64,000 nt of DNA from Lactobacillus sp. PV012 (GTDB taxonomy: Bacteria > Bacillota > Bacilli > Lactobacillales > Lactobacillaceae). A program made the translations under genes and the position numbers. The stretch covers positions 1-64,000 of the forward strand of contig NZ_CP041983.1 in the NCBI RefSeq assembly GCF_014522325.1. Direction: 5' to 3'. Under the pieces are notes generated by a model. The model was not told the DNA's origin, did no database searches, and saw nothing but the letters and a program-made list of their open reading frames with translations. Positions 1-64,000 of this stretch are shown one piece after another (position 1 is the stretch's first letter; every line of letters begins with the position of its first letter).

Positions 1-320
1 TGCAAGTGTTTTTTGTAATTTTTTTAAAATAATATTTCATCCTAAAGCATTTGTTAAAATTCTTTGCTCTTTTCATTCGGGAATTATAATTCTATCAGCT
101 TTTATTTTTTTGTCAACACTTTTTAATAATGTTTTTGATATTTCTCCACTTTCTTTTCTAAAAGCAACCTCCATCTTAACTAAAAGTAATATTTCTATTT
201 ACTCAACCTCCAAATTTAATCTGTAGCTTCTCACTTTCTGTATTCTATCTTAGTCTTTAAGTTTTGTTCCCATCTATTTCTTAATGGCTTTCTCTTTTTA
301 GAATTAATTTAGTCATAGTA
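1..320. other. Gene-free left end with an outward promoter
   Basis: I see no credible coding region here. On the minus strand there is a promoter-like pair, TTGACA (116-111) and TAGAAT (94-89), separated by 16 bases. A 12-base palindrome GAATTATAATTC (81-92) overlaps the -10 box and could be an operator. Transcription would run out of the window to the left, so the target gene is not visible. Confidence 0.4.
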
Positions 321-356
321 AAACCCTGAAATCTTTTCAAATTTCAGGGTTTATAA
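321..356. terminator. Bidirectional terminator after clpL
   Basis: The inverted repeat AAACCCTGAAAT / ATTTCAGGGTTT is flanked by A and T runs on both sides, so it can act in either direction. It lies just beyond the stop codon of clpL. Confidence 0.75.
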
Positions 357-374
357 AATTATTTAATTTAAAAA

Positions 375-2495
375 TTACTTATCTGACTTTTTATCAGTTT
401 TTTCTTCTGCTTCTTTGATGTCTTTCTTTTCTTGATCTCTTGTTTTACGGTCAAAAAGCACATCTTCTAGCACTTTACCGTTTAAGTAAAGGTGCTTATC
501 GTCAAGAGTAAATTCAACCTTCTTCGTATCTGGCTTAGAGACGATTAATTTAGCAGCTGGAGTTTCAAGATCTTGTTCTACCACTCTTCTTAATGGACGA
601 GCACCAAATTCTTTGTCATAACCTTTTTCTGCCAAGTACTTCTTAGCTGGTTCAGTTACATGAAGCTCAATATCTCGTTTCCCAAGAGAAGCTTTCATCT
701 TCTTTAAGTAAAGATCTAAGATCTTAAGCATATCCTCACTGGTTAATGAGTTAAATGGAACAATTGCATCAAGACGGTTCAAAAATTCAGGTCTGAAGTA
801 AACTTCAAGAGCCTTACGTAAAGCATCTTGATCATCACCTTTAAGCAAGTTATCTGAGAAACCAGCATTTGAAGTCATGATAATAATTGTATCTTTAAAT
901 GAAATTGTTCTTCCTTGTGCATCCGTTAAACGACCATCATCCATAATTTGGAGTAATGCATTAAATACTTGTGGATTTGCCTTTTCAATTTCATCAAGCA
1001 AAATTAATGAATATGGTTGGTGACGAATCTTTTCAGTTAATTGTCCACCTTCACCATAGCCAACATAACCAGGTGCAGAACCAATTAACTTATTAACAGC
1101 CATTTGATCTTGGTATTCAGACATATCTAAACGTACTAAGGCATCAGCTTTACCAAATAGCTTGATAGCTAATTGTTTAGCTAATTCAGTCTTACCAACA
1201 CCAGTTGGTCCTGTCAAAAGGAATGAACCTGTTGGACGGTTAGAATCCTTGAAGACTTGTTTACGAGCAATAGCATCAGTAATAATATCAATTGCCTTAT
1301 CTTGGTCAATAACAACCTTCTTCAAGTCAGCAGCTAAGTTAGCATTCTTTTCAGCTTCGTCAGCATTGATTTCGCTCATTGGAATACCAGTCTTAGTTTG
1401 AATTAGCTTGTATAAATCATCTGCAGTAACTTTAGCTTCACTAGCCTTACCTGCAGTCTTAAGATCTTTCTTTAATCCTTCAATATCTTTCTTGATTTTA
1501 GCTGCTTCATCATATTTTTCATCCTTAGCAGCTTCATCTTTTTTAGCTTCTAAAGCCTTAATCTTATTCTTAATTGAAGTTTCGTCTTTTTGATCCATGT
1601 TTAAGGACTTCTTAGCACCAGCTTCATCCATTAAGTCAATAGCTTTATCTGGTAAGTGACGATCATTGATATAACGATCTGAAAGTTCTGCAGCAAGTTT
1701 CAATGCATCTGGATCATATTTAACATTGTGGTACTTTTCATATTTTGGAGCTAATCCTTCCAAAATCTTAATAGCATCTTCAATAGTTGGTTCAGGAACT
1801 TGAACTGGTTGGAATCTACGAGCTAAAGCTGGATCTTTTTCAATTTGTTGATATTCGCTAGTAGTTGTAGCACCAATAACGCGAATTTCGCCACTTGCTA
1901 AAGCGGGCTTTAAGATGTTTGCAGCGTCACCTGAATTATTTTCTGAATCTGTTGATCCAGCACCTACTATATTGTGTAATTCATCGATGAAAAGAATAAC
2001 ATTCTTATCGCCTTTAGCTTTATCAATAATTTTCTTCAATTTTTCTTCAAAAGATCCACGTAATGAAGTTCCAGCAACTAACTCATTAATGTTTAATTCA
2101 ATAATATGTGCTTTCTTTAATTTTTCAGGCACATCTCCATCTACAATCCGTTGAGCTAATCCTTCAACAACAGAAGTTTTACCAACACCAGCAGGACCAG
2201 TTAAAACTGGGTTATTCTTTTTACGTCTACTTAAAATTTCAATAACTTGATCAATAACTGCTGTACGTCCGATAACTGGATCATACTTTCCTTTTTTAGC
2301 TTGTTCAGTTAAATCAATTCCAATTTCTTTTTCTTTTTTCCCTTGTTGTGCTTGTTGAGTTACACCTTGTTGAGGCATTTGGCCTGAGCTAAAGCCCATT
2401 GGTTGACCACCTGACATTCTTCTGCCATTCCCATCGTTGAAGAAGTCATTAAAAATGTCGTCAAAGTTGTAACTACCATTATCAAAGTATGCCAT
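375..2495 (-). CDS. clpL: Clp family ATPase/chaperone ClpL
   Basis: 706-residue HSP100 ATPase that remodels or disaggregates proteins during heat stress in the cytoplasm. Order of parts: a Gly/Gln-rich N-terminus (about 22-52), a first AAA+ module with Walker A GPAGVGKT (100-107), a short charged coiled coil (about 300-350), and a second AAA+ module with Walker A GPTGVGKT. There is no N-terminal Cys4 zinc finger, which separates it from ClpE, and no long ClpB-type middle domain. The start is the ATG six codons inside the longest frame, because AGGAGTG lies just before it. A promoter and a CIRCE-like repeat upstream fit HrcA control; clpL of L. gasseri has been proposed to belong to the HrcA regulon. 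Single-gene unit. Confidence 0.9.
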   Translation of the reverse strand: MAYFDNGSYNFDDIFNDFFNDGNGRRMSGGQPMGFSSGQMPQQGVTQQAQQGKKEKEIGIDLTEQAKKGKYDPVIGRTAVIDQVIEILSRRKKNNPVLTGPAGVGKTSVVEGLAQRIVDGDVPEKLKKAHIIELNINELVAGTSLRGSFEEKLKKIIDKAKGDKNVILFIDELHNIVGAGSTDSENNSGDAANILKPALASGEIRVIGATTTSEYQQIEKDPALARRFQPVQVPEPTIEDAIKILEGLAPKYEKYHNVKYDPDALKLAAELSDRYINDRHLPDKAIDLMDEAGAKKSLNMDQKDETSIKNKIKALEAKKDEAAKDEKYDEAAKIKKDIEGLKKDLKTAGKASEAKVTADDLYKLIQTKTGIPMSEINADEAEKNANLAADLKKVVIDQDKAIDIITDAIARKQVFKDSNRPTGSFLLTGPTGVGKTELAKQLAIKLFGKADALVRLDMSEYQDQMAVNKLIGSAPGYVGYGEGGQLTEKIRHQPYSLILLDEIEKANPQVFNALLQIMDDGRLTDAQGRTISFKDTIIIMTSNAGFSDNLLKGDDQDALRKALEVYFRPEFLNRLDAIVPFNSLTSEDMLKILDLYLKKMKASLGKRDIELHVTEPAKKYLAEKGYDKEFGARPLRRVVEQDLETPAAKLIVSKPDTKKVEFTLDDKHLYLNGKVLEDVLFDRKTRDQEKKDIKEAEEKTDKKSDK

Positions 2496-2532
2496 AGTAT
2501 GTCCACTCCTCATTAAATAAATAATAAAGAAC

Positions 2533-2603
2533 TTAGCACCTACTTATACCTAAGTGCTAATCTTTCATAATCTAATTATATGCGCTTATTTCTTTAATGC
2601 CAA
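2533..2603 (-). promoter_or_regulatory. clpL promoter with CIRCE-like inverted repeat
   Basis: On the minus strand TTGGCA (2603-2598), 17 bases, then TATAAT (2580-2575) form a near-consensus sigma-A promoter. Directly downstream is an inverted repeat TTAGCAC-N14-GTGCTAA (2533-2560). It matches the HrcA operator CIRCE except that CIRCE has 13 bases between these heptamers, so the spacer is one base too long. No CtsR heptad tandem was seen. Confidence 0.75.
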
Positions 2604-2625
2604 ATAATATGTATTGTTTTATCAA

Positions 2626-2658
2626 TAAAAAAATAGAGGGATATTTTCATCCCTCTAT
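2626..2658 (-). terminator. Terminator of the hydrolase gene
   Basis: On the minus strand the stem ATAGAGGGAT / ATCCCTCTAT (2633-2658) is followed by seven T (2632-2626). It ends transcription from the surface hydrolase gene before the clpL promoter. Confidence 0.85.
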
Positions 2659-2663
2659 GGCCT

Positions 2664-2697
2664 AAAAATTAATGTTTCATATGAAACATTAATTTTT
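2664..2697. repeat. 34-bp perfect palindrome
   Basis: A perfect inverted repeat with no loop, centred on 2680/2681, half-site AATGTTTCAT followed by its complement and bounded by A5/T5. It includes the stop codon of the hydrolase gene and lies just upstream of a separate terminator hairpin. Confidence 0.8.
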
Positions 2698-3573
2698 ATC
2701 TTTCTTATTACTATTTCTTTGTGGGCCATTATTTCCTTTTTGTACTGCCTTTAATAGATATTGTTCAATCAACTGCACCACTTGTTTATTTTGAGGCAAA
2801 GAAGAATGTTGAGCATCTTCTCCAGTGACGGTCATTGTAGTATAGTGGTTAACTTGATTTTGAAAAATGTATTTTCCAGCTTCTACGCTATTCTCTGGTA
2901 CTAGACCATCTGACTCATAATTTTCCCCTCCAGAAACAGAATACACATTTAGGCTAGAGGGGATTTTACTTTTATTTTTAATAAAATCTTCTAACATCTG
3001 AGTTTTATGACTAATACTTGTTTCATTAAAATTAAACGGTGTCCCTACCGTCATTAACTCTTTAATTTTAATTTCACTCGAATAATCAGAATAGTAATGT
3101 TCTAGCCAGTAAGTCCAAATTAATCCTCCATTAGAATGTCCAAAAGCTTTAAAGTTATTAAAGGTATACTGCTTACTTAAGCTTTGAAAGGCTATGTTAA
3201 GCCACGAAGCTTGTTTTTTTATATTACTGTATCCATCCTTATTATTTTCAAATCCAATAATAATAAATGGTTCATTATCACCTTTGCTAATTTTTCCGCT
3301 ATAAACTAATTGTCCATCAGTATCTACCTTTATTTTTAAAACACTATGTTTTTCCACAGTATCTTTATTTAAAGTAGAAACTAATTCATTAAATCTTTCT
3401 GTTGTTGCACTTGAACCTGGTACCATAATAACAGGAGAAAGCTGAGATTTTTTTCGCTCAGCTAAATCTTTATTAGAATTTTTTGTCCAAAAATATGTTG
3501 GAATCATTAATACTGCTAAAAGAAAAAAGATCAATATTAAAAATAATTTATTTTTCTTCACTTTTTTCAACAT
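2689..3573 (-). CDS. DUF915-type alpha/beta hydrolase, membrane anchored
   Basis: 294-residue extracellular alpha/beta hydrolase of the DUF915 type common in lactobacilli. One transmembrane helix (about 9-28) anchors it with the catalytic part outside. Visible motifs are an oxyanion-side VPGSSA (51-56), the nucleophile elbow GHSNGG with Ser147, a DGLVP stretch that may supply the acid, and a later QHSSLPQN with the probable His. The substrate is unknown. The gene overlaps the preceding IIC-like gene by 26 bases and has AGGAAAG before its ATG, so the two are co-transcribed. The C-terminus is Asn/Lys-rich. Family assignment is good; function is not established. Confidence 0.8.
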   Translation of the reverse strand: MLKKVKKNKLFLILIFFLLAVLMIPTYFWTKNSNKDLAERKKSQLSPVIMVPGSSATTERFNELVSTLNKDTVEKHSVLKIKVDTDGQLVYSGKISKGDNEPFIIIGFENNKDGYSNIKKQASWLNIAFQSLSKQYTFNNFKAFGHSNGGLIWTYWLEHYYSDYSSEIKIKELMTVGTPFNFNETSISHKTQMLEDFIKNKSKIPSSLNVYSVSGGENYESDGLVPENSVEAGKYIFQNQVNHYTTMTVTGEDAQHSSLPQNKQVVQLIEQYLLKAVQKGNNGPQRNSNKKDKN

Positions 3574-4882
3574 TTTTTCTTTCCTCTCTAGTATTTAATT
3601 CATCAACTTTACTTTCAATCTTATTAGCCATCTTCACAATTGGAATATAAAGAAGAATATCGACTGCAAAAATCACTAAAGCCACTAATAAAGCCTGCCA
3701 GCTTCCATTAGTAGCGATAAAGCCTTTGATAAGACCAGGAGTCCCTGTTAGTATCGCATAAGCAGAAGCAGGCACTAAATGGAGAGCGATTGCTCCTGCT
3801 GCTAAAAGCATATTCATAATAGGAAGAAAGACATAGGGTAATACAAAAAGTGGATTTAAAATCACTGGAATCCCAATTAAAGCACCTGCATTTGAACCAA
3901 ATAAGGTTGGAATAAAAGTCCAACGACTAATCCTAACAACATTTTTCTTTTTAACAAATAATAAAATTACTATCAACAAAGCCAGCAAAATACCATTGCC
4001 GCCAAATTGTCCATAAGATTTATAAATTTCAGACCCCAAAAATTTATTTGGCACATTCCAGCTTGAGCCATGTTGCAACGCGTAACTAATGTTAGCTGTT
4101 CCCATGCCACTTATTCCCGCATCTGTTAACCCTGTCAACGGTTGACCAATTCCTAACCAATTTAAAAAAAGTGCTAATCCGATTAAAGGAATATAAGCAA
4201 AAATATTTAAATTATTTTGCCCTTGATTTTGAAAGTATTCGTATAAGTGAGTAGCCACTAATCTTAAGCCAACAAAATTAGCCACAATTCCTAATACTAG
4301 ACCAATTGCCCAAGTTACCAAAAGTGGCTTGAAGGATGCAATCGCTCTTTCCTGAATATGAGGGGAATTATTTATTGAAGGATGAGTAACATTTTTGCCC
4401 AACCAACGAAAAATTTGTCCCGTGCCAAACCCTATCAAGAGTGCCAACAAAAAGCTGTCAATATTTAAAAAACGCCAATTAAACGTAAAAACTGAATTAT
4501 TCACATTGCGATACCGATAAGCACACAGTAAAAGTCCAATCATCCCTGAAAGTCCAGCCATTTGTTCATCTTTATTATAAAATTGCGCAGTATACTTAGC
4601 AGCAAAATACGCTACAAATATTCCAAATAGATTAAAAATAACATTTGTTAATCCTTGCGTAGCATACCAAGCACCATTAAAAATTTGATCAGGTAACCAA
4701 TTGTCAAAATATAATATATTTGAGATTAGACTATCCGGCGAAAATACACTTCTCCATAAAAACTGTGATACACTTCCAATAACTGCTAAAGGCATCAACA
4801 TGGTTAAAGTTCTCTCAGACACTCTAAAAAAAGGACGTCGGCGGAACCACAAAAATATGGTATAAATATTACTCTTTGGCAT
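3548..4882 (-). CDS. PTS EIIC-like membrane protein (lactose/cellobiose type)
   Basis: 444-residue polytopic membrane protein with the length and helix layout of lactose/cellobiose-type PTS EIIC permeases. The usual motif N-I-N-E-P before G-x-P is replaced by a stretch reading GSNAGALIGIP, so the conserved sugar-contacting Glu is absent. No EIIA or EIIB lies nearby. The gene overlaps the downstream surface hydrolase by 26 bases, a translational-coupling arrangement suggesting a joint envelope or substrate-handling role. It may be a permease with unusual specificity or a non-transporting paralogue. The C-terminal tail is charged. Confidence 0.7.
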   Translation of the reverse strand: MPKSNIYTIFLWFRRRPFFRVSERTLTMLMPLAVIGSVSQFLWRSVFSPDSLISNILYFDNWLPDQIFNGAWYATQGLTNVIFNLFGIFVAYFAAKYTAQFYNKDEQMAGLSGMIGLLLCAYRYRNVNNSVFTFNWRFLNIDSFLLALLIGFGTGQIFRWLGKNVTHPSINNSPHIQERAIASFKPLLVTWAIGLVLGIVANFVGLRLVATHLYEYFQNQGQNNLNIFAYIPLIGLALFLNWLGIGQPLTGLTDAGISGMGTANISYALQHGSSWNVPNKFLGSEIYKSYGQFGGNGILLALLIVILLFVKKKNVVRISRWTFIPTLFGSNAGALIGIPVILNPLFVLPYVFLPIMNMLLAAGAIALHLVPASAYAILTGTPGLIKGFIATNGSWQALLVALVIFAVDILLYIPIVKMANKIESKVDELNTREERKNVEKSEEK

Positions 4883-5001
4883 CTAATTAATTTTCTCCCT
4901 TAACTAAGTTATATTTACTATACTATTCCTTTCCTTCTCGTCATTCAATCTCATCAAATTAACTGACCGTCTTTCCTCTAATTTTTAGCAATTAAGACTG
5001 G

Positions 5002-5032
5002 TATAATATAAGAAGTTAACTAAAAGGAGGAC
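5002..5032 (+). promoter_or_regulatory. Promoter and RBS of the 77-residue protein gene
   Basis: TATAAT at 5002-5007 is preceded by TGG, giving an extended -10 (TGnTATAAT). A strong AAAGGAGGA ribosome site lies about 8 bases before the ATG at 5037. No clear -35 box is present. Confidence 0.55.
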
Positions 5033-5036
5033 TAAT

Positions 5037-5270
5037 ATGATTAAATCACATCTTAAATTGAGTAATGAAAGTCGGGCATTACTTTCTTTTTATTGCGAAC
5101 AAGAAAACAAAGATCCTGAAATATTGCTTAACGACCTAATTAATGAATTTTTACATAAAAATATTTCAAAAAATGATTTTCAAAAAATTATTGCTGAAGC
5201 TTCTGATTCTACTAGCTTTAACACTAGTGAATTAATGCGTAATTTTGGCGATAGCTGGCTTCAAGACTAA
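5037..5270 (+). CDS. Small protein of unknown function (77 aa)
   Basis: I do not recognise this protein. It is acidic, soluble and probably helical, with a stretch LLNDLINEFL that resembles a short amphipathic helix. It has a very good ribosome-binding site and an extended -10 promoter, so it is likely expressed. The MFS gene starts 25 bases after its stop and is probably co-transcribed. The size and first half are compatible with a small DNA-binding or antitoxin-like fold, but I see no decisive motif. Confidence 0.65.
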   Translation: MIKSHLKLSNESRALLSFYCEQENKDPEILLNDLINEFLHKNISKNDFQKIIAEASDSTSFNTSELMRNFGDSWLQD

Positions 5271-5294
5271 TTATAGAAATGGAAGGTTGAAATA

Positions 5295-6491
5295 ATGTTA
5301 AAAAGAGCAAAATCTGATCCTATTAACACAATTTGGCTTTTCCTTGGTTCACTTATTGTTAACACTGGTATTAGTTTTATTTGGCCGCTAACCACTATTT
5401 ATATTCACAATTATCTCCACGAAAGTCTAACCATAGCAGGAGTTGTGCTTTTCTTAAACTCTATTTTTACCATGCTGGGGAATGCACTAGGTGGTTACCT
5501 TTTTGATAAATGGTTCCCTTATCAAACCATTTTACTAGGAGTAAGTATCGCCACCTTTTCTACCCTAATGTTAATTTTCTTTCATGGTTGGCCCGCTTAT
5601 GTGGTTTGGCTTTTGACCTTAGGTATTGGGAATGGAATTATCGTTACTGGCCTTAATTCAACCGCCACGTTAATAAAAAGCAAAGCCCCCTCTTATATTT
5701 TCAATATTTTATATTTTACTCAAAATTTAGGTCTTGTATTTGGCTCATTAATGGTTGGTTTTATTTTACCATTTGGAATTGTCTATATATTTATTCTTGC
5801 ATTTATGATGTTTCTATTTTTCAACATTGTTGTTTTAGTAAAATATCGCCATCTTAATCAGCGACCAAAAGATACAAACCACATGAAAATTTCGGAAGAG
5901 AACGTGACAAGCAATCCTCATTTAAAAATTATTGCTAGTTTACTTTTCTGTGTATTAGCAGCCTGGATTGCTTACGAACAGTGGAATTCTAATATTTCTT
6001 CTTATATGTTAAGTTTGCACATGTCCGTTACCCTATATAGTTTTCTATGGACTTTAAATGCTATTTTAATTGTAACTTTGCAACCCATTCTTACCTATTT
6101 TGATAGCTGGCTTACTGATCATATCAATGGAAGACTATATTTTGGTTTTACCTTGTTTGCCCTAGCTTTCCTACTTCTAATTGGGGCCACTCATTATGCT
6201 CGTTTTCTCTTAGCTATGGCTTTGTTAACTACAGGAGAAGTTTTTGCTTTTCCAGCAGTTTCTACTTTCATTAACAATTTTGCTAGTGAAGAAAACAAAG
6301 GGAAATATCAAGGAATTATCCAAGTAGTAGTTTCTGCGGGAAGAGCCCTTGGTCCCTTAATTGGAGCTCTAGTGATTGATTTCTCTTCATTCTTAACTCT
6401 CTTTATTTTTTGTACAGGTATCGTTCTAATTTCAGGCATTATCTTTTTCTTTACAAATGAATTATCCAAAAGAAAAAAGTTTAGAGACTAG
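5295..6491 (+). CDS. MFS transporter, drug-efflux-like
   Basis: 398-residue major facilitator with about 12 membrane segments. The loop after the second helix (GNALGGYLFDKW) is a variant of the MFS motif A, G-x-x-x-D-R/K. The closest general type is the 12-TM drug:proton antiporters of Firmicutes (YttB-like). Substrate unknown. GGAAGG lies before the ATG. The stop codon sits inside the left arm of the terminator that follows. Confidence 0.75.
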   Translation: MLKRAKSDPINTIWLFLGSLIVNTGISFIWPLTTIYIHNYLHESLTIAGVVLFLNSIFTMLGNALGGYLFDKWFPYQTILLGVSIATFSTLMLIFFHGWPAYVVWLLTLGIGNGIIVTGLNSTATLIKSKAPSYIFNILYFTQNLGLVFGSLMVGFILPFGIVYIFILAFMMFLFFNIVVLVKYRHLNQRPKDTNHMKISEENVTSNPHLKIIASLLFCVLAAWIAYEQWNSNISSYMLSLHMSVTLYSFLWTLNAILIVTLQPILTYFDSWLTDHINGRLYFGFTLFALAFLLLIGATHYARFLLAMALLTTGEVFAFPAVSTFINNFASEENKGKYQGIIQVVVSAGRALGPLIGALVIDFSSFLTLFIFCTGIVLISGIIFFFTNELSKRKKFRD

Positions 6492-6522
6492 GAGTTTTGT
6501 TTCTCCTAATTTCTAAACTTTT
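6475..6522. terminator. Bidirectional terminator between the MFS gene and dltD
   Basis: Long stem AAAAGTTTAGA / TCTAAACTTTTT with an inner AGGAG / CTCCT stem. A and T runs on both sides fit termination of both convergent genes. Confidence 0.8.
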
Positions 6523-6572
6523 TATTTACTCAAAATTCAATACTAGACTTCAAATAGAAGTAATACGGTACT

Positions 6573-8837
6573 TTATTTTATTAATTCACTTATTAATTTA
6601 TCCATTTGGACTTTTGTCTGCTTAAAGCTCTTTATTGGATGGTTTGTTTGAATGATCACAGCATTTTTTCCGTTATTAGAAATTCTTACAAATGCATGAT
6701 AGCCAACTCCTGCCCCATTTGCAGCTCGAAAGCCCGCCGGATTATTATAGAATCCACCACCATAGTAGGCTGGTGCTTTACCTCTAAAAAGAATTTTCAT
6801 TGAGTTTTTAGACAGTAAAGTTCCATCTGTAATGGCTTTCTCAGTTTTGTATAAATCTGATGTCGACATTACCACTGATCCTGCCCCAAGTTCTCCATGG
6901 AGCTCATTTAAATTCAAAGTAATCGGAACTTCAGAAGTTTTATTTTTATTAGCGTATCTATAAGATTGCGCTAAATGTACCTTCTGCAACTTCGATTTTT
7001 TATTCCAAATAAATGCAGTATTTTCTAGCTTCAATTTCTTTACAAAAGTTTCATTAAATAAACTTTCGTAGGATTGGTGAGTTACTTTCTCTAAAATTCC
7101 AGATAAAAGTACATAGTTAATTGAAGAATAATATCTTTTACCATACAAATTATCCTTAAAACTAATCAAATGGTCAATATCATATTCGATACCCGCTTGA
7201 TCATTTTCAAACTTCGGACTTCCTAATGGTGCTTTATTTGGTGTAGTAAGCCCACTTGTCATTTCAAGCAACTGTTGAATGGTAATCCGATTAGCTTGAT
7301 CAATATTAGGGTAAAATTTGGCCAACTTATCTGTCAACTTCAGGTTACCCTTTTCAACTTGACGCATAACCATTGTAGCAGTCATAGCCTTTTGAACAGA
7401 ATCGATTAAATAACTAGTTTTCTCAGTATTAACTAAGTTTTTCTTCTTATTTGCCCAACCAGTTGCATAAGAGACCCTTACCTTATTATTTTTTACTTCA
7501 GTTACTGTCCCTTGTAAGCCCTGCTGATTCATCAAATTTTGCATTCGGTTAATTTCAGCTGCTTTTTCTTCAACTGACTTGCTAATTTTTGCATCTGGCT
7601 TTTTTGCCCAAGCTTCAGAGAAATAATAGTTATTCAGCTGATAGTTAATTGGCGTATTCTTAAGTTTCATAAATGACTGTACATACTTATCCATCGTAAG
7701 CCATCCATTCCAACCTAAGTGAATAGTATCTTCCATGAAGTATTCTTTGTCACCATCCTTCGACAAATCAGCTACATGGGTAAAACCTTGAGTTAAAAGT
7801 TGCGCTTTAATTTTATTTACAGAACGTTGGTACATCTTTTCAGATAGACCTGTATATTTTGCCCACTTACTATTTACTGGTGGAATTACAAATAATACAT
7901 TTACATGTTCTTGCGCAAATTCATTTAAAACTAACTCAAAATCGCCAAATTCTGGGGAACGGGTATAGTCAAAATTCTTTTGAGAGTCTTTTAGACCCTT
8001 TAATCCATTCTTCAATAATCTCTTTTTAAAGAAATTATTAGAGATATTAAATGAATTGTTTGTTGTACCCTGTGCTCCTTGATTATTAGCGAATTGACGC
8101 AAATTATCATATGCATATGTCCCAGGAAGTTTGTGCGCACCACTTTGCAATTTCGGAATATTATTCTTCATATCAAAAGTAGTAAAAAAATCATCCTGAT
8201 TAGAAAGGGTTCTTTGACGCATTTGAAGCCATGATCTTTGCCAATTGGAAATTTTCTTTCCATCTGCTAGATCTTTTAGTGCTGCTTTAGTCGACTCACT
8301 TGAAGTTGCTGAAGGCATCTTAAGTAATCGTTTAGCAGCATAGCGTGTCGCAACACTATCTTTAGCACTCAAAATCCAATCAATAGCTTGTAATTGTGAA
8401 AAATACATTCCAAAAGCAGCTGGATCTTGCCCTTCTTTTACAAACCATTGAGGAGAGATAATAAACACTGCTTTTTTACCAGCAAGTTGTTTCTTAGTCT
8501 CTTGAAGATTCATAAAATGTGTCAAGGATTGACTACCAGGTCCCCCTAATAAAAAGGGCTGATATGAACGATGATATTTATAAGCTAAAACACTTGGATG
8601 TAAAGGATCCATTCGAGAAAGCTCACTTGAACCATAAAAAGGAACGTACTCTTTTTCAAAAGCCGCCCGTTTAATATTTTCTCCCTTAAATACGTTTTGA
8701 GATTGGGAGACAGATGCTTTGAATAAAACACCATCTGAAACTTTTCTATTCCATGGAATTATAAAAACCACGAATAATAGAATAAAAGCACAGATAACTG
8801 GGCCAAAAATTTGCCACAGCTTTCGTTTATTACTCAT
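6573..8837 (-). CDS. dltD: DltD fused to a C-terminal serine beta-lactamase-like domain
   Basis: 754 residues, against about 420 for ordinary DltD, which acts in the last steps of D-alanyl transfer to teichoic acid outside the membrane. Residues 10-28 form the anchor. The DltD part (about 1-410) has GSSEL (Ser70/71) and the paired D-x-x-H of EDTIHLGWNG (Asp370, His373), the expected catalytic set. A linker (about 411-437) leads to a class-C beta-lactamase/PBP-like domain (about 438-754) with SVQK (Ser480, Lys483). The second motif reads YSS instead of YxN (Tyr570-Ser572), and the third, normally HxG, lies near N707-G-A-G without the His. The gene overlaps dltC by 8 bases and ends the operon. 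It reads in one frame, so it is a genuine fusion in this sequence. D-Ala esterase/peptidase or a degenerate binding role are both possible. Confidence 0.88.
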   Translation of the reverse strand: MSNKRKLWQIFGPVICAFILLFVVFIIPWNRKVSDGVLFKASVSQSQNVFKGENIKRAAFEKEYVPFYGSSELSRMDPLHPSVLAYKYHRSYQPFLLGGPGSQSLTHFMNLQETKKQLAGKKAVFIISPQWFVKEGQDPAAFGMYFSQLQAIDWILSAKDSVATRYAAKRLLKMPSATSSESTKAALKDLADGKKISNWQRSWLQMRQRTLSNQDDFFTTFDMKNNIPKLQSGAHKLPGTYAYDNLRQFANNQGAQGTTNNSFNISNNFFKKRLLKNGLKGLKDSQKNFDYTRSPEFGDFELVLNEFAQEHVNVLFVIPPVNSKWAKYTGLSEKMYQRSVNKIKAQLLTQGFTHVADLSKDGDKEYFMEDTIHLGWNGWLTMDKYVQSFMKLKNTPINYQLNNYYFSEAWAKKPDAKISKSVEEKAAEINRMQNLMNQQGLQGTVTEVKNNKVRVSYATGWANKKKNLVNTEKTSYLIDSVQKAMTATMVMRQVEKGNLKLTDKLAKFYPNIDQANRITIQQLLEMTSGLTTPNKAPLGSPKFENDQAGIEYDIDHLISFKDNLYGKRYYSSINYVLLSGILEKVTHQSYESLFNETFVKKLKLENTAFIWNKKSKLQKVHLAQSYRYANKNKTSEVPITLNLNELHGELGAGSVVMSTSDLYKTEKAITDGTLLSKNSMKILFRGKAPAYYGGGFYNNPAGFRAANGAGVGYHAFVRISNNGKNAVIIQTNHPIKSFKQTKVQMDKLISELIK

Positions 8838-9069
8838 TTCTTAAGCTTTCTACCTTTTCTACAATTTTTGTAGGAGTTTCCCATTCTTCACGTACAAATT
8901 CAGATACTGGAGGAGTAATTCCGATAAGTTGTTGTAATTCAAGTAACATTTGTACTACTGCCATTGAATCCATTAAACCTGTTTCGAATAAATCTTCATC
9001 CATACGATCAGTAAAATCTTCACCAGTTAATTCATTTAATACATTTAATACAGCTTCTTTAGTATCCAT
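8830..9069 (-). CDS. dltC: D-alanine carrier protein DltC
   Basis: 79-residue acyl-carrier-like protein that holds activated D-alanine on a 4'-phosphopantetheine arm. The attachment serine is Ser35 in GLMDSMAVV, the classical D-S context. It is charged by DltA and handed to DltB at the membrane. Length is typical. It lies 21 bases after dltB and overlaps dltD by 8 bases. Confidence 0.95.
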   Translation of the reverse strand: MDTKEAVLNVLNELTGEDFTDRMDEDLFETGLMDSMAVVQMLLELQQLIGITPPVSEFVREEWETPTKIVEKVESLRNE

Positions 9070-9090
9070 AATTTAAATTCCTTTCACTAT

Positions 9091-10308
9091 CTATTTCCAA
9101 CCAAACCAAAGAGTACTTAAAAATCCTGAAAAAATCAAGAAACTGAAACATACTACATTGAAAGTTAAGAAAATCGCAAACCATTTTGTAAACTTATTAG
9201 ATGGAATTTTGTCTTTATGCTTTCTCTTAAATACAAGCCAATTATCATTAAAAATAATCGCAAAAGCATGATAAATCCCATATACAATATAATACCACGT
9301 TAAACCATGCCAAAATCCCATAACTAGGAAATCAATAAAATATGATAAACGTGACAAGTCTTTTCGATTTTTAACAAGTTTTTTCTTCATTGCAAAGAAA
9401 GTAAATCTCATGAAAATGAAGTCACGGAACCAAAATGATAGGGTAATATGCCAACGATTCCAAAAATCTTTAATATTCTTAGAAATAAATGGCTTATTAA
9501 AGTTCATTGGTGTCTTAATTCCCATGAAATATGATGTTCCTACCGCAAAGAGTGAATAACCTGCAAAGTCAAAGAATAAATACATACTATAGCAGTACAT
9601 ATAACCTACTAAAGCCCAAGAAAGTTTTAAAGGTCCTTGTCCCATATGGATTGACATCTTTGCTAATTGAGGAAGCCAAAGCGTACCAAATACATATCCA
9701 ATGATAAATTTATATAAAAAGCCTTGGAAAATATATCTAGTCCCTAAACGCATCTGCTCAATATACTCTTGCCGATCAGGCGCTCCATTACAATCATTTG
9801 CAAATCTTTTATAACGATCAATAGGTCCTGAAGAAATCGTTGGGAAAAACAACAGAAAACGGGCATAAGTTACAGGATCAACTTTTTCTATTGCCTTATC
9901 TCTTAATTCCATCAACACTTCAACCGTTTTAAAAGTTATATATGAAATCCCAAAAAATCCAATTAGATCCGCAACTGGATTATTAACATGGGGCGCAATT
10001 TTTACTACTACCAATGGCAAAATTGCTAAAATGATGACTACATAAAAGACCCAACTTTTATTTCGTCCAGATCTGATATAACGTTCATAAGCAAAAGTTA
10101 ACAAGAATTGAAATGCAATATAGCCAATCAATTGATACCCTTGAATTGCATCTGTTCCATCAAACATTAATACCAAAAACAGCAATGATACCAGAGCTTC
10201 ATAAATCTTAAAGCGTCGTCCAAAATACAACCCAATTATTAAAGGTAGTAACGCCACAAAAAGAATTATAAAGTAACGCGGATTGCTGTATGGTTGCATA
10301 TTGATCAC
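9091..10308 (-). CDS. dltB: D-alanyl transfer MBOAT protein DltB
   Basis: 405-residue multispanning membrane O-acyltransferase. It moves D-alanine from DltC toward the outside for teichoic acid modification. The MBOAT core is visible in NIKDFWNRWHITLSFWFRDF and the later GFWHGLTWYY, whose His is the expected catalytic residue. It starts inside the dltA stop (ATGA, 4-base overlap), so translation is coupled. Confidence 0.95.
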   Translation of the reverse strand: MINMQPYSNPRYFIILFVALLPLIIGLYFGRRFKIYEALVSLLFLVLMFDGTDAIQGYQLIGYIAFQFLLTFAYERYIRSGRNKSWVFYVVIILAILPLVVVKIAPHVNNPVADLIGFFGISYITFKTVEVLMELRDKAIEKVDPVTYARFLLFFPTISSGPIDRYKRFANDCNGAPDRQEYIEQMRLGTRYIFQGFLYKFIIGYVFGTLWLPQLAKMSIHMGQGPLKLSWALVGYMYCYSMYLFFDFAGYSLFAVGTSYFMGIKTPMNFNKPFISKNIKDFWNRWHITLSFWFRDFIFMRFTFFAMKKKLVKNRKDLSRLSYFIDFLVMGFWHGLTWYYIVYGIYHAFAIIFNDNWLVFKRKHKDKIPSNKFTKWFAIFLTFNVVCFSFLIFSGFLSTLWFGWK

Positions 10309-11825
10309 GCGTTATTTACCTCCTTGATTACCTGTTTGATATCTACCTTACCATTTTGCGAAATTGGCATATTTTCTCGGTAAATAAATCTTTGAGGAAG
10401 CATATATGGCATAATATCTCGGCTTAAATCTTCACGTAACTTTTTAGTCAATTCAGCATCGCTATACTTTTCTCTCACGCCTTCCGCTAATTCCACCACT
10501 GCAACTAATTGTTGCACTTTATGGTCTTTGTTATATCGTGGTGCAACTACGCCATAGCGTACCAATGGATTTTTAGCAAGATAGAAATTAATTTCTTCTA
10601 GTTCAATTCTATAGCCATTAAATTTTACTTGGAAATCAATTCTTCCTCGATAAAAGAGCATATCTCCGTCTAAAAATCCTAAATCTCCAGTACGGTAGGT
10701 ACTATATTGATCATTTGGATTTTTGAAAAATGCGGCTTCAGTTTTTTCAGGATTATTTAAATATCCCTTAGATACACTTGGCCCTTGAATCAATACTTCT
10801 CCTTGTTTATTATCTTTATCTTCACCCTTTGAAGTATCAATTGTAACCTTTGTATCTTTTTTAGCCACTCCAATTGGTAAACGATCATACTTATTTAAGA
10901 TATCATTATCAATTTCAACACTAGTTACAGCCACTGTAGTTTCAGTTGGACCATAAGTATTATAAATATGACTATCAGGGAATTTATTCTTTAATACTTG
11001 AGCAGTTTTGTGACTTAATTCTTCCCCACAGAATAAGAAATGAGTTAAATTCTTGTGATGCTCACCATTAAAAGTAGGATCTAAAAAACTCATTTCAGCA
11101 AATGATGGTGTTGAAACCCAAACATTAAAGTCTAAATTAGGCATAGTTTTAAACAGTTGACCCAGATTTTGCGTTACATCATGAGGTAAAACGACAAGCT
11201 TTCCTCCTGAAGTTAAAGCGGGATACAAACTCATTACTGATAGATCAAAAGAATAAGGGGCTTGAGCTAAAAAGCTAGGATGTTCAGGTAAATTAAAATC
11301 TTCTAACTCCCAATTTACAAAGCTTAATAAGTTATTATGGCTGATTTGAACACCCTTTGGCTTTCCGGTAGTTCCAGAAGTAAAGATAATATAGAAATTA
11401 TCATCCCCACTTACATAATTATCTTCAGCAATATTAAAATCACCATCTTCAACTTCTGATGCATTTAATACTTCAATATTCTTCATTTCAATTGGTAACT
11501 CATCAACAGCAATTACCAAAGGTGCTTGAGATACCTCCTGAATCATAGTTAAACGTTCACTGTTTGAGTAACTAGCGATTGGAATATAAGCATGTCCAGC
11601 CTTAACAGCTCCTAAAAAGCTCGCAATCATTTCGAAGTTTTGACCACCCCAAATCATAACTGGTGCTTTTTCAGGAATATTCATCTTTTTCAATTTAGCT
11701 GCATAAGCATCTGATCTCTTTTTTAAATCACCATAAGTATTTGTCTCACCTAAATAGTCATAAACAATTCTATTTGGATCTTTTATAGCAATTTCATCGA
11801 TCGTTTTGATTACATCTTTAATCAT
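10305..11825 (-). CDS. dltA: D-alanine--D-alanyl carrier protein ligase DltA
   Basis: 506-residue adenylating enzyme that activates D-alanine with ATP and loads it onto DltC in the cytoplasm. The AMP-binding loop FTSGTTGKPKG is clear, followed by NTYGPTE and YRTGD, and the C-terminal domain has the lysine region near NGKVD. Full length. It lies 18 bases after dltX. Confidence 0.95.
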   Translation of the reverse strand: MIKDVIKTIDEIAIKDPNRIVYDYLGETNTYGDLKKRSDAYAAKLKKMNIPEKAPVMIWGGQNFEMIASFLGAVKAGHAYIPIASYSNSERLTMIQEVSQAPLVIAVDELPIEMKNIEVLNASEVEDGDFNIAEDNYVSGDDNFYIIFTSGTTGKPKGVQISHNNLLSFVNWELEDFNLPEHPSFLAQAPYSFDLSVMSLYPALTSGGKLVVLPHDVTQNLGQLFKTMPNLDFNVWVSTPSFAEMSFLDPTFNGEHHKNLTHFLFCGEELSHKTAQVLKNKFPDSHIYNTYGPTETTVAVTSVEIDNDILNKYDRLPIGVAKKDTKVTIDTSKGEDKDNKQGEVLIQGPSVSKGYLNNPEKTEAAFFKNPNDQYSTYRTGDLGFLDGDMLFYRGRIDFQVKFNGYRIELEEINFYLAKNPLVRYGVVAPRYNKDHKVQQLVAVVELAEGVREKYSDAELTKKLREDLSRDIMPYMLPQRFIYRENMPISQNGKVDIKQVIKEVNNA

Positions 11826-11843
11826 TTAATGCGATCCTTTCAA

Positions 11844-11999
11844 TTAAAAATCTTTATAAATGAAGCTTGCGCTACCAATTCCACTATAAGAGTAGAGATA
11901 AACTAAAACTAACAAAATAGCAAAATAAAAAATTGTTTTTCCAATAAATATTCCTATTTCCTTAGCTCTAGAATTTTGGTGTTCAGTTTTTGCTGCCAT
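11844..11999 (-). CDS. dltX: DltX, small membrane protein of the dlt operon
   Basis: 51-residue protein with one transmembrane helix (about 20-38). Its C-terminus, YSGIGSASFIYKDF, matches the conserved DltX tail (usually ending FIYNEF), here with Lys-Asp for Asn-Glu. DltX is the first gene of dlt operons in many Firmicutes and takes part in D-alanyl transfer with DltB/DltD. AGGTGTG lies just before the ATG. Confidence 0.92.
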   Translation of the reverse strand: MAAKTEHQNSRAKEIGIFIGKTIFYFAILLVLVYLYSYSGIGSASFIYKDF

Positions 12000-12073
12000 T
12001 CTCACACCTCATAATCTTTTTAATTTTACAACACCTTTTCTTTGAGAGAAAGGCTCCCTGTCTTAATATAAAC

Positions 12074-12082
12074 ATTATAACA
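12074..12082 (-). promoter_or_regulatory. dlt operon promoter (extended -10)
   Basis: On the minus strand TGTTATAAT is an exact TGnTATAAT extended -10, about 75 bases upstream of dltX. No good -35 hexamer is present; the -35 zone overlaps the stop of the upstream gene. The position implies a leader of roughly 65 bases. Confidence 0.6.
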
Positions 12083-12095
12083 AAAAAAATCTTAT

Positions 12096-12392
12096 TTAAC
12101 GCCCTCTCTTATTATCTCTTGCATTTAAATAGGCAATAAATAAAAAGATAGTTGGTAAAAGTGAAACGAAGAAAAGTGAAAAAATAGTTACTTTTATAAT
12201 CCAACTTGGATTTTGCCAGCGACTAGTATTAGCAGTGGCCAAAAGATATGCTGAAAAAACCACCACTATTGCCAGGGTAATTAAAAATAATCCTGCATGA
12301 CTCATATTATAAAGCTGAAGCATCACTGCAGCTGCAATTAAGCCACTCCACCCAGCTACCTTTATCCAGAAACTTGTTTTGTTTTTTATCAT
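12096..12392 (-). CDS. Small membrane protein of unknown function (98 aa)
   Basis: 98 residues with about three hydrophobic helices and a basic C-terminus (NARDNKRGR). I do not recognise a family. Its ATG lies one base after the stop of the preceding gene, whose end also supplies the AGGGAG ribosome site, so the two are translated from one message. Position upstream of dlt suggests an envelope role, which is only inference. Confidence 0.7.
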   Translation of the reverse strand: MIKNKTSFWIKVAGWSGLIAAAVMLQLYNMSHAGLFLITLAIVVVFSAYLLATANTSRWQNPSWIIKVTIFSLFFVSLLPTIFLFIAYLNARDNKRGR

Positions 12393-12393
12393 G

Positions 12394-13530
12394 TTAACTC
12401 CCTAATAAAGCGTTAATATTTGCTGACAAAATTCTATCTACTATCATAATATCATCACGAGCGTATTCTCTTGAAGAAGATTCAAACAATAACAATAATT
12501 GTCCTTTATAAACAGAGATTTGTTCTAAATATGGCGGTAATGTAACAACCTTATCAGCTCTATCTTCATCTAAGTTATCAATCGCCGATGCCGGGAAAAA
12601 ATAAAGCTTAGAGTCTTTACTCCCATAAGATTGACTTAAAATAATCCAATCCTTATAAATTGCTATTCCCTGAATCTGACTATCCATTGCTGCACTTCCG
12701 GCCCCAGAAGCCCATGTACTTTGTCCTGTTACTGCTTTGATTTGATCACTAGTAATAGTATCTTTAAAATATCCTATTCTACTTATTGGATAAGCAACAA
12801 TTCTTCCCTTTTCATCTTTACTAAAAAATCCTACAAACAGTTGATTATCATCATAAGTTACTGCAGATGCACGTTCAATAGTTGGTAGCGTTATTTCATG
12901 GTCATAAGTAATCGGCTGGTGACTTTTTTGATAATTATAATCTTCGATTCTTTTAAGAGGAATAGACATTAAAGCAGCCTGTCCTTGGCTTGTTCCTGTT
13001 AACCAAATATTTTTGGCAATTGGATCATAAGTAATTCCACCTAAGTGGGGTTTACCGGCTACAATAATTCGCTTAAGATATTTTCCTTTCTTATTTAATA
13101 CATAGATTACTGAAGCATGGGTATGTTTTGCATCATATGCTGTAATTAAAATATAGTTTCCAGCAATCGTTACTCCTTGGGGAGTCATATAGAAAGAAGA
13201 AGTATCTTTATTTTTTTCATAATCATAGCTTATTGTTTTTTTAACACCAGGAATCACAACATCTGCGCCTCGATAGGAGGTCTTCGGGGTAGTGTAGACA
13301 GCTTGATAAAGTTTAGGGTACTTTTTACTAAGTTGCTTCTTAAAATATTCCAAATTATAGCGTGTTGCACTTATACTCGTTCCGTCTTTAGCACTTACTA
13401 AAGCTGGCGCACTCGAAAAAGCTTTTTGATTTTGATGATGGCGATAAACTTTATTTACAATAAAATAACTACCTATTCCTGTAATTACGATCAATGATAG
13501 GAAAAATAAGATTCTAATGACTTTTTTCAT
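12394..13530 (-). CDS. Exported beta-propeller-like protein of unknown function
   Basis: 378 residues with an N-terminal membrane anchor (about 5-24), then a soluble extracellular domain. Repeated short strands such as YILITAYD, NIWLTGTS, QLFVGFF and WIILSQSY look like propeller blades. I do not know its substrate. I place the start at the ATG at 13530, because AAGGAGGT lies 8 bases upstream; the GTG three codons earlier lies inside that site. It shares a message with the 98-residue membrane protein. Confidence 0.72.
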   Translation of the reverse strand: MKKVIRILFFLSLIVITGIGSYFIVNKVYRHHQNQKAFSSAPALVSAKDGTSISATRYNLEYFKKQLSKKYPKLYQAVYTTPKTSYRGADVVIPGVKKTISYDYEKNKDTSSFYMTPQGVTIAGNYILITAYDAKHTHASVIYVLNKKGKYLKRIIVAGKPHLGGITYDPIAKNIWLTGTSQGQAALMSIPLKRIEDYNYQKSHQPITYDHEITLPTIERASAVTYDDNQLFVGFFSKDEKGRIVAYPISRIGYFKDTITSDQIKAVTGQSTWASGAGSAAMDSQIQGIAIYKDWIILSQSYGSKDSKLYFFPASAIDNLDEDRADKVVTLPPYLEQISVYKGQLLLLFESSSREYARDDIMIVDRILSANINALLGS

Positions 13531-13697
13531 TTTTCCCACCTCCTTCTTTAATACAATACGAAAAAATTCTTCTTTTTAAATTTCCCAAGTGAATATTTCC
13601 CAGGAATTAATTTTCTTATGAAAATTATAAACTACCTTTACATTTTCTGTAAAAATTAATCATAAATTCATCATATTTTCTCTCTAATATATAAACC

Positions 13698-13845
13698 ATA
13701 GCAAGAGGGGAAACCTCAAAGCTATTAGCATTAATATCCAAACTTTTATTTTCATTTTTACTCCTCCAAGTAAATTAAACACATTGCCTTTTCGGCTAAT
13801 CATATTATCCCTAAAACCTCGTGAAATTCATTTACGAGGTTTTTC
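13698..13845 (+). ncRNA. Small RNA copy 1 of a tandem three-copy family (proposed)
   Basis: Proposed plus-strand RNA of about 148 bases. Order: TAATAT -10 box (13685-13690); a 5' hairpin ATAGC-GAGG-loop-CCTC-GCTAT (13698-13725) with a five-base loop; a linker with CTCCTCC (13761-13767) preceded by CAT, complementary to a strong ribosome site plus AUG; a second hairpin with a GCC/GGC core; and a terminator, AAACCTCGT / ACGAGGTTT with T run (13814-13844). It differs from copies 2 and 3 by small indels in homopolymers, which an RNA can tolerate. Transcription has not been shown; the call rests on conserved structure. Confidence 0.7.
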
Positions 13846-13974
13846 TTTGGGTTTAAAATCATTATTTTCTCTTAAAAAATACTTTTAGGTTTAATCTGTT
13901 GCTTTTATCAATATTTATAATTTCTATGAAAAAACGTCACACTTTCTTCATAATTTCTCTCTAATATATAAACC

Positions 13975-14137
13975 ATAGCAAGAGGGAAACCTCAAAGCTA
14001 TTAGCATTAACATCCAACTTTTTTATTTTCATTCTTACTCCTCCAAGTAGATTGAACATATTGTCAGCTCTTTCTTAATCAGAGTTGACCACATTTATTC
14101 CTAAAGACTCACATCTTCCCACTGTGAGTCTTTTTTA
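13975..14137 (+). ncRNA. Small RNA copy 2 of a tandem three-copy family (proposed)
   Basis: About 163 bases. The 5' hairpin (13975-14001) is ATAGC-aa-GAGG-GAAA-CCTC-aaa-GCTAT with a GNRA-type GAAA loop. The linker carries CTCCTCC at 14038-14044. The second hairpin is GTCAGCTCT / AGAGTTGAC (14063-14089). The terminator AAGACTCAC / GTGAGTCTT (14104-14132) has a six-T tail. Compared with copy 3 the second hairpin has a T-A to C-G exchange on both arms, which is covariation. Upstream lies the conserved block TTTCTTCATAA-TTTCTCTC-TAATAT. Confidence 0.75.
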
Positions 14138-14172
14138 TTTTTCAAAAACCTTTCTTCAATTTTTTTATAACA

Positions 14173-14208
14173 TTTCATCACACTTTCTTCACAATTTCTC
14201 TCTAATAT
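14173..14208 (+). promoter_or_regulatory. 11-bp direct repeats in the small RNA promoter
   Basis: Upstream of copy 3, TTTCATCACAC (14173-14183) is followed directly by TTTCTTCACAA (14184-14194) and the related TTTCTCTCTAA, then TAATAT. Repeats with an 11-base period that replace the -35 box are the usual layout for OmpR/PhoB-class response regulators. Copy 2 keeps the second and third units; copy 1 is more divergent. Confidence 0.45.
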
Positions 14209-14215
14209 ATAAACC

Positions 14216-14377
14216 ATAGCAAGAGGGAAACCTCAAAGCTATTAGCATTAACATCCAACTTTTTTATTTTCATTCTTACTCCTCCAAGTAGATTGAACAT
14301 ATTGTTAACTCTTTCTTAATAGAGTTAACCACATTTATTCCTTATTTTAAGACCACGAACTTCGTGGTCTTTTTTTG
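14216..14377 (+). ncRNA. Small RNA copy 3 of a tandem three-copy family (proposed)
   Basis: About 162 bases, with the same 5' hairpin and linker as copy 2 (hairpin 14216-14242, CTCCTCC 14279-14285). The second hairpin is a perfect 9-bp stem, GTTAACTCT / AGAGTTAAC (14304-14329). The terminator has an unrelated stem, GACCACGAA / TTCGTGGTC (14351-14369), and a T run. That three copies keep a terminator in the same place with different stem sequences is the best argument for plus-strand transcription. Confidence 0.75.
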
Positions 14378-14391
14378 TTTTATATAATAAA

Positions 14392-14400
14392 TGATATAAT
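14392..14400 (+). promoter_or_regulatory. Extended -10 promoter of the metal ATPase gene
   Basis: TGATATAAT is an exact TGnTATAAT element just beyond the third small-RNA terminator, about 45 bases before the start codon. No good -35 is visible. Confidence 0.5.
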
Positions 14401-14445
14401 AATTGAGTAATGTTTTATTTGATATATTAATTTTGGAGGACACAT

Positions 14446-16326
14446 ATGCTTAAACGACAATGGAAATTTTTTACCGTTCTGGGCATTGGGATAATTGGAT
14501 TAATTCTAGACTTTTTACTCCATAAACCAACAATTGCTGGTTTTCCTATTTCTGAAATTTTAATTGATATCTTCGGTATTTTTATGGTAATTACCATGGC
14601 GATCGAAATGATTCATACCTTAGAAAAAGGAAACTGGGGTGTCGATGTTTTAGCTATTATTGCCACTTTATCTACAATGATCGTGGGAGACTACTGGGCT
14701 GCATGGATGATTTTAATTATGCTTACCGGTGGTGACTCCTTAGAAGATTATGCAACAGGTCAAGCTGATCGTGAATTACGCGCTTTGTTAGATAATACTC
14801 CTCAACTTGCTCATAAATTGGTTAACGGCAAAATTGAGAATGTAAATGTAGACGACTTAAAAGTTGGTGATATTGTTTTAATCAAACCTGGTAATCAAGT
14901 TCCTGTTGATGGTGAAATTATCAAAGGATCTTCTAGCTTTGATCAATCATCCCTAACTGGTGAATCTGTCCCTGTCGATAAAGGTGTAGGTGATAAACTT
15001 ATGTCTGGCTCAATCAATGGTGACAGTGCTGTCGAAATGAAAGTTACTACTTTAGCTAAAGATTCTGAGTACCAATCTATTGTTGCTTTAGTAAAATCTG
15101 CTCAAGCTAAACCTGCTAAATTTGTTAAAATGGCTGATCGCTATGCTGTACCTTTTACAATCATTTCTTTAATTATTGGGATTGCTGCTTGGATTACCTC
15201 TGCTGTAACTAATCCTGGACTTGACTGGCAACATCACTTTTTACGTTTTGCTCAAGTTATGGTAGTTGCTTCTCCATGTCCTTTAATTATTGCTGCACCA
15301 GTAGCTTTAGTTTCTGGAATGAGTTCAATGTCACGTAATCATATTATTATAAAAAACGGTACCACTCTTGAAAAGCTGTCTCGGACTTTAACTTTTGCTT
15401 TTGATAAAACAGGAACTTTAACTCAAAACAAATTAGTTATTGATCAAGTTAATGTGGCTGCTGATAGTGACCTTACTAAAAAAGAGCTCCAATCCTTAGC
15501 AGCGAGTGTTGAGCAACAATCTAGTCATATTATTGCCACCTCATTGGTTAATAGCACTGGAAAAGAAGCATTGAAGCCAGTAACTAATATCAAAGAAACT
15601 ACTGCTCAAGGAGTAAGTGGAATTATAGATGGTAAAGAAGTCAAAGTAGGGAAACTTTCTTTTGTTGCCCCTGACCACAAAAAAATAGACGTTACTTCTA
15701 CTGCAATTTACGTTTCTGTAAATAATAAGTTTGCTGGCTACATTACCTTCCAAGATCAAATTCGTCCAGAAACCGCTTCTACGATTGCGCGTTTACGTCG
15801 TCAAGGAATCAAATTAATCATGATGCTTACTGGTGACCGTAAGAGCGTAGCTGATAAAATTGCCAAAGAAGCTGGCATAACAGATGTTAAGGCTGACCTT
15901 CTTCCAGCTCAAAAAATCCAAGCTATCAAGGATGTACCAAAAGACTTACGTCCTGTTGCAATGGTTGGTGATGGTGTCAATGATGCTCCAAGCTTAATGG
16001 CTGCTGATGTCGGAATTGCTATGGGAGCCCAAGGTGCCACCGCTGCTAGCGAAAGTGCTGATATGGTCGTAATGGTCAATGATCTTTCAAAAATTAACGA
16101 TGCCGTTGCAATTTCTAAACACACTATGAAAGTAGCACATATCGATATTATTACTGCTATCTGTGTGGTAATCTTAATTGAACTTATTGCCTTTACCGGT
16201 ATCATTCCAGCTATTTGGGGTGCAATTATCCAAGAAGTAGTTGATTTAATTACTATTTTATTAGCTTTACTTGCTAAAACTAAGCCAACTAATCCTGCAC
16301 AAACTGGATTACCTAAAAAGAATTAA
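14446..16326 (+). CDS. Heavy-metal P1B-type ATPase with SPC motif
   Basis: 626-residue P1B-type ATPase that exports a metal cation at the expense of ATP. Visible are TGESVP (actuator), the membrane motif SPCPL in place of CPC, FDKTGTLTQ (phosphorylation Asp) and MVGDGVNDAP. There is no N-terminal HMA metal-binding domain. SPC is typical of P1B-4 pumps (Co/Zn/Fe-type), so metal identity is uncertain. The nucleotide-domain signature usually reading SEHP is SSHI here, so the HP dipeptide is missing. The final helix has QEVVD instead of HEGST. TTGGAGGA before the ATG is a strong ribosome site. Confidence 0.85.
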   Translation: MLKRQWKFFTVLGIGIIGLILDFLLHKPTIAGFPISEILIDIFGIFMVITMAIEMIHTLEKGNWGVDVLAIIATLSTMIVGDYWAAWMILIMLTGGDSLEDYATGQADRELRALLDNTPQLAHKLVNGKIENVNVDDLKVGDIVLIKPGNQVPVDGEIIKGSSSFDQSSLTGESVPVDKGVGDKLMSGSINGDSAVEMKVTTLAKDSEYQSIVALVKSAQAKPAKFVKMADRYAVPFTIISLIIGIAAWITSAVTNPGLDWQHHFLRFAQVMVVASPCPLIIAAPVALVSGMSSMSRNHIIIKNGTTLEKLSRTLTFAFDKTGTLTQNKLVIDQVNVAADSDLTKKELQSLAASVEQQSSHIIATSLVNSTGKEALKPVTNIKETTAQGVSGIIDGKEVKVGKLSFVAPDHKKIDVTSTAIYVSVNNKFAGYITFQDQIRPETASTIARLRRQGIKLIMMLTGDRKSVADKIAKEAGITDVKADLLPAQKIQAIKDVPKDLRPVAMVGDGVNDAPSLMAADVGIAMGAQGATAASESADMVVMVNDLSKINDAVAISKHTMKVAHIDIITAICVVILIELIAFTGIIPAIWGAIIQEVVDLITILLALLAKTKPTNPAQTGLPKKN

Positions 16327-16372
16327 GTTGCATCCAATAAAAACATTGGCTAGAATTTTTATAGACTTATCT

Positions 16373-16404
16373 AAAAGTTTCAAGATTAATCTTGAAACTT
16401 TTTC
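16373..16404 (+). terminator. Terminator after the metal ATPase gene
   Basis: Nearly perfect stem AAGTTTCAAGATT / AATCTTGAAACTT followed by T5. Confidence 0.8.
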
Positions 16405-16425
16405 TTTTAAAGAATCGAGGAATTT

Positions 16426-17580
16426 ATGCATTTTTTAGGCGAGTTAATTATTATTTTGATTGTTACTACCTTATTGGGACAGCTTTTTGCCCGCTTTAAC
16501 CTACCTCCTGTTATTGGCCAACTTTTATCAGGAATTATTTTAGGACCTGCAATTTTATCTTGGGTTCACCCAGGAAATATTATTTCTCTATTTTCTGAAT
16601 TTGGCGTAATTTTATTGATGTTTCTAGCAGGCCTTGAAAGTGATTTAGATCTTTTAAAAAAATATTTTAATCTTAGCTTCACAGTAGCTGGAATTGGTGT
16701 GATCTTACCAGTTATCTTTATGGGAACTGCCTCTTTACTATTTGGTATGAAATTTTTAGAAGCTCTATTTATCGGAATTGTGTTTGCAGCTACTAGTGTT
16801 TCAATTTCAGTTGAAGTTTTAAAAGATGCCAATCAACTTCATACTCGTGCAGGAAGTGCAATTTTAGGCGCTGCAGTTGTTGATGACATTCTAGCTGTTG
16901 TTGTCTTAAGTTTATTTACCACCTTTAGTCATGAAGGAGGAAAAAGTGGTTTAACCAATATCTTCTTTTTAAATCTTTTAATTGAGGTTATCTATTTTGG
17001 CGCAGTATGGTTGATTTATAAGTTTATCGCACCGTATTTTATGAGGGCCGCAGAAAAACTTGAAGTAAATTATGCTGTTGTCATTGCTTCACTTGTCTTA
17101 GCCCTTACAATGGCTTGGGCAGCAGATTTTGTCGGTTTAAGTGCAGTGGTAGGTGCTTTTTTTGGAGGGCTAGCTATTCGACAAACACCACAATACCAAG
17201 AAGTTAATTCCTCTGTTTCAGCAATTGGCTATGCAATTTTCATTCCCGTATTTTTTGCAGATATTGGTTTAAGCATGACTTTTGCAAGTTTTATCAAAGA
17301 TATTTGGTTCATCATTATAATGACTATTCTAGCCTTAGTTTCTAAATTTTGGGCCGGAAAATACAGTAGCGAAATATTTGGATTTAGTAAAAACGATGCT
17401 AATATTGTGGGGGCTGGAATGATTTCCCGCGGAGAAGTTGCATTAATAGTGGCACAAATTGGAATTACTCACCATCTATTTCCAGAAGATATTTATTCTA
17501 GCTTAATTTTAGTTATTATCGTTACTACAGTATTATCGCCTTTCATTTTAAATCACTACCTCAAAAATCTTTCTAAATAA
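16426..17580 (+). CDS. CPA2-type cation:proton antiporter
   Basis: 384-residue membrane protein of the monovalent cation:proton antiporter-2 type (NapA/KefB-like core, without the C-terminal nucleotide-binding tail). About 12 helices. The conserved N-terminus LPPVIGQLLSGIILGP and the ion-site-like VVDDILAVVVLS are visible. Probable role: Na+ or K+ exchange against protons at the cytoplasmic membrane. The gene follows a terminator by about 20 bases, so it may depend on readthrough or on a promoter I cannot see. Confidence 0.85.
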   Translation: MHFLGELIIILIVTTLLGQLFARFNLPPVIGQLLSGIILGPAILSWVHPGNIISLFSEFGVILLMFLAGLESDLDLLKKYFNLSFTVAGIGVILPVIFMGTASLLFGMKFLEALFIGIVFAATSVSISVEVLKDANQLHTRAGSAILGAAVVDDILAVVVLSLFTTFSHEGGKSGLTNIFFLNLLIEVIYFGAVWLIYKFIAPYFMRAAEKLEVNYAVVIASLVLALTMAWAADFVGLSAVVGAFFGGLAIRQTPQYQEVNSSVSAIGYAIFIPVFFADIGLSMTFASFIKDIWFIIIMTILALVSKFWAGKYSSEIFGFSKNDANIVGAGMISRGEVALIVAQIGITHHLFPEDIYSSLILVIIVTTVLSPFILNHYLKNLSK

Positions 17581-17581
17581 A

Positions 17582-17606
17582 AAGCTCCCCATTGGGAGCT
17601 TTTTAT
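17582..17606. terminator. Bidirectional terminator
   Basis: AAAAAGCTCCC / GGGAGCTTTTT, serving the antiporter and the convergent protease gene, whose stop codon touches it. Confidence 0.85.
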
Positions 17607-18265
17607 TATAAGAAGGGTAATAAATTATTTAACATGTGAGCAATAATTGAATATCTTAAATCTTTTGTTAAAACATAAGTCCACGCAAGTATTGAACCCA
17701 TCATCCAGTATAAATAGATAAATTTTGAAAAAGTTGGATCATGCATAAACCCAAAAACAAATCCACTGGCTAAAACACCTAAAACCTTAGTCCATTTATT
17801 TTCGATCGGGAAAAATGTATTGAAAAACATCCCTCTAAAAATTATTTCCTCACAGATTGGGGCAACAATCACTAATAAAACATTATAAATCGGATTAGCT
17901 AAACTTGAAATTTTATTTAATTCCTGCTGGTTATGTGACGTTACTCCACCCTTAGCAAACAATTGAATAAAAGCGATTTGAAGAATCGTCATCAAAAAAA
18001 ACATTCCAATTGCAATAAAAATTCTCTGAGCATTCCAGTGAGGCTTTTCATTAAAATCCCAGTTATTTTCTTGTTTTAATTGGTATTTATACAAAGCAAA
18101 CATTGCCCAGATTGCCATAACGGTTATTATACCTATTCCAACCTCATTCCATATTGGTAAAGCAGTCTTATTCGGAATTACATACATCCATTGAATAAAA
18201 CTGTAACCAATAAAAGCAATAATGATAATTCCTACATTTCCAAGAAATCGTAAAAAACTTTTCAC
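17606..18265 (-). CDS. CPBP family intramembrane metalloprotease (CAAX/bacteriocin-processing type)
   Basis: 219 residues, about six helices. The family motifs are present: CEEIIFRG (EExxxR, catalytic Glu pair and Arg) and FGFMHD (His) in the next helix, with a later His near AHMLNN. In lactobacilli such proteins often act in self-immunity to bacteriocins or in prenyl-protein processing; the context here does not decide. Single gene. Confidence 0.85.
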   Translation of the reverse strand: MKSFLRFLGNVGIIIIAFIGYSFIQWMYVIPNKTALPIWNEVGIGIITVMAIWAMFALYKYQLKQENNWDFNEKPHWNAQRIFIAIGMFFLMTILQIAFIQLFAKGGVTSHNQQELNKISSLANPIYNVLLVIVAPICEEIIFRGMFFNTFFPIENKWTKVLGVLASGFVFGFMHDPTFSKFIYLYWMMGSILAWTYVLTKDLRYSIIAHMLNNLLPFL

Positions 18266-18348
18266 AGATTTACACCACTTTTCTTAAAATATTCCAGCTA
18301 GTTACTTATAATTTATAATAAAGAAAAGAATGAAAATATACAAATGGA

Positions 18349-19446
18349 GTGAGTTTGTTGATAATCCGAATCCTTAATTTTAGTTTACATAATCAAGTTA
18401 GTCTACTAACTTTTTTAGTTTATTTAACTTTTGCAATTTTTATTATTTCCTGGCTAATAGAACCTCGTCGTTCTATTAATGCAGTTTTCTTTACCGCCTT
18501 TGTCCTTTCATTTGCTCTTTGGTGTGGTAAGCTTTTATTTTCTCAAAAAAACACCTTTCTAACTTGGAGCTTTGGCTTAATTGTATTAGGGATGTTTATT
18601 TTAATATTTATCTTAGTAATTTTTTCTTGGGCATTTTTCCTTTGGAATGCTTATTTCGTTTGGAAGTATGAATCACATACCCTGCCTAACTTATTAACTC
18701 TATTTTCAGGAATTGGATTAATGCTAATCTGGATTTTAATTCGCCTCCATGTCTTTAAGAATGTGCCAGACTGGGTCAATATTCTCTTGTCTGGTATAGT
18801 CGTTTTAGCATTTTATTTGTTAATTATAATGTATAATTTTTTAATTAATTTGATCTTATATCAATTTGTTCCCCGTCACTACAAACAAGACTATTTAATT
18901 GTGCTAGGTGCAGGCTTAGTAAATGGTAAAAAAGTATCTCGCCTTTTAGGAGCGCGAATTGATCGTGCGATTGCTTTTTCATACACCCAATACGATAAGG
19001 GACATCCCCATCCTAAATTTATTATGTCTGGTGGAAAAGGAAGCGATGAAAAAATTTCAGAAGCCAGTGCAATGCGTGACTATGCAATTAATCGTGGAAT
19101 TGCTGCTGAAGACATTTTATTAGAAGATAGATCAAAAAATACCTATGAAAATATGCTCTATTCTAAAGAAGTTGCCATTAAAGACTTTGGTAGCAAAAAA
19201 TTTCATGCAAAGTTTTTTACTAATAATTATCACCTCTTTCGCGCTGGACTCTATGCTAAAAAGGCGCATTTACATGCTAATGGCGTTGGTGCGCCAACAC
19301 GCTTATACTATCTACCAAATGCGATTATTCGAGAATTTGTTGGCATCTTTGTCATGCACAAACAACGTCATTTTGTGATTATGGGAGTTATTACTTTAAT
19401 TTTTGTTCTCTTGGCTATTTTATCTGGAATCGGATACATAAAATAA
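18349..19446 (+). CDS. YdcF/ElyC-type DUF218 membrane protein
   Basis: About 365 residues: an N-terminal half with about five membrane helices and a C-terminal DUF218 domain (about 180-330) containing VLGAGLVNGKKVS, MSGGKGSDEKISEASAM and ENMLYSKE. The family (YdcF/SanA/ElyC) is linked to envelope carbon or peptidoglycan precursor balance; the exact reaction is unknown. The start is uncertain: GGAG at 18346 is best placed for the TTG codons at 18355 or 18358 rather than the GTG at 18349. Confidence 0.78.
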   Translation: MSLLIIRILNFSLHNQVSLLTFLVYLTFAIFIISWLIEPRRSINAVFFTAFVLSFALWCGKLLFSQKNTFLTWSFGLIVLGMFILIFILVIFSWAFFLWNAYFVWKYESHTLPNLLTLFSGIGLMLIWILIRLHVFKNVPDWVNILLSGIVVLAFYLLIIMYNFLINLILYQFVPRHYKQDYLIVLGAGLVNGKKVSRLLGARIDRAIAFSYTQYDKGHPHPKFIMSGGKGSDEKISEASAMRDYAINRGIAAEDILLEDRSKNTYENMLYSKEVAIKDFGSKKFHAKFFTNNYHLFRAGLYAKKAHLHANGVGAPTRLYYLPNAIIREFVGIFVMHKQRHFVIMGVITLIFVLLAILSGIGYIK

Positions 19447-19461
19447 GTTATAATGGTATAA
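19446..19461 (+). promoter_or_regulatory. Palindromic promoter-like site before the ABC exporter
   Basis: GTTATA-N4-TATAAC lies in the 39-base gap and contains a TATAAT. It could be a -10 box with an overlapping operator; no -35 is evident. Confidence 0.35.
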
Positions 19462-19485
19462 CTATTATGTTAGAAAGGATCTTTT

Positions 19486-21819
19486 ATGCTACAGCTAGAA
19501 CATTTAATGAAGACATATCACATTGGTGGCGTTACAACCCATGCACTAGATGATGTCTCTATTAACTTCCGTAATCACGAATTTGTTGCTATTTTAGGAC
19601 CTAGTGGCTCTGGGAAAACTACCTTATTAAATGTTATTGGAGGATTAGATCGTTATGATAGTGGTGACATAATCATTAACGGTAAATCGACCAAAAACTT
19701 TACCACTACCGACTGGGATGCATATCGTAATAATACAGTTGGTTTTATTTTTCAAAATTATAATCTAATTCCCCATCTTTCCATCATAGAAAATGTAGAA
19801 CTAGGAATGATGCTCTCAGGAGTCGACAGCAAAACTCAACATGAAAAAGCAATTGCAGCCTTAAAACGTGTTGGACTTGGTGACCATCTCGCCAAAAAGC
19901 CAAATCAACTTTCTGGAGGACAAATGCAGCGTGTTGCAATTGCCCGGGCAATTGCAAATGACCCTGATATTTTACTCTGTGATGAACCTACAGGAGCATT
20001 AGATACTAAAACTAGTGAAAGTATCATGCAACTTATTAAAGAGCTAAGTAAAGATAAGTTAGTAATCATGGTTACTCACAATCCTGAATTAGCAAAAGAA
20101 TACGCTAGTCGTATCGTCCATTTCCAAGACGGAAAAATCCTTAGCGACTCTAATCCTTTTACTCCTAAACATAAGGTCAAAGATACTTTTAAACTTATCA
20201 AAACTAAAATGTCTTACTGGAATGCCTTAAAGTTAAGTTTCACTAATATCATGACCAAAAAAGGGCGAACTTTTTTAACGGCCTTTGCTTCTAGTATTGG
20301 AATAATTGGAATTGCAATTGTTTTGGCACTTTCCCATGGTTTTCAGCATCAAATTGATGAAACCCAAACCAAAACATTGGCTCAATTTCCAATTTCTATT
20401 TCCAGTGTTGCAAATGATTTATCACCCACTACCAAAAAAGACTCTGATACCAACCAAAAAAACAATGGATATTTAGTAGCTACTAAGCCTGCAAATGAAC
20501 AAAATACACACAATAATCATATCACTCAAAAATATGTGGATTATGTAAATAAAATTAATCCCACTTATGCTAATAACATTACCTATATCCGTGGAGCACA
20601 ATTAAATCTTTTAACTAAAGCTAATAATAAAATTAAGCAAGTTGAATTCTCAAATAATAATTCTAGTGGTAATTCTCTCGCCAACGCCCAAACTCAAGGA
20701 ATGGCTACTATGGGAATTAACACCAATGTTTTCCCTACCACTTTGGATAAGAAAAAAGGAAACTTTTTAAGAACCAACTATCAACTTCTTGCTGGAACCT
20801 GGCCAACTTTAGAAAATCAAGTAGTTTTAGTCCTAAATAATAAAAATCAAGCTAATATCAATGCCCTTAAAAATATCGGCATTAATGTCAAAAATGGTCA
20901 AAAAATCAATTTAAAGTCCTTAATCGGGAAGAAATTTAAACTAATTTCAAATAATAATTACTATCAAGAACTTCCTACTGGAAACTTTGTTCCTAAGAGT
21001 CCGAGTTCTTCTATGTATAACTCTGGCAAAACCATTACTTTATCAGCAGTTATTCAAGGAAAAAATAATTCTCAAATGGCACTTTTAGACAATGGAATTG
21101 CTTATAGCGATGCTTTGAGTAAAGAAGTAGTTAACGAAAACCAAAACTCTGCAATTGTTAAGGCGCAAAAAGCAAGCTCTAAAAATGTTATGACAAATCA
21201 ACCTTTAACCAGTACAGCTAAAACGCAGTTTTTAGCTACTCTTGGTGGGAGCACCCTTCCAACTGGTATCTTAATTTACCCAACTTCATTTGATTACAAG
21301 GACAAAGTTCTTGATTATCTAGCTCAATGGAATAAAGGAAAAACTAAATCTAATCAGATTCTTTATACCGATATGTCTGGTACAGTAACCAAGTTAACTG
21401 GAGGCTTAATTGGAGGTATTACTGATGTTTTAGTAGCCTTTGCTGGAATTTCCTTGATTACATCAATGATTATGATTGGAATTCTTACTTACACATCTGT
21501 TTTGGAAAGAACTAAAGAAATCGGAATTTTAAAAGCTCTTGGTGCACGTAAACGTGATATTACCCGAGTATTTGATGCCGAAACTTTTATTCTAGGACTC
21601 TTCTCCGGAATTCTGGGAATTTTTATTGCCTACTTATGTACTTTCCCAATTAATTTTGTTTTATACAAAATTACTGATATGAGCAACTTGGCACAACTTG
21701 ATCCAATGCAAGCACTTATCTTAGTAATTATTTCCACTATTTTAACTATGATTGGTGGGCACTTACCTGCTCGATTAGCTGCTAAAAAAGATGCTGCCAT
21801 TGCTCTTCGAAGTGAATAA
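19486..21819 (+). CDS. MacB-like ABC transporter, ATPase fused to FtsX-type permease
   Basis: 777 residues. The ATPase domain (about 1-225) has [25 protein letters not shown] and DEPTGALD. A membrane helix at about 260-285 is followed by a large extracellular domain (about 290-635), Asn/Lys/Gln-rich, and three C-terminal FtsX-type helices. This is the type VII (MacB/LolCD-like) design that moves peptides, antibiotics or lipoproteins mechanically across or out of the membrane. Substrate unknown. Its terminator downstream has been split by an insertion sequence. Confidence 0.88.
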
Positions 21820-21834
21820 AAAAGACGGCTTTTA
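21819..21834 (+). terminator. Left half of an IS-interrupted terminator
   Basis: AAAAAAGACGGC here and GCCGTCTTTTTT at 23303-23314 are exact complements separated by the IS. Without the IS and one target copy they would form a 12-bp stem with a short T-rich loop and a T run: the terminator of the ABC exporter gene. Confidence 0.8.
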
Positions 21835-23297
21835 TGATATGAACCTCAAAACTAGGACATATTATTAAGCTGTTTGATTTAAAACCATATTTCGATATTG
21901 GATCGGAGTATGGTTTTTTATTGTGCTCTTAATTCTTTGATTATTGTAGTAATAAATATATTCTTTGATTGCTTCTTCAAGCTCATCTAAATTCTTAAAT
22001 GTTTTCTCAAAGCCATAAAACATTTCTCGCTTTAAAATACCAAAGAATCCTTCCATTAACCCATCATCTAATGAATTTCCTTTTCTAGACATTGATTGTT
22101 CAATACCATGATTTTTAAGCCAATTTTGAAAAGCTGGATGTTGATATTGCCAACCTTGATCAGTATGAAAAATAAGTCCATTTAAGGCAGGATGATCTTT
22201 ATAAGCTAATTCAAGCATGTTCATTACTTGTTCTAAGACTGGATGACGACTAATAGTGTAAGAAATTATTTCATGCGTGCAACCATCCATGATTGGAGAA
22301 AGGTACAGCTTTTCTCCATTTAAATGGAATTCCGTTATATCAGAGTACCATTTTCTATCTGGTAAAACAGCTAAAAAATTACGACAGATCAAATTTGGTT
22401 TAATTTTACCTACGGTTCCTTGATAACTTGAATATTTTCGCTTACGTCTAATGGCAATACCAAATAAACGCATCCTTTTCATTAGGCGTTTTACTTTCTT
22501 ATGATTAATTTTAATTCCTTCGATGTGCAATTGAGCAGTAATTCTCCTGTAGCCATATCGATGTTTATGTTCCTCAAATATTTCTTTAATACGTTTCATA
22601 ATCTGATGATTCTTTAAATCCTTATCATCATGCTTTAAAACATAGTAGTAATTACTTTTAGATAAATGAGGTAAATCAGGATTAGAATTAATTGTATTTA
22701 ATATAAAAGTTATGGTTACATGAAGTTCATGCCTTAGTTCAGTAACCACCTGAGCTATTTCTTTGGCTTTTGGTTTTTCCTTTGAGAAACTAAGGCGCTT
22801 AATTTTTTTACAAATTCGTTTTCGACAGTAAGTCTTAAGTTCTCTTGTTTCAGGTCTCTTAGTTGTTTTTGAAGTTCCTTGATTTGTTGGTCTTTGCTTT
22901 TCATATAATGGTCTGCCTTTCTTATGATTAATGACATTATACCCATCTTCTTTAAATTTGCGAATCCAATTATGAATTAAGCTTTCAGTAGGCAACGCCA
23001 ACTCTAAAGATACTTGATGAGCAATTTCATTGTTAAGCAGTACTCTTTTAATAGCAGATTCTTTAAATTCAACTGTATAAGTAGTATTAGATCTATCTAA
23101 AATATTAGTTCCATAGCGTTCTATTAATTTAAGCATATATCTAATATTTCCTGAACTTATACCATATTGTTTACCCAGCCATCTAGAAGACTTACCATAT
23201 TTTTTCCAATAATTATAAATATCAATTTTATCTTGTTTTGTTAATTTAGCCATACTAAAACCCCGAAATTCTTGTCCGAATTTTGGGGTTCATATCA
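21835..23297 (-). mobile_element. IS3-family (IS150-like) insertion sequence
   Basis: 1,463 bp. Terminal inverted repeats begin TGATATGAACC on both sides and continue for about 25 bases with three mismatches, ending near GGACA. The flanks carry the 3-bp direct repeat TTA (21832-21834 and 23298-23300), a typical target duplication. One transposase-like frame on the minus strand fills it. Confidence 0.9.
21865..23253 (-). CDS. IS3-family transposase, OrfA and OrfB in one frame, OrfA probably damaged
   Basis: 462 codons in one frame. Residues about 1-110 are the helix-turn-helix part of OrfA; from about 170 it is OrfB with the integrase core: WYSDIT (first Asp), FHTDQGWQYQ (second Asp) and LMEGFFGILKRE (catalytic Glu). 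The stretch between them (about 115-165) is not a coiled coil. The expected leucine zipper, starting KSKDQQIKELQKQLRDLKQ, is encoded one base forward at 22755-22946 and ends at a stop where OrfA should end. A one-base change near 22910 has thus put the OrfA start into the OrfB frame. Activity is doubtful. Confidence 0.85.
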   Translation of the reverse strand: MAKLTKQDKIDIYNYWKKYGKSSRWLGKQYGISSGNIRYMLKLIERYGTNILDRSNTTYTVEFKESAIKRVLLNNEIAHQVSLELALPTESLIHNWIRKFKEDGYNVINHKKGRPLYEKQRPTNQGTSKTTKRPETRELKTYCRKRICKKIKRLSFSKEKPKAKEIAQVVTELRHELHVTITFILNTINSNPDLPHLSKSNYYYVLKHDDKDLKNHQIMKRIKEIFEEHKHRYGYRRITAQLHIEGIKINHKKVKRLMKRMRLFGIAIRRKRKYSSYQGTVGKIKPNLICRNFLAVLPDRKWYSDITEFHLNGEKLYLSPIMDGCTHEIISYTISRHPVLEQVMNMLELAYKDHPALNGLIFHTDQGWQYQHPAFQNWLKNHGIEQSMSRKGNSLDDGLMEGFFGILKREMFYGFEKTFKNLDELEEAIKEYIYYYNNQRIKSTIKNHTPIQYRNMVLNQTA

Positions 23298-23355
23298 TTA
23301 ATGCCGTCTTTTTTAGTGCTAAAATTTAGGTAATCTCAATGTAAAGGAATTTTTT

Positions 23356-24393
23356 ATGTTAAAAAAACTATTCTTAACTACTTTATTTACATTTTCACTT
23401 TTTTTAGGTGGGTGTAGACACTCTGACCACAAAACTGTTCATCATTCTGCTAATCCTAGCATTGCGCTAGTAACGAACGCCCCTGACGATGGAACTAATC
23501 CCTATATTGAAGCCGGTAAAGAAGGCCTTAAAAATTACGCTCAGCAACATCATTTAAGTACAGGAAAAAATGGCTATCAAATCTTTAGTCCCAATTACAC
23601 TAAAGAAGACTACAGCTTAATTGACCAAGCAGCGCAAAAAAACTTTCATACTATTATTGCTTTAGGAGCTAGTTTTAAAAATGCTGTAGATGATACTGCC
23701 AGTCTTTATCCTCACAATAATTTTGTTTTAATCGATGGTAAAGCTAAATCGGCTGCAAACGTCACTAGCATTACTTTCAATAGCTGGCAGATGGGGTATT
23801 TAGCCGGTGTAGCGGCTGCAAGCTCTAGTAAAACGCACACTGTCGGAATTTTAAGCCAACCAGCTTCTTCTTTACTAAAGGGATATTTAGCTGGCATTAA
23901 TTATTATTCCAAATATTATCATGTAAAAACCAAAATTTTAGCAAAAACGATTTCTTCTGCTCCTAACAAAGAACAAGCACAAAACTTAACTCAACAAATT
24001 TATTTAAAGGGAGCCGATATTATTTTTTCTGCCGTCGGCCAAAATAGCCAAGGGGTCTTTTCAGCGGCTAAGGCAATCAATCAGACTCAACCTGTTAATC
24101 AAAAAGTTTGGGTAATTGGGGTTGATAATGATCAAAGCAGTGCTGGAAAATATCAAGCTAAAGGTGGGCAGCCCTCTAATTTTACTCTAACCTCAGTCAT
24201 TAAAAATATTCCCCAGGCCATTGAAAACGTTAGTGAAGAAAGTTTCAACAATGCCTTCCCTGCTCGTCAGCTTCTAAATTATGATTTAAAAAATAATGGC
24301 GTCACCCTTATTCATTCTACTAATCTCTCTTATTCTAGCTGGATTGCTATTCAAAAAGCACGTACTTACCTTATTCAAAAAAATGCTAAGTGA
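23356..24393 (+). CDS. BMP-family substrate-binding lipoprotein
   Basis: 345 residues. Signal peptide with lipobox LFLGGC (Cys20), so it is a lipid-anchored surface protein. The body has the BMP/PnrA type-I fold: NPSIALVTNAPDDGTNPY, FHTIIALGASF, FVLIDG, SWQMGYLAGVAA and a GVDNDQS stretch. Family members bind nucleosides for an ABC importer, which fits the nearby deoxynucleoside kinases and purine permeases. No importer genes lie beside it. AAAGGAA precedes the ATG. Confidence 0.85.
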   Translation: MLKKLFLTTLFTFSLFLGGCRHSDHKTVHHSANPSIALVTNAPDDGTNPYIEAGKEGLKNYAQQHHLSTGKNGYQIFSPNYTKEDYSLIDQAAQKNFHTIIALGASFKNAVDDTASLYPHNNFVLIDGKAKSAANVTSITFNSWQMGYLAGVAAASSSKTHTVGILSQPASSLLKGYLAGINYYSKYYHVKTKILAKTISSAPNKEQAQNLTQQIYLKGADIIFSAVGQNSQGVFSAAKAINQTQPVNQKVWVIGVDNDQSSAGKYQAKGGQPSNFTLTSVIKNIPQAIENVSEESFNNAFPARQLLNYDLKNNGVTLIHSTNLSYSSWIAIQKARTYLIQKNAK

Positions 24394-24399
24394 CTTTTC

Positions 24400-24442
24400 T
24401 TGACGGTCTATACCAGTTAATTATATAATGGACTAGACCAAT
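24400..24442 (+). promoter_or_regulatory. nagB promoter with two NagR-like operators
   Basis: TTGACG (24400-24405), 18 bases, TATAAT (24424-24429). Two related dyads, ACGGTCTATACCAGTT (24403-24418) and ATGGACTAGACCAAT (24428-24442), cover the -35 spacer and the -10. They follow the GGnCTAnACCA pattern of GntR/HutC-type amino-sugar regulators (NagR/DasR), so repression relieved by an amino-sugar phosphate is likely. Confidence 0.6.
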
Positions 24443-24460
24443 AAGAGAGGGGTAATTATT

Positions 24461-25186
24461 ATGATGAAAATTATTGTTACCAAAGATAATATTGAAGGTG
24501 GCACTAAAGCTTTTGAAATTATCAAAAATGGCATGTCTAATGGTGCTAAAGTATTGGGTTTAGCAACAGGTTCTTCCCCAATTTCCTTATATAGTGATAT
24601 GTGCAATAGCGACCTTGATTTTAGTGAAATGACTAGTATCAATTTAGACGAATATTATGGCATCAGTCCTGAAAATCCCCAAAGCTACCATTACTTCATG
24701 CAAAAACATCTTTTTGATCAAAAACCTTTCAAAAAATCTTATATTCCAAATGGCTTAGCAAAGAATATTGATGAAGAAGTAGAAAATTATAATCAAATTA
24801 TTCAAGAAAATCCTATCGATATTCAAATTTTAGGGATTGGACACAATGGCCACATCGCTTTTAATGAGCCCGGTACTCCTTTTGGAAGTTTAACTCATAA
24901 AGTCACTTTGGCAGAAAGTACGATCAAAGCAAATTCAAGATTTTTTAACAATGAAAAAGAAGTTCCACGCCAAGCAATTTGCATGGGAATTAGATCAATT
25001 ATGCAAGGGAAAAAAATTGTACTTTTAGCTTACGGTGCTTCAAAACAAGACGCTTTAAAGGCATTAGTTGAAGGTCCTGTTATTGAAAAAGTACCTGCTT
25101 CAATTTTACAAGACCATCCAGATGTCACCATTATTTGCGATCAAATTGCTGCCAAAAAAATTAATCCTAAATACTTTACTATCTAG
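24461..25186 (+). CDS. nagB: Glucosamine-6-phosphate deaminase
   Basis: 241 residues, the usual Gram-positive length. It converts glucosamine-6-phosphate to fructose-6-phosphate and ammonia, feeding amino sugars into glycolysis. The motifs [17 protein letters not shown] and [14 protein letters not shown] are present, the last with the catalytic Asp/His region. Stand-alone gene with its own regulated promoter; GAGGGG lies before ATGATG. Confidence 0.95.
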
Positions 25187-25216
25187 AGATATTAAGCTTT
25201 TACAGGATTTATTTCT

Positions 25217-25248
25217 CAAAAAAAGCCAAGCTACTGCTTGACTTTTTT
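25217..25248 (+). terminator. Terminator after nagB
   Basis: AAAAGCCAAGC-tact-GCTTGACTTTTTT, stem with one mismatch and a T run. Confidence 0.7.
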
Positions 25249-25334
25249 GTGTGGAACATTTTTTAAAAACCACTTGCACAACCACAAGATATTGTTCTAA
25301 ACTGGTAAAGCAAACAACATATTGTAGAAAGAAT

Positions 25335-25982
25335 GTGATTCCAGTTATTGTTTTAAGCGGGCCTATTGGAGCCGGAAAATCCAGTTTAACCAGTATTTTA
25401 TCTGAGCATTTAGGAAGTAAAGGTTTTTATGAAGGTGTAGATAATAATCCCATTCTTCCTCTTTACTATCAAGATATGGCACATTATACCTTTTTATTAA
25501 ATATCTATCTTCTAAATCACCGTTTAGATCAAATTAACGAAGCTATTTTAGAGCCTAATAATGTTTCAGATCGCTCAATTTATGAAGATGCGCTCTTTTT
25601 CAAGATGAATGTAGACAGTGGGAAGGCCGATCCAACCGAGTTTAATATCTACAATAGTCTTTTACATAATATGATGGCTGATGCTCCAGGTAATCCAAGT
25701 AAAAAACCAGATTTATTGATCTATATTCACGTTTCATTGGATACAATGCTTAAACGAATCCAAAAACGTGGTCGTTCTTTTGAACAACTCTCTACTGATC
25801 CTGAATTGAAGAACTACTATGCCCGTTTAATTCAATACTATGAACCATGGTTCGAAGCCTATGATGCTTCTCCAAAAATGAAAATTGATGGAGATAAATA
25901 TGACTTTGTAGTTGATGAGAACGCACGCAAGGAAGTTATTGCACTTATTGACCAGAAGTTAAATGAAGTGGGTAATCTGTAA
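25335..25982 (+). CDS. dak: Deoxyadenosine kinase subunit
   Basis: 215 residues from a GTG start. The longest frame begins 28 codons earlier with a Cys/Thr-rich lead, but all members of this family start directly at the P-loop strand, and AGAAAGAA lies before this GTG. It phosphorylates deoxyadenosine for DNA precursor salvage. P-loop [23 protein letters not shown], and the lid [12 protein letters not shown] are seen. In Lactobacillus acidophilus two tandem genes give a heterodimeric dAdo/dGuo(dCyd) kinase; this pair has the same order and P-loop identity. Confidence 0.88.
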
Positions 25983-26001
25983 GAATTAAAGAAGGAATGT
26001 G

Positions 26002-26688
26002 ATGACAGTTATTGTTTTAAGTGGGCCTATTGGAGCCGGAAAGTCTAGTTTAACAGGAATTTTATCAGACTATTTAGAAACTAAGCCTTTTTATGAAAGT
26101 GTGGATGACAATCCTGTCCTTCCTCTCTTTTATGAAAATCCTAAAAAATATGCTTTTTTACTTCAAGTTTACTTTCTAAATACACGCTTTCAAAGTATCA
26201 AAAAAGCACTAACTGATGATAATAATGTGCTTGACCGTTCAATCTATGAAGATGCACTCTTTTTCCAAATGAATGCTGACATTGGACGAGCTACCACTGA
26301 AGAAGTTGACACATATTACGATCTTTTAAATAATATGATGAATGAATTAGACCATATGCCAAAGAAAAATCCTGATTTACTTGTGCATATTAAAGTTTCT
26401 TATGACACTATGCTCAAGCGAATTCAAAAACGTGGTCGTAATTACGAACAACTCAGCTATGATCCAACTTTGGAAGACTACTACAAGCGTTTATTACGTT
26501 ACTATGAACCTTGGTATGATCGTTACGACTATTCTCCAAAGATGATTATTGATGGCGATAAATACGATTTTATGGCAAATGATAATGACCGTAGTATTGT
26601 CTTAGCACAAATTGTAACTAAACTAAAAGAAGTAGGTAAATTGCCAGAAAATTGGGATAAATCTACTAATATTAGTCTTGAAGCTTAA
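26002..26688 (+). CDS. dgk: Deoxyguanosine/deoxycytidine kinase subunit
   Basis: 228 residues; the partner of the kinase 19 bases upstream. It shares the same P-loop, [11 protein letters not shown] and lid [12 protein letters not shown]. The two genes are clear duplicates, with differences clustered in the substrate region ([16 protein letters not shown] against [16 protein letters not shown]). The start is ATG at 26002 with AAGGAATG before it. Together they supply purine dNTP precursors by salvage. Confidence 0.9.
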
Positions 26689-26712
26689 GTCCTAAAATTA
26701 GGGCTTTTTATT
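26687..26712 (+). terminator. Terminator after dgk
   Basis: AGTCCTAA-aat-TTAGGGCT with a following T run. Confidence 0.65.
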
Positions 26713-26820
26713 TTTGGCTGTATTATTTATAATTCGGGTTTACAAGAATATAATTGCTTGATACACTATTAAAGTAATGCTTTTAATTGTTAAACACGAA
26801 CATTCACAATGGAGGTTAAG

Positions 26821-28131
26821 ATGAACTTCGTAAAACAATATTTTAAATTGGATAGCCTCGGGACCAATATTCAAACCGAGTTTTTGGCAGGACTCACCAC
26901 TTTCATTAGTATGTCCTATATCCTTTTCGTTAATCCCTCTGTTTTAGGAGCAAGCGGCATGAATACCGGTGCCGTATTTACTGCTACTGCTCTTTCAGCA
27001 GCCTTAGGTACTGCAATCATGGGAATCGTTGCCAATTATCCTATTGGAGAAGCACCAGCTCTGGGAATTAACGCATTTTTTGCTTATACGGTTTGTATTG
27101 GAATGCACGTTTCTTGGCAAACAGCTTTAGCTAGTGTATTTGTCGCTTCCATAATTTTCATTTTAATTACCCTCTTTAAATTACGCGAAAAAATTATCGA
27201 TTCAATTCCAGCTGATTTAAAATTTGCAATTTCTTCAGGTATTGGTCTTTTTATTGCCTTTCTAGGTTTTCAAAATGGTGGCTTAATTGTTGCTAATAAA
27301 TCAACTTTAGTTGGGCTTGGTTCTCTTCATAACCCACTTGTTTGGATTACAATTGTTGGATTATTTATTACAATTATCCTAATGATTTTAGGAGTTCCAG
27401 GAGCAATTTTTATTGGAATGATTGGTGCTTCAATTTTTGGAATATGCACTGGACAAATTTCACTTCCTCACAAATTTATTTCTTTGGCACCAAGCTTAGC
27501 TCCAACTTTTGGCCAAGCAATTTTTCACTTAAAAGATATTAATACTCTACAAATGTGGGTAGTTGTTTTAACCTTCCTATTAGTTACTTTCTTTGATACA
27601 GCCGGAACATTAATTGGGTTAGCGCAACAAGCTGGTTTTATGAAAAATAATAAAATGCCTCGTGTGGGAAAAGCGTTGGCTGCTGATTCTACTGCAATGC
27701 TATTTGGATCAATTTTCGGAACTTCTCCTGTTGGAGCTTACGTTGAATCAAGTGCTGGGATTGCAATTGGCGGTCGTTCTGGTTTAACCGCTGTTTTCGT
27801 TGCCATCTTTTTCTTGATTTCAATGATTTTTAGTCCTCTTCTTAGTGTCTTTACTGTTCAAGTAACTGCTCCCGCATTAATTATTGTCGGTGTATTAATG
27901 GCCCAAAATACTGCTCATATTCATTGGAATAAATTAGAAATTGCTGTTCCTGCATTTTTAATTTTAATCGGAATGCCACTTAGTTATAGTATTTCTGATG
28001 GACTTGCCTGGGGAATGATAACTTATCCAATTTCGATGGTAGCTGCCCGCCGCTATAAAGAAGTCACACCAATGATGTGGGTACTATTTGTAATCTTCAT
28101 CATCTTCTTGTGGGTACTAAATTTTAAATAG
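26821..28131 (+). CDS. NCS2/AzgA-type purine permease (first copy)
   Basis: 436 residues, about 14 helices, of the AzgA/PbuG branch that takes up hypoxanthine, guanine or adenine with protons. Seen: GLTTFISMSYILFVNP, TATALSAALGTAIMG, FFDTAGTLIGLAQQAG and GTSPVGAYVESSAGIAIGGRSGLTA. I start it at the ATG after GGAGGT; the in-frame ATG four codons earlier overlaps that site. Upstream CACGAACATT loosely resembles a PurR box half. Confidence 0.88.
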   Translation: MNFVKQYFKLDSLGTNIQTEFLAGLTTFISMSYILFVNPSVLGASGMNTGAVFTATALSAALGTAIMGIVANYPIGEAPALGINAFFAYTVCIGMHVSWQTALASVFVASIIFILITLFKLREKIIDSIPADLKFAISSGIGLFIAFLGFQNGGLIVANKSTLVGLGSLHNPLVWITIVGLFITIILMILGVPGAIFIGMIGASIFGICTGQISLPHKFISLAPSLAPTFGQAIFHLKDINTLQMWVVVLTFLLVTFFDTAGTLIGLAQQAGFMKNNKMPRVGKALAADSTAMLFGSIFGTSPVGAYVESSAGIAIGGRSGLTAVFVAIFFLISMIFSPLLSVFTVQVTAPALIIVGVLMAQNTAHIHWNKLEIAVPAFLILIGMPLSYSISDGLAWGMITYPISMVAARRYKEVTPMMWVLFVIFIIFLWVLNFK

Positions 28132-28139
28132 GAAATTTA

Positions 28140-28162
28140 TGAGGATAATTCCTCATTTTTTT
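28140..28162 (+). terminator. Terminator after the first purine permease gene
   Basis: TGAGGATAATTCCTCA followed by T7. Confidence 0.75.
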
Positions 28163-28172
28163 CTATAAAAAA

Positions 28173-28352
28173 TTGACAATAAAAATTAAAATAGTTAATA
28201 TAATAATTGTAAATTTTATTTTAAGGAGCGATGAGATCCATATTACTTTACTTTATATTTAGCTAAATTTATGGTAATTTCATGCTTTGATACTACATAA
28301 TTTCCCACTTGTTAACAATGTTTCGTTAGTTTAATTAAAGGAGATTTTGTCA
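28173..28352 (+). promoter_or_regulatory. ribB promoter and about 145-base leader
   Basis: TTGACA (28173-28178), 17 bases, TAATAT (28196-28201): near-consensus promoter. The leader that follows is AT-rich. I looked for the FMN riboswitch core and do not see it. AAAGGAG at 28337-28343 serves the ATG at 28353. Confidence 0.7.
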
Positions 28353-28979
28353 ATGTCAAAGATGATTAAAGAAAAAATTGAAAATGCACTTGAATGGTTA
28401 AAAAATGGCGGTTTGGTAATCGTAGCTGATGATGAAGATCGCGAAGCAGAAGGAGACATGATTGGTTTAGGTTCCAAGGTGACAGCAGATAATGTTAATT
28501 TCATTATCAAGAATGCTCGTGGCTTGTTATGTGCACCCGTTTCTCCTGCTATTGCGGATAAATTAGATTTATATCCAATGAACCAACATAACACTGACCC
28601 TTACGGAACAGCTTTTACTATTAGTGTTGACTATAAGGACACCACTACTGGTATTTCAGCGGCTGATCGTGCTTTAACTATCCAGAAACTTAGTGATCCT
28701 TCTTCAAAGGCAGAAGATTTCTATAAACCTGGTCATATTTTTCCATTACGTGCAAAGCAACACGGCGTCTTAGACCGAAATGGTCATACTGAAACAGGTT
28801 TAACTCTTGCTCGTTTAGCCGGCGAACCTGAAGTAGCATATATTTGCGAAATGATTAAACCTGATGGTAGCATGGGACGTCGCCCATATCTCAAAGAGTT
28901 TGCCCAAACTCATGAAATGCCATATTTTACTATTGCGGAATTACAAGAGTATGTCCGTGAATTTCATCCTAACATTTAA
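28353..28979 (+). CDS. ribB: 3,4-dihydroxy-2-butanone 4-phosphate synthase
   Basis: 208 residues. The enzyme makes the four-carbon precursor of riboflavin from ribulose-5-phosphate. Diagnostic motifs are present: VADDEDREAEGD (acidic metal/substrate loop), TAFTISVD, GISAADRA, PGHIFPLRA and HTETGLTLARLAG. The GTP cyclohydrolase II half (RibA) found in most Firmicute RibBA proteins is absent, and no other rib gene lies in the window. It sits between two purine permeases. The start is set by the AAAGGAG nine bases upstream. Confidence 0.92.
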   Translation: MSKMIKEKIENALEWLKNGGLVIVADDEDREAEGDMIGLGSKVTADNVNFIIKNARGLLCAPVSPAIADKLDLYPMNQHNTDPYGTAFTISVDYKDTTTGISAADRALTIQKLSDPSSKAEDFYKPGHIFPLRAKQHGVLDRNGHTETGLTLARLAGEPEVAYICEMIKPDGSMGRRPYLKEFAQTHEMPYFTIAELQEYVREFHPNI

Positions 28980-28983
28980 TCAA

Positions 28984-29020
28984 TCTGCGTTATACCTAGA
29001 GGGTGTAACGCTTTTTGTTT
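28984..29020 (+). terminator. Terminator after ribB
   Basis: GCGTTATACC / GGGTGTAACGC followed by T5. Confidence 0.8.
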
Positions 29021-29124
29021 GGAAAATTAAAAAAACTTAATTTTTTCTCTTCTCCCATAAAAATTCTGTGCTACACTAGTAACAATTAATCAATTTTATT
29101 AATTTATAATCGGAGGATATTTAA

Positions 29125-30438
29125 ATGCAGACATTAAACAAGGTCTTTCATTTACAAGATGCTCATACCACTGTCAAAAAAGAGTTTATTGCAGCTCTTA
29201 CTACTTTTGTCAGTCTCTCCTACATCTTATTTGTTAACCCTAATATTTTAAGTGCAGCTGGAATTAACAAAGGAGCTGCCTTTACTGTAACTGCTATCGC
29301 AACCGCTATTGGATGTGTTTTGATGGGATTAATTGCAAACTACCCGATTGCTCTAGCACCTACTTTGGGTAGTGCTGCCTTTTTCTCATACAATGTTGTC
29401 ATTGGGATGCATATCAATTGGCAAACTGCCTTAGCTAGTGTCTTAGTAGCTTCAATTTTATTTATTTTAATTACAATTTTTAAACTAAGAGAAAAAGTTG
29501 TTGATGCCATCCCTCAAGACTTAAAATATGCCATTTCTGCTGGGATCGGTTTATTTATTGCCTTTATTGGGTTACAAAATGGTAAATTAATTGTTGATAA
29601 CAAATCTTCTCTTGTTGGATTAGGTTCTTTTAGCAATCCAGCAGTTTGGATTACTTTATTTGGATTAGTACTTACAGTGATCTTATTAGCTGCTAAAGTA
29701 CCGGGGTCCATTTTTATTGGAATGATTGTAACTGCTATTTTTGGAATTTTTATCGGTCAGATTGCTACACCACAAGGTATTATTTCTACTCCGCCTTCAA
29801 TTGCACCAACTTTTGGCCAAGCAGTTTTTCATTTAAGTGATATCAATACCCCACAACTATTTATGGTTGTTTTAACCTTCCTATTAGTTACATTTTTTGA
29901 TACAGCAGGTACTTTAATTGGAATGACCCAACAAGCTGGTTTAGTAGATAAAAATGGTAAAATTCCTCGTATTGGAAAAGCATTCTTATCTGATTCTCTA
30001 GCAATGGTTGAAGGATCTATTTTGGGTACTGCTCCCCTTGGAACTTCAGTAGAATCAAGTGCAGGAATTGCTATGGGTGGTAAAACAGGACTAACTGCTA
30101 TCTTTGTGGGAATTTTATTTTTGATTTCAATGATTTTTAGTCCTTTACTTGCTGTCATCCCTACGACTGTTACCGCTCCCGCCTTAATTATTGTTGGGGT
30201 CTTAATGGCAGGTAATCTAAAAAGAATCGACTGGGATAAGTTTGAAGTTGCCTTCCCTGCTTTCTTAGTTGTGGTTGGAATGCCTCTTACTTACTCTATT
30301 TCTGATGGATTAGCCTTGGGAATGATTGCTTATCCCATTACCATGATTGCTGCAAAGCGTTATAAAGAAATTTCCCCAATGATGTACATCTTATTTGTCT
30401 TATTCATCATCTTTTTCTTAATTACCAACATGGGATAA
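29125..30438 (+). CDS. NCS2/AzgA-type purine permease (second copy)
   Basis: 437 residues, a paralogue of the permease at 26.8-28.1 kb with long identical runs (for example TFFDTAGTLIG and ISMIFSPLL). A substrate-region difference is APTLGSAAFFSYN against APALGINAFFAYT, where AzgA permeases carry a conserved G-x-N-A; here the Asn is Ser. CGGAGGA precedes the ATG. The deformylase-like gene follows after 15 bases in the same unit. Confidence 0.87.
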   Translation: MQTLNKVFHLQDAHTTVKKEFIAALTTFVSLSYILFVNPNILSAAGINKGAAFTVTAIATAIGCVLMGLIANYPIALAPTLGSAAFFSYNVVIGMHINWQTALASVLVASILFILITIFKLREKVVDAIPQDLKYAISAGIGLFIAFIGLQNGKLIVDNKSSLVGLGSFSNPAVWITLFGLVLTVILLAAKVPGSIFIGMIVTAIFGIFIGQIATPQGIISTPPSIAPTFGQAVFHLSDINTPQLFMVVLTFLLVTFFDTAGTLIGMTQQAGLVDKNGKIPRIGKAFLSDSLAMVEGSILGTAPLGTSVESSAGIAMGGKTGLTAIFVGILFLISMIFSPLLAVIPTTVTAPALIIVGVLMAGNLKRIDWDKFEVAFPAFLVVVGMPLTYSISDGLALGMIAYPITMIAAKRYKEISPMMYILFVLFIIFFLITNMG

Positions 30439-30453
30439 CGAAAGGGGGACTTC

Positions 30454-30867
30454 ATGAGTAAAAAATCAATTGTTAAAGATGTGATGTTTTTATCACAAAA
30501 AAGTACTCCTGCCACAACTGCGGACATCCAAGTGGCTCAAGATTTAACCGATACTTTGATTGCTAACAAAGAACGTGCAGTTGGACTAGCAGCTAATATG
30601 ATTGGCGTGCAAAAGAATATTATTGCTTTTTTCGCTGGGCCACTTCCAATGGTGATGTTTAATCCAAGAATTATTAATAAATCAGGAGAATATCATACGC
30701 AAGAGGGATGCCTTTCACTAAGTGGGCAGCGACCAACAACACGTTACCGGGAAATAACTGTTGAATTTCAAAATCATAATTTCGAAAAGACAACTCAATC
30801 ATTTACAGGATTTGTTGCAGAAGTGATTCAACATGAAATTGATCATACTAAGGGAATTATTATTTAA
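30454..30867 (+). CDS. Peptide-deformylase-like protein
   Basis: 137 residues, shorter than the house-keeping enzyme (about 185). Motif II, EGCLS (metal Cys), and motif III, QHEIDH (two metal His and catalytic Glu), are intact. Motif I, normally GxGxAAxQ, reads AVGLAANMI, so the oxyanion-hole Gln is Met. This shorter second type occurs in lactobacilli; it may be a true deformylase with altered specificity or a divergent copy. It is co-transcribed with a purine permease, which has no evident metabolic link. Confidence 0.8.
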   Translation: MSKKSIVKDVMFLSQKSTPATTADIQVAQDLTDTLIANKERAVGLAANMIGVQKNIIAFFAGPLPMVMFNPRIINKSGEYHTQEGCLSLSGQRPTTRYREITVEFQNHNFEKTTQSFTGFVAEVIQHEIDHTKGIII

Positions 30868-30892
30868 AGGTAGTTGAATAACTGCCTTTTTT
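30867..30892 (+). terminator. Terminator after the deformylase-like gene
   Basis: AGGTAGTT-gaat-AACTGCCT followed by T7. Confidence 0.75.
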
Positions 30893-30897
30893 TGAAG

Positions 30898-30932
30898 ACC
30901 GATTTTTTGATTTTTTGATTTTTTTGATTTAT
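30898..30932 (+). repeat. GATTTTTT tandem repeat
   Basis: Three to four units of GATTTTTT (8-9 bases each) lie between the terminator and the start region of the secreted-protein gene. They overlap the place where a -35 box or UP element would be. Such a repeat can change length by slippage and also bends DNA. Confidence 0.6.
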
Positions 30933-30967
30933 ATTTACTTTGAATATTTAATTAAAGGAGTAAAATT

Positions 30968-31628
30968 ATGAAAAGAAAAAGCATACTAAACACTATTATC
31001 GCACTATCTCTTTTAGGAAGTACAGAGTACCTCGGCTTATTTAATACTACCCAAGTTCATGCAGCTACAACCTCTACCAAGACTGCAACTTCTTCTATTA
31101 ATTCACTTAATACTTTTACAATTCAAAACATTGATCCCTATATAAAAGTAGTTAACAATCAATACGTTCTTCAGTTACCCTCAACTGCCTCATTTTCTTC
31201 CAATGTTGTAAAAGCAGTTCAATCACAACTTCTCCTTACTAATACTACTATTAAAAAAAATCATAGTATGATCGATCCAACAACTAAAGAAATTGTTTCT
31301 AATACTGATGCTCCATTTTTTTCTTTAGCTCGTAGAAGATGTTGGGGCCATGTATACTGGTTTTGAATCTAATGCTGCTGTCTACCAAGAAGCTCATTAC
31401 TTAGAAATATCTGGTACAGCAGTTGAATATATTGGCATGCTCTCAGTAGCTGTACCTGGTATTGGAGATGTATCTGGTGCACTATTAGGTGCTTGGGGTA
31501 AAGTGCTCTCTGATCATAATCATAATGTTGCTGAAGCGCTATTAAGATATAATCGTCGCCATAAGCACAGTTATATCTATATGGATTATAATTTTAATGG
31601 TAATTATTCTTTCCATACCTTTAAATAG
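30968..31628 (+). pseudogene. Frameshifted secreted protein, possible bacteriocin-like peptide
   Basis: The first part (30968-31366) has a signal peptide ending VHA-A (about residue 32) and reads to ...SLARRRCWGHVYWF before a stop. The second part (31350-31628) reads in the next frame from D-V-G-A-M-Y-T-G-F and has a Gly-rich hydrophobic stretch (VAVPGIGDVSGALLGAWG) and an aromatic C-terminus. A one-base change near 31340 would join them into one protein of about 219 residues. There is a good AAAGGAG before the ATG. I do not recognise a family. A small membrane protein follows, as in bacteriocin/immunity pairs. If the frameshift is real the product is broken. Confidence 0.55.
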
Positions 31629-31656
31629 TTCCATATGGAGGAGGGATTATTTACTT

Positions 31657-31896
31657 ATGTTATATTATCTATTAATTCTTATTTTAGCTTTTATAAGCCA
31701 AAATTTGTCTCCCAGGCTATATCAAAAAATTGGACTCTGGTATCTTATTATTTATATTCCAATTTTATTCATTGCAGTTGGTTATATTTACTATGAAAAT
31801 CAAAGCACTTTTTCCTTAGTCTTAGCAATTATCACCTTTATTCTAGGTGTCATTCTGAATATTTGGGGAATCAAAAAAGTAGCCAAAAATGACTAA
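31657..31896 (+). CDS. Small membrane protein, possible immunity partner
   Basis: 79 residues with three hydrophobic helices and a basic end (KKVAKND). The start is the ATG after GGAGGAGGG. No family recognised. It starts 29 bases behind the frameshifted secreted protein, and the pairing of a small secreted product with a small membrane protein resembles bacteriocin-immunity units; that role is inference. Confidence 0.6.
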   Translation: MLYYLLILILAFISQNLSPRLYQKIGLWYLIIYIPILFIAVGYIYYENQSTFSLVLAIITFILGVILNIWGIKKVAKND

Positions 31897-31982
31897 CTTT
31901 AGCGTCAAATCCGGTCATTTTACCACATATTCTTAAAAATCGACCACTTAGGAAAAGTTTTATAACTATTTCAATTTTCCTT

Positions 31983-32078
31983 TATAATAAGATTTCGTTA
32001 AACACAAACCAACCATTTGGAGCCTCATAATCACCAAATGGTAAAAGACCTCTCTTTACTGTTAGAAAGGTCTTTTTT
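31983..32078 (+). ncRNA. Short terminated transcription unit A (possible sRNA)
   Basis: TATAAT (31983-31988) is followed by a perfect hairpin ACCATTTGG / CCAAATGGT (32012-32042) and directly by a terminator AAAAGACCT / AGGTCTTTT with T run (32043-32078). The unit would give an RNA of about 85 bases ending 50 bases before the pheromone-like gene. A related element, with similar sequence from 60 bases upstream through the hairpin, occurs at 36.97 kb. It may be an sRNA or an attenuated leader of the two-component operon. Confidence 0.5.
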
Positions 32079-32128
32079 GGTATTTCTATGTATGTTACAC
32101 TAAAAAATATAATTTTTTGGAGGTTTCA

Positions 32129-32221
32129 ATGATGAATATTTTTGAATTATTATTTTTTAATCCGTTTGTTTCTTTTTTTACTAATCGTGGCAAGAAAAGT
32201 AGTCACTTATTCAAATGGTAG
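32129..32221 (+). CDS. Putative 30-residue peptide pheromone precursor
   Basis: A short frame with a strong ribosome site (TTTTGGAGG) ending inside the start of the histidine kinase gene (7-base overlap). It has a hydrophobic N-terminal half (MMNIFELLFFNPFVSFF) and a basic C-terminal half (TNRGKKSSHLFKW). There is no double-glycine leader. Its position directly ahead of an HPK10/AgrC-type kinase is where inducing-peptide genes sit in lactobacilli. Processing and export are unknown. Confidence 0.6.
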   Translation: MMNIFELLFFNPFVSFFTNRGKKSSHLFKW

Positions 32222-33471
32222 AACTAACACCTAATTGGCTGGAAATAGGATTATACGAATTATTTGCTTTATTATTTGACTACATAATTTTCTATGCCTT
32301 AAACAATAAAAGAAAATTTTATCTTTCAGATATTATTTTCTTTTTTATTACTTTTCCCATTTTATTTATCTTACAAGATTTCGGAATGCCTATCACTCTG
32401 ATTGTAACAATCCTTGAAATTTTTAGTTTCTGGCTTTTTTACCAAAAAAAATTTGGTTCTTTACAAACTCTAACTACAGTTGTATTAACCAATTTTCTTT
32501 CGCTAGCAGTCGATTCAACTTTAGGCGAACTAAAAGATTATAAAATCTTTTCCTTCCCCTACTTTTCAGTACTTTTTTATCTTCTAGTAATTTTTATACT
32601 AGCTTGGGTAACATACCACTTTAAATTCACCAAATTTCTCACTAAAAATAATGACTATTATTTACTTTCTTTAATTATTTTTTCTTTTGTTACTTTGCTT
32701 CTAGTAGAAAATTTTTCTAAATCTACTGTTTTAATTTTTATTCTTTTTCAATTTATCTTTTTAATATTTTTACTGCGCTACTATCAAAAAAAGGAGGCAG
32801 CTCAACAATTAGCAAGAGAAAACAAAAACTTAGATATTTACTTACAAACACTTCAGATAGAACAAGACAAGCTCCATGCCTTTAAACATGATTATCAAGA
32901 TCTTCTCAAAAGTCTAACTCATAATGTAAATTCCAAGCAGCTTAAAGAAATATTGCCTAAATTAGACGTTTATTCAACTAAACAAATTTCTACAAATGAA
33001 TTAAATATTTCTGAATTAAATAATATTTCAAATCCTTATCTAAAAAGTTTAATGATAGAGAAATTTAATCAAATTTATGAATACAAAATTCCCTATACTT
33101 TTGAATGTACTATGCCAACAAAAATTCCTTCCTCAATAAACATATTTGATTTAATTAGAATAATTGGTATTGGTTACAATAATGCAATTGAGGAAAGCTT
33201 AAAACTTCAACAGCTAAATAAAATTCCTGAAATTAGAACTATGATTCATCAACCTAATTCTGAAGAACTAGAAATTACCATTAAAAATAGAACTTCTCCT
33301 CAAAATAAAACTGACAATCTTACTCAACGCAGAGTTACAACTAAAGCTGGTCATTCAGGCTTAGGATTAGCAAATGTTGTAGAAATCATTACACACTATG
33401 ATAGTCTTTCCTTTTATCATAGTCAGAAAAATGGTTGGTTTACTTTTACACTTACAATTTTTAATAAATAG
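32215..33471 (+). CDS. Peptide-sensing histidine kinase (HPK10/AgrC-like)
   Basis: 418 residues. Six or so membrane helices (1-190) form the peptide sensor, then a coiled segment (190-220), the H-box FKHDYQDLL with His225 followed by Asp, an N-box YNNAIEES, and the G-box GHSGLGLANV near the end. This is the HPK10 architecture used for bacteriocin quorum sensing (PlnB, AbpK, AgrC). It should phosphorylate the LytTR regulator that follows 13 bases later. Confidence 0.9.
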   Translation: MVELTPNWLEIGLYELFALLFDYIIFYALNNKRKFYLSDIIFFFITFPILFILQDFGMPITLIVTILEIFSFWLFYQKKFGSLQTLTTVVLTNFLSLAVDSTLGELKDYKIFSFPYFSVLFYLLVIFILAWVTYHFKFTKFLTKNNDYYLLSLIIFSFVTLLLVENFSKSTVLIFILFQFIFLIFLLRYYQKKEAAQQLARENKNLDIYLQTLQIEQDKLHAFKHDYQDLLKSLTHNVNSKQLKEILPKLDVYSTKQISTNELNISELNNISNPYLKSLMIEKFNQIYEYKIPYTFECTMPTKIPSSINIFDLIRIIGIGYNNAIEESLKLQQLNKIPEIRTMIHQPNSEELEITIKNRTSPQNKTDNLTQRRVTTKAGHSGLGLANVVEIITHYDSLSFYHSQKNGWFTFTLTIFNK

Positions 33472-33484
33472 GAGGAAAAAACAA

Positions 33485-34240
33485 ATGATCCAATTTAATG
33501 TCTTTATTTGTGATGATAATCCTGCTTATCTTCAAGAAGTAACTGTTGCTGTTAAACAATCTACAATTATCTTATCTGATGAACAACGTACCTTTGACAT
33601 TTTAAAGACTACAACCAATTATTCTGAACTGCTAAATTATATTTCTACACATAAAACCCAAAATAATATCTACTTTCTTGATATTGAACTTCAACAAGAA
33701 AAAAATGGTCTAGATTTAGCTGAGCAAATTCATCATCTTGATCCTAAAGGACAAATAATTTTTGTGACTTCCTATCAAAAGTTTGCCTTTTTAACCTATC
33801 AGCGTCGAATTGATGTATTAGATTATATCCTAAAGACTCTACCAAAAGTGGAGTTTCAACAACGTATTACTGATACTTTAACCCAAGCCATCGATAATCT
33901 TCTTAAATTTTCACAAGATAAAAAAGAGATTTTTACTTATAAAATTGGTAGTCACATCTATCAAATTAGCCTTGATAGTATCTATTATATTTCTACTATT
34001 AAAAATTCCCATAGCTTAGCTTTAATTACAAAAGAAGGCTCGTCTTACTTTAGAGAAAGTATAAAAAATATTACTAAGCAATATCCTACTTTAATTAAAG
34101 TTTCTCAATCATACCTCATCAATTATAAAAATATTTCTGATATAAATTTAAAAGATAGAATTATCATTTTTACAAACAATGATTCTATTCCTTATTCTCT
34201 TCGATACCAAAAAGTTATAAAAAAGCTCAAAAATAACTAA
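33485..34240 (+). CDS. LytTR-type response regulator
   Basis: 251 residues. The start is the ATG after GGAGGAAAAA, 29 codons inside the longest frame. Receiver domain 1-125 with CDDN (acid pocket), FLD (Asp66, phosphorylation) and VTSYQKF. C-terminal LytTR DNA-binding domain (about 145-250) with YYISTIKNSHSLALIT, FRESIKNITK, and FIKVSQS-like IKVSQSYLINYKNI. LytTR proteins bind pairs of 9-bp direct repeats 12 bases apart; two such sites lie downstream. Confidence 0.92.
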   Translation: MIQFNVFICDDNPAYLQEVTVAVKQSTIILSDEQRTFDILKTTTNYSELLNYISTHKTQNNIYFLDIELQQEKNGLDLAEQIHHLDPKGQIIFVTSYQKFAFLTYQRRIDVLDYILKTLPKVEFQQRITDTLTQAIDNLLKFSQDKKEIFTYKIGSHIYQISLDSIYYISTIKNSHSLALITKEGSSYFRESIKNITKQYPTLIKVSQSYLINYKNISDINLKDRIIIFTNNDSIPYSLRYQKVIKKLKNN

Positions 34241-34260
34241 TTTCTACCCAAAACTTAACA

Positions 34261-34323
34261 AATATGCCAAAAAAACTGCAATTTACGCCAATTTTGTTTT
34301 TATAGATTTTTTTCAGATATATT
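34261..34323 (+). promoter_or_regulatory. LytTR operator and promoter of the ABC transporter operon
   Basis: Direct repeats AATATGCCA (34261-34269) and TTTACGCCA (34282-34290), 12-base spacer, 21-base period. TATATT -10 at 34318-34323, with 27 bases between. The -35 is poor, as expected for an activated promoter. The same geometry recurs at 37087. Confidence 0.75.
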
Positions 34324-34389
34324 TTTAAACGAAATATTTATTTGAAAGGAATTTATTTCCTTCTTTATTACTCTAAAGGATTAACAACA

Positions 34390-35241
34390 ATGCTCAAAAA
34401 TACTAAAAGAATTTTAGCCCTTCTTTTTTCTATTTATTTTATTACCCTTAATTTTTACCTATTTACTTACTGGCAAGAAGAACATTCTTTATTAGTTCAA
34501 ATTAGAAAACTAAATAGAACTGATCCTTTTCAAGGATTGAATTCATTTGTACACATCCAACTTTCCCAAGATCCTCCTTTTACTACACCCGGCCTTATCT
34601 ATACTATTGTAAGTTTCATAATTATCCCACTTTTTGGCTCACTCTTTTATATTTATCAAAAAGACAACGCTACATTTAATTTTTTGCCCCAAAGAATATC
34701 CTATCCAAAATACTTAAAGAAAGGGTTTCTTTCTTCATTTCTAGGTGGATTTTTACTTTCCCTTTTTACTAGTATTTATGAAATTATTTTTGTTAAATTT
34801 ACTCTTTCAGGAATTAACTATTCTGTTAATGGTTATTTTAAAGAAGTTGGTATCCCTTCTTTTTCAAATAATACATTAATCGAAGTAGTTTCTATTATCG
34901 TTTTAAATGCGTTAGGTTGGGGAATTTATTCAATGTTTATTTTTGCTCTGAACTTATATATTCCAAAGATAATTTTTTCTATTCCTAGTGGATTTCTCTT
35001 TTTCTTAATTATTACCTTATTAATTTCAACTTTCGGAAATCGGAACTCTCTAGTTATGGTTATTAGCGGTACTCTCTTTCCAGAAGCATTGGTATCCCCT
35101 GGTTTTACCACCTTTTATGGTTTAGCATACCCAATAAATTATTATCTTCAATTCATCCTTTCGGCTGTATTTTATATTTGTTTAGCTCTTGTTCTAGCTG
35201 TTATCTGGAAAAAACGGAGACTTAAATATGGCAAAAATTAA
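34390..35241 (+). CDS. ABC-2-like permease subunit 1 of the bacteriocin-island transporter
   Basis: 283 residues, about six membrane helices, with an early extracellular loop (about 35-85). I start at the ATG behind AAAGGA; the longest frame uses a TTG 16 codons earlier. No strong family motif, but gene order (two membrane proteins, ATPase, membrane protein) is that of ABC-2-type peptide exporters or immunity transporters. It overlaps the next gene by 14 bases. Confidence 0.7.
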   Translation: MLKNTKRILALLFSIYFITLNFYLFTYWQEEHSLLVQIRKLNRTDPFQGLNSFVHIQLSQDPPFTTPGLIYTIVSFIIIPLFGSLFYIYQKDNATFNFLPQRISYPKYLKKGFLSSFLGGFLLSLFTSIYEIIFVKFTLSGINYSVNGYFKEVGIPSFSNNTLIEVVSIIVLNALGWGIYSMFIFALNLYIPKIIFSIPSGFLFFLIITLLISTFGNRNSLVMVISGTLFPEALVSPGFTTFYGLAYPINYYLQFILSAVFYICLALVLAVIWKKRRLKYGKN

Positions 35242-35797
35242 AAGAACATTTATAATCTTTGCATTATTTTCATTAATATTAGGAACTATTTTTGGCTTTC
35301 TTATCTTTTTTACTAGAGCAAGTGATGATTTACCCTACTTATTTATTCATCAACATGGACTTTCAACTTATTATCAGACATTCTTCCTACTTTTAATTGC
35401 TTGGGAAATATTTTATTTCAAAAAAATTCGTTCCCTAATTATTATTCGCAAAATGAAATCCTTATTCCTCTATCAACTTTGCTTATCTATAGGTGCAAAT
35501 TTAATTCTATTTATACTGGGCCTGTTTTTACCGTTTATTTTCACAGGAACTTTTAGCTTTAAATACGGGAATCTCATTTATGGAAGTTTAATCATTTTAC
35601 TTCATTTTATAATTTTAGCCATTTTAACTTGGTGTCTAATTTTGCTCTATAATTCAAAATATCCAGTTATTTGGCTCTTATTAATTCTCTTTATTAATAT
35701 TTTCTATCATCAAACTCTTGAAACTAATTACTTAATTATTCACTACAGTAAATATTTTGACCCTCTTTGGCGTGCTATGCACAATGTTTATATTTAG
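35228..35797 (+). CDS. ABC-2-like permease subunit 2
   Basis: 189 residues with about five hydrophobic helices and no recognised motif. It overlaps the gene before it and is followed after 14 bases by the ATPase. Probably a membrane subunit of the same transporter. No ribosome site better than the upstream reading, so translation is likely coupled. Confidence 0.65.
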   Translation: MAKIKRTFIIFALFSLILGTIFGFLIFFTRASDDLPYLFIHQHGLSTYYQTFFLLLIAWEIFYFKKIRSLIIIRKMKSLFLYQLCLSIGANLILFILGLFLPFIFTGTFSFKYGNLIYGSLIILLHFIILAILTWCLILLYNSKYPVIWLLLILFINIFYHQTLETNYLIIHYSKYFDPLWRAMHNVYI

Positions 35798-35811
35798 TAG
35801 AAAGGCTACTT

Positions 35812-36411
35812 ATGCAAATTTCAAATCTCCAAAAATCATTTAAAAAGAAACAAGTTCTCAAAGATATTAATCTAACCACTGAGCCAGGGCAGTTAATTCA
35901 TATCGCCGGTCGTAACGGTTCTGGAAAATCTACCATTTTTAAAATTATTACAGGGCTTCTTAAAGCAGATAGTGGCAGTATAACGTTTGATAATAATACA
36001 TATATTGGCGCCTTAATTGAAAATCCTGGCTTTTTAGAATATGAAACAGGACTATCCAACCTACAATTCTTAGCTAATTTGCGCAATAATTATAATGAGG
36101 AAAAAGTTCTTCAACTTTTAAAATTTTTCTACTTAGATCCCAACGACCAACAAGCTATTCGGAAATATTCTATTGGAATGCGACAAAAAATTGGCATTAT
36201 CCAAGCCGTTATGGAAGATCAAAATTTAATTTTATTTGATGAACCTACTCGCGGACTAGATCCTGATAGCATTCATCAATTTGCTTCTCTACTCAAAAAA
36301 TTAAAAGAAGAAGGCAAAACGATCATCGTTGCAAGCCACGATGAAATTCCTGAAATACCTTATACTCACTTTTATAAGTTAAGTGACGGAGTACTTGTAG
36401 ATGAAAATTAA
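35812..36411 (+). CDS. ABC transporter ATP-binding protein
   Basis: 199 residues, short for the family. Walker A GRNGSGKST, signature YSIGMRQKIGI, Walker B LILFDEPTRGLD and a switch His in ASHDE are present. This is the ABC-2/DRA-like ATPase type seen in immunity and export transporters. I start at the ATG after AGAAAGG; the longer frame runs into the upstream gene. Confidence 0.88.
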   Translation: MQISNLQKSFKKKQVLKDINLTTEPGQLIHIAGRNGSGKSTIFKIITGLLKADSGSITFDNNTYIGALIENPGFLEYETGLSNLQFLANLRNNYNEEKVLQLLKFFYLDPNDQQAIRKYSIGMRQKIGIIQAVMEDQNLILFDEPTRGLDPDSIHQFASLLKKLKEEGKTIIVASHDEIPEIPYTHFYKLSDGVLVDEN

Positions 36412-36892
36412 TAAAGTTTATTTTTCTTTTACTCTTTTTTTGGCTATCTTTTTGATTGAAGTAAAAATAACTCAATCTCTTTCAAATAGAACTTTATTTT
36501 TAATAACTTATGGTTGGTATAACAAAACTCTTCTATTAAGGTCTCTTAATGGTTTGATATTTATCTTTGACTGGTTAAGTATTTTGTTAGCAAGTACTAC
36601 TTTTTCCTCAATAAATAATTTTATTATTTTTCGCAACTTAACTTTTAAAGAAAAACTTATTAAGCTTTCTCCTTATCTAATTCAATACTTTCTTGGAATT
36701 CTCTTAATACATTTAATAACTTTTACTTTGGCTTTTGAGATTATTTCAATTAGTTTAACTCTTTTATTTTTAATCTCCACGTTTTGTCTAAGCTATTTCC
36801 TATACAACTATCAACTCGAAAAAGCTATCTTTATCCCAATTTTTTTAATAATTATTAGAAGTATTGTTACTACAGTTTTTCAAAATCAATAA
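36401..36892 (+). CDS. Membrane protein, fourth gene of the ABC operon
   Basis: 163 residues, about five hydrophobic helices, overlapping the ATPase gene by 11 bases. No recognised motif. Probably a further membrane subunit or accessory immunity protein of the transporter. Confidence 0.62.
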   Translation: MKINKVYFSFTLFLAIFLIEVKITQSLSNRTLFLITYGWYNKTLLLRSLNGLIFIFDWLSILLASTTFSSINNFIIFRNLTFKEKLIKLSPYLIQYFLGILLIHLITFTLAFEIISISLTLLFLISTFCLSYFLYNYQLEKAIFIPIFLIIIRSIVTTVFQNQ

Positions 36893-36966
36893 CTCAACTA
36901 TTCCTCTATCAAATATTCGTTAAAATCAACTAGTTAGAGAATTTTTCTAATTAAAACAATTTTCTT

Positions 36967-37058
36967 TTATAATTAAAGACGAATTAAACGTAAAACAAAC
37001 ATTTAGAACCTATGGTTAAAAGAATCTATCCAATTAATTTATCTGATAGATTCTTTTT
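36967..37058 (+). ncRNA. Short terminated transcription unit B (possible sRNA)
   Basis: TATAAT (36967-36972), a leader resembling unit A (TTAAAC-n2-AAA, ACATTTAGAACCT), and a terminator AAGAATCTATC / GATAGATTCTT with T run (37020-37058). The internal hairpin of unit A is only partly kept (AACC / GGTT). It lies just ahead of the LytTR site of the bacteriocin operon. Confidence 0.42.
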
Positions 37059-37086
37059 AAGCTTTAATTTTCTTAAAAATTTAACG

Positions 37087-37149
37087 AATAGGCCAAAAAA
37101 ACGGCAACTTAGGCCATTTTCGTTTTTAAAGATAATTTTAAGGTATACT
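37087..37149 (+). promoter_or_regulatory. LytTR operator and promoter of the lactococcin-972-like operon
   Basis: Direct repeats AATAGGCCA (37087-37095) and CTTAGGCCA (37108-37116), 12-base spacer. TATACT -10 at 37144-37149, again 27 bases after the second repeat. Matches the site at 34261 in both sequence (GCCA core, CAAAAAAAC-type spacer start) and spacing. Confidence 0.8.
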
Positions 37150-37190
37150 TTCTACATCAATAAATTATTATTTTTGAAAGGATTTTAATT

Positions 37191-37658
37191 ATGATGTTAA
37201 AAAAGAAATTAGTAGTATTTTCGACTCTTTTAGGGTTAACTGGAGTTTTGAGTTCTTCAATTTCCTCTGCCCATGCCGCCACAATCGATATCACTGATGA
37301 TATGCCTTCTTCAGGATCTGTTGTTATCGAAGGGCAAAAGATTAAAGAGTCCTCTTCTCCTCTTTTTGTTGCTCCAAAGAAAAGAATCCAAACTTCTACT
37401 CCATGGTTTACAGTTTCTTTAGCACGGGATGTAGTTAATATGAAAAACGGTAGATGGGTTTCATACACCGATCATAATAATTACTTCAATCATTACAAAT
37501 GGTCTCATTCTAACTTTTACTATACTTTGGGACGTCACCACTCATCAGCAAAAGTCGGTAGCGGAAAAATACGAACTGCTGTTGGCATTGAACGAGGATG
37601 GTCTTACGCAACTGCTAAAGGTTACGGAACAGCTAAAACATGGTACTCTGAAAATTAA
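37191..37658 (+). CDS. Lactococcin 972-family bacteriocin precursor
   Basis: 155 residues. Signal peptide with AHA-A cleavage after about residue 29, so Sec exported. The C-terminal part (about 85-155) has the lactococcin-972 character: aromatic/His/Ser-rich with short beta strands (YFNHYKWSHSNFYYTLGRHHSS, then GSGKIRTAVGIERGWSYATAKGYGTAKTWY). Lactococcin 972 binds lipid II and blocks septum formation; whether this one does is unknown. The family call is supported by the two genes downstream. Longer than the 91-residue type precursor. Confidence 0.8.
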   Translation: MMLKKKLVVFSTLLGLTGVLSSSISSAHAATIDITDDMPSSGSVVIEGQKIKESSSPLFVAPKKRIQTSTPWFTVSLARDVVNMKNGRWVSYTDHNNYFNHYKWSHSNFYYTLGRHHSSAKVGSGKIRTAVGIERGWSYATAKGYGTAKTWYSEN

Positions 37659-37688
37659 AAATAGCGGTGCTTAAAAGCATCGCTATTT
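37659..37688 (+). terminator. Hairpin between bacteriocin and export genes
   Basis: AAATAGCGGTGCTT / AAGCATCGCTATTT, one G-T pair. Placed just after the bacteriocin stop, it probably limits readthrough so that bacteriocin message exceeds that of the membrane genes. Confidence 0.75.
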
Positions 37689-37712
37689 AATTATATTAGT
37701 CTGGTTTAAATA

Positions 37713-39788
37713 ATGTATAAAAAAATTCTCAAATTATTTCTTATCTTTTTAAATGTTGCAGTGACTTTCACTGCATTACTCCTTTTCAGTCAAAAACTTA
37801 ATAATCAAAGAATTTTAGAAATTACTGATTTAAGCAGTAACTACACTCAAATCGATTTGCCACAAGATCCTACTTCTCAAAATGAGTACACTAAAGTAAT
37901 TCACGCACTTCAAAAAACAAGTTCAACTTTAGATATACCGTTTTTAAAAGAAGCAAACAATCCTTCTAGCAATTTGAATTTCGCTAATTTTTCCTACAAC
38001 AAGATTCTCACTCCTTCCTTAACCTATGAAGTAAGTAATCTTTCAACTAGTTCTCTTAAACAAAATTTTGGTATTAACTTTAAAAACAAGACTTACTACC
38101 AGAATTCTTTGCCTCATTATGGTAATTTAAATATTACTGTTAAACCTCTTACTACTTCTTCAAGTACCTTTGAAGGTCATTATTACATTGAAACGATCGA
38201 TTCAGGATTAGTTAAGGATTTCAAAAAATTACTTGCAAAAAATATTAATGCAGAATTTCATTCTCATTGGAGCTGGCACAATTTTGATAGTGAAGAGATG
38301 TTACCACTAGATGATCGATTTATTGCCGATAATGATTATCTCTATCCCTTATTAGGATTACTAATTTTTCAAATTATTTTCTTTATTATCTTTTGTTTTT
38401 CATTCTCCCACACAATTGGTGTATTACGCTTAGAAGGTAAGAATATCTTTACTATTTTCCATCAACTTTTTCTTTATCCTTTTATCATCAGCTATTTACT
38501 TTCTATCGTTTTTATTACTCTATATCTGACACACTATAGTCTTTTAAATCATCTGCTTATGCTTATTGGAATGATTTCCCTCTTTTTCGGGGGAGAAATT
38601 TTGCTATCTTTGATTATCATTTTTATTTTTTGCAAATTTTCTCTACCCACTTTGCTTGATGGCTTTACCTACACAAAAAATTTTTTCTTTGGACTAGCTG
38701 CTCTTAAAGGCCTCATTTTAACTCTATTATTACTATCAGCAGCACCAGTAGGAGATTTTTTAATTCAATATTATCACTCCTTTATTCCACAACCAACCAT
38801 CTATAACTCATACGGAACTTTTTATCCCAAGTATGATGGCTATAATGACAATAATGTCGTCTATTTTAAAAAGAACGATAAAATCATAAAGAAATTGTAT
38901 TCTTTTGCCAACGCTCAGCACGCACTCTATATTGATAGCAGCGGCGCAGAAGGCCCTAATGCAACTCTCAAATATCCTACTATTGCTATCAATAATAATT
39001 ATCTCAAAAAGTTCCCTTTAAAGAATTCAGAAAATAAGCCTATTGTTATTTCAGAAAAAGAAAAACATCTAGTACTTTTAGTACCTCAAAAATATAAAAC
39101 TCAAATTTCTAATATTCAACAAAACGCTAGAACAGCACTTCAAGAAAAACTATCTTTTTCAGTTATTTACATCAAAAATAATCAACCTATTTTTTCTTCT
39201 TCAGGAAAAAAATTAACTAACTACAAGTATATTTATACTCTTACTAGTAAAAACTATCATTATTATCCTACTCTCAATATTGGTACTGGTGATGTTAATG
39301 ATCCCCTAAAAATTCCATTGGTTAATAATTCCCCAGGAAATACTTATCATTTTTATTTCGCATTTCTAAAGAAAAATAACTTGCTGGATAACTATCCTCA
39401 TTTAGCTGCCACTTCAAATGCTGCTTATGAAGATTTACTTGGAAGTTTTGACGGAATTACTGGCTTATTCAAAGAAAATCTCCTAGTATTTATCCTATTT
39501 TTGTTAGTTGTCTTTTCAACTATTTATCTCTACTTTACTGTCTACGGCAAAAGCAGCGCTTTAAAACAAACTCTGGGGTATTCAAGAATATACAGTACTC
39601 GTTTTTACTGGATAATCTGGGTAATCCAATTTTTCGTAATTTTAGCTTTGCTAAAATTTTATTTTCATAGATTTACGCCACCATATCTCATGACCTTTGC
39701 CCTAGCCGAAATTCTCGAAGCACTCATCGCAATTATTTCCATTACTATTTTTTCAAAATATTCGCTCAGGAGGGCAATCAATGACTAA
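37713..39788 (+). CDS. Bacteriocin-associated integral membrane protein (lactococcin 972 type)
   Basis: 691 residues with an N-terminal helix (7-25), an extracellular domain, a block of four helices (about 205-355), a second extracellular domain, and three helices near the end. This matches the seven-to-eight-helix protein encoded with every lactococcin-972-type bacteriocin, thought to act in export or immunity with an ABC ATPase. No clear ribosome site is visible before the ATG. It overlaps the ATPase gene by 8 bases. Confidence 0.82.
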   Translation: MYKKILKLFLIFLNVAVTFTALLLFSQKLNNQRILEITDLSSNYTQIDLPQDPTSQNEYTKVIHALQKTSSTLDIPFLKEANNPSSNLNFANFSYNKILTPSLTYEVSNLSTSSLKQNFGINFKNKTYYQNSLPHYGNLNITVKPLTTSSSTFEGHYYIETIDSGLVKDFKKLLAKNINAEFHSHWSWHNFDSEEMLPLDDRFIADNDYLYPLLGLLIFQIIFFIIFCFSFSHTIGVLRLEGKNIFTIFHQLFLYPFIISYLLSIVFITLYLTHYSLLNHLLMLIGMISLFFGGEILLSLIIIFIFCKFSLPTLLDGFTYTKNFFFGLAALKGLILTLLLLSAAPVGDFLIQYYHSFIPQPTIYNSYGTFYPKYDGYNDNNVVYFKKNDKIIKKLYSFANAQHALYIDSSGAEGPNATLKYPTIAINNNYLKKFPLKNSENKPIVISEKEKHLVLLVPQKYKTQISNIQQNARTALQEKLSFSVIYIKNNQPIFSSSGKKLTNYKYIYTLTSKNYHYYPTLNIGTGDVNDPLKIPLVNNSPGNTYHFYFAFLKKNNLLDNYPHLAATSNAAYEDLLGSFDGITGLFKENLLVFILFLLVVFSTIYLYFTVYGKSSALKQTLGYSRIYSTRFYWIIWVIQFFVILALLKFYFHRFTPPYLMTFALAEILEALIAIISITIFSKYSLRRAIND

Positions 39789-40440
39789 CCCAATTCTTTC
39801 TGTCAAAAATCTTTCTAAAAAGTATCGTAAAAGAATCATTTTTCAAAATCTCAATCTTGATATTTTCCCTAATACCATTACAACTATCTATGGCGAAAGT
39901 GGGAGTGGCAAATCTACTTTAATTCATATTATGGGCTTATTAGAAAAACCATCTAAAGGTAAGATTTATTTTAAAAAACAACAAGCTCCTCGTCCAAATA
40001 CTTTTCGGGCTCGTAAAATTTTAAAAAATGAAATTAGTTTTCTTTTTCAAAATTTTGCTTTGATTAATGACAAATCTGTTAATTACAATCTAAACTTAGC
40101 ATATAATCATAAAATTAATCACCAAGAATTTGAACAAGAAAAAGCAAGACTATTGCAGCAATTTTTACCCCAAGTTTCTTTAAAACAAAAAGTTGCTACT
40201 CTATCAGGTGGTGAGCAACAGCGTCTAGCTTTAATCAGAGCATTACTTAAACCAGGTGAGATTATCTTTGGAGATGAACCTACAGGCTCTGTTGATCCTA
40301 AGAATCGTGAGAAGATTTTTAAAATTTTTCAGTATGCAAAAGAAAATGGAAAAACTGTTATCTTAGTTTCTCATGATCCTTATATCATTAATAAAAGCGA
40401 CTACAAGTATCAACTACAAGATTTAACTTCTCAGATATGA
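39781..40440 (+). CDS. ABC ATPase of the lactococcin-972-like system
   Basis: 219 residues. Walker A GESGSGKST, signature LSGGEQQRLALIRALL, Walker B IIFGDEPTGSVD. AGGAGGG before the ATG. It is the partner of the membrane protein just upstream; together they form the putative export/immunity machine. Confidence 0.9.
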   Translation: MTNPILSVKNLSKKYRKRIIFQNLNLDIFPNTITTIYGESGSGKSTLIHIMGLLEKPSKGKIYFKKQQAPRPNTFRARKILKNEISFLFQNFALINDKSVNYNLNLAYNHKINHQEFEQEKARLLQQFLPQVSLKQKVATLSGGEQQRLALIRALLKPGEIIFGDEPTGSVDPKNREKIFKIFQYAKENGKTVILVSHDPYIINKSDYKYQLQDLTSQI

Positions 40441-40492
40441 CATCAGACCAACAAACTTTATTTTTGTTTTTTATTTTTTTATTTAATTGTAC

Positions 40493-40588
40493 TATAATTG
40501 GATTAGGTGATTGATACTCTTAATCATCTTTATAACAACTTCAACAAACAAGAAAAGTCTTTTTAGAAAATTCTAAGAGGGCTTTTTT
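40493..40588 (+). ncRNA. Short terminated transcription unit C (possible sRNA) / terminator
   Basis: TATAAT (40493-40498), a stem GGTGATT / AATCATC (40506-40528), an unpaired A-rich stretch, and a terminator (40553-40588) with U-tail. It may be only the terminator of the bacteriocin export operon, but the promoter-like box plus an extra hairpin suggests an RNA of about 85 bases. Confidence 0.35.
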
Positions 40589-40590
40589 TG

Positions 40591-40629
40591 TTGACAAATG
40601 TAAATTTATATTTTAAGATTACAAATGTA
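40591..40629 (+). promoter_or_regulatory. cop promoter with two CopY operators
   Basis: TTGACA (40591-40596), 17 bases, TAAGAT (40614-40619). Two kACAnnTGTA cop boxes: GACAAATGTA (40593-40602) over the -35 and TACAAATGTA (40620-40629) right after the -10. Copper-dependent repression by CopY is expected. Confidence 0.88.
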
Positions 40630-40649
40630 AACGAAAAGAGATAACTTAA

Positions 40650-41066
40650 ATGTATCAAGAAATATCAGATGCTGAATGGGAAGTGATGCGTATTGTTTGG
40701 ACTCTTCAAGAAGCTTATACGAGTGATATTTTAGCGGCTTTAAAAGATAAAAAGTCTTGGTCTCAATCAACTATCAAGACTTTAATTCGAAGACTAATTA
40801 CTAAAGGACTTCTATCTTCTAAAAAAGATGGCCGTAAATTTATTTATTCTCCTCTTGTCACAGAAACTCAGATGATTAATCAGTCTTCTGAAAAATTACT
40901 TGCAAAAATGTGCGATATGCATAAAGGGGGTGCCATCTTGAAGCTTCTTCAAGACTATCCCATCTCAAAAAGTGATTTAATTAAGATAGAAAAAGAAGTA
41001 CAAAGCAAATTAAAGACTGCTCCGGATGCAGTAGCTTGCAATTGCATTGATAAAAAGATGTGCTAG
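40650..41066 (+). CDS. copY: Copper-responsive repressor CopY
   Basis: 138 residues of the BlaI/MecI/CopY winged-helix type: YQEISDAEWEVMRIVW and QSTIKTLIRRLITKGLL. The C-terminal metal site is C-N-C-x5-C, one Cys fewer than the CxCx4CxC of Enterococcus hirae CopY. It represses the cop operon through the two cop boxes and should release on Cu(I). Confidence 0.9.
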   Translation: MYQEISDAEWEVMRIVWTLQEAYTSDILAALKDKKSWSQSTIKTLIRRLITKGLLSSKKDGRKFIYSPLVTETQMINQSSEKLLAKMCDMHKGGAILKLLQDYPISKSDLIKIEKEVQSKLKTAPDAVACNCIDKKMC

Positions 41067-41076
41067 GAGGATTATT

Positions 41077-41454
41077 ATGGGCATCACTCAAATTATTACA
41101 ATTATTATTGCCTTGGTAATAATTGCATTTATTTTATGGTGGTTCTTTGCACCACATAAGCAACAAGCAGAAGCTGCTACTATTGTAGAAGATGAGCAAA
41201 CCGCTAATATTGTTGTTAACGGTGGCTACAGCCCTGCAACAGTGGTACTCAAGAAAGGGATTCCTGCTCAAATCAACTTTGATTTAAAAGATTCCACTGC
41301 TTGTTTATCTCATGTGGTTTTTGAACAACTAGGTGTCAACAAGGACTTAACTAAGCAACCAATTACTACTGTTACCATCCCAACTGACAAAGCTGGTACT
41401 TACAACTTCGCTTGTGGAATGGATATGTTTCATGGAAAGGTTATTGTAAAATGA
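41077..41454 (+). CDS. Membrane-anchored cupredoxin-like protein
   Basis: 125 residues: an N-terminal helix (3-24), then a cupredoxin-like domain. Possible metal ligands are Cys in STACLSH and the C-G-M-D-M-F-H cluster near the end. Start at the ATG after AGGAGG. Predicted to bind copper outside the membrane or hand it to the neighbouring pump. Its last 16 codons are nearly identical to those of the next gene. Confidence 0.75.
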   Translation: MGITQIITIIIALVIIAFILWWFFAPHKQQAEAATIVEDEQTANIVVNGGYSPATVVLKKGIPAQINFDLKDSTACLSHVVFEQLGVNKDLTKQPITTVTIPTDKAGTYNFACGMDMFHGKVIVK

Positions 41455-41738
41455 GTATTTTTTCTAAAAATCAAGTTAAAAAAGTTGTTGTTTCAGCTGA
41501 CAATCATGGCTACAAACCAGATGTCATTGAATTTAAAGAAGGCAAACCTGCTCAGATTAAGTTTATTCCAAAGGGTAATCTTGGCTGTCTAGACGAATTG
41601 AATTTTAAAGAATTAGACATTCATGACGATCTTAAAAATAAAAAAGAAGTCACTGTCAACATTCCTACTGATAAACCAGCCACTTATAATTTTGCTTGTG
41701 GCATGGACATGTTTCATGGAAAGGTTATTGTAAAATAA
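41451..41738 (+). CDS. Cupredoxin-like small protein
   Basis: 95 residues, soluble, no signal peptide. It starts at ATGA overlapping the previous stop. Same fold and C-terminus ([17 protein letters not shown]) as its neighbour, with Cys in GNLGCLDE. Probably a cytosolic copper binder that could replace the metal-binding domain missing from the ATPase. Arose by duplication. Confidence 0.72.
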
Positions 41739-43657
41739 TGAAACTCTCAAATATTCAACGATTTTGGATTTCTTTTATTCTATCAATTCCCATGTTGATC
41801 CAAATGTTTGCGATGCCTTTTGGCTGGATGATGCCTGGTTATAACTGGATTGCCTTAATTACTACTACCGTTATTATGGCAATTTCTGCCCTTCCCTACT
41901 GGAAGAGTGCCTGGGCTGCTTTTAAAAAGCATGACGCAAACATGAATACTCTTGTTGCTACGGGAACAGCTGTAGCGTATTTTTACAGTATTTTTGCCAT
42001 GTTTACTGATCGACCTGTTTACTTTGAAAGTGCTGCCTTTGTAACGGTATTTGTTTTACTAGGGGATGCAATGGAGGAAAAGATGCATAACAATGCCTCC
42101 AATGCTTTAGGTAAACTAATGGGTCTCCAAGCAAAAGATGCAGAAGTACTACGTAATGGACAATATACTAAGATTCCATTGGATCAAGTACAAATTGGTG
42201 ATTTAATTCGCGTTAAGCCTGGAGAAAAAATTCCAGTAGACGGAGTTATTACCGAAGGGAAAACTAACCTAGATGAATCAATGGTAACTGGTGAAAGCAT
42301 GCCAGTAATGAAGCAGGTTGGTGATACCGTTATTGGTTCAACCATGAATACTAATAGCGTTATAACTTTTAAAGCAACAAAAATTGGTAATGATACCATG
42401 TTAGCTCAAATTGTTGACTTAGTTAAAAAAGCTCAAACTAGCCATGCTCCTATTCAAAATCTAACTGATAAAATTTCTAATATTTTTGTCCCTACTGTGA
42501 TGATTATTGCAATTATTACTTTTGTAATTTGGTACGCTATAATTGGTGCCACTGCAGTTGAAGCTATGTTATTCGCAGTTGCTGTAATTGTTATTGCTTG
42601 CCCATGTGCTTTAGGTCTTGCTACCCCAACAGCTCTGATGGTAGGAACCGCTCGTAGTGCTAAAATGGGAGTTTTGATCAAAAACGGTGAAGTTTTACAA
42701 GAAGTTAGCAAGTTAACTACGGTTGTTTTTGATAAAACTGGTACAATCACTGTTGGTAAACCTGAAGTCACTGATATTGTTGGTGACTCAAATCTTGTCT
42801 TAGCTGTTGCGGCTAGTTTAGAAGAATCTTCAGAACACCCTTTAGCTACCGCTATTTTAAAGAAGGCTAAAGAAGAAAATATTTCAATTACGCCTAGTCG
42901 TGAATTTGAGGCAATTGAAGGAAAAGGAGTTAAAGCCGACTATAATGGCCAAACTGCTTTTGTTGGAAGCAATCGTCTTTTAGCTGATGTGGAAATTTCT
43001 GACGATCTAAAACAACAAGCTACTAAGCTTCAAAAAGAAGCTAAGACAGTTGTTTATGTCGGTTTAGATGGCAAAATAATTGGATTAATTGCTATCCAAG
43101 ATGTTCCTAAAAAAACTTCAAAACAAGCAATCCAGGAGCTTAAAGATCGTGGTCTAAAAACTGTGATGCTTACTGGGGACAATGAAGATGTCGCTCAAGC
43201 AGTTGCAAAAGAAGTAGGAATCGATCAAGTAATAGCTGGCATTTTACCAAATGAAAAAGCACTTCAGATTAAAAAACTTCAACAACAAGGTAATATAGTG
43301 GCATTTGTAGGTGATGGAATTAATGATGCACCTGCCCTTTCTACAGCAGATGTTGGGATTGCAATGGGATCTGGAACAGATATTGCAATTGACTCTGGTG
43401 GAATTGTCTTAGTTCAAAACGATCTGCGTGGCGTTGTGCGAGCTTTAGAAATGTCTAAAAAAACCTTTAATCGCATTAAGCTTAACCTCTTTTGGGCTCT
43501 TATTTACAATACTATTGGTATTCCTATTGCAGCAGGATTATTTGCTGGATTAGGCTTTAGTTTAAGCCCAGAATTGGCAGGATTAGCAATGGCCTTTTCA
43601 TCAGTTTCTGTTGTTACAAGCTCATTATTACTAAATAAAGTTAAAATTAGAGCATAG
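41738..43657 (+). CDS. copA: Copper-exporting P1B ATPase without N-terminal metal-binding domain
   Basis: 639 residues. Begins directly at the first membrane helices; there is no CxxC HMA domain. TGESMP, CPC in [32 protein letters not shown] and [11 protein letters not shown] are intact. CPC and HP identify a Cu-type pump. The start ATG overlaps the stop of the cupredoxin gene (TAATG). It ends the copper operon. Confidence 0.92.
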
Positions 43658-43658
43658 T

Positions 43659-43690
43659 AAAAGCATCCCTAATTAATGGGATGCTTTTTT
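43659..43690 (+). terminator. Terminator of the copper operon
   Basis: AAAGCATCCC / GGGATGCTTTTTT. Confidence 0.85.
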
Positions 43691-43712
43691 ACTCTTCCAC
43701 TTCCAAACACAT

Positions 43713-44354
43713 CTATCTTAATTTTACTTTTTTACCTCTTACTTCTATTACTCCCTCTTTTTCCAACTCTTTCAATTTTCGGCTAAATGTTTCTGGAGAC
43801 ATTCCTAAATAAGCAGCAATATCTTTCTTTTTTAATCTTAAAGAAAACTCTTTTTCACCGCTTTTTATACTTATATCTTTTAAATATTCCCAAATTCGCT
43901 TTTTCGCATCTAGAACTGACTTTAATAGCTCATGCCGTTGTGTCTGCACAATTTTTTGACCAAAATTATTCAATAACTTTAAAGCAACCTCAGGATTTTC
44001 TTTTAAAAATATCTGAAACTTATTCCTATCAATTCCACATATTTGCGTATCTTCAAGCGCTTCAATGAAAGTATTTGACTTACTATCTCTAAATAGATCC
44101 CCTTCTCCTTCTATCTCTCCTTCTTGCAAGATATTCAATACTACTTCATTACCCTCTTCATCTAAATTGAATACTTTGGCACACCCTCTATCAATTACTA
44201 ATAATCCTCCTGCTTCTCCCATACTCCTTATTAATCTACCCTTTTTATAAAGAATTTGGTGTGTTGAAATAGTACTCAATTTTTCTTTAACTTCTTGAGG
44301 CAATGTTTTAAAGATCTCTACCTTAGTTAAACATTTTTCTGGATTATGTTTCAT
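43713..44354 (-). CDS. Crp/Fnr family regulator (FLP-like)
   Basis: 213 residues: cyclic-nucleotide-binding-like barrel (about 15-125), a long dimer helix, and a winged-helix end (about 150-213) with KKKDIAAYLGMSPETFSRKLKELE. The Fe-S Cys cluster of E. coli Fnr is absent. Cys8 and Cys106 are placed as in the FLP protein of Lactobacillus casei, where Cys5 and Cys102 form a redox-switch disulfide. The recognition helix S-P-E-T-F-S-R fits the Fnr type of DNA site found upstream. Divergent from the CHRD-like gene. Confidence 0.85.
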   Translation of the reverse strand: MKHNPEKCLTKVEIFKTLPQEVKEKLSTISTHQILYKKGRLIRSMGEAGGLLVIDRGCAKVFNLDEEGNEVVLNILQEGEIEGEGDLFRDSKSNTFIEALEDTQICGIDRNKFQIFLKENPEVALKLLNNFGQKIVQTQRHELLKSVLDAKKRIWEYLKDISIKSGEKEFSLRLKKKDIAAYLGMSPETFSRKLKELEKEGVIEVRGKKVKLR

Positions 44355-44366
44355 TTTTCTTCTTTC

Positions 44367-44380
44367 TTGATCTAGATCAA
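44367..44380. promoter_or_regulatory. Perfect Fnr-type palindrome
   Basis: TTGATCTAGATCAA is an exact TTGAT-N4-ATCAA site between the divergent regulator and CHRD-like genes, 13 bases from the regulator start. Autoregulation and control of the divergent gene are likely. Confidence 0.85.
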
Positions 44381-44444
44381 TTTTTTTACTTAGTGATTTT
44401 ATTATACTAAAAACATAAATTAAGAATAAACGGAGGATAATAAA

Positions 44445-45005
44445 ATGACAAAGTATATTGCAGATATTAAACCTTTAAACGAGGATAAAATTGGCTCTGT
44501 TTCACATGGAACAGCAGAATTTACCGAAACTGACAACACCCTACACATTCATGTGGAAATGTTTGATACTCCTAAAAATATTGAACACTGGGAACATTTT
44601 CATGGCTTTCCAGATGGAAAAGATGCCAGCGTACCTACAAGTGCTGCTGATACAAATCATGATGGTTATATCGATTTACCAGAAACTGAACCATTTTCTG
44701 GTACAACAATGGTTCCTTTAGATAATGCACCACATAAAATGAATATTCCCCATGATGGATATCCTGTAGCTGATGAAAATGGTCATTACGAATATGAAGT
44801 TGATGTCCCACTTTCAGAACTAAAAGTTTCTTTTAAAAAGGCATTTAATACCGACAATCTTGATTTAGATAAAAGAGTGGTCTATGTTCACGGAGTTCCT
44901 GAATCGATGCCACTTCCTGATACTGTTAAAGGAACCGTCATGTCTTATGATCCTCACACTACTCTTCCAATTGCTGCAGGTAAAATTAGAAAGGTAGAAG
45001 ACTAA
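44445..45005 (+). CDS. CHRD-like protein with an EF-hand-type loop
   Basis: 186 residues, no signal peptide, acidic and His-rich. The N-terminal part (HGTAEFTETDNTLHIHVEMFD) and later strands resemble CHRD/Cu-Zn-SOD-like beta domains. Residues 69-80, DTNHDGYIDLPE, are a canonical EF-hand calcium loop. Many His (HWEHFHG at about 48-54) could bind metal. Location beside copper genes and an Fnr/FLP box suggests a redox or metal-stress role. CGGAGGA precedes the ATG. Function not known. Confidence 0.65.
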   Translation: MTKYIADIKPLNEDKIGSVSHGTAEFTETDNTLHIHVEMFDTPKNIEHWEHFHGFPDGKDASVPTSAADTNHDGYIDLPETEPFSGTTMVPLDNAPHKMNIPHDGYPVADENGHYEYEVDVPLSELKVSFKKAFNTDNLDLDKRVVYVHGVPESMPLPDTVKGTVMSYDPHTTLPIAAGKIRKVED

Positions 45006-45042
45006 TCTTTTTGCTGCCCGCTTTACTTTTAATGACCAACTG

Positions 45043-45129
45043 ATGCCAGCCATGTATTTGAGGGCTGCTGGAATACTTCTTGAAACTTTCTTTAAATTTA
45101 TCAACCATCTACTTGAAATTAAAAAATAA
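45043..45129 (+). pseudogene. Possible C-terminal gene remnant
   Basis: A 28-codon frame (starting MPAMYLRAAGILLETFF) that is open further upstream without a start or ribosome site, ending just before a terminator. It looks like the 3' end of a lost gene. No family recognised. Confidence 0.25.
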
Positions 45130-45134
45130 TTTTT

Positions 45135-45169
45135 AAGACTTCTAAATAACTAAATTCAGAAGTCTTTTT
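45135..45169 (+). terminator. Terminator after the CHRD-like gene region
   Basis: AAGACTTCT / AGAAGTCTT with T run. Confidence 0.8.
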
Positions 45170-45268
45170 GCATGATTTAAGAATTTTTGTTAGGGTTAAT
45201 ATATAGATTTTTATTTATATTCAGGAGGGATTTTTATATAAATAGGATTTTTAATCTTATTTATTTTT

Positions 45269-46605
45269 ATGAGTGATACAACCATACAAGAACCAATTAA
45301 AAAGAAAAGCTATAAAAAAGCTCCTTTAATGCCAATTCACTTACGCGTATTTGTAGCCGTAGTTTTAGGACAAATTGCATGTGGATTTGCGCTCGGAATA
45401 AGCGGAACCGCCTTAAGTAGTGCTGCTAAATACATTCATATTAGTGATTTATGGACGGGACTTATCGGTGCTGGGGCATTAATCGGTTTAGCTGGTAGTT
45501 TAATCATTGGTAGAATCTCTGATGAAATTGGTCGCCGAAAACTTTTAATGGGCAATATGTATCTACTAGCCATTTTTTCAGGCTTAAATTTGTTAACATC
45601 TAGCCTTTTTCTAACATTTCTACTTCGTGTTGGTGTGGGACTAATGCTAGCAATTGACTATACAGTGGGAAATGCACTACTCACAGAATGGCTACCTGCT
45701 AGTGAAGACAGCAAGCGACAGACTCAACTTTTAATTTATTGGACAATAGGATTTATTGGCTCCTATCTTACAGGTATTTATATCACCGGATTTAACCGTC
45801 ATACTTGGCAAGTAATCTTTGCCACTGGAGCAATTCCGGCTTTAATTGCTGCTTTGTTCCGCAGTTTTTTCCACTCCCCCCTTCTCCAAGTTGGTTAGCA
45901 AGCAAGGGAAAAGTAAAAAAAGCTAATAAGGTACTTAAAAAGTATTTGGGAATCAGATGGGTCATTCCTAAACGCTTAAAGAAAACTAATATTCCTAAGG
46001 AATCAACATGGAAGATTCTTCTTTCAAAACGGTATCGTCGTAAAGTTTTTGTAGGAGGTATGTTCTATGCGTGTCAAACTTTTTCATTTTTTGGAATAAG
46101 TATATTTTTACCTATTCTTCTTCAGGATATGAATATTACAGATGAAAAAATATCAGGAATTATTTATAATGGAGCAATGTTTTTAGGAATTTTATTTGGA
46201 ATTTTTATTTTTAATAAAATTAGTCGGCGTACTTTTTTAATTTCAAACTTTTTAATTTCTAGTATCTTAATTATTATCTTGGCCTTTGGTAATCATTTTA
46301 CTTCTATAGTGAAATTGACTATTTTTTCAATTTTTTCTATTATTCTTTCTTCTGGTTTAGTATTAGATTATTCATATCCTACTGAACTTTTTGATATTAA
46401 AGTTCGTGGTACAGGGGTTGGAACATGCATTACAATTAGTAGAATTGGTGCAGCTGCAGGAACTTTTTTACTACCTATTTTGACCAATATCGGTGGGAGT
46501 AAGTTAGCTATGCTAATTTGTGGTATTGTTTTATTTATTAGTTTTGTAATTTGTCTTATTTGGGCTCCAGAAACTTCTCCTAAATTTGACACACAAAAAG
46601 GTTAG
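45269..46605 (+). pseudogene. MFS transporter gene split by a frameshift in a C6 run
   Basis: The first part (45269-45898) carries helices 1-6 with the motif GRISDEIGRRK and ends at ...FFHSPLLQVG. The second, in another frame from about 45850 to 46605, continues with SPSWLASKGKVKKANK and helices 7-12, ending PETSPKF. The join lies at CCCCCC (45876-45881 region); a seventh C would restore S-P-P-S-P-S-W-L, close to the family's ESPRWL. It is a sugar-porter/drug-type MFS. The ribosome site AGGAGGG is about 40 bases from the ATG. True loss, phase variation or a sequencing error are all possible. Confidence 0.8.
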
Positions 46606-46626
46606 GAGTAATTTCCTAACCTTTTA
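46594..46626. terminator. Terminator after the MFS pseudogene
   Basis: AAAGGTTAGGA / TCCTAACCTTTT, with A and T runs on both sides. Confidence 0.75.
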
Positions 46627-46767
46627 ACGTTCAATATCACTATCATTTAAGCGGCTGTCTTGTACATGATGAATAGTTTTTTGCAAATCTGTATTTACCT
46701 TTTTATCATCATTTTTTTCTAAAAAATCAGCTGCTCTTTCAAAAAGATTCTCTTTCTTTTTATTCAT
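46624..46767 (-). CDS. Small charged protein of unknown function (47 aa)
   Basis: 47 residues, highly charged (begins MNKKKENLFERAADFLEKND, ends RLNDSDIER), probably helical and cytoplasmic. GAAAGGGTG lies before the ATG. Its stop overlaps the terminator shared with the MFS pseudogene. No family recognised; composition and frame quality suggest it is real. Confidence 0.6.
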   Translation of the reverse strand: MNKKKENLFERAADFLEKNDDKKVNTDLQKTIHHVQDSRLNDSDIER

Positions 46768-46823
46768 TATCATCACCCTTTCCTTTTTATCTTAGTATAA
46801 TCTCTTTTTTTAATTACACAAGG

Positions 46824-46855
46824 AAAAAGCTAGTACTCTGCAGTACTAGCTTTTT
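46824..46855. terminator. Bidirectional terminator beside mleS
   Basis: AAAAAGCTAGTACT / AGTACTAGCTTTTT around CTGC, perfect stem. Confidence 0.85.
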
Positions 46856-46892
46856 GAGATTTTGGTATATATCTATAAGTAGTAGAAATCAA

Positions 46893-48530
46893 TTAGTCTT
46901 CGTTAGTGTATTCAGCAGTCCATTGGATTTCTTCAGTAACTTTAGCAGGATCAGTAATACCTTCACCAGCTAAGCCTTGATCAATAGCAGATTGTACAAC
47001 TGCACGAGCTTCAGTCTTAGTAAATGATTGAAGCATAGAAATTGGAGGAAGTACAGCTGCACCTGGTTTAGAAGTATCAACAATACCACCCAGTGAGTGA
47101 GCAGCTGCTGATAAAATTTCATCGTCAACAAGTCTAGTCTTACTTGCTAAAACCCCTAAACCTAAACCTGGGTAAATCAAGGCATTATTAGCTTGACCAA
47201 TGTGGTAAGTTACACCCTTATATTCAACTGGAGCTGATGGAATACCAGTAGCAACCAAAGCACGGCCTTCAGTCCATTTAATAATGTCTGCAGGGTGAGC
47301 TTCAATTAACTTAGTTGGATTTGAAATTGGGAAAATAATTGGACGTTCAGTACCAGCTGCCATAGCTTTTACAACTCCTTCAGTAAAGGCACCTGGATTA
47401 GTTGAAGTACCAATCATAACGCTTGGATGAACAGCTTTAACTACTGCTTCTAAGTTAGTTAATTCATCCGCATTTTCAAATTCACTTCTCTTACGTACAA
47501 ATGGCTTTTGTTCTGGAGTTAAGCCTGGAGTATCTTCAAATAAAAGACCTTGCTTATCTACTAAGTAGAAGTGTTTCTTAGCTTCTTCTTCACTTAAACC
47601 TTCCATCCGCATTTCACGGTACATCATGTTGGCAATACCCATCCCTGCGGTACCAGCACCATAAGTTAAAAAGATTTGATCAGTGAACTTTTGTTTAGAA
47701 ATATTTAAGGCACCTAAAACACCAGCTAAACATACGATACCAGTACCTTGAACATCATCATTAAAGACTGGAATCTTATCTTGGTATTTCTTTAAAATCT
47801 TAGTAGCATTATCACGACCAAAGTCTTCAAAGTGTAAGTAAACATCTGGGAAGACTTCACGTGCAGTTTGCACAAACTTATCAACAAAGTCGTAGTACTT
47901 ATCACCATATACACGCTTGTGACGTACACCCAAATAAAGGGGATCATTTAGTAAAGTTTCATTGTTAGTACCAACATCTAAAGAAACTGGTAATACTTCA
48001 CTTGGATCGATACCAGCAGCTGCAGTATAAACCATCAATTTACCAATAGCAATATTTACACCATTAGTTCCCCAATCACCAATACCTAAGATACCTTCTG
48101 CATCAGTAGCAACGATTAATTTTACATTGCGGCCTGCGGCAGCGTTACGCAAACTTTCTTCAATTGAACCTTCATCATCAATTGATAAGAAAGCAGCTTC
48201 TTGAGGTCTTTGGAAAATTTCACTGTATTTTTCAATTGCAGGTGCAATCACAGGATCATAAATAATTGGCATCAATTCTTCGATATGATGTTGCATTACG
48301 TAGTAGAATAAAGTACGGTTAGTATCAAATACTTCCATTAAGTATTGACGTTGTTGCAAACCTTCAGGACGAGTCTTGTATTCATCATAAACACGTTTTG
48401 CTTGTTCTTCAATAGTTTCAACACGTACTGGTAAAGTACCTACTAAACCTAATTTTTTTCTTTCTTCATCTGTAAATGCTGTACCTTTATTTTTAAAAGG
48501 ATTATTTAAAATACTCCATGCATTACTCAT
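46893..48530 (-). CDS. mleS: Malolactic enzyme
   Basis: 545 residues. Converts L-malate directly to L-lactate and CO2 with NAD and Mn, consuming a proton and so helping acid tolerance and energy gain. Malic-enzyme-type motifs: [41 protein letters not shown] (metal) and [12 protein letters not shown] (NAD). The divergent LysR gene and the AEC permease nearby complete the malolactic locus. Length and sequence fit MleS better than oxaloacetate-forming malic enzymes. Confidence 0.92.
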
Positions 48531-48602
48531 TGTGTAGGCCTCCTATTCGGCAATTGCCTTTAATCTTATTTCAAGAAAAGTATAACGTCAAAATAATTTT
48601 AT

Positions 48603-48618
48603 AGTCAAAAGATAGACT
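48603..48618. promoter_or_regulatory. Candidate LysR-type site between mleS and mleR
   Basis: AGTC-N8-GACT lies midway in the divergent gap, where MleR would be expected to bind. Confidence 0.35.
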
Positions 48619-48684
48619 TTACCAAAGGTTTATTTATATGAAGGCAGAAATTACTTAGACCATCCATTAGAAAGGAAATAGATA

Positions 48685-49563
48685 GTGAATACACAAGATT
48701 TACGATATTTTCATACTCTAGTTCAACTCAAAAGTTATACAAAAACAGCTGAGCATTATAATGTGAGTCAGCCAACTATTACTGCTGCGGTTAAACGATT
48801 AGAAAAAAAGCTGGGTGGGCAGTTCATTATCCGGGACCAATCTCATAAGAGTATTATCATCACTCACTTAGGGATGCAATTTGATGAGCATGCTCAAGCA
48901 ATTTTAAATGAAATTTCCGTTGCCAAGGCCGAAATTGCCTCTGAACCAGATAATGATATTCCCTTTGGCTTACCTCCAATTATTGGACGTAATTATCTTC
49001 CCAAAATTGCTCCAGCGCTTTTTTCAAGAGGTCTTCTTCCTCGTTTGAATGTCATTGAACATGGCTCTTACGACTTACGTAAAATGCTTTTACAAGGCGA
49101 CATTAATCTTACTTTACTAGGATTGACTTCCCTAGAAATAGAGCCCGCAATCAAGCTTCATCCGATTTCGCATTATCCAATCGAAATTATTGTTTCCAAA
49201 AAACATCCTCTTGCTCAGAAAAAGGGAGTTTACTTTAAAGATATTGCCCAGGAAAACTTTATTGGCATGACTCAAGATTACATTCATACCCAAGCACTTG
49301 ATACGTTAATGCAACGTAATCACCTTCATTTAAATACCATTTACCGTAGTCCTGACGTTATGGTAATTAAATCTTTAGTTGCCCAAAACTTAGGTGTTTC
49401 ATATGTAACAAATCTTTCAATTAACAAAAATGATAATATTGTGTCAATTCCATTACTCGATCGAGAACAACCAGAATTTATTTTAGCAGCTGCTACAAGA
49501 AAGAATCATATTTTCAGTAAGCAAGAAAAAGAGCTATGGGAAGTTTTAACAAAAGATAATTAA
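48685..49563 (+). CDS. mleR: LysR-family regulator of malolactic fermentation
   Basis: 292 residues. LysR helix-turn-helix at 1-60 (LRYFHTLVQLKSYTKTAEHYNVSQPTITAAVKRLE), then the periplasmic-binding-like sensor. GTG start with AAAGGA 8 bases upstream. Divergent from mleS, so it very probably activates it in response to malate. Confidence 0.87.
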   Translation: MNTQDLRYFHTLVQLKSYTKTAEHYNVSQPTITAAVKRLEKKLGGQFIIRDQSHKSIIITHLGMQFDEHAQAILNEISVAKAEIASEPDNDIPFGLPPIIGRNYLPKIAPALFSRGLLPRLNVIEHGSYDLRKMLLQGDINLTLLGLTSLEIEPAIKLHPISHYPIEIIVSKKHPLAQKKGVYFKDIAQENFIGMTQDYIHTQALDTLMQRNHLHLNTIYRSPDVMVIKSLVAQNLGVSYVTNLSINKNDNIVSIPLLDREQPEFILAAATRKNHIFSKQEKELWEVLTKDN

Positions 49564-49567
49564 GCAT

Positions 49568-49604
49568 CAAAAAAGAGATTTGTGTTAACCACAAACCTCT
49601 TTTA
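49568..49604. terminator. Bidirectional terminator between mleR and mleP
   Basis: AAAAGAGATTTGTG / CACAAACCTCTTTT, one mismatch, convergent genes. Confidence 0.8.
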
Positions 49605-49605
49605 A

Positions 49606-50574
49606 TTAACCAATAATAAACATTAAAATTGGTACAACTACGATGAATAATAAAGTACTTAAAACAACAACATTTGTTGCGTAGTCGACATCACCATGAG
49701 CTTCACCGGCCAAAATTGGAAGCACAGCAAGTGCTGGTGTTGCAGATTGAACGATGAAAGTCTTACCCATTAAGCTTGGGATACTTAAGTGAAGTATTGA
49801 TGGTCCAAACCACATAACCAATAAGATCATGACAACTGGAGCTAATACGAAACGTCCAAGTAACGCAAAGATTGTATCTTTGTCAAAGTGGATACTCTTA
49901 AGACCAGCATTAGCTAATACAATACCAATATAAATTAATGATAATGGCGTTACTAAGCTACCAACGTAATTAAAGGTATCGCCAAGGAATTTTGGTAATT
50001 GAATACCAGTTAATAGCCAAATTACTGCCACAAAGAAACCAACTAATGGCATTGGTAAGATCTTCTTCCAGTTAACCTTGTTATGTTGCTTTTCAGCTTT
50101 AACTAGAGTTGGATCATCATTCTTGATCAAGAATACACCAAAGGCCCAAGTGGAAACCGTATTGATGATGTAGTAGATCAAGAAATATGAAGTTGCCTTA
50201 GGACCAAAAAGTGCCAAGTTCAAAGGCATTCCAATAAAGATAGTGTTGGCGTTAGCGATCGTGTTGATAAATACCCCACGACGTCCAACCTTAACTTTAA
50301 GCACCTTAACCAAAATAAAGGCTACAATGTAAGAAATAACTACTCCAATAAATGGTAAGAGCAAACCCGCAAATAAGTTAAATAACTTTCCACGAGTTAA
50401 GTTATTTTGAACAGACATAAAAATGGAAGCAGGCAAGGCAATTTGTGTAATTAATTTAGAAACATTACCACCAAATGAGTCTGCTAGCCATCCTTGTTTG
50501 CGAAGAATATATCCTAAAAGCATAATCAAGACAATAACGACTACACTTTGGATAGATGATAGAAACGCTGACAT
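49606..50574 (-). CDS. mleP: Malate permease, AEC family
   Basis: 322 residues, ten helices, auxin-efflux-carrier family. Two five-helix halves, each with a broken helix (QIALPASIFMS; SATPALAVLPILAG). Family members near malolactic genes import malate or exchange it for lactate. It is convergent with mleR rather than placed behind mleS, so it has its own promoter. Confidence 0.85.
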   Translation of the reverse strand: MSAFLSSIQSVVVIVLIMLLGYILRKQGWLADSFGGNVSKLITQIALPASIFMSVQNNLTRGKLFNLFAGLLLPFIGVVISYIVAFILVKVLKVKVGRRGVFINTIANANTIFIGMPLNLALFGPKATSYFLIYYIINTVSTWAFGVFLIKNDDPTLVKAEKQHNKVNWKKILPMPLVGFFVAVIWLLTGIQLPKFLGDTFNYVGSLVTPLSLIYIGIVLANAGLKSIHFDKDTIFALLGRFVLAPVVMILLVMWFGPSILHLSIPSLMGKTFIVQSATPALAVLPILAGEAHGDVDYATNVVVLSTLLFIVVVPILMFIIG

Positions 50575-50692
50575 CTAATCCCCTTTCATATAAATCAAAT
50601 TTATTATCCCCATAAAAATAATTATATGGTTAATCTATTAACAATCATTTATACCATATTTTTAAAGAAATTCCTATATTTTTTGAAATTCA

Positions 50693-52246
50693 CTAACCAT
50701 CTAGTTCCACTCCCTGTAGCTTTTTCATAGCTGTATAAACATTTCCCCGCTGACTAGCATCTACTTCCAATACTAAAATATCCCCAGGCAGAATTTTCGT
50801 TTTCCCATCAGGAATAATCATTTCATTATCACGTTGAATAGTTTTGACTAAAGTATTCTTGGGCCAAGAAATTTCTCTAATGGTCTTATCTACTAATTGA
50901 CTATTTTCATAAACTGGCAGGACCAATTGGTCTGCTTCACCACTCAATTGGTGATCTGCTTGTGGTTTTTCCATAGCAGCAGCTAATTGACCATAGATTG
51001 GACGTCCACCTAATAGTTGATCAACTAACAAGGCCACAAAAGCCACAACTGCTAAGGGCATCAAATGTAAGAGCGAACCCACCATTTCTGTAATTAAGAC
51101 AATCGCAGTAAATGGTGCTCTGATAATTGCTGCAAAATAACCAGCCATTGAAAAAATAATCAAATTAATTACTAATTTCTCAGGTAATAGTCCAAGTTGC
51201 ACCATCAACAAACCGTAGCATCCCCCAATTAGGGCACCCATGGTTAAAATTGGCAAAAAAATACCACTTGGTAGTCCCGAATCATACGAAACAATTGAGA
51301 AAGCAATTCTAATTATATAGTATGCTCCCAACACTCCCACTAAACTCCAGCTACTTGCAGTAATCATCTTGGGAAGTGAGAGAATTAAATGATTACCTGG
51401 CCCTGTAATCAAAGGCAAACAATACATGATAGGAATTAAGATAGCTAACGGAATTAACCCATACAACCAAGAAGGTAGAACATGAATTTTCGCATAAATC
51501 TTTTTTAAACCAAAAAGTCCTTTTTTATATAAATGACCTAATAACCCTAAAATTATCCCCAAGATAAGCAAATGCCAATACAAGTAAGTAGGAAACATGT
51601 GATTATAAGGTAAAGCTAATGATGGTTTTTGCCCAAAAATATTAGACACAACAAAGTCAGAAGCAATTGCTCCAATTAGGGCATTCATCCACACACTTGG
51701 AGAAAAATTGTGGAAAACTTCTTCTAAAACAAACAGAGCACCACTCAATGGAGCACCAAATGCAGCGGACAAGCCGCTAGCTGCCCCTGCTGCTAGCAAA
51801 ATCCTAGTGTTAGATTTATTTTGTTTAAAAGCTCCTGCCACTCCTTGCCCAATGGACGATCCTAACTGTAAAGAAGGCCCCTCTGGTCCAAGAAATAACC
51901 CCGTACCAATTACTAGAATACCTCCAATTAATTTTCTCCATAAAATTGACCACCACGGCAAGTGGAGCTTACCTTGCATCTGCAATTTAACTTCTGGGAT
52001 TCCTGAGCCTCCCACATGAGGATATTGCTTAACAAAAAAGCCTGAAATTAATCCTACTAAGAATAAGCCCAAAATTATTGCTACAAACCACCAAAGATTT
52101 TGATGAGCTTTTTGAAATAAACCTAACCAAAATTGTGATGTTAATTCAATTCCAAATCTAAAAAGGCCAACTATTGCCCCGGCAATAACTCCTACTATTA
52201 GAGCTTGGAATAAAATCTTTAACTTACTTTTTTCCTCTTTTTCCAC
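50693..52246 (-). CDS. ClC-type chloride channel/antiporter with TrkA-C domain
   Basis: 517 residues. The ClC core (1-410) has GGSGIPE, GPEGPSLQLG (with the gating Glu; the usual Arg before it is Pro) and PSGIFLPIL. A TrkA-C domain follows (about 440-510). Members exchange chloride or fluoride for protons; the E-G-P gate favours chloride. Single gene. Confidence 0.88.
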   Translation of the reverse strand: MEKEEKSKLKILFQALIVGVIAGAIVGLFRFGIELTSQFWLGLFQKAHQNLWWFVAIILGLFLVGLISGFFVKQYPHVGGSGIPEVKLQMQGKLHLPWWSILWRKLIGGILVIGTGLFLGPEGPSLQLGSSIGQGVAGAFKQNKSNTRILLAAGAASGLSAAFGAPLSGALFVLEEVFHNFSPSVWMNALIGAIASDFVVSNIFGQKPSLALPYNHMFPTYLYWHLLILGIILGLLGHLYKKGLFGLKKIYAKIHVLPSWLYGLIPLAILIPIMYCLPLITGPGNHLILSLPKMITASSWSLVGVLGAYYIIRIAFSIVSYDSGLPSGIFLPILTMGALIGGCYGLLMVQLGLLPEKLVINLIIFSMAGYFAAIIRAPFTAIVLITEMVGSLLHLMPLAVVAFVALLVDQLLGGRPIYGQLAAAMEKPQADHQLSGEADQLVLPVYENSQLVDKTIREISWPKNTLVKTIQRDNEMIIPDGKTKILPGDILVLEVDASQRGNVYTAMKKLQGVELDG

Positions 52247-52303
52247 CTTGATCTTCTTTCCTAATATCCAAATTACTTTTTTATTATAACCTACTTACCC
52301 CAC

Positions 52304-52329
52304 AAAAAAAGAAGACACTTTCTGTCTTC
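52304..52329 (-). terminator. Terminator of gnd
   Basis: GAAGACA / TGTCTTC (52311-52329) with a T run on the minus strand. Confidence 0.8.
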
Positions 52330-52338
52330 TTCTTGTTT

Positions 52339-53727
52339 TTATTTTTCTTCATACCATTCCGTATGGAAGACTCCCTCACGATCGTTACGCAAGTAAGTAT
52401 GGGCCCCAAAATAATCACGTTGTCCTTGAAGTAAGTTTTGAGGAAGATTTGGATTAAAGATAGATTCCAAATAGTTCAAGGCTGCACTTAAAGTTGGAGT
52501 TGGAATACCAGCATCAGTTGCTAACTTAAGCACTTCACGCAAAGCATCAATATCTTCTTTTTTTACTTTATCAAAAAATGGAGCTTTAAAAAGATTTTGT
52601 AACTCTGGGTTTGCACGATAAGCAGACTTAATGTCTTGAAGCATTGCTGATCTAATGATACATCCTGCTTCCCAGTTTTGGGCAATAGTATCGTAGTGAA
52701 GCTTCCAATTATAAGTCTTGGCAGCTGCTGTCATTTGCTCAAATCCTTGGCCATATGAAACTGCCATTGCTAGATAAAGGGCTTTAGCAAGTTTATCTAC
52801 TAAATCACTTGGAACTTTCCCGGGTAATTTTTCAGGTTCAGGATCATCTCTAAAAGTAGCTTTTGACATAAAACGCGCCATGACTGCTTCAGCAATTACT
52901 GTAATTGGAACACCTAACTTAATTGCATCTTCAAGCATCCAATTTCCAGTTCCTTTATAAGAAGCCTCATTTAAAATATGATCAATTACATAATCAGAAG
53001 TTAAAGTATCTTTTTGCTTTAATACTTTTGAGGTAATTTCTACTAAATAGCTTTGCAATGCGCCTTGATCCCATTTAGCAAAAATATCACTCATTTCTTC
53101 ATTTGAATAACCACCAACATTTCGCATTATGTCATAGATTTCACAAATAATTTGCATAATTCCATATTCAATTCCATTGTGAACCATCTTGACATAATGA
53201 CCACTACCTTCCGGTCCAATGTAACCTACACAAGCTTGTCCAGTAGGTGTTTTAGCGGCAATTGCTTCTAATATTGGCGCTACTTCTTTATAAGCTTCTT
53301 CATCACCACCTGGCATCAAAGCAGGGCCATTTAGGGCACCTTCTTCTCCACCAGAAACTCCCATTCCAATGAAATGAATTCCCTTTTCCTTAAGAGCTTT
53401 TACACGGCGGTTTGTATCATGAAAGTTAGAATTACCACCATCAATGATGATATCTCCCTTATCAAGTAATTTCTCTAATTTTGCTAAGGTTTGATCAACA
53501 GGTTCACCTGCACGAATCATCACTAAAATTTTACGTGGGCGTTCTAAAGAGTTAACAAATTCTTCCCAAGTATATGTTGGCTTTAATTTATCACCTTCAT
53601 ATTTTGCAAGTGCATCTACTTCAGGCTTATCAATACTAAATCCTGAGACAGAATATCCATGATTTTTAACATTCAAGGCTAAGTTCTTTCCCATAACAGA
53701 AAGTCCGACTACACCAAATTGTTGCAT
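52339..53727 (-). CDS. gnd: 6-phosphogluconate dehydrogenase (decarboxylating)
   Basis: 462 residues. Oxidises 6-phosphogluconate to ribulose-5-phosphate, giving NAD(P)H for the pentose phosphate or phosphoketolase route. GLSVMGKNLALN (dinucleotide site), GGNSNFHDTNRR, GMGVSGGEEGALNGPALMPGG, and KMVHNGIEYG (catalytic Lys) are visible. Ribulose-5-phosphate from this step is also the substrate of the orphan RibB. Confidence 0.95.
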   Translation of the reverse strand: MQQFGVVGLSVMGKNLALNVKNHGYSVSGFSIDKPEVDALAKYEGDKLKPTYTWEEFVNSLERPRKILVMIRAGEPVDQTLAKLEKLLDKGDIIIDGGNSNFHDTNRRVKALKEKGIHFIGMGVSGGEEGALNGPALMPGGDEEAYKEVAPILEAIAAKTPTGQACVGYIGPEGSGHYVKMVHNGIEYGIMQIICEIYDIMRNVGGYSNEEMSDIFAKWDQGALQSYLVEITSKVLKQKDTLTSDYVIDHILNEASYKGTGNWMLEDAIKLGVPITVIAEAVMARFMSKATFRDDPEPEKLPGKVPSDLVDKLAKALYLAMAVSYGQGFEQMTAAAKTYNWKLHYDTIAQNWEAGCIIRSAMLQDIKSAYRANPELQNLFKAPFFDKVKKEDIDALREVLKLATDAGIPTPTLSAALNYLESIFNPNLPQNLLQGQRDYFGAHTYLRNDREGVFHTEWYEEK

Positions 53728-53797
53728 TTTTTTGCCTCCCCTTCTAAATTCTTCTTTTATTTTATCATGCTTGTACTAGTTACTACCCGGAAATAAA

Positions 53798-55705
53798 TTA
53801 TTTTTCCGCAGGTAATTTTGCAATTCTTCCTTGTTGAATATAAGCACTTAAAATTGCTAAATCCGCAGGGTTTACTCCCGAAATTCTTTCTGCTTGTGCC
53901 AAAGTTTCCGGACGAATTTTTTCAAATTTTTGACGTGCTTCAGTTGCTAAACTATCAATTGCAGAATAATCGATTCGATCAGGGATCTTCTTGGATTCTA
54001 AACGATGAAGGCGTTCTACTAACTTCTTTTCTTTCTTGATATAGCCTTCATACTTCAAGGCAATCTCAACTTGTTCTTTTACATAGCGATCATCAGCTAA
54101 AGGATGACCAACGATTTTTTCAATACCTTCAAAAGTAACTCTTGGACGCTTCAAGAAATCTGCCGCACTTACTCCATTATTTAATGGATCTTGATTGATA
54201 CTTGCTAAATATTCTTGCACCTCTGGTGTTGGGTGAATCATAACTTCTTGCATAGTTTTCATCGCTTGAGCAATTGCCTGCTTTTTATTAAGGAAATCTT
54301 GGTAACGTTCTTCATCAATTAAGCCTAATTCATGTCCCTTTTCAGTTAATCGCAAGTCTGCATTATCATGTCGAAGCAATAAGCGATACTCTGCACGACT
54401 AGTCAATAAACGATAAGGCTCATTGGTACCTTTTGTTACCAAGTCATCAATTAAAACTCCAATATAAGCCTCATCACGTTGCAAAGTGAAACCAGGTTTA
54501 CCTTCTGCATTTAAAGCTGCATTAATCCCAGCAATTAAGCCTTGTCCTGCTGCTTCTTCATAGCCAGATGTTCCATTCATTTGACCAGCAGTAAAAAGTC
54601 CTTTAATATTTTTCGTTTCAAGTGTGTGTTTTAATTGCCATGGTTCAATGACATCATATTCAATTGCATAACCTGGACGCATTAATTCAGCTTTTTCTAA
54701 TCCGACTACGGAATGCAACATCTTCAGTTGAACTTCCTCAGGCATTGAGGTAGAAAAGTCACCAACATAAACTTCCTTGGTATCACGACCTTCAGGCTCT
54801 AAGAAAATTTGATGACGATCTTTATCAGCAAAGCGAACAACCTTATCCTCAATTGAAGGACAATATCTTGGCCCTACACCCTTAATTACCCCCGAAAACA
54901 TTGGAGCACGATCAAGGTTTTGCCGAATGATATCATGGGTTCCTTCATTGGTGTAAGTCATATAACATGATAATTGCTCTTCAACTGGAATATAGTCTTC
55001 ATCTTTACTTGTATAAGAAAAATGACGTGGTTCCTCATCCCCTGGTTCTTCTTGAGTCCGAGAATAATCAATAGTATTACCATCTACTCGTGGAGGAGTA
55101 CCTGTTTTAAAGCGACGCATCTTAAAGCCAAGCTTCTCCAAATTTTCTGGTAATTTAATTGATGGAAGTGAATTATTTGGACCTGAGGAATACTTTAATT
55201 CCCCAATAATAATTTGTCCACGAGCCGCTGTTCCAGTAGTTAAAACTACACTTTTGGCATGGTAACGAGCTCCTGTATTAGTGATAATTCCTTTGCAGAC
55301 ACCATCTTCTACTACCAATTCATCAGCAACTCCTTGACGCAAAGTAACCAATGGATTGGTTTCCAATACATCTTTCATTGTTGCATGATATTGCCATTTA
55401 TCTGCTTGAGCGCGAAGAGCACGCACGGCAGGCCCTTTTCCAGTATTTAGCATTCTCATTTGGATATAAGTGGCATCAATGTTTTTACCCATTTGGCCAC
55501 CTAGAGCATCAATTTCACGAACAACAGTTCCTTTTGCTGGTCCTCCTACAGATGGATTACATGGCATAAAAGCGACCATATCTAAATTAATAGTTAAAAG
55601 TAAAGTTTTTTGACCCATATTTGCTGCGGCTAATGCTGCCTCACAACCAGCATGTCCTGCTCCAACAACTATTACATCAAATTCTTTTGAATCATATGTC
55701 TTCAT
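53798..55705 (-). CDS. mnmG: tRNA wobble uridine modification FAD enzyme MnmG
   Basis: 635 residues. With MnmE it makes 5-(carboxymethyl)aminomethyl-uridine at tRNA wobble position 34. FAD motif [14 protein letters not shown], then [21 protein letters not shown] and [16 protein letters not shown]. Start at MKTYDS, with AGGTG before it; the longer frame reads eight codons into the gap. It lies 8 bases after mnmE. Confidence 0.96.
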
Positions 55706-55713
55706 TTTTTCAC

Positions 55714-57099
55714 CTATTTTCCTAAACAAAATTGACTAAATAATTCTGTAATCAGTTCATCAGGGGCACTTTCACCAGTAATTTCTCCCAAAGTATCCCA
55801 TGCGTCTTTTAAATCAATTTGTACTAAATCGAGTGGCATCGAACTATCCACACCTGTAATTACTTCTTGAAGAGACTGGCGTGCTTTTTGTAATAATCCG
55901 GCCTGGCGCTGATTAGTAACCATAACCTGATTGGCAGAATTTTCTAAACCACTAAAGAACATCTTTTCAATTTCAGTTGCTAAAGAATCTAAGTTATTTC
56001 TTTCTAAGATAGAGGTCATAATTACCGGTGAATCAGTAATCTTTTGTATCATTTCCCGGGTAATCTTACTTCCAAGATCACTTTTATTTAAAATGATAAT
56101 TCGCTTCTTAAACTTGGTAAAGTCAAGTAACTCTTTATCTTCATCTGAAAGTTCTCTACTTCCATCTAATAGCAATAAGACTAAATCTGCATCTTGAACA
56201 GCCTTTTTTGACCGTTCAACACCAATTTTCTCTACTTTATCTTCTGTCTCGTGAATTCCAGCAGTATCGATTAATTTTAAAGGAATATTTTTAATAGAAA
56301 CATATTCTTCCAAAGTATCACGGGTGGTCCCGGCAATATCAGTGACAATTGCTTTTTCATCTTGTGTTAAGTAGTTTAACAGAGAAGATTTTCCAACATT
56401 TGGACGGCCAACAATCGCTGTCGCTAAACCATTGCGCATAATTTTTCCTTCTTGCGCCGTAAGTAAAAGCTTTTCGATTTTCTTTGAGACCTGCTGGGTC
56501 ACTTCTTTCATTTGCTTGCCTGTCATATCATCCATATCGTATTCTGGATAGTCAATATTTACTTCTTCTTGCGCCATTGTATCAAGTAAATTTTGACGTA
56601 GTTCTCTAATTTGGCCTAATAAACCACCTTTTAATTGATTCATGGCTATTTCCCGGGATTTATCAGTTTTAGCGCGAATAATATCCATCACAGACTCAGC
56701 CTGGGTTAGGTCAATTCGCCCATTCATAAAAGCACGCTTTGTATACTCTCCTGGATCTGCCATTCGAGCTCCATTAGCTAAAAGGAGTTGTAAAATTTCA
56801 TTGGTAACGACCATTCCACCATGACAATTAATTTCTACAACATCTTCACGTGTAAAGGTCTTTGGACCTTTCATTACGCTCACCATTGCTTCATCTACTA
56901 CTTTTTTTGTTTCTGGATCAATGATATGACCATAATGAATGGTATGCGTTGCAACTTGCTCTAAATCTTTACCTTTAAATACCTTATTTGCAATTTCAAT
57001 TGCATCTTCTCCTGATAATCTAACAATCGAAATACCTCCTTCACCAATAGGTGTAGAGATAGCAGCGATTGTATCAAATTGAGTTAAAACTTGTGCCAT
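55714..57099 (-). CDS. mnmE: tRNA modification GTPase MnmE
   Basis: 461 residues. N-terminal tetrahydrofolate-binding domain, central helical domain with inserted G domain ([22 protein letters not shown]), and the conserved C-terminal CLGK with its Cys. Start at MAQVLTQF behind AGAGGTAAAA. Partner of MnmG. A terminator with a possible alternative fold lies in its leader. Confidence 0.96.
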
Positions 57100-57125
57100 T
57101 TTTACCTCTTCTATAAAAATTAAAT

Positions 57126-57192
57126 AAAAAAAGCGCCACTCCACCCTTGTTCATAACAAATAAGGTGGATAAAGCACTTTGACTACTTTATC
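57126..57192 (-). promoter_or_regulatory. Terminator or attenuator between yidC and mnmE
   Basis: On the minus strand a long hairpin (AAGTGC, TCCACCTT / AGGGTGGA, GCGCTT; 57179-57131) ends in a T7 run. A second stem, GATAAAG / CTTTATC (57192-57168), uses the foot of the first and would exclude it. No promoter fits between the T run and mnmE, so mnmE needs readthrough or antitermination. Confidence 0.5.
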
Positions 57193-57204
57193 TTTACCAG
57201 ATAA

Positions 57205-58080
57205 TTATTTACTTTTTTTTCGACCTAATCGCTTATAGGTTCTTCGCAATCGTCGTTGACGTTCTTTCTCAGCTTCTTGTTTTTCTTGTTGCTCTTTTCG
57301 ATACTTAAACGGATTTTGCAAGAAGAAAGTTTGACCTACTTGGAATAAGTTAGAAACTACCCAATACAGAGAAATAGCAGATTGAAGTCCCATTGCTGTA
57401 ATCCCAATAAAAATTGGCATAATATATGTCATTGATTTTGTCATTCCATTTTGAGATGACTTTGGTTGAGATAGCTGACTTATATATGAAGATAAGAAGG
57501 TAAACAAAGCAGCTAACAATGGCATGATAAAGTAAGGATCAGGACGACCTAAGTCCATCCATAAAAAGCGACCATTTTGCAGCTGTGGAGTTCGAGAAAT
57601 TGCTTGATAAAGAGCCCACATAACTGGTAATTGGATCAAAAGTGGTAAACACCCAATATATGGGTTTACCCCTGCCTCTTTGTAAAGCTTACTTGTCTCT
57701 TCTTGTAATTTTTGTCGACTTTCAACATCTTTGCCAGAATACTTTTTACGTAAAGCATCCATTTGTGGTTGCAACTGTTGTTGCTTACCCATGCTCTTAA
57801 TTTGAAAAGCATTTAGTGGTAATAAAACGATTCGTACAATAACTGTAAAGATGATAATAGCCCATCCATAAGAATTATGTACTAAACTTGCAATCCACAA
57901 AATAAACTCAGAGACATAATACAAAACATAGCGGTCCCACCAGCCTCCACTATTATGAGAAATAGCATGAGCTTGTGAATTTGGACTAACTCCACAACCT
58001 GTAAGTGTTAGAGTTAATGCAACGAGACCTAATCCTAATATTAATCTCTTTACCTTTTTATTTGTTAAAAAGTCTTTCAC
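57205..58080 (-). CDS. yidC: Membrane protein insertase YidC (lipoprotein type)
   Basis: 291 residues. Signal with lipobox LTLTGC (Cys29), five membrane helices, and a strongly basic C-terminus (RRLRRTYKRLGRKKSK) that contacts the ribosome. The family arginine lies in the first core helix (TVIVRIVLLPL). It inserts membrane proteins. It lies 2 bases after rnpA. Confidence 0.94.
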   Translation of the reverse strand: MKDFLTNKKVKRLILGLGLVALTLTLTGCGVSPNSQAHAISHNSGGWWDRYVLYYVSEFILWIASLVHNSYGWAIIIFTVIVRIVLLPLNAFQIKSMGKQQQLQPQMDALRKKYSGKDVESRQKLQEETSKLYKEAGVNPYIGCLPLLIQLPVMWALYQAISRTPQLQNGRFLWMDLGRPDPYFIMPLLAALFTFLSSYISQLSQPKSSQNGMTKSMTYIMPIFIGITAMGLQSAISLYWVVSNLFQVGQTFFLQNPFKYRKEQQEKQEAEKERQRRLRRTYKRLGRKKSK

Positions 58081-58082
58081 CT

Positions 58083-58451
58083 TTAATTTTCCTCTGCTTC
58101 CGTCTTTCTGGTAGGTATCACATGTGCCAAGCTCAGCGCATGGATAAGATTTTTCCGTGTTTGAACCATATTAAAATTACGCGCATATGGCCTTGCAATA
58201 ACTAAAAAATCTAAATCAGGGCTTACTTCGGCCTTTAACTCTGTCAAGGTAGCTCGAATATATCTTTTTAATCGATTTCGTGCAACAGCAGTATGCCCCA
58301 CTTTTTTCCCCACAGAAATACCAACACGAAAGTGTTTTTGATCTTCTCTGGGTAACCAGTAAATTACAAAAGCTCGATTGGCCTTAGATTGCCCTTGTTT
58401 GAAAACTCTTTGAAAATCTTTTTCAGTTTTTACACGATAGGATTTTCTCAA
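58083..58451 (-). CDS. rnpA: Ribonuclease P protein component
   Basis: 122 residues, basic. It assists the RNase P RNA in 5' maturation of tRNAs. The RNR motif is [11 protein letters not shown], preceded by [12 protein letters not shown]. Gene order rpmH-rnpA-yidC is the standard one. Confidence 0.95.
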
Positions 58452-58499
58452 TTTGACTCATCCTAACTTAGATTAAAAAATCCACTGGGGCTCAGTGGA

Positions 58500-58640
58500 T
58501 TAAGCAGATAAGACTTTTCTACCCTTTTTACGACGTCTTGCTAAAACTTTACGGCCGTTTGAAGTAGCCATACGCTTCATAAAACCGTGAACACGTGAAC
58601 GGTGACGTTTCTTAGGTTGATAGGTTCTCTTTGTGGTCAT
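58500..58640 (-). CDS. rpmH: Ribosomal protein L34
   Basis: 46 residues, too short for most gene lists. Begins [20 protein letters not shown] and ends [12 protein letters not shown], the classic L34 sequence, very rich in Arg/Lys. GGAGGTG lies before the ATG. First gene of the leftward rpmH-rnpA-yidC group beside the origin. Confidence 0.97.
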
Positions 58641-59119
58641 ATAGATTGCACCTCCATTTTTAATGCCTTCATGCACAATATTCTAAGTTAGAATACCATA
58701 TTTATTACTAAAAACCAAGGCTTTCTCATAAAAAAAACCATTATTCTTTCTACACTTTTTAATGATAAACTTGTGTATAAGTTGTGCATAAGTCGTTTCT
58801 ATAATTATTAAATTTACCTTTTCCACAATCTTTTCCACAATCTTTTCCACAATTAACAGGGTGTTATTAACTTTTTCCACACCCTGTGTAAAAGTGGCAT
58901 TTAATTAATAAGATTATTGATATTAAAGCAATTATTATACACAGTACGCCTGTTGATAAGTTGCTTTTTATTTTTTAAAACTTTCTATTTTGTGGATAAT
59001 TAAAAAAATATATTAACAAGCTGTTAATTTGTGGAAACTAGTTTTCAACAGGCTGTGGAAAACCAGCCTTTTTAATGCTAAAATTGTTATGACTTATTTT
59101 CTTTTTGGAGGAATTATAC
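58641..59119. other. oriC: Replication origin, upstream part (DnaA box cluster)
   Basis: AT-rich gene-free stretch with many DnaA boxes. Exact TTATnCACA types: 58772-58780, 58783-58791, 58935-58943, 58991-58999. Near types TTTTCCACA: 58819, 58831, 58843 (three in a row at 12-base steps) and 58873. Others: TGTTGATAA 58951, TGTGGAAAC 59030, TGTGGAAAA 59054. The dnaA ribosome site GGAGG is at the right edge; rpmH transcription leaves to the left. Confidence 0.93.
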
Positions 59120-60484
59120 GTGGACTTAGAAAAATTTTGGCGTTTCTTCATCGAAGAGATGAAAAAAACTTATAATGAAGTCACCTATAATGCCTGGTTT
59201 AAAAATACGAAGCCTATTTCATTTGATCCTGAAACAAATGATATCGTTATCGGTGTAGAGTCATCCGTTTCAAAAGGATACTGGGAAAATAATCTAGGAT
59301 CAGAATTAATTCAAGCAGCCTATGCTTATGCCAATATTGAACTTGTACCCCACTTTCAGGTCGTACAAGAACATTCTGAATTTGCTCCTCTTTCTTCCCA
59401 AAATCATCTACGCGAAAAACGTCCCCGTAGACGTCCAAATCCTTTTATGGACGGACTACCTTTAAACAATAAATATACTTTTGACACTTTTGTTCAAGGA
59501 GAGGGGAATAAGCTAGCAGCCGGTGCAGCTTTAGCTGCAGCTGATAATCCAGGGAGTTTCTATAACCCTTTATTTATTTTTGGGGGTGTAGGATTAGGTA
59601 AGACCCATTTGATGCAAGCTATTGGACACCATATGCTTGCCCGAAATCCTGACGCAAAGGTTCTCTACATTCAAAGTGAAACTTTTGTAAATGACTTTGT
59701 TAATTCGTTAAAAAATCAGACTCAAGCTGCTTTTAGAGAAAAGTATCGAACTTGCGATCTACTTTTAGTAGACGATGTCCAATTTTTTGCAAATAAAGAA
59801 GGGATTCAAGATGAATTTTTCCACACCTTTGAAACCCTTTATAATAATCAAAAGCAAATTGTAATGACAAGCGATCGGTTGCCTAATGAAATACCTGCAC
59901 TTTCAGAACGTCTCTTGTCGAGATTTGCTTGGGGATTACAGGTTGAAATTACTCGACCAGATCTTGAAACACGAATTGCAATTTTACGAAAAAAAGCTGA
60001 AGCCGACGGCTTACTAATAGATGATCGCACTTTAAATTATATTGCGTCACATGTTAATACAAATATTCGTGAATTGGAGGGAGCGCTAGTAAAGGTACAA
60101 GCCCATGCAACTATTGAAAAAGCCGATATTAATATTCAATTAGCCCATGAAGCATTGGACGACCTAAAATTAAATCAACATCGAAGTGGACTGCAAATCT
60201 CTAAAATTCAAGAAGTGGTTGCCAATTATTTTCAACTTTCAACTGATGACCTTAAAGGTAAAAAACGAGTAAAATATATTGTGGTACCACGTCAAATTGC
60301 GATGTATCTTGCAAGAGAACTGACTGAAATCAGTCTACCGAAAATTGGAAGAGAATTTGGTGGAAAAGATCACACCACAGTTATGCATGCTTACGATAAA
60401 ATTGAGCAAGGAATTCGATCTAATAATGAGCTTAAAAAGCAAGTCTCTGATCTCAAAACTATGCTGGAACACGCAAATCCTTAA
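59120..60484 (+). CDS. dnaA: Chromosomal replication initiator DnaA
   Basis: 454 residues. Domain I (1-90), short linker, AAA+ domain III with GGVGLGKTHL and LLLVDDVQFF, and domain IV with the DnaA-box-binding helix GREFGGKDHTTVMHAYDKI. GTG start preceded by GGAGG; the TTG at 59105 falls inside that site. Binds the boxes on both sides of its gene and opens the origin. Confidence 0.97.
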   Translation: MDLEKFWRFFIEEMKKTYNEVTYNAWFKNTKPISFDPETNDIVIGVESSVSKGYWENNLGSELIQAAYAYANIELVPHFQVVQEHSEFAPLSSQNHLREKRPRRRPNPFMDGLPLNNKYTFDTFVQGEGNKLAAGAALAAADNPGSFYNPLFIFGGVGLGKTHLMQAIGHHMLARNPDAKVLYIQSETFVNDFVNSLKNQTQAAFREKYRTCDLLLVDDVQFFANKEGIQDEFFHTFETLYNNQKQIVMTSDRLPNEIPALSERLLSRFAWGLQVEITRPDLETRIAILRKKAEADGLLIDDRTLNYIASHVNTNIRELEGALVKVQAHATIEKADINIQLAHEALDDLKLNQHRSGLQISKIQEVVANYFQLSTDDLKGKKRVKYIVVPRQIAMYLARELTEISLPKIGREFGGKDHTTVMHAYDKIEQGIRSNNELKKQVSDLKTMLEHANP

Positions 60485-60649
60485 TTTTTATCCTCAAAGT
60501 TATCCACAACTTTTCCACAGGATATCCACAGACAATTTAGCTTAATACCAGCACATAGACCTACTTTTCCACAGAATCCACAAGACCTACTACTACTAAG
60601 TAATATATAATATAAATATATAAAAGATTTTCTCATCTAGGAGGACACA
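60485..60649. other. oriC: Replication origin, downstream part
   Basis: DnaA boxes TTATCCACA (60500-60508), TTTTCCACA (60511-60519), ATATCCACA (60522-60530), TTTTCCACA (60565-60573) and GAATCCACA (60574-60582). The first three are spaced 11 bases apart. AT-rich TATATAATATAAATATA follows. A bipartite origin around dnaA is usual in Firmicutes. dnaN's ribosome site (AGGAGG) lies at the right edge. Confidence 0.9.
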
Positions 60650-61780
60650 ATGAAATTTACTATCAATCGAAATATGTTTTTAGAAAACTTAAATAATGCT
60701 ATGCGAGCAATTTCTTCACGTACACCTCTTCCAATCTTAAATGGTATTAAATTAAATTTAACTTCCGAAGGCTTGGTATTAACTGGTAGCGATACTAACG
60801 TATCAATTGAAATTACAATTCCAGCTAATGAAGATTTGCAAATTGATACAGTTGGAGCAATTATTCTACCCGCACGTTTCTTTAGCGAAATTGTTAAAAA
60901 GTTACCTGGGAAAGAATTTACTCTTGAAGTTCAAGATGGGTTACAAACTAAAATCACATCTGAAAACACTGAATTTGTTATTAACGGTTTAGATGCAAGT
61001 GCTTATCCTACACTTCCAGAAATTCCTGAGGATAATTCGTTTGAAATCTCTGGCAAGCTTTTGCGTAATGTAATTAATGAAACTGTGTTTGCAGTTGCTT
61101 CGCAAGAAAACCGTCCAACCTTAAATGGAGTTAACTTTACTTTTAAAGATAACAAGATTAAAGCCGTGGCAACTGATAGCCACCGTCTTTCTCAGCGTGA
61201 AGTTGCTCTTAAAGATGATTCACAAGTAGATGCAACCCTTTTAATTCCTGGAACAAGTTTAGTAGAACTAGCTAGAATTATTGGGGAAAATAATCCACAA
61301 GTTCAAGTAACACCTGGGGATAACCAAGTACTTTTCACCGTGGGTAACCTTTCTTTTTACACTCGTTTACTTGAAGGTTCATATCCTGATACTGATCGTT
61401 TAATACCTACTAACTCTACAACTAGTGTGGAGTTCGATCTCTCAGAGTTAGCTAAGTCATTAGAACGTGCTAGTTTACTTACTCATGAAAGTCGCAACAA
61501 TGTGGTTAAAATGTCACTTGATGTGGATAACCAAAGTGTAAAACTTCAAGGTGATTCACCAGAAATTGGTAATGTTGAAGAAGAGTTATCATTTAAGAAT
61601 TTACAAGGTGATAACTTAGAAATTTCATTTAATCCTGATTATTTGCGTGATGCACTGCGCGCTTCTATTACTGAGGGTGTAGTAATGAACTTTACTCAAC
61701 CATTGCGTCCATTTACTATTATCCCTGACAAGGAAGAAGTAAGTTTTGTTCAATTAATTACACCGGTAAGAACATATTAA
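60650..61780 (+). CDS. dnaN: DNA polymerase III sliding clamp (beta)
   Basis: 376 residues, full length, three clamp domains. Begins MKFTINRNMFLENLNNAMRA and ends with the typical FVQLITPVRTY. It is the DNA-encircling processivity factor. Strong AGGAGG before the ATG. Confidence 0.97.
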   Translation: MKFTINRNMFLENLNNAMRAISSRTPLPILNGIKLNLTSEGLVLTGSDTNVSIEITIPANEDLQIDTVGAIILPARFFSEIVKKLPGKEFTLEVQDGLQTKITSENTEFVINGLDASAYPTLPEIPEDNSFEISGKLLRNVINETVFAVASQENRPTLNGVNFTFKDNKIKAVATDSHRLSQREVALKDDSQVDATLLIPGTSLVELARIIGENNPQVQVTPGDNQVLFTVGNLSFYTRLLEGSYPDTDRLIPTNSTTSVEFDLSELAKSLERASLLTHESRNNVVKMSLDVDNQSVKLQGDSPEIGNVEEELSFKNLQGDNLEISFNPDYLRDALRASITEGVVMNFTQPLRPFTIIPDKEEVSFVQLITPVRTY

Positions 61781-61794
61781 ATTCCAATCTTCAT

Positions 61795-61827
61795 AAAAAG
61801 CCTTATTTTGAGTTATAAGGCTTTTTT
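61795..61827 (+). terminator. Terminator after dnaN
   Basis: AAAAAGCCTTAT / ATAAGGCTTTTTT, perfect stem. Confidence 0.88.
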
Positions 61828-61943
61828 ATGTTTTTAGTATAAGGATATTAGGAAGAGGTAAAGCATGCTTAAAACAGGCTAAAATTGTGTTTTCTCTCAA
61901 AAAAAGTTATACTTATAGAGTATAATAGAGGTAAAATGGGGTG

Positions 61944-62162
61944 ATGATTATCAAGAATTTTAGTGTAAAAGGTGAATATATTACTTTGGCGCAATTTTTA
62001 AAAGAAGAAAGTATCATTTCTTCTGGGGGACAGGCCAAATGGTACTTAAAAGATAATCCCGTCAAGTTGAATGATAAGTTAGAAGATCGGCGAGGAAAAA
62101 AGTTATACCCTGGTGATCGTCTAGTTGTGGAAAACCAAACATATAATTTTATTGCAGGCTAG
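61944..62162 (+). CDS. yaaA: S4-domain RNA-binding protein YaaA
   Basis: 72 residues. S4-like fold: TLAQFLKEESIISSGGQAKWYLKDNPVKLNDKLEDRRGKKLYPGD. The position between dnaN and recF is conserved; the role is thought to be ribosome-related. Start at ATG after GGGGTG. The gap before it holds the inverted repeat TATACT / AGTATA with a TATAAT, probably its promoter. recF starts 3 bases after the stop. Confidence 0.92.
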   Translation: MIIKNFSVKGEYITLAQFLKEESIISSGGQAKWYLKDNPVKLNDKLEDRRGKKLYPGDRLVVENQTYNFIAG

Positions 62163-62165
62163 AAG

Positions 62166-63296
62166 ATGTACCTAGAAAATTTAGCACTGAAGAATTTTCG
62201 TAATTTTTCCCAGGAAATTGTTTCATTTAGCCCTGATGTGAACATTTTTTTAGGAGCAAATGCGCAAGGCAAAACTAACTTGCTAGAAGCAATTTATTTT
62301 TTGGGACTAACTCGGTCTCATCGCACAAGTAACGACAAGGAATTAATTAAATTTGATGAAAAATTTGCAGTACTAAATGGGAATCTCAGAAAAAATTCTG
62401 GCCAAATTTTGACAAATTTACGGCTTAATCTTTCCTCAAAAGGTAAGACAGCATTTATTAATCGCCTTGAACAAAAGAAGCTTTCGCGATATGTGGGAGA
62501 AATGAATGCAATTTTATTTTCTCCGGAAGACCTATCATTGGTAAAGGGCGGACCAGGGTTAAGACGCAAATTTATGGACTTAGAATTTAGTCAGATTAAT
62601 CGCGAATACTTGTATTTTTCAACTCAGTATCAAAAAGTATTACATCAAAAAAATAATTACTTAAAACAGCTAGCTCTTGGGAAAACTAAAGATAAGGTTT
62701 TCCTCAATGTTTTATCAGAGCAATTAGCAACTATTGCCGGGGAAATAATTTGGCGCAGAATAAATTATTTGAAAAGGTTAAACAGTTATGCACAGGTTGC
62801 TCATCAGGCAATTAGTAATGCACAAGAAAAGCTAGAAATTGTCTATCAGCCATCAATTAATGAAATTTTAGATGATGATTCTGTGGAAAACATTGTGGAT
62901 AAAGTAAAGGCTCAGTTTAAAAAGCTTGAACAAAGTGAACTAAAATCAGGTTTAACTCAAGTTGGTCCCCATCGTGATGATATTTATTTTTTGATAAATG
63001 GTAAAAATGCCCGTGAGTATGGGTCACAAGGGCAGCAAAGAACAGTTGCCTTAAGTTTAAAGTTGGCAGAAATCCAATTTATTTATGAACTAACAGGAGA
63101 ATATCCAATTTTATTATTAGATGATGTAATGAGTGAGTTAGATCATACAAGGCAAAGTAAATTATTAAATTATATTCATGGTAAAACCCAAACTTTTATT
63201 ACCACAACGGATTTAGAAGGTATTTCCTGGGAAAAGATAAAACAACCTCGAATTTTTAAACTTAACTCTGGAAAAATTAGTAAAGAGGAGAATTAA
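62166..63296 (+). CDS. recF: DNA replication and repair protein RecF
   Basis: 376 residues, SMC-like ATPase for recombinational repair of gaps with RecO/RecR. Walker [10 protein letters not shown], signature [18 protein letters not shown], Walker [13 protein letters not shown]. Its TAA is directly followed by the gyrB ATG. Confidence 0.96.
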
Positions 63297-64000
63297 ATGG
63301 CTGAAGAAACACATACTAATGAACAGGCTCAAGAATTTGAGAAGCGCGCTGATGCGTATGATGCTAGTCAAATTCAAGTATTAGGTGGTCTTGAAGCAGT
63401 TAGAAAAAGACCTGGAATGTACATTGGATCAACTAGTGCGCAAGGTCTTCACCACCTAGTTTGGGAAATTATTGATAACAGTATCGATGAACGTCTAGCA
63501 GGATTTGCGACTAAAATTGAAATTACTGTTAATGAAGATGGTAGTGTAACTGTGCAAGATGATGGACGCGGAATCCCAGTTGACATCCAAGAAAAAACTG
63601 GTCGTCCAGCTCTTGAGACTGTTTTTACTGTTTTACACGCAGGAGGAAAATTTGGCGGTGGCGGTTACAAAGTTTCTGGGGGTCTACACGGTGTAGGGGC
63701 TTCAGTTGTTAATGCACTTTCTACCAAACTTGATGCTACTGTTATGCGTGATGGTAAAAAATATAGAATTGCTTTTGATCATGGACGTGTAGTAGAGGAA
63801 ATGCATGAAGTAGGAACTGTCGATTTAGGTGAACACGGAACTATCGTGCATTTTTACCCAGATGGAGATATTTTTACTGAAACAACTACCTTTGATGATA
63901 AAATTTTAAAAAACCGTATTCGTGAACTTGCCTTTTTAAATAAAGGCTTAAAACTGACTTTTACTGATAAGCGTAAGGAAACTGCAGAGACAGATGTTTA
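63297..64000 (+). CDS. gyrB: DNA gyrase subunit B (5' part; runs off the window)
   Basis: First 234 codons of GyrB. GHKL ATPase: [32 protein letters not shown], the ATP lid [23 protein letters not shown]. It begins with an acidic lead ([22 protein letters not shown]). GAGGAG precedes the ATG. gyrB is co-transcribed with recF. Confidence 0.96.

Follow-up and report, generated by a model that had tools for sequence, protein, structure and literature searches.

A widespread multicopy family of putative anti-Shine-Dalgarno small RNAs in Lactobacillus and related families of its order

Known multicopy sRNAs and the array of strain PV012

The closest described counterparts of the small RNAs (sRNAs) presented here are the csRNAs of streptococci and LhrC1-5 of Listeria. 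According to the available sections of PMC3091779, csRNAs occur in several copies and possess a direct-repeat promoter box (NTTAAG-N5-TTTAAG), a complement to the Shine-Dalgarno (SD) sequence and AUG, and an intrinsic terminator; their anti-SD sequences are located in unpaired regions, and CiaRH is reported there solely from streptococci. The excerpts of PMC4132741 describe LhrC as present in five copies, with C-rich contact sites (UCCC) in loops and single-stranded stretches, control by a two-component system during envelope stress, SD occlusion with stem opening upon binding, and, for LhrC5, a requirement for promoter sequence upstream of position -53 from the start site. In enterococci, E. 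faecalis sRNA_112 and E. faecium sRNA_005 have their first 50 nt kept across species and predicted lipoprotein and ABC-transporter targets, the portion of PMC7724050 at hand naming no regulator; enterococcal sRNAs are also treated in the accessible part of PMC5593968. An enterococcal RNA map, as far as its available text goes, presents its trans-acting sRNAs as rarely conserved past the species or genus. In the open-licence literature, a scope that excludes most subscription papers, we recognised no description of this sRNA family in Lactobacillaceae.

The window, i.e. the whole analysed stretch of 64,000 nt from Lactobacillus sp. PV012, contains an array of three tandem sRNA genes on the plus strand (13660-14378). 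Measured from the -10 box to the terminator tail, copy 1 extends over 13685-13848, copy 2 over 13962-14139 and copy 3 over 14203-14378, with a predicted RNA length of approximately 150-175 nt. Compared with copy 2 (ungapped, over 159 nt), copy 3 is 94% identical and copy 1 67%, and a DNA search of the PV012 genome (1.54 Mb, two contigs) revealed no copy beyond these three. A preliminary description had listed, for each copy, a -10 box, a 5' hairpin, a linker carrying CAT and CTCCTCC, a second hairpin and a terminator; all these elements are present in the three copies, although the structure differs from that description at several points. The -10 box at 13685, taken as the start of the array, is indeed there, but the true start lies farther upstream, with tandem boxes from 13660. 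These putative response-regulator boxes read TCATA-N6-TCATA in copy 1 (13660..13675), TCACA-N6-TCATA in copy 2 (13937..13952) and TCACA-N6-TCACA in copy 3 (14178..14193), and are followed by the -10 hexamer TAATAT at 13685..13690, 13962..13967 and 14203..14208, respectively, 9 nt past the box in copies 1 and 2. The 5' hairpin of copy 1 (ATAGC..GCTAT, 13698..13725) is seen in both the sequence and the predicted fold, and those of copies 2 and 3 are predicted at 13975..14001 and 14216..14242; it had been given as ATAGC-GAGG-GAAA-CCTC-GCTAT, whereas in copies 2 and 3 it is ATAGC-AA-GAGG-loop-CCTC-AAA-GCTAT, with an internal loop.

The CAT and CTCCTCC sequences were correctly recognised, but not their context: instead of a linker, nearly all copies have a third, central hairpin with CCUCC in its loop. 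It is predicted at 13757..13774 in copy 1 (CCUCC at 13763-13767), at 14024..14060 in copy 2 (start-codon complement CAT at 14030-14032; CTCCTCC at 14038-14044, its CCUCC lying in the apical loop) and at 14265..14301 in copy 3 (CTCCTCC at 14279-14285). The predicted fold leaves CAT unpaired in copy 1, and in copies 2 and 3 its C and A form pairs. Hairpin 2 is predicted at 14063..14089 in copy 2 (GTCAGCTCT/AGAGTTGAC) and at 14304..14329 in copy 3 (GTTAACTCT/AGAGTTAAC, also listed by the terminator scan), and the covariation previously noticed between these copies is seen (C-G to T-A, G-U to A-U); in copy 1 it is reduced to a predicted 3-bp stem, GCC/GGC (13786..13796). As had been stated, the stems of the intrinsic terminators are unrelated among the copies (13813..13848; 14103..14139, with CUUCCCA in the loop; 14349..14378). 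The terminator scan listed those of copies 1 and 3 (plus hairpin 2 of copy 3), and a separate stem search found all three. Just upstream of the array, minus-strand genes at window 8830-13539 appear by eye to be dlt-like (D-alanylation of teichoic acids), and a 381-residue protein without NCBIfam match is also encoded on this strand within the same interval.

The resemblance to csRNAs proposed in the preliminary description stands as a likeness only. Both are multicopy, with a direct-repeat promoter box, a complement to SD and AUG and an intrinsic terminator; however, set against the available csRNA text, the conserved box here is TCAYA-N6-TCAYA rather than NTTAAG-N5-TTTAAG, and the anti-SD is located in an apical hairpin loop rather than in an unpaired region (the CAU of copy 1 excepted). 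With LhrC, as described in the excerpts, the family has in common several copies and C-rich sites, as well as the two-component control and stem opening proposed here; unlike the situation at LhrC5, 9 or 7 nt separate its box from the -10, and it has a CCUCC hairpin where LhrC has UCCC sites.

Conservation and predicted structure

The DNA search matched 67 of the 75 genomes of the genus, and all 60 of good quality (at least 90% complete, at most 5% contaminated), and therefore the array is not a product of chance. From 70 loci (72 fetched stretches and the window) 136 copies were extracted, a copy being defined by an upstream box or by agreement with 13 or more of the 15 motif letters; matches in L040 (plus strand), L108 and L043 (at 774) were dropped by eye. 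The copies comprise 45 of type A, 54 of type B and 37 of type C (three assignments corrected), those of the window being type C. Most often, in 44 of 70 loci, a type A copy is followed by one of type B, and neighbouring copies are spaced by 240-277 nt in 56 of 66 cases. The locus is syntenic within the genus: a P-type ATPase motif was found in the stretch at 66 of the 70 loci and a CBS-protein motif at 47, one example of each being confirmed by Pfam. At a CBS-gene locus (L209, ~1677-1880) a divergent further variant of the sRNA was observed (CATTCTCCTTC and a CCCCC-containing hairpin), and a box resembling that of this variant at G056:C12:14110-14140. A contig scan with the 5'-hairpin pattern yielded four matching contigs, titled Nitrospira-type or Armatimonadota.

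In the genus, the predicted fold of 132 of 134 copies has CCUCC within a hairpin loop. Order-wide, of 111 distinct regions preceded by a loose box, 99 had CCUC in the loop of a hairpin, compared with a mean of 27.4 (maximum 38) when the flanks were shuffled; chance matches outside sRNAs account for part of the 12 failures and for a few of these 99. Across the order the central stem varies yet stays paired, with compensating stems such as ATTTTTACT/AGTAAAAAT, TTCTTTACT/AGTAAAGAA and GATTGACTACT/AGTAGTCAATC, around a loop that remains CCUCC or close to it. The mean unpaired probability of CAU ranges from 0.07 to 0.36 according to the type.

Within the genus, two-sided changes were found in 15 of 24 pairs of type A (score 0.411 versus 0.229 shuffled and at most 0.135 slid) and in 10 of 25 pairs of type B (0.242 versus 0.148 and at most 0.064), counts that lean towards the structures since these were derived from the same alignments. 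Cells changed on both sides numbered 97 in type A versus 34.2 in shuffles, and 50 versus 11.2 in type B, where further pair types amounted to 22 versus 19.6, with 33 of 500 shuffles reaching 22. The 5' hairpin and the terminator are supported by the pair counts in both types, hairpin 2 in type A and the central hairpin in type B, where it displays no two-sided change. On alignment A2, excluded from the pair counts, RNAalifold found the 5' stem and the inner central stem, and neither hairpin 2 nor the terminator. The central hairpin is not universal, since four members of family f3 (L260, L261, L269, L276) have no 3' arm, ACTCCT running into the terminator hairpin; in L265, as in some members of f3, it is either missing or disrupted. 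Type A copies carry, between hairpin 2 and the terminator, a second nearly invariant motif, TTTCATATCTATCCCTTTCG, which is unpaired in the consensus fold (A3, 30 copies) and is the complement of CGAAAGGGATAGATATGAAA, another SD-AUG arrangement. UAUCCC and the terminator-loop CUUCCC occur in many copies, not all.

The preliminary description had proposed an sRNA family of lactobacilli, and a plus-strand, multicopy anti-SD family is what was found, though not confined to lactobacilli: members are present in other genera of the family, and five more families of the order also have them. With R1, a covariance model of type B, 84 of the family's 397 genomes were matched, in 16 of 40 genera (24 of the 84 from the own genus), and with a profile (R3, E at most 0.01) 242 of the order's 395, in 64 of 80 genera; near E 0.01 both genome counts are upper bounds, the weak R3 matches including false ones. 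R3 spans the promoter box through the central hairpin and is a sequence profile only, because the family-wide alignment from which it was built (A5) yielded no pairs in RNAalifold. Among 20 regions matched by R1 in 17 genomes of other genera, 18 were judged real (L191 and L193 not). Twenty R3 regions were fetched from the top of the list (f2, f3, f9), and the 18 assessed, i.e. all except L273 (a 100-base stretch) and L278 (own family), each had a box-like repeat, a -10 and a CAT/ACTCC stretch, the terminator being evident in 16, not evident in L265 and doubtful in L269. In 16 further genomes, 21 assessed loci gave 11 true copies, located in f5 (L280-L283, L285, L295, L297, L308), f7 (L290) and f3 (L298, and L279, which is the same place as L270). 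The matches at L284, L286-L289, L291, L293, L299, L302 and L304 were judged false, and none of the assessed f4 and f8 matches was judged a copy; L292, L294, L296, L300, L301, L303 and L305-L307 lie outside the assessed set. Genome G529 has four copies, 212 nt apart.

Promoter box and candidate regulator

The double box TCAYA-N6-TCAYA (at most one mismatch) precedes 73 of the 135 genus copies with enough upstream sequence: all 45 of type A, 28 of the 37 of type C (the other nine having no box or not being scorable) and none of type B, where an exact single TTCACA was found in just 27 of 54 copies. From the end of the box to the best -10 there are 9 nt in 49 copies, 7 nt in 22 and 12 nt in two. 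In L049, L056, L058, L059, L068, L091 and L098 (first or second type C copy) the double box is lost and the -10 region is TTTGTACTATAAT or similar; such paralogues with an altered type C promoter may be controlled differently.

A strict box search of the 75 genomes gave about 100 places, some two thirds of them at sRNA promoters, versus 5 for the reversed control pattern. Twenty of the approximately 35 places not belonging to sRNAs were fetched: eight precede htrA (L196-L202, L210; Trypsin_2 and PDZ domains in 8/8), eight precede spx (L203-L208, L211, L212; ArsC-family domain in 8/8, NCBIfam Spx above cut-off in the five tested), one is the L209 sRNA variant, and three are unassigned (L213-L215). 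The box stands some 55-75 nt before the htrA start codon and some 120-180 nt before that of spx, a distance because of which another promoter may be the main one at spx; the box may link the regulator to thiol/disulfide stress. In PV012, htrA has a looser box (TTCACT-N5-TTCAAA, ~65 nt before the start), and its product scores below cut-off for the NCBIfam HtrA models and above it for Trypsin_2. A loose box search of the PV012 genome alone remained at background level (49 matches versus 59 for the reversed pattern). A box common to sRNAs and htrA recalls the CiaRH regulon, htrA being a CiaR target.

PV012 encodes six proteins with a Trans_reg_C domain, i.e. OmpR-family response regulators. One is WalR by NCBIfam (422.6 bits, cut-off 340); that of locus L224 is nearest to PieR, below the NCBIfam cut-off (281.6 versus 450 bits), its gene being followed by that of a HAMP/HisKA kinase; that of L225 is ArlR/CovR-like by PDB matches; of the remaining ones, one is nearest to VanR and two have no clear assignment. 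CiaR was absent among the best 25 NCBIfam matches listed for each of the six. At L227:1627-3676 and L228:3048-4001, genes that look transposase-like by eye stand beside two response regulator genes, and the L227 sensor kinase seems short (197 codons).

Our best-supported guess, made from sequence comparison, is that the family is controlled by a YclJ/PieR-like OmpR-family response regulator. Orthologues of the L224 regulator (at least 228 bits and 50% identity, a cut-off set at the gap to the next match of 207 bits) were found in all 21 sRNA-bearing genomes tested and in 6 of the 20 without the sRNA (Fisher p 1.1e-6, kinship ignored), a test that covered L224 alone among the six PV012 regulators in 41 genomes. 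The presence of the sRNA was established from examined copies in 15 of the 21 genomes and from the R3 score alone in G085, G088, G099, G195, G447 and G482, and its absence from R3 with strict filters or from weak matches judged false. The orthologue occurs without the sRNA in G087, G093, G132 and three f8 genomes. At two f8 loci (L293, L302) a triple TTCATA-N5 box, to which the R3 match is limited there, is located between an FtsX-type permease gene, to which it points, and a response regulator gene whose product is 51-53% identical to that of L224 and 41-42% identical to WalR; in f8, where no sRNA was found, the regulator may have another job. The TCAYA-N6-TCAYA box matches TTCATANTTTNTTCATA, which we take to be the B. 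subtilis YclJ consensus. YclJ is mentioned in the part available of PMC5836110.

Alternative readings and proposed mode of action

The element could be read on the other strand, where GGAGGAG would be the ribosome site and ATGAAAATAAAA the start of a type I toxin, a leader peptide or a small peptide: the minus strand of types A and C has the appearance of a good translation start (GGAGG, 7 nt, ATG AAA), each window copy has a 23-codon minus-strand frame, and the fold energies of plus and minus strands are about equal (A -43.1/-42.4, B -31.7/-31.2, C -40.6/-42.7 kcal/mol). This frame, which starts at the CTCCTCC complement, is however not conserved, varying from 2 to 94 codons across the three types with mostly just the first codons in agreement, and the box and -10 are oriented on the plus strand. 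A plus-strand terminator was found in all 134 examined genus copies (two of the 136 were too close to the stretch end) and a mirrored minus-strand one in 31, with scores of at least 20 in 118 and 12, respectively. Hairpins, CTCCTCC and terminator are thus kept while the minus-strand frame is lost, the opposite of the pattern that the preliminary description had named as evidence against an RNA. Terminators and frame scatter favour a plus-strand gene, and the peptide or toxin, extremely improbable, was rejected. To regard the array as a true homologous member of the csRNA or LhrC family, under CiaR or LisR, would agree with the common plan of several copies, anti-SD, terminator and two-component control, and LhrC (RF00616) is the best Rfam match of copy 3. 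This match is nevertheless sub-threshold (26.3 bits, E 0.16, against a gathering score of 110), and no family of Rfam release 15 reaches its gathering score in the window; 19 order-level loci gave tRNAs only and 10 more loci, none judged a copy, gave none. Since the box is not the CiaR box, the anti-SD is not unpaired like those of the csRNA text available, and the LhrC gathering score is not attained, membership was rejected, and with no true copy among the assessed f4 and f8 matches we hold it to be very unlikely.

For the same sRNA family, WalR or a regulator of the ArlR/CovR/LisR type could take the place of the YclJ/PieR-type one. The PV012 htrA gene with its loose box closes the walRK cluster, the reverse complement of the box (TGTGAA-N5-TGTGAA) resembles WalR boxes, and co-occurrence was run for just one of the six OmpR-family regulators. 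Against this, regulators 44-47% identical to that of L224, much like PV012 WalR (45%) though not identified as WalR, are also present in genomes without the sRNA, and in the two f8 genomes the box adjoins a YclJ-like regulator; we therefore find this substitution doubtful. Less probable again, and in our view quite unlikely, is that the CCUCC loop, which equals the core of the 16S anti-SD, is a general ribosome-site or protein decoy not acting on chosen mRNAs. Multiple copies would suit a decoy, as would the outcome of the target searches, in which no conserved long target was found: the PV012 complement search gave just four three-mismatch matches besides the copies, and the genus search with GGAGG-N7-ATGAARAAYAARAARRTT returned mostly the sRNA itself and no conserved mRNA, with weak recurrent matches in two or three genomes. 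A bare decoy, however, would not need the U-rich stretch and CAT around the loop, which are about as conserved as the loop.

Among 452 heuristically called genes, covering about 31% of the PV012 genome, mean pairing energy with the sRNA piece was slightly better than with controls (-13.94 versus -12.73 kcal/mol). Secretome-wide targeting was not supported, secreted-type starts accounting for 11 of 45 in the top tenth versus 87 of 452 overall (control 9 of 45). As an anecdote, the starts of two genes after walK, which by position we take to be yycH and yycI, fall within the top 40 pairings.

In the preferred reading, a YclJ/PieR-type OmpR-family response regulator would bind TCAYA-N6-TCAYA and, when the envelope or proteins are under stress, activate htrA and spx as well as the sRNAs. 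The CCUCC loop would make the first contact with the SD sequence GGAGG of target mRNAs; the central stem would then open, allowing its 5' arm and the preceding U-rich stretch to pair with AUG and the following A-rich codons, and translation initiation of the bound mRNA would be blocked. UAUCCC and the terminator-loop CUUCCC may serve as extra contact points, and several copies would provide dosage and some specialisation. Such SD occlusion by the sRNA is likely. The array displays the generic features of trans-acting sRNA genes, namely its own promoter (by sequence), a covarying conserved structure and its own terminator. As a whole, the view that the three genes of the window are paralogues within a multicopy family of trans-acting sRNAs, activated by a response regulator along with htrA and spx and, as we infer, blocking SD sequences, appears to us reasonably probable; our confidence is slightly lowered because half of the type B copies have no exact TTCACA and six of the 21 genomes were assigned by score alone.

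Judged on sequence evidence, the sRNA gene family is real and widespread, and according to Rfam and the searched literature it is new as a family, of a known kind. Unlike most trans-acting sRNAs, it has retained box, loop and terminator in several families across the order. It is multicopy and without Rfam entry, has a promoter box in common with protein-quality genes, and its hosts are food and probiotic bacteria; with one candidate regulator, one box and one loop, it offers a ready test system. The enterococcal sRNA_112/sRNA_005 pair, compared by its description in the available text only, may be a member, in which case part of the family has already been detected and not recognised as such. 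More tentatively, and somewhat against our own leaning, the ancestral regulon of the order might have been a YclJ/PieR-type system driving a multicopy anti-SD sRNA with htrA and spx, its anti-SD in a hairpin opened by the target, as a counterpart of CiaRH-csRNA and LisRK-LhrC; groups that lost the regulator (f4, which we guess to be streptococci) would have lost the sRNA and would use a separately evolved equivalent. If the family functionally replaces csRNA and LhrC, the same circuit would have been built independently in neighbouring families.
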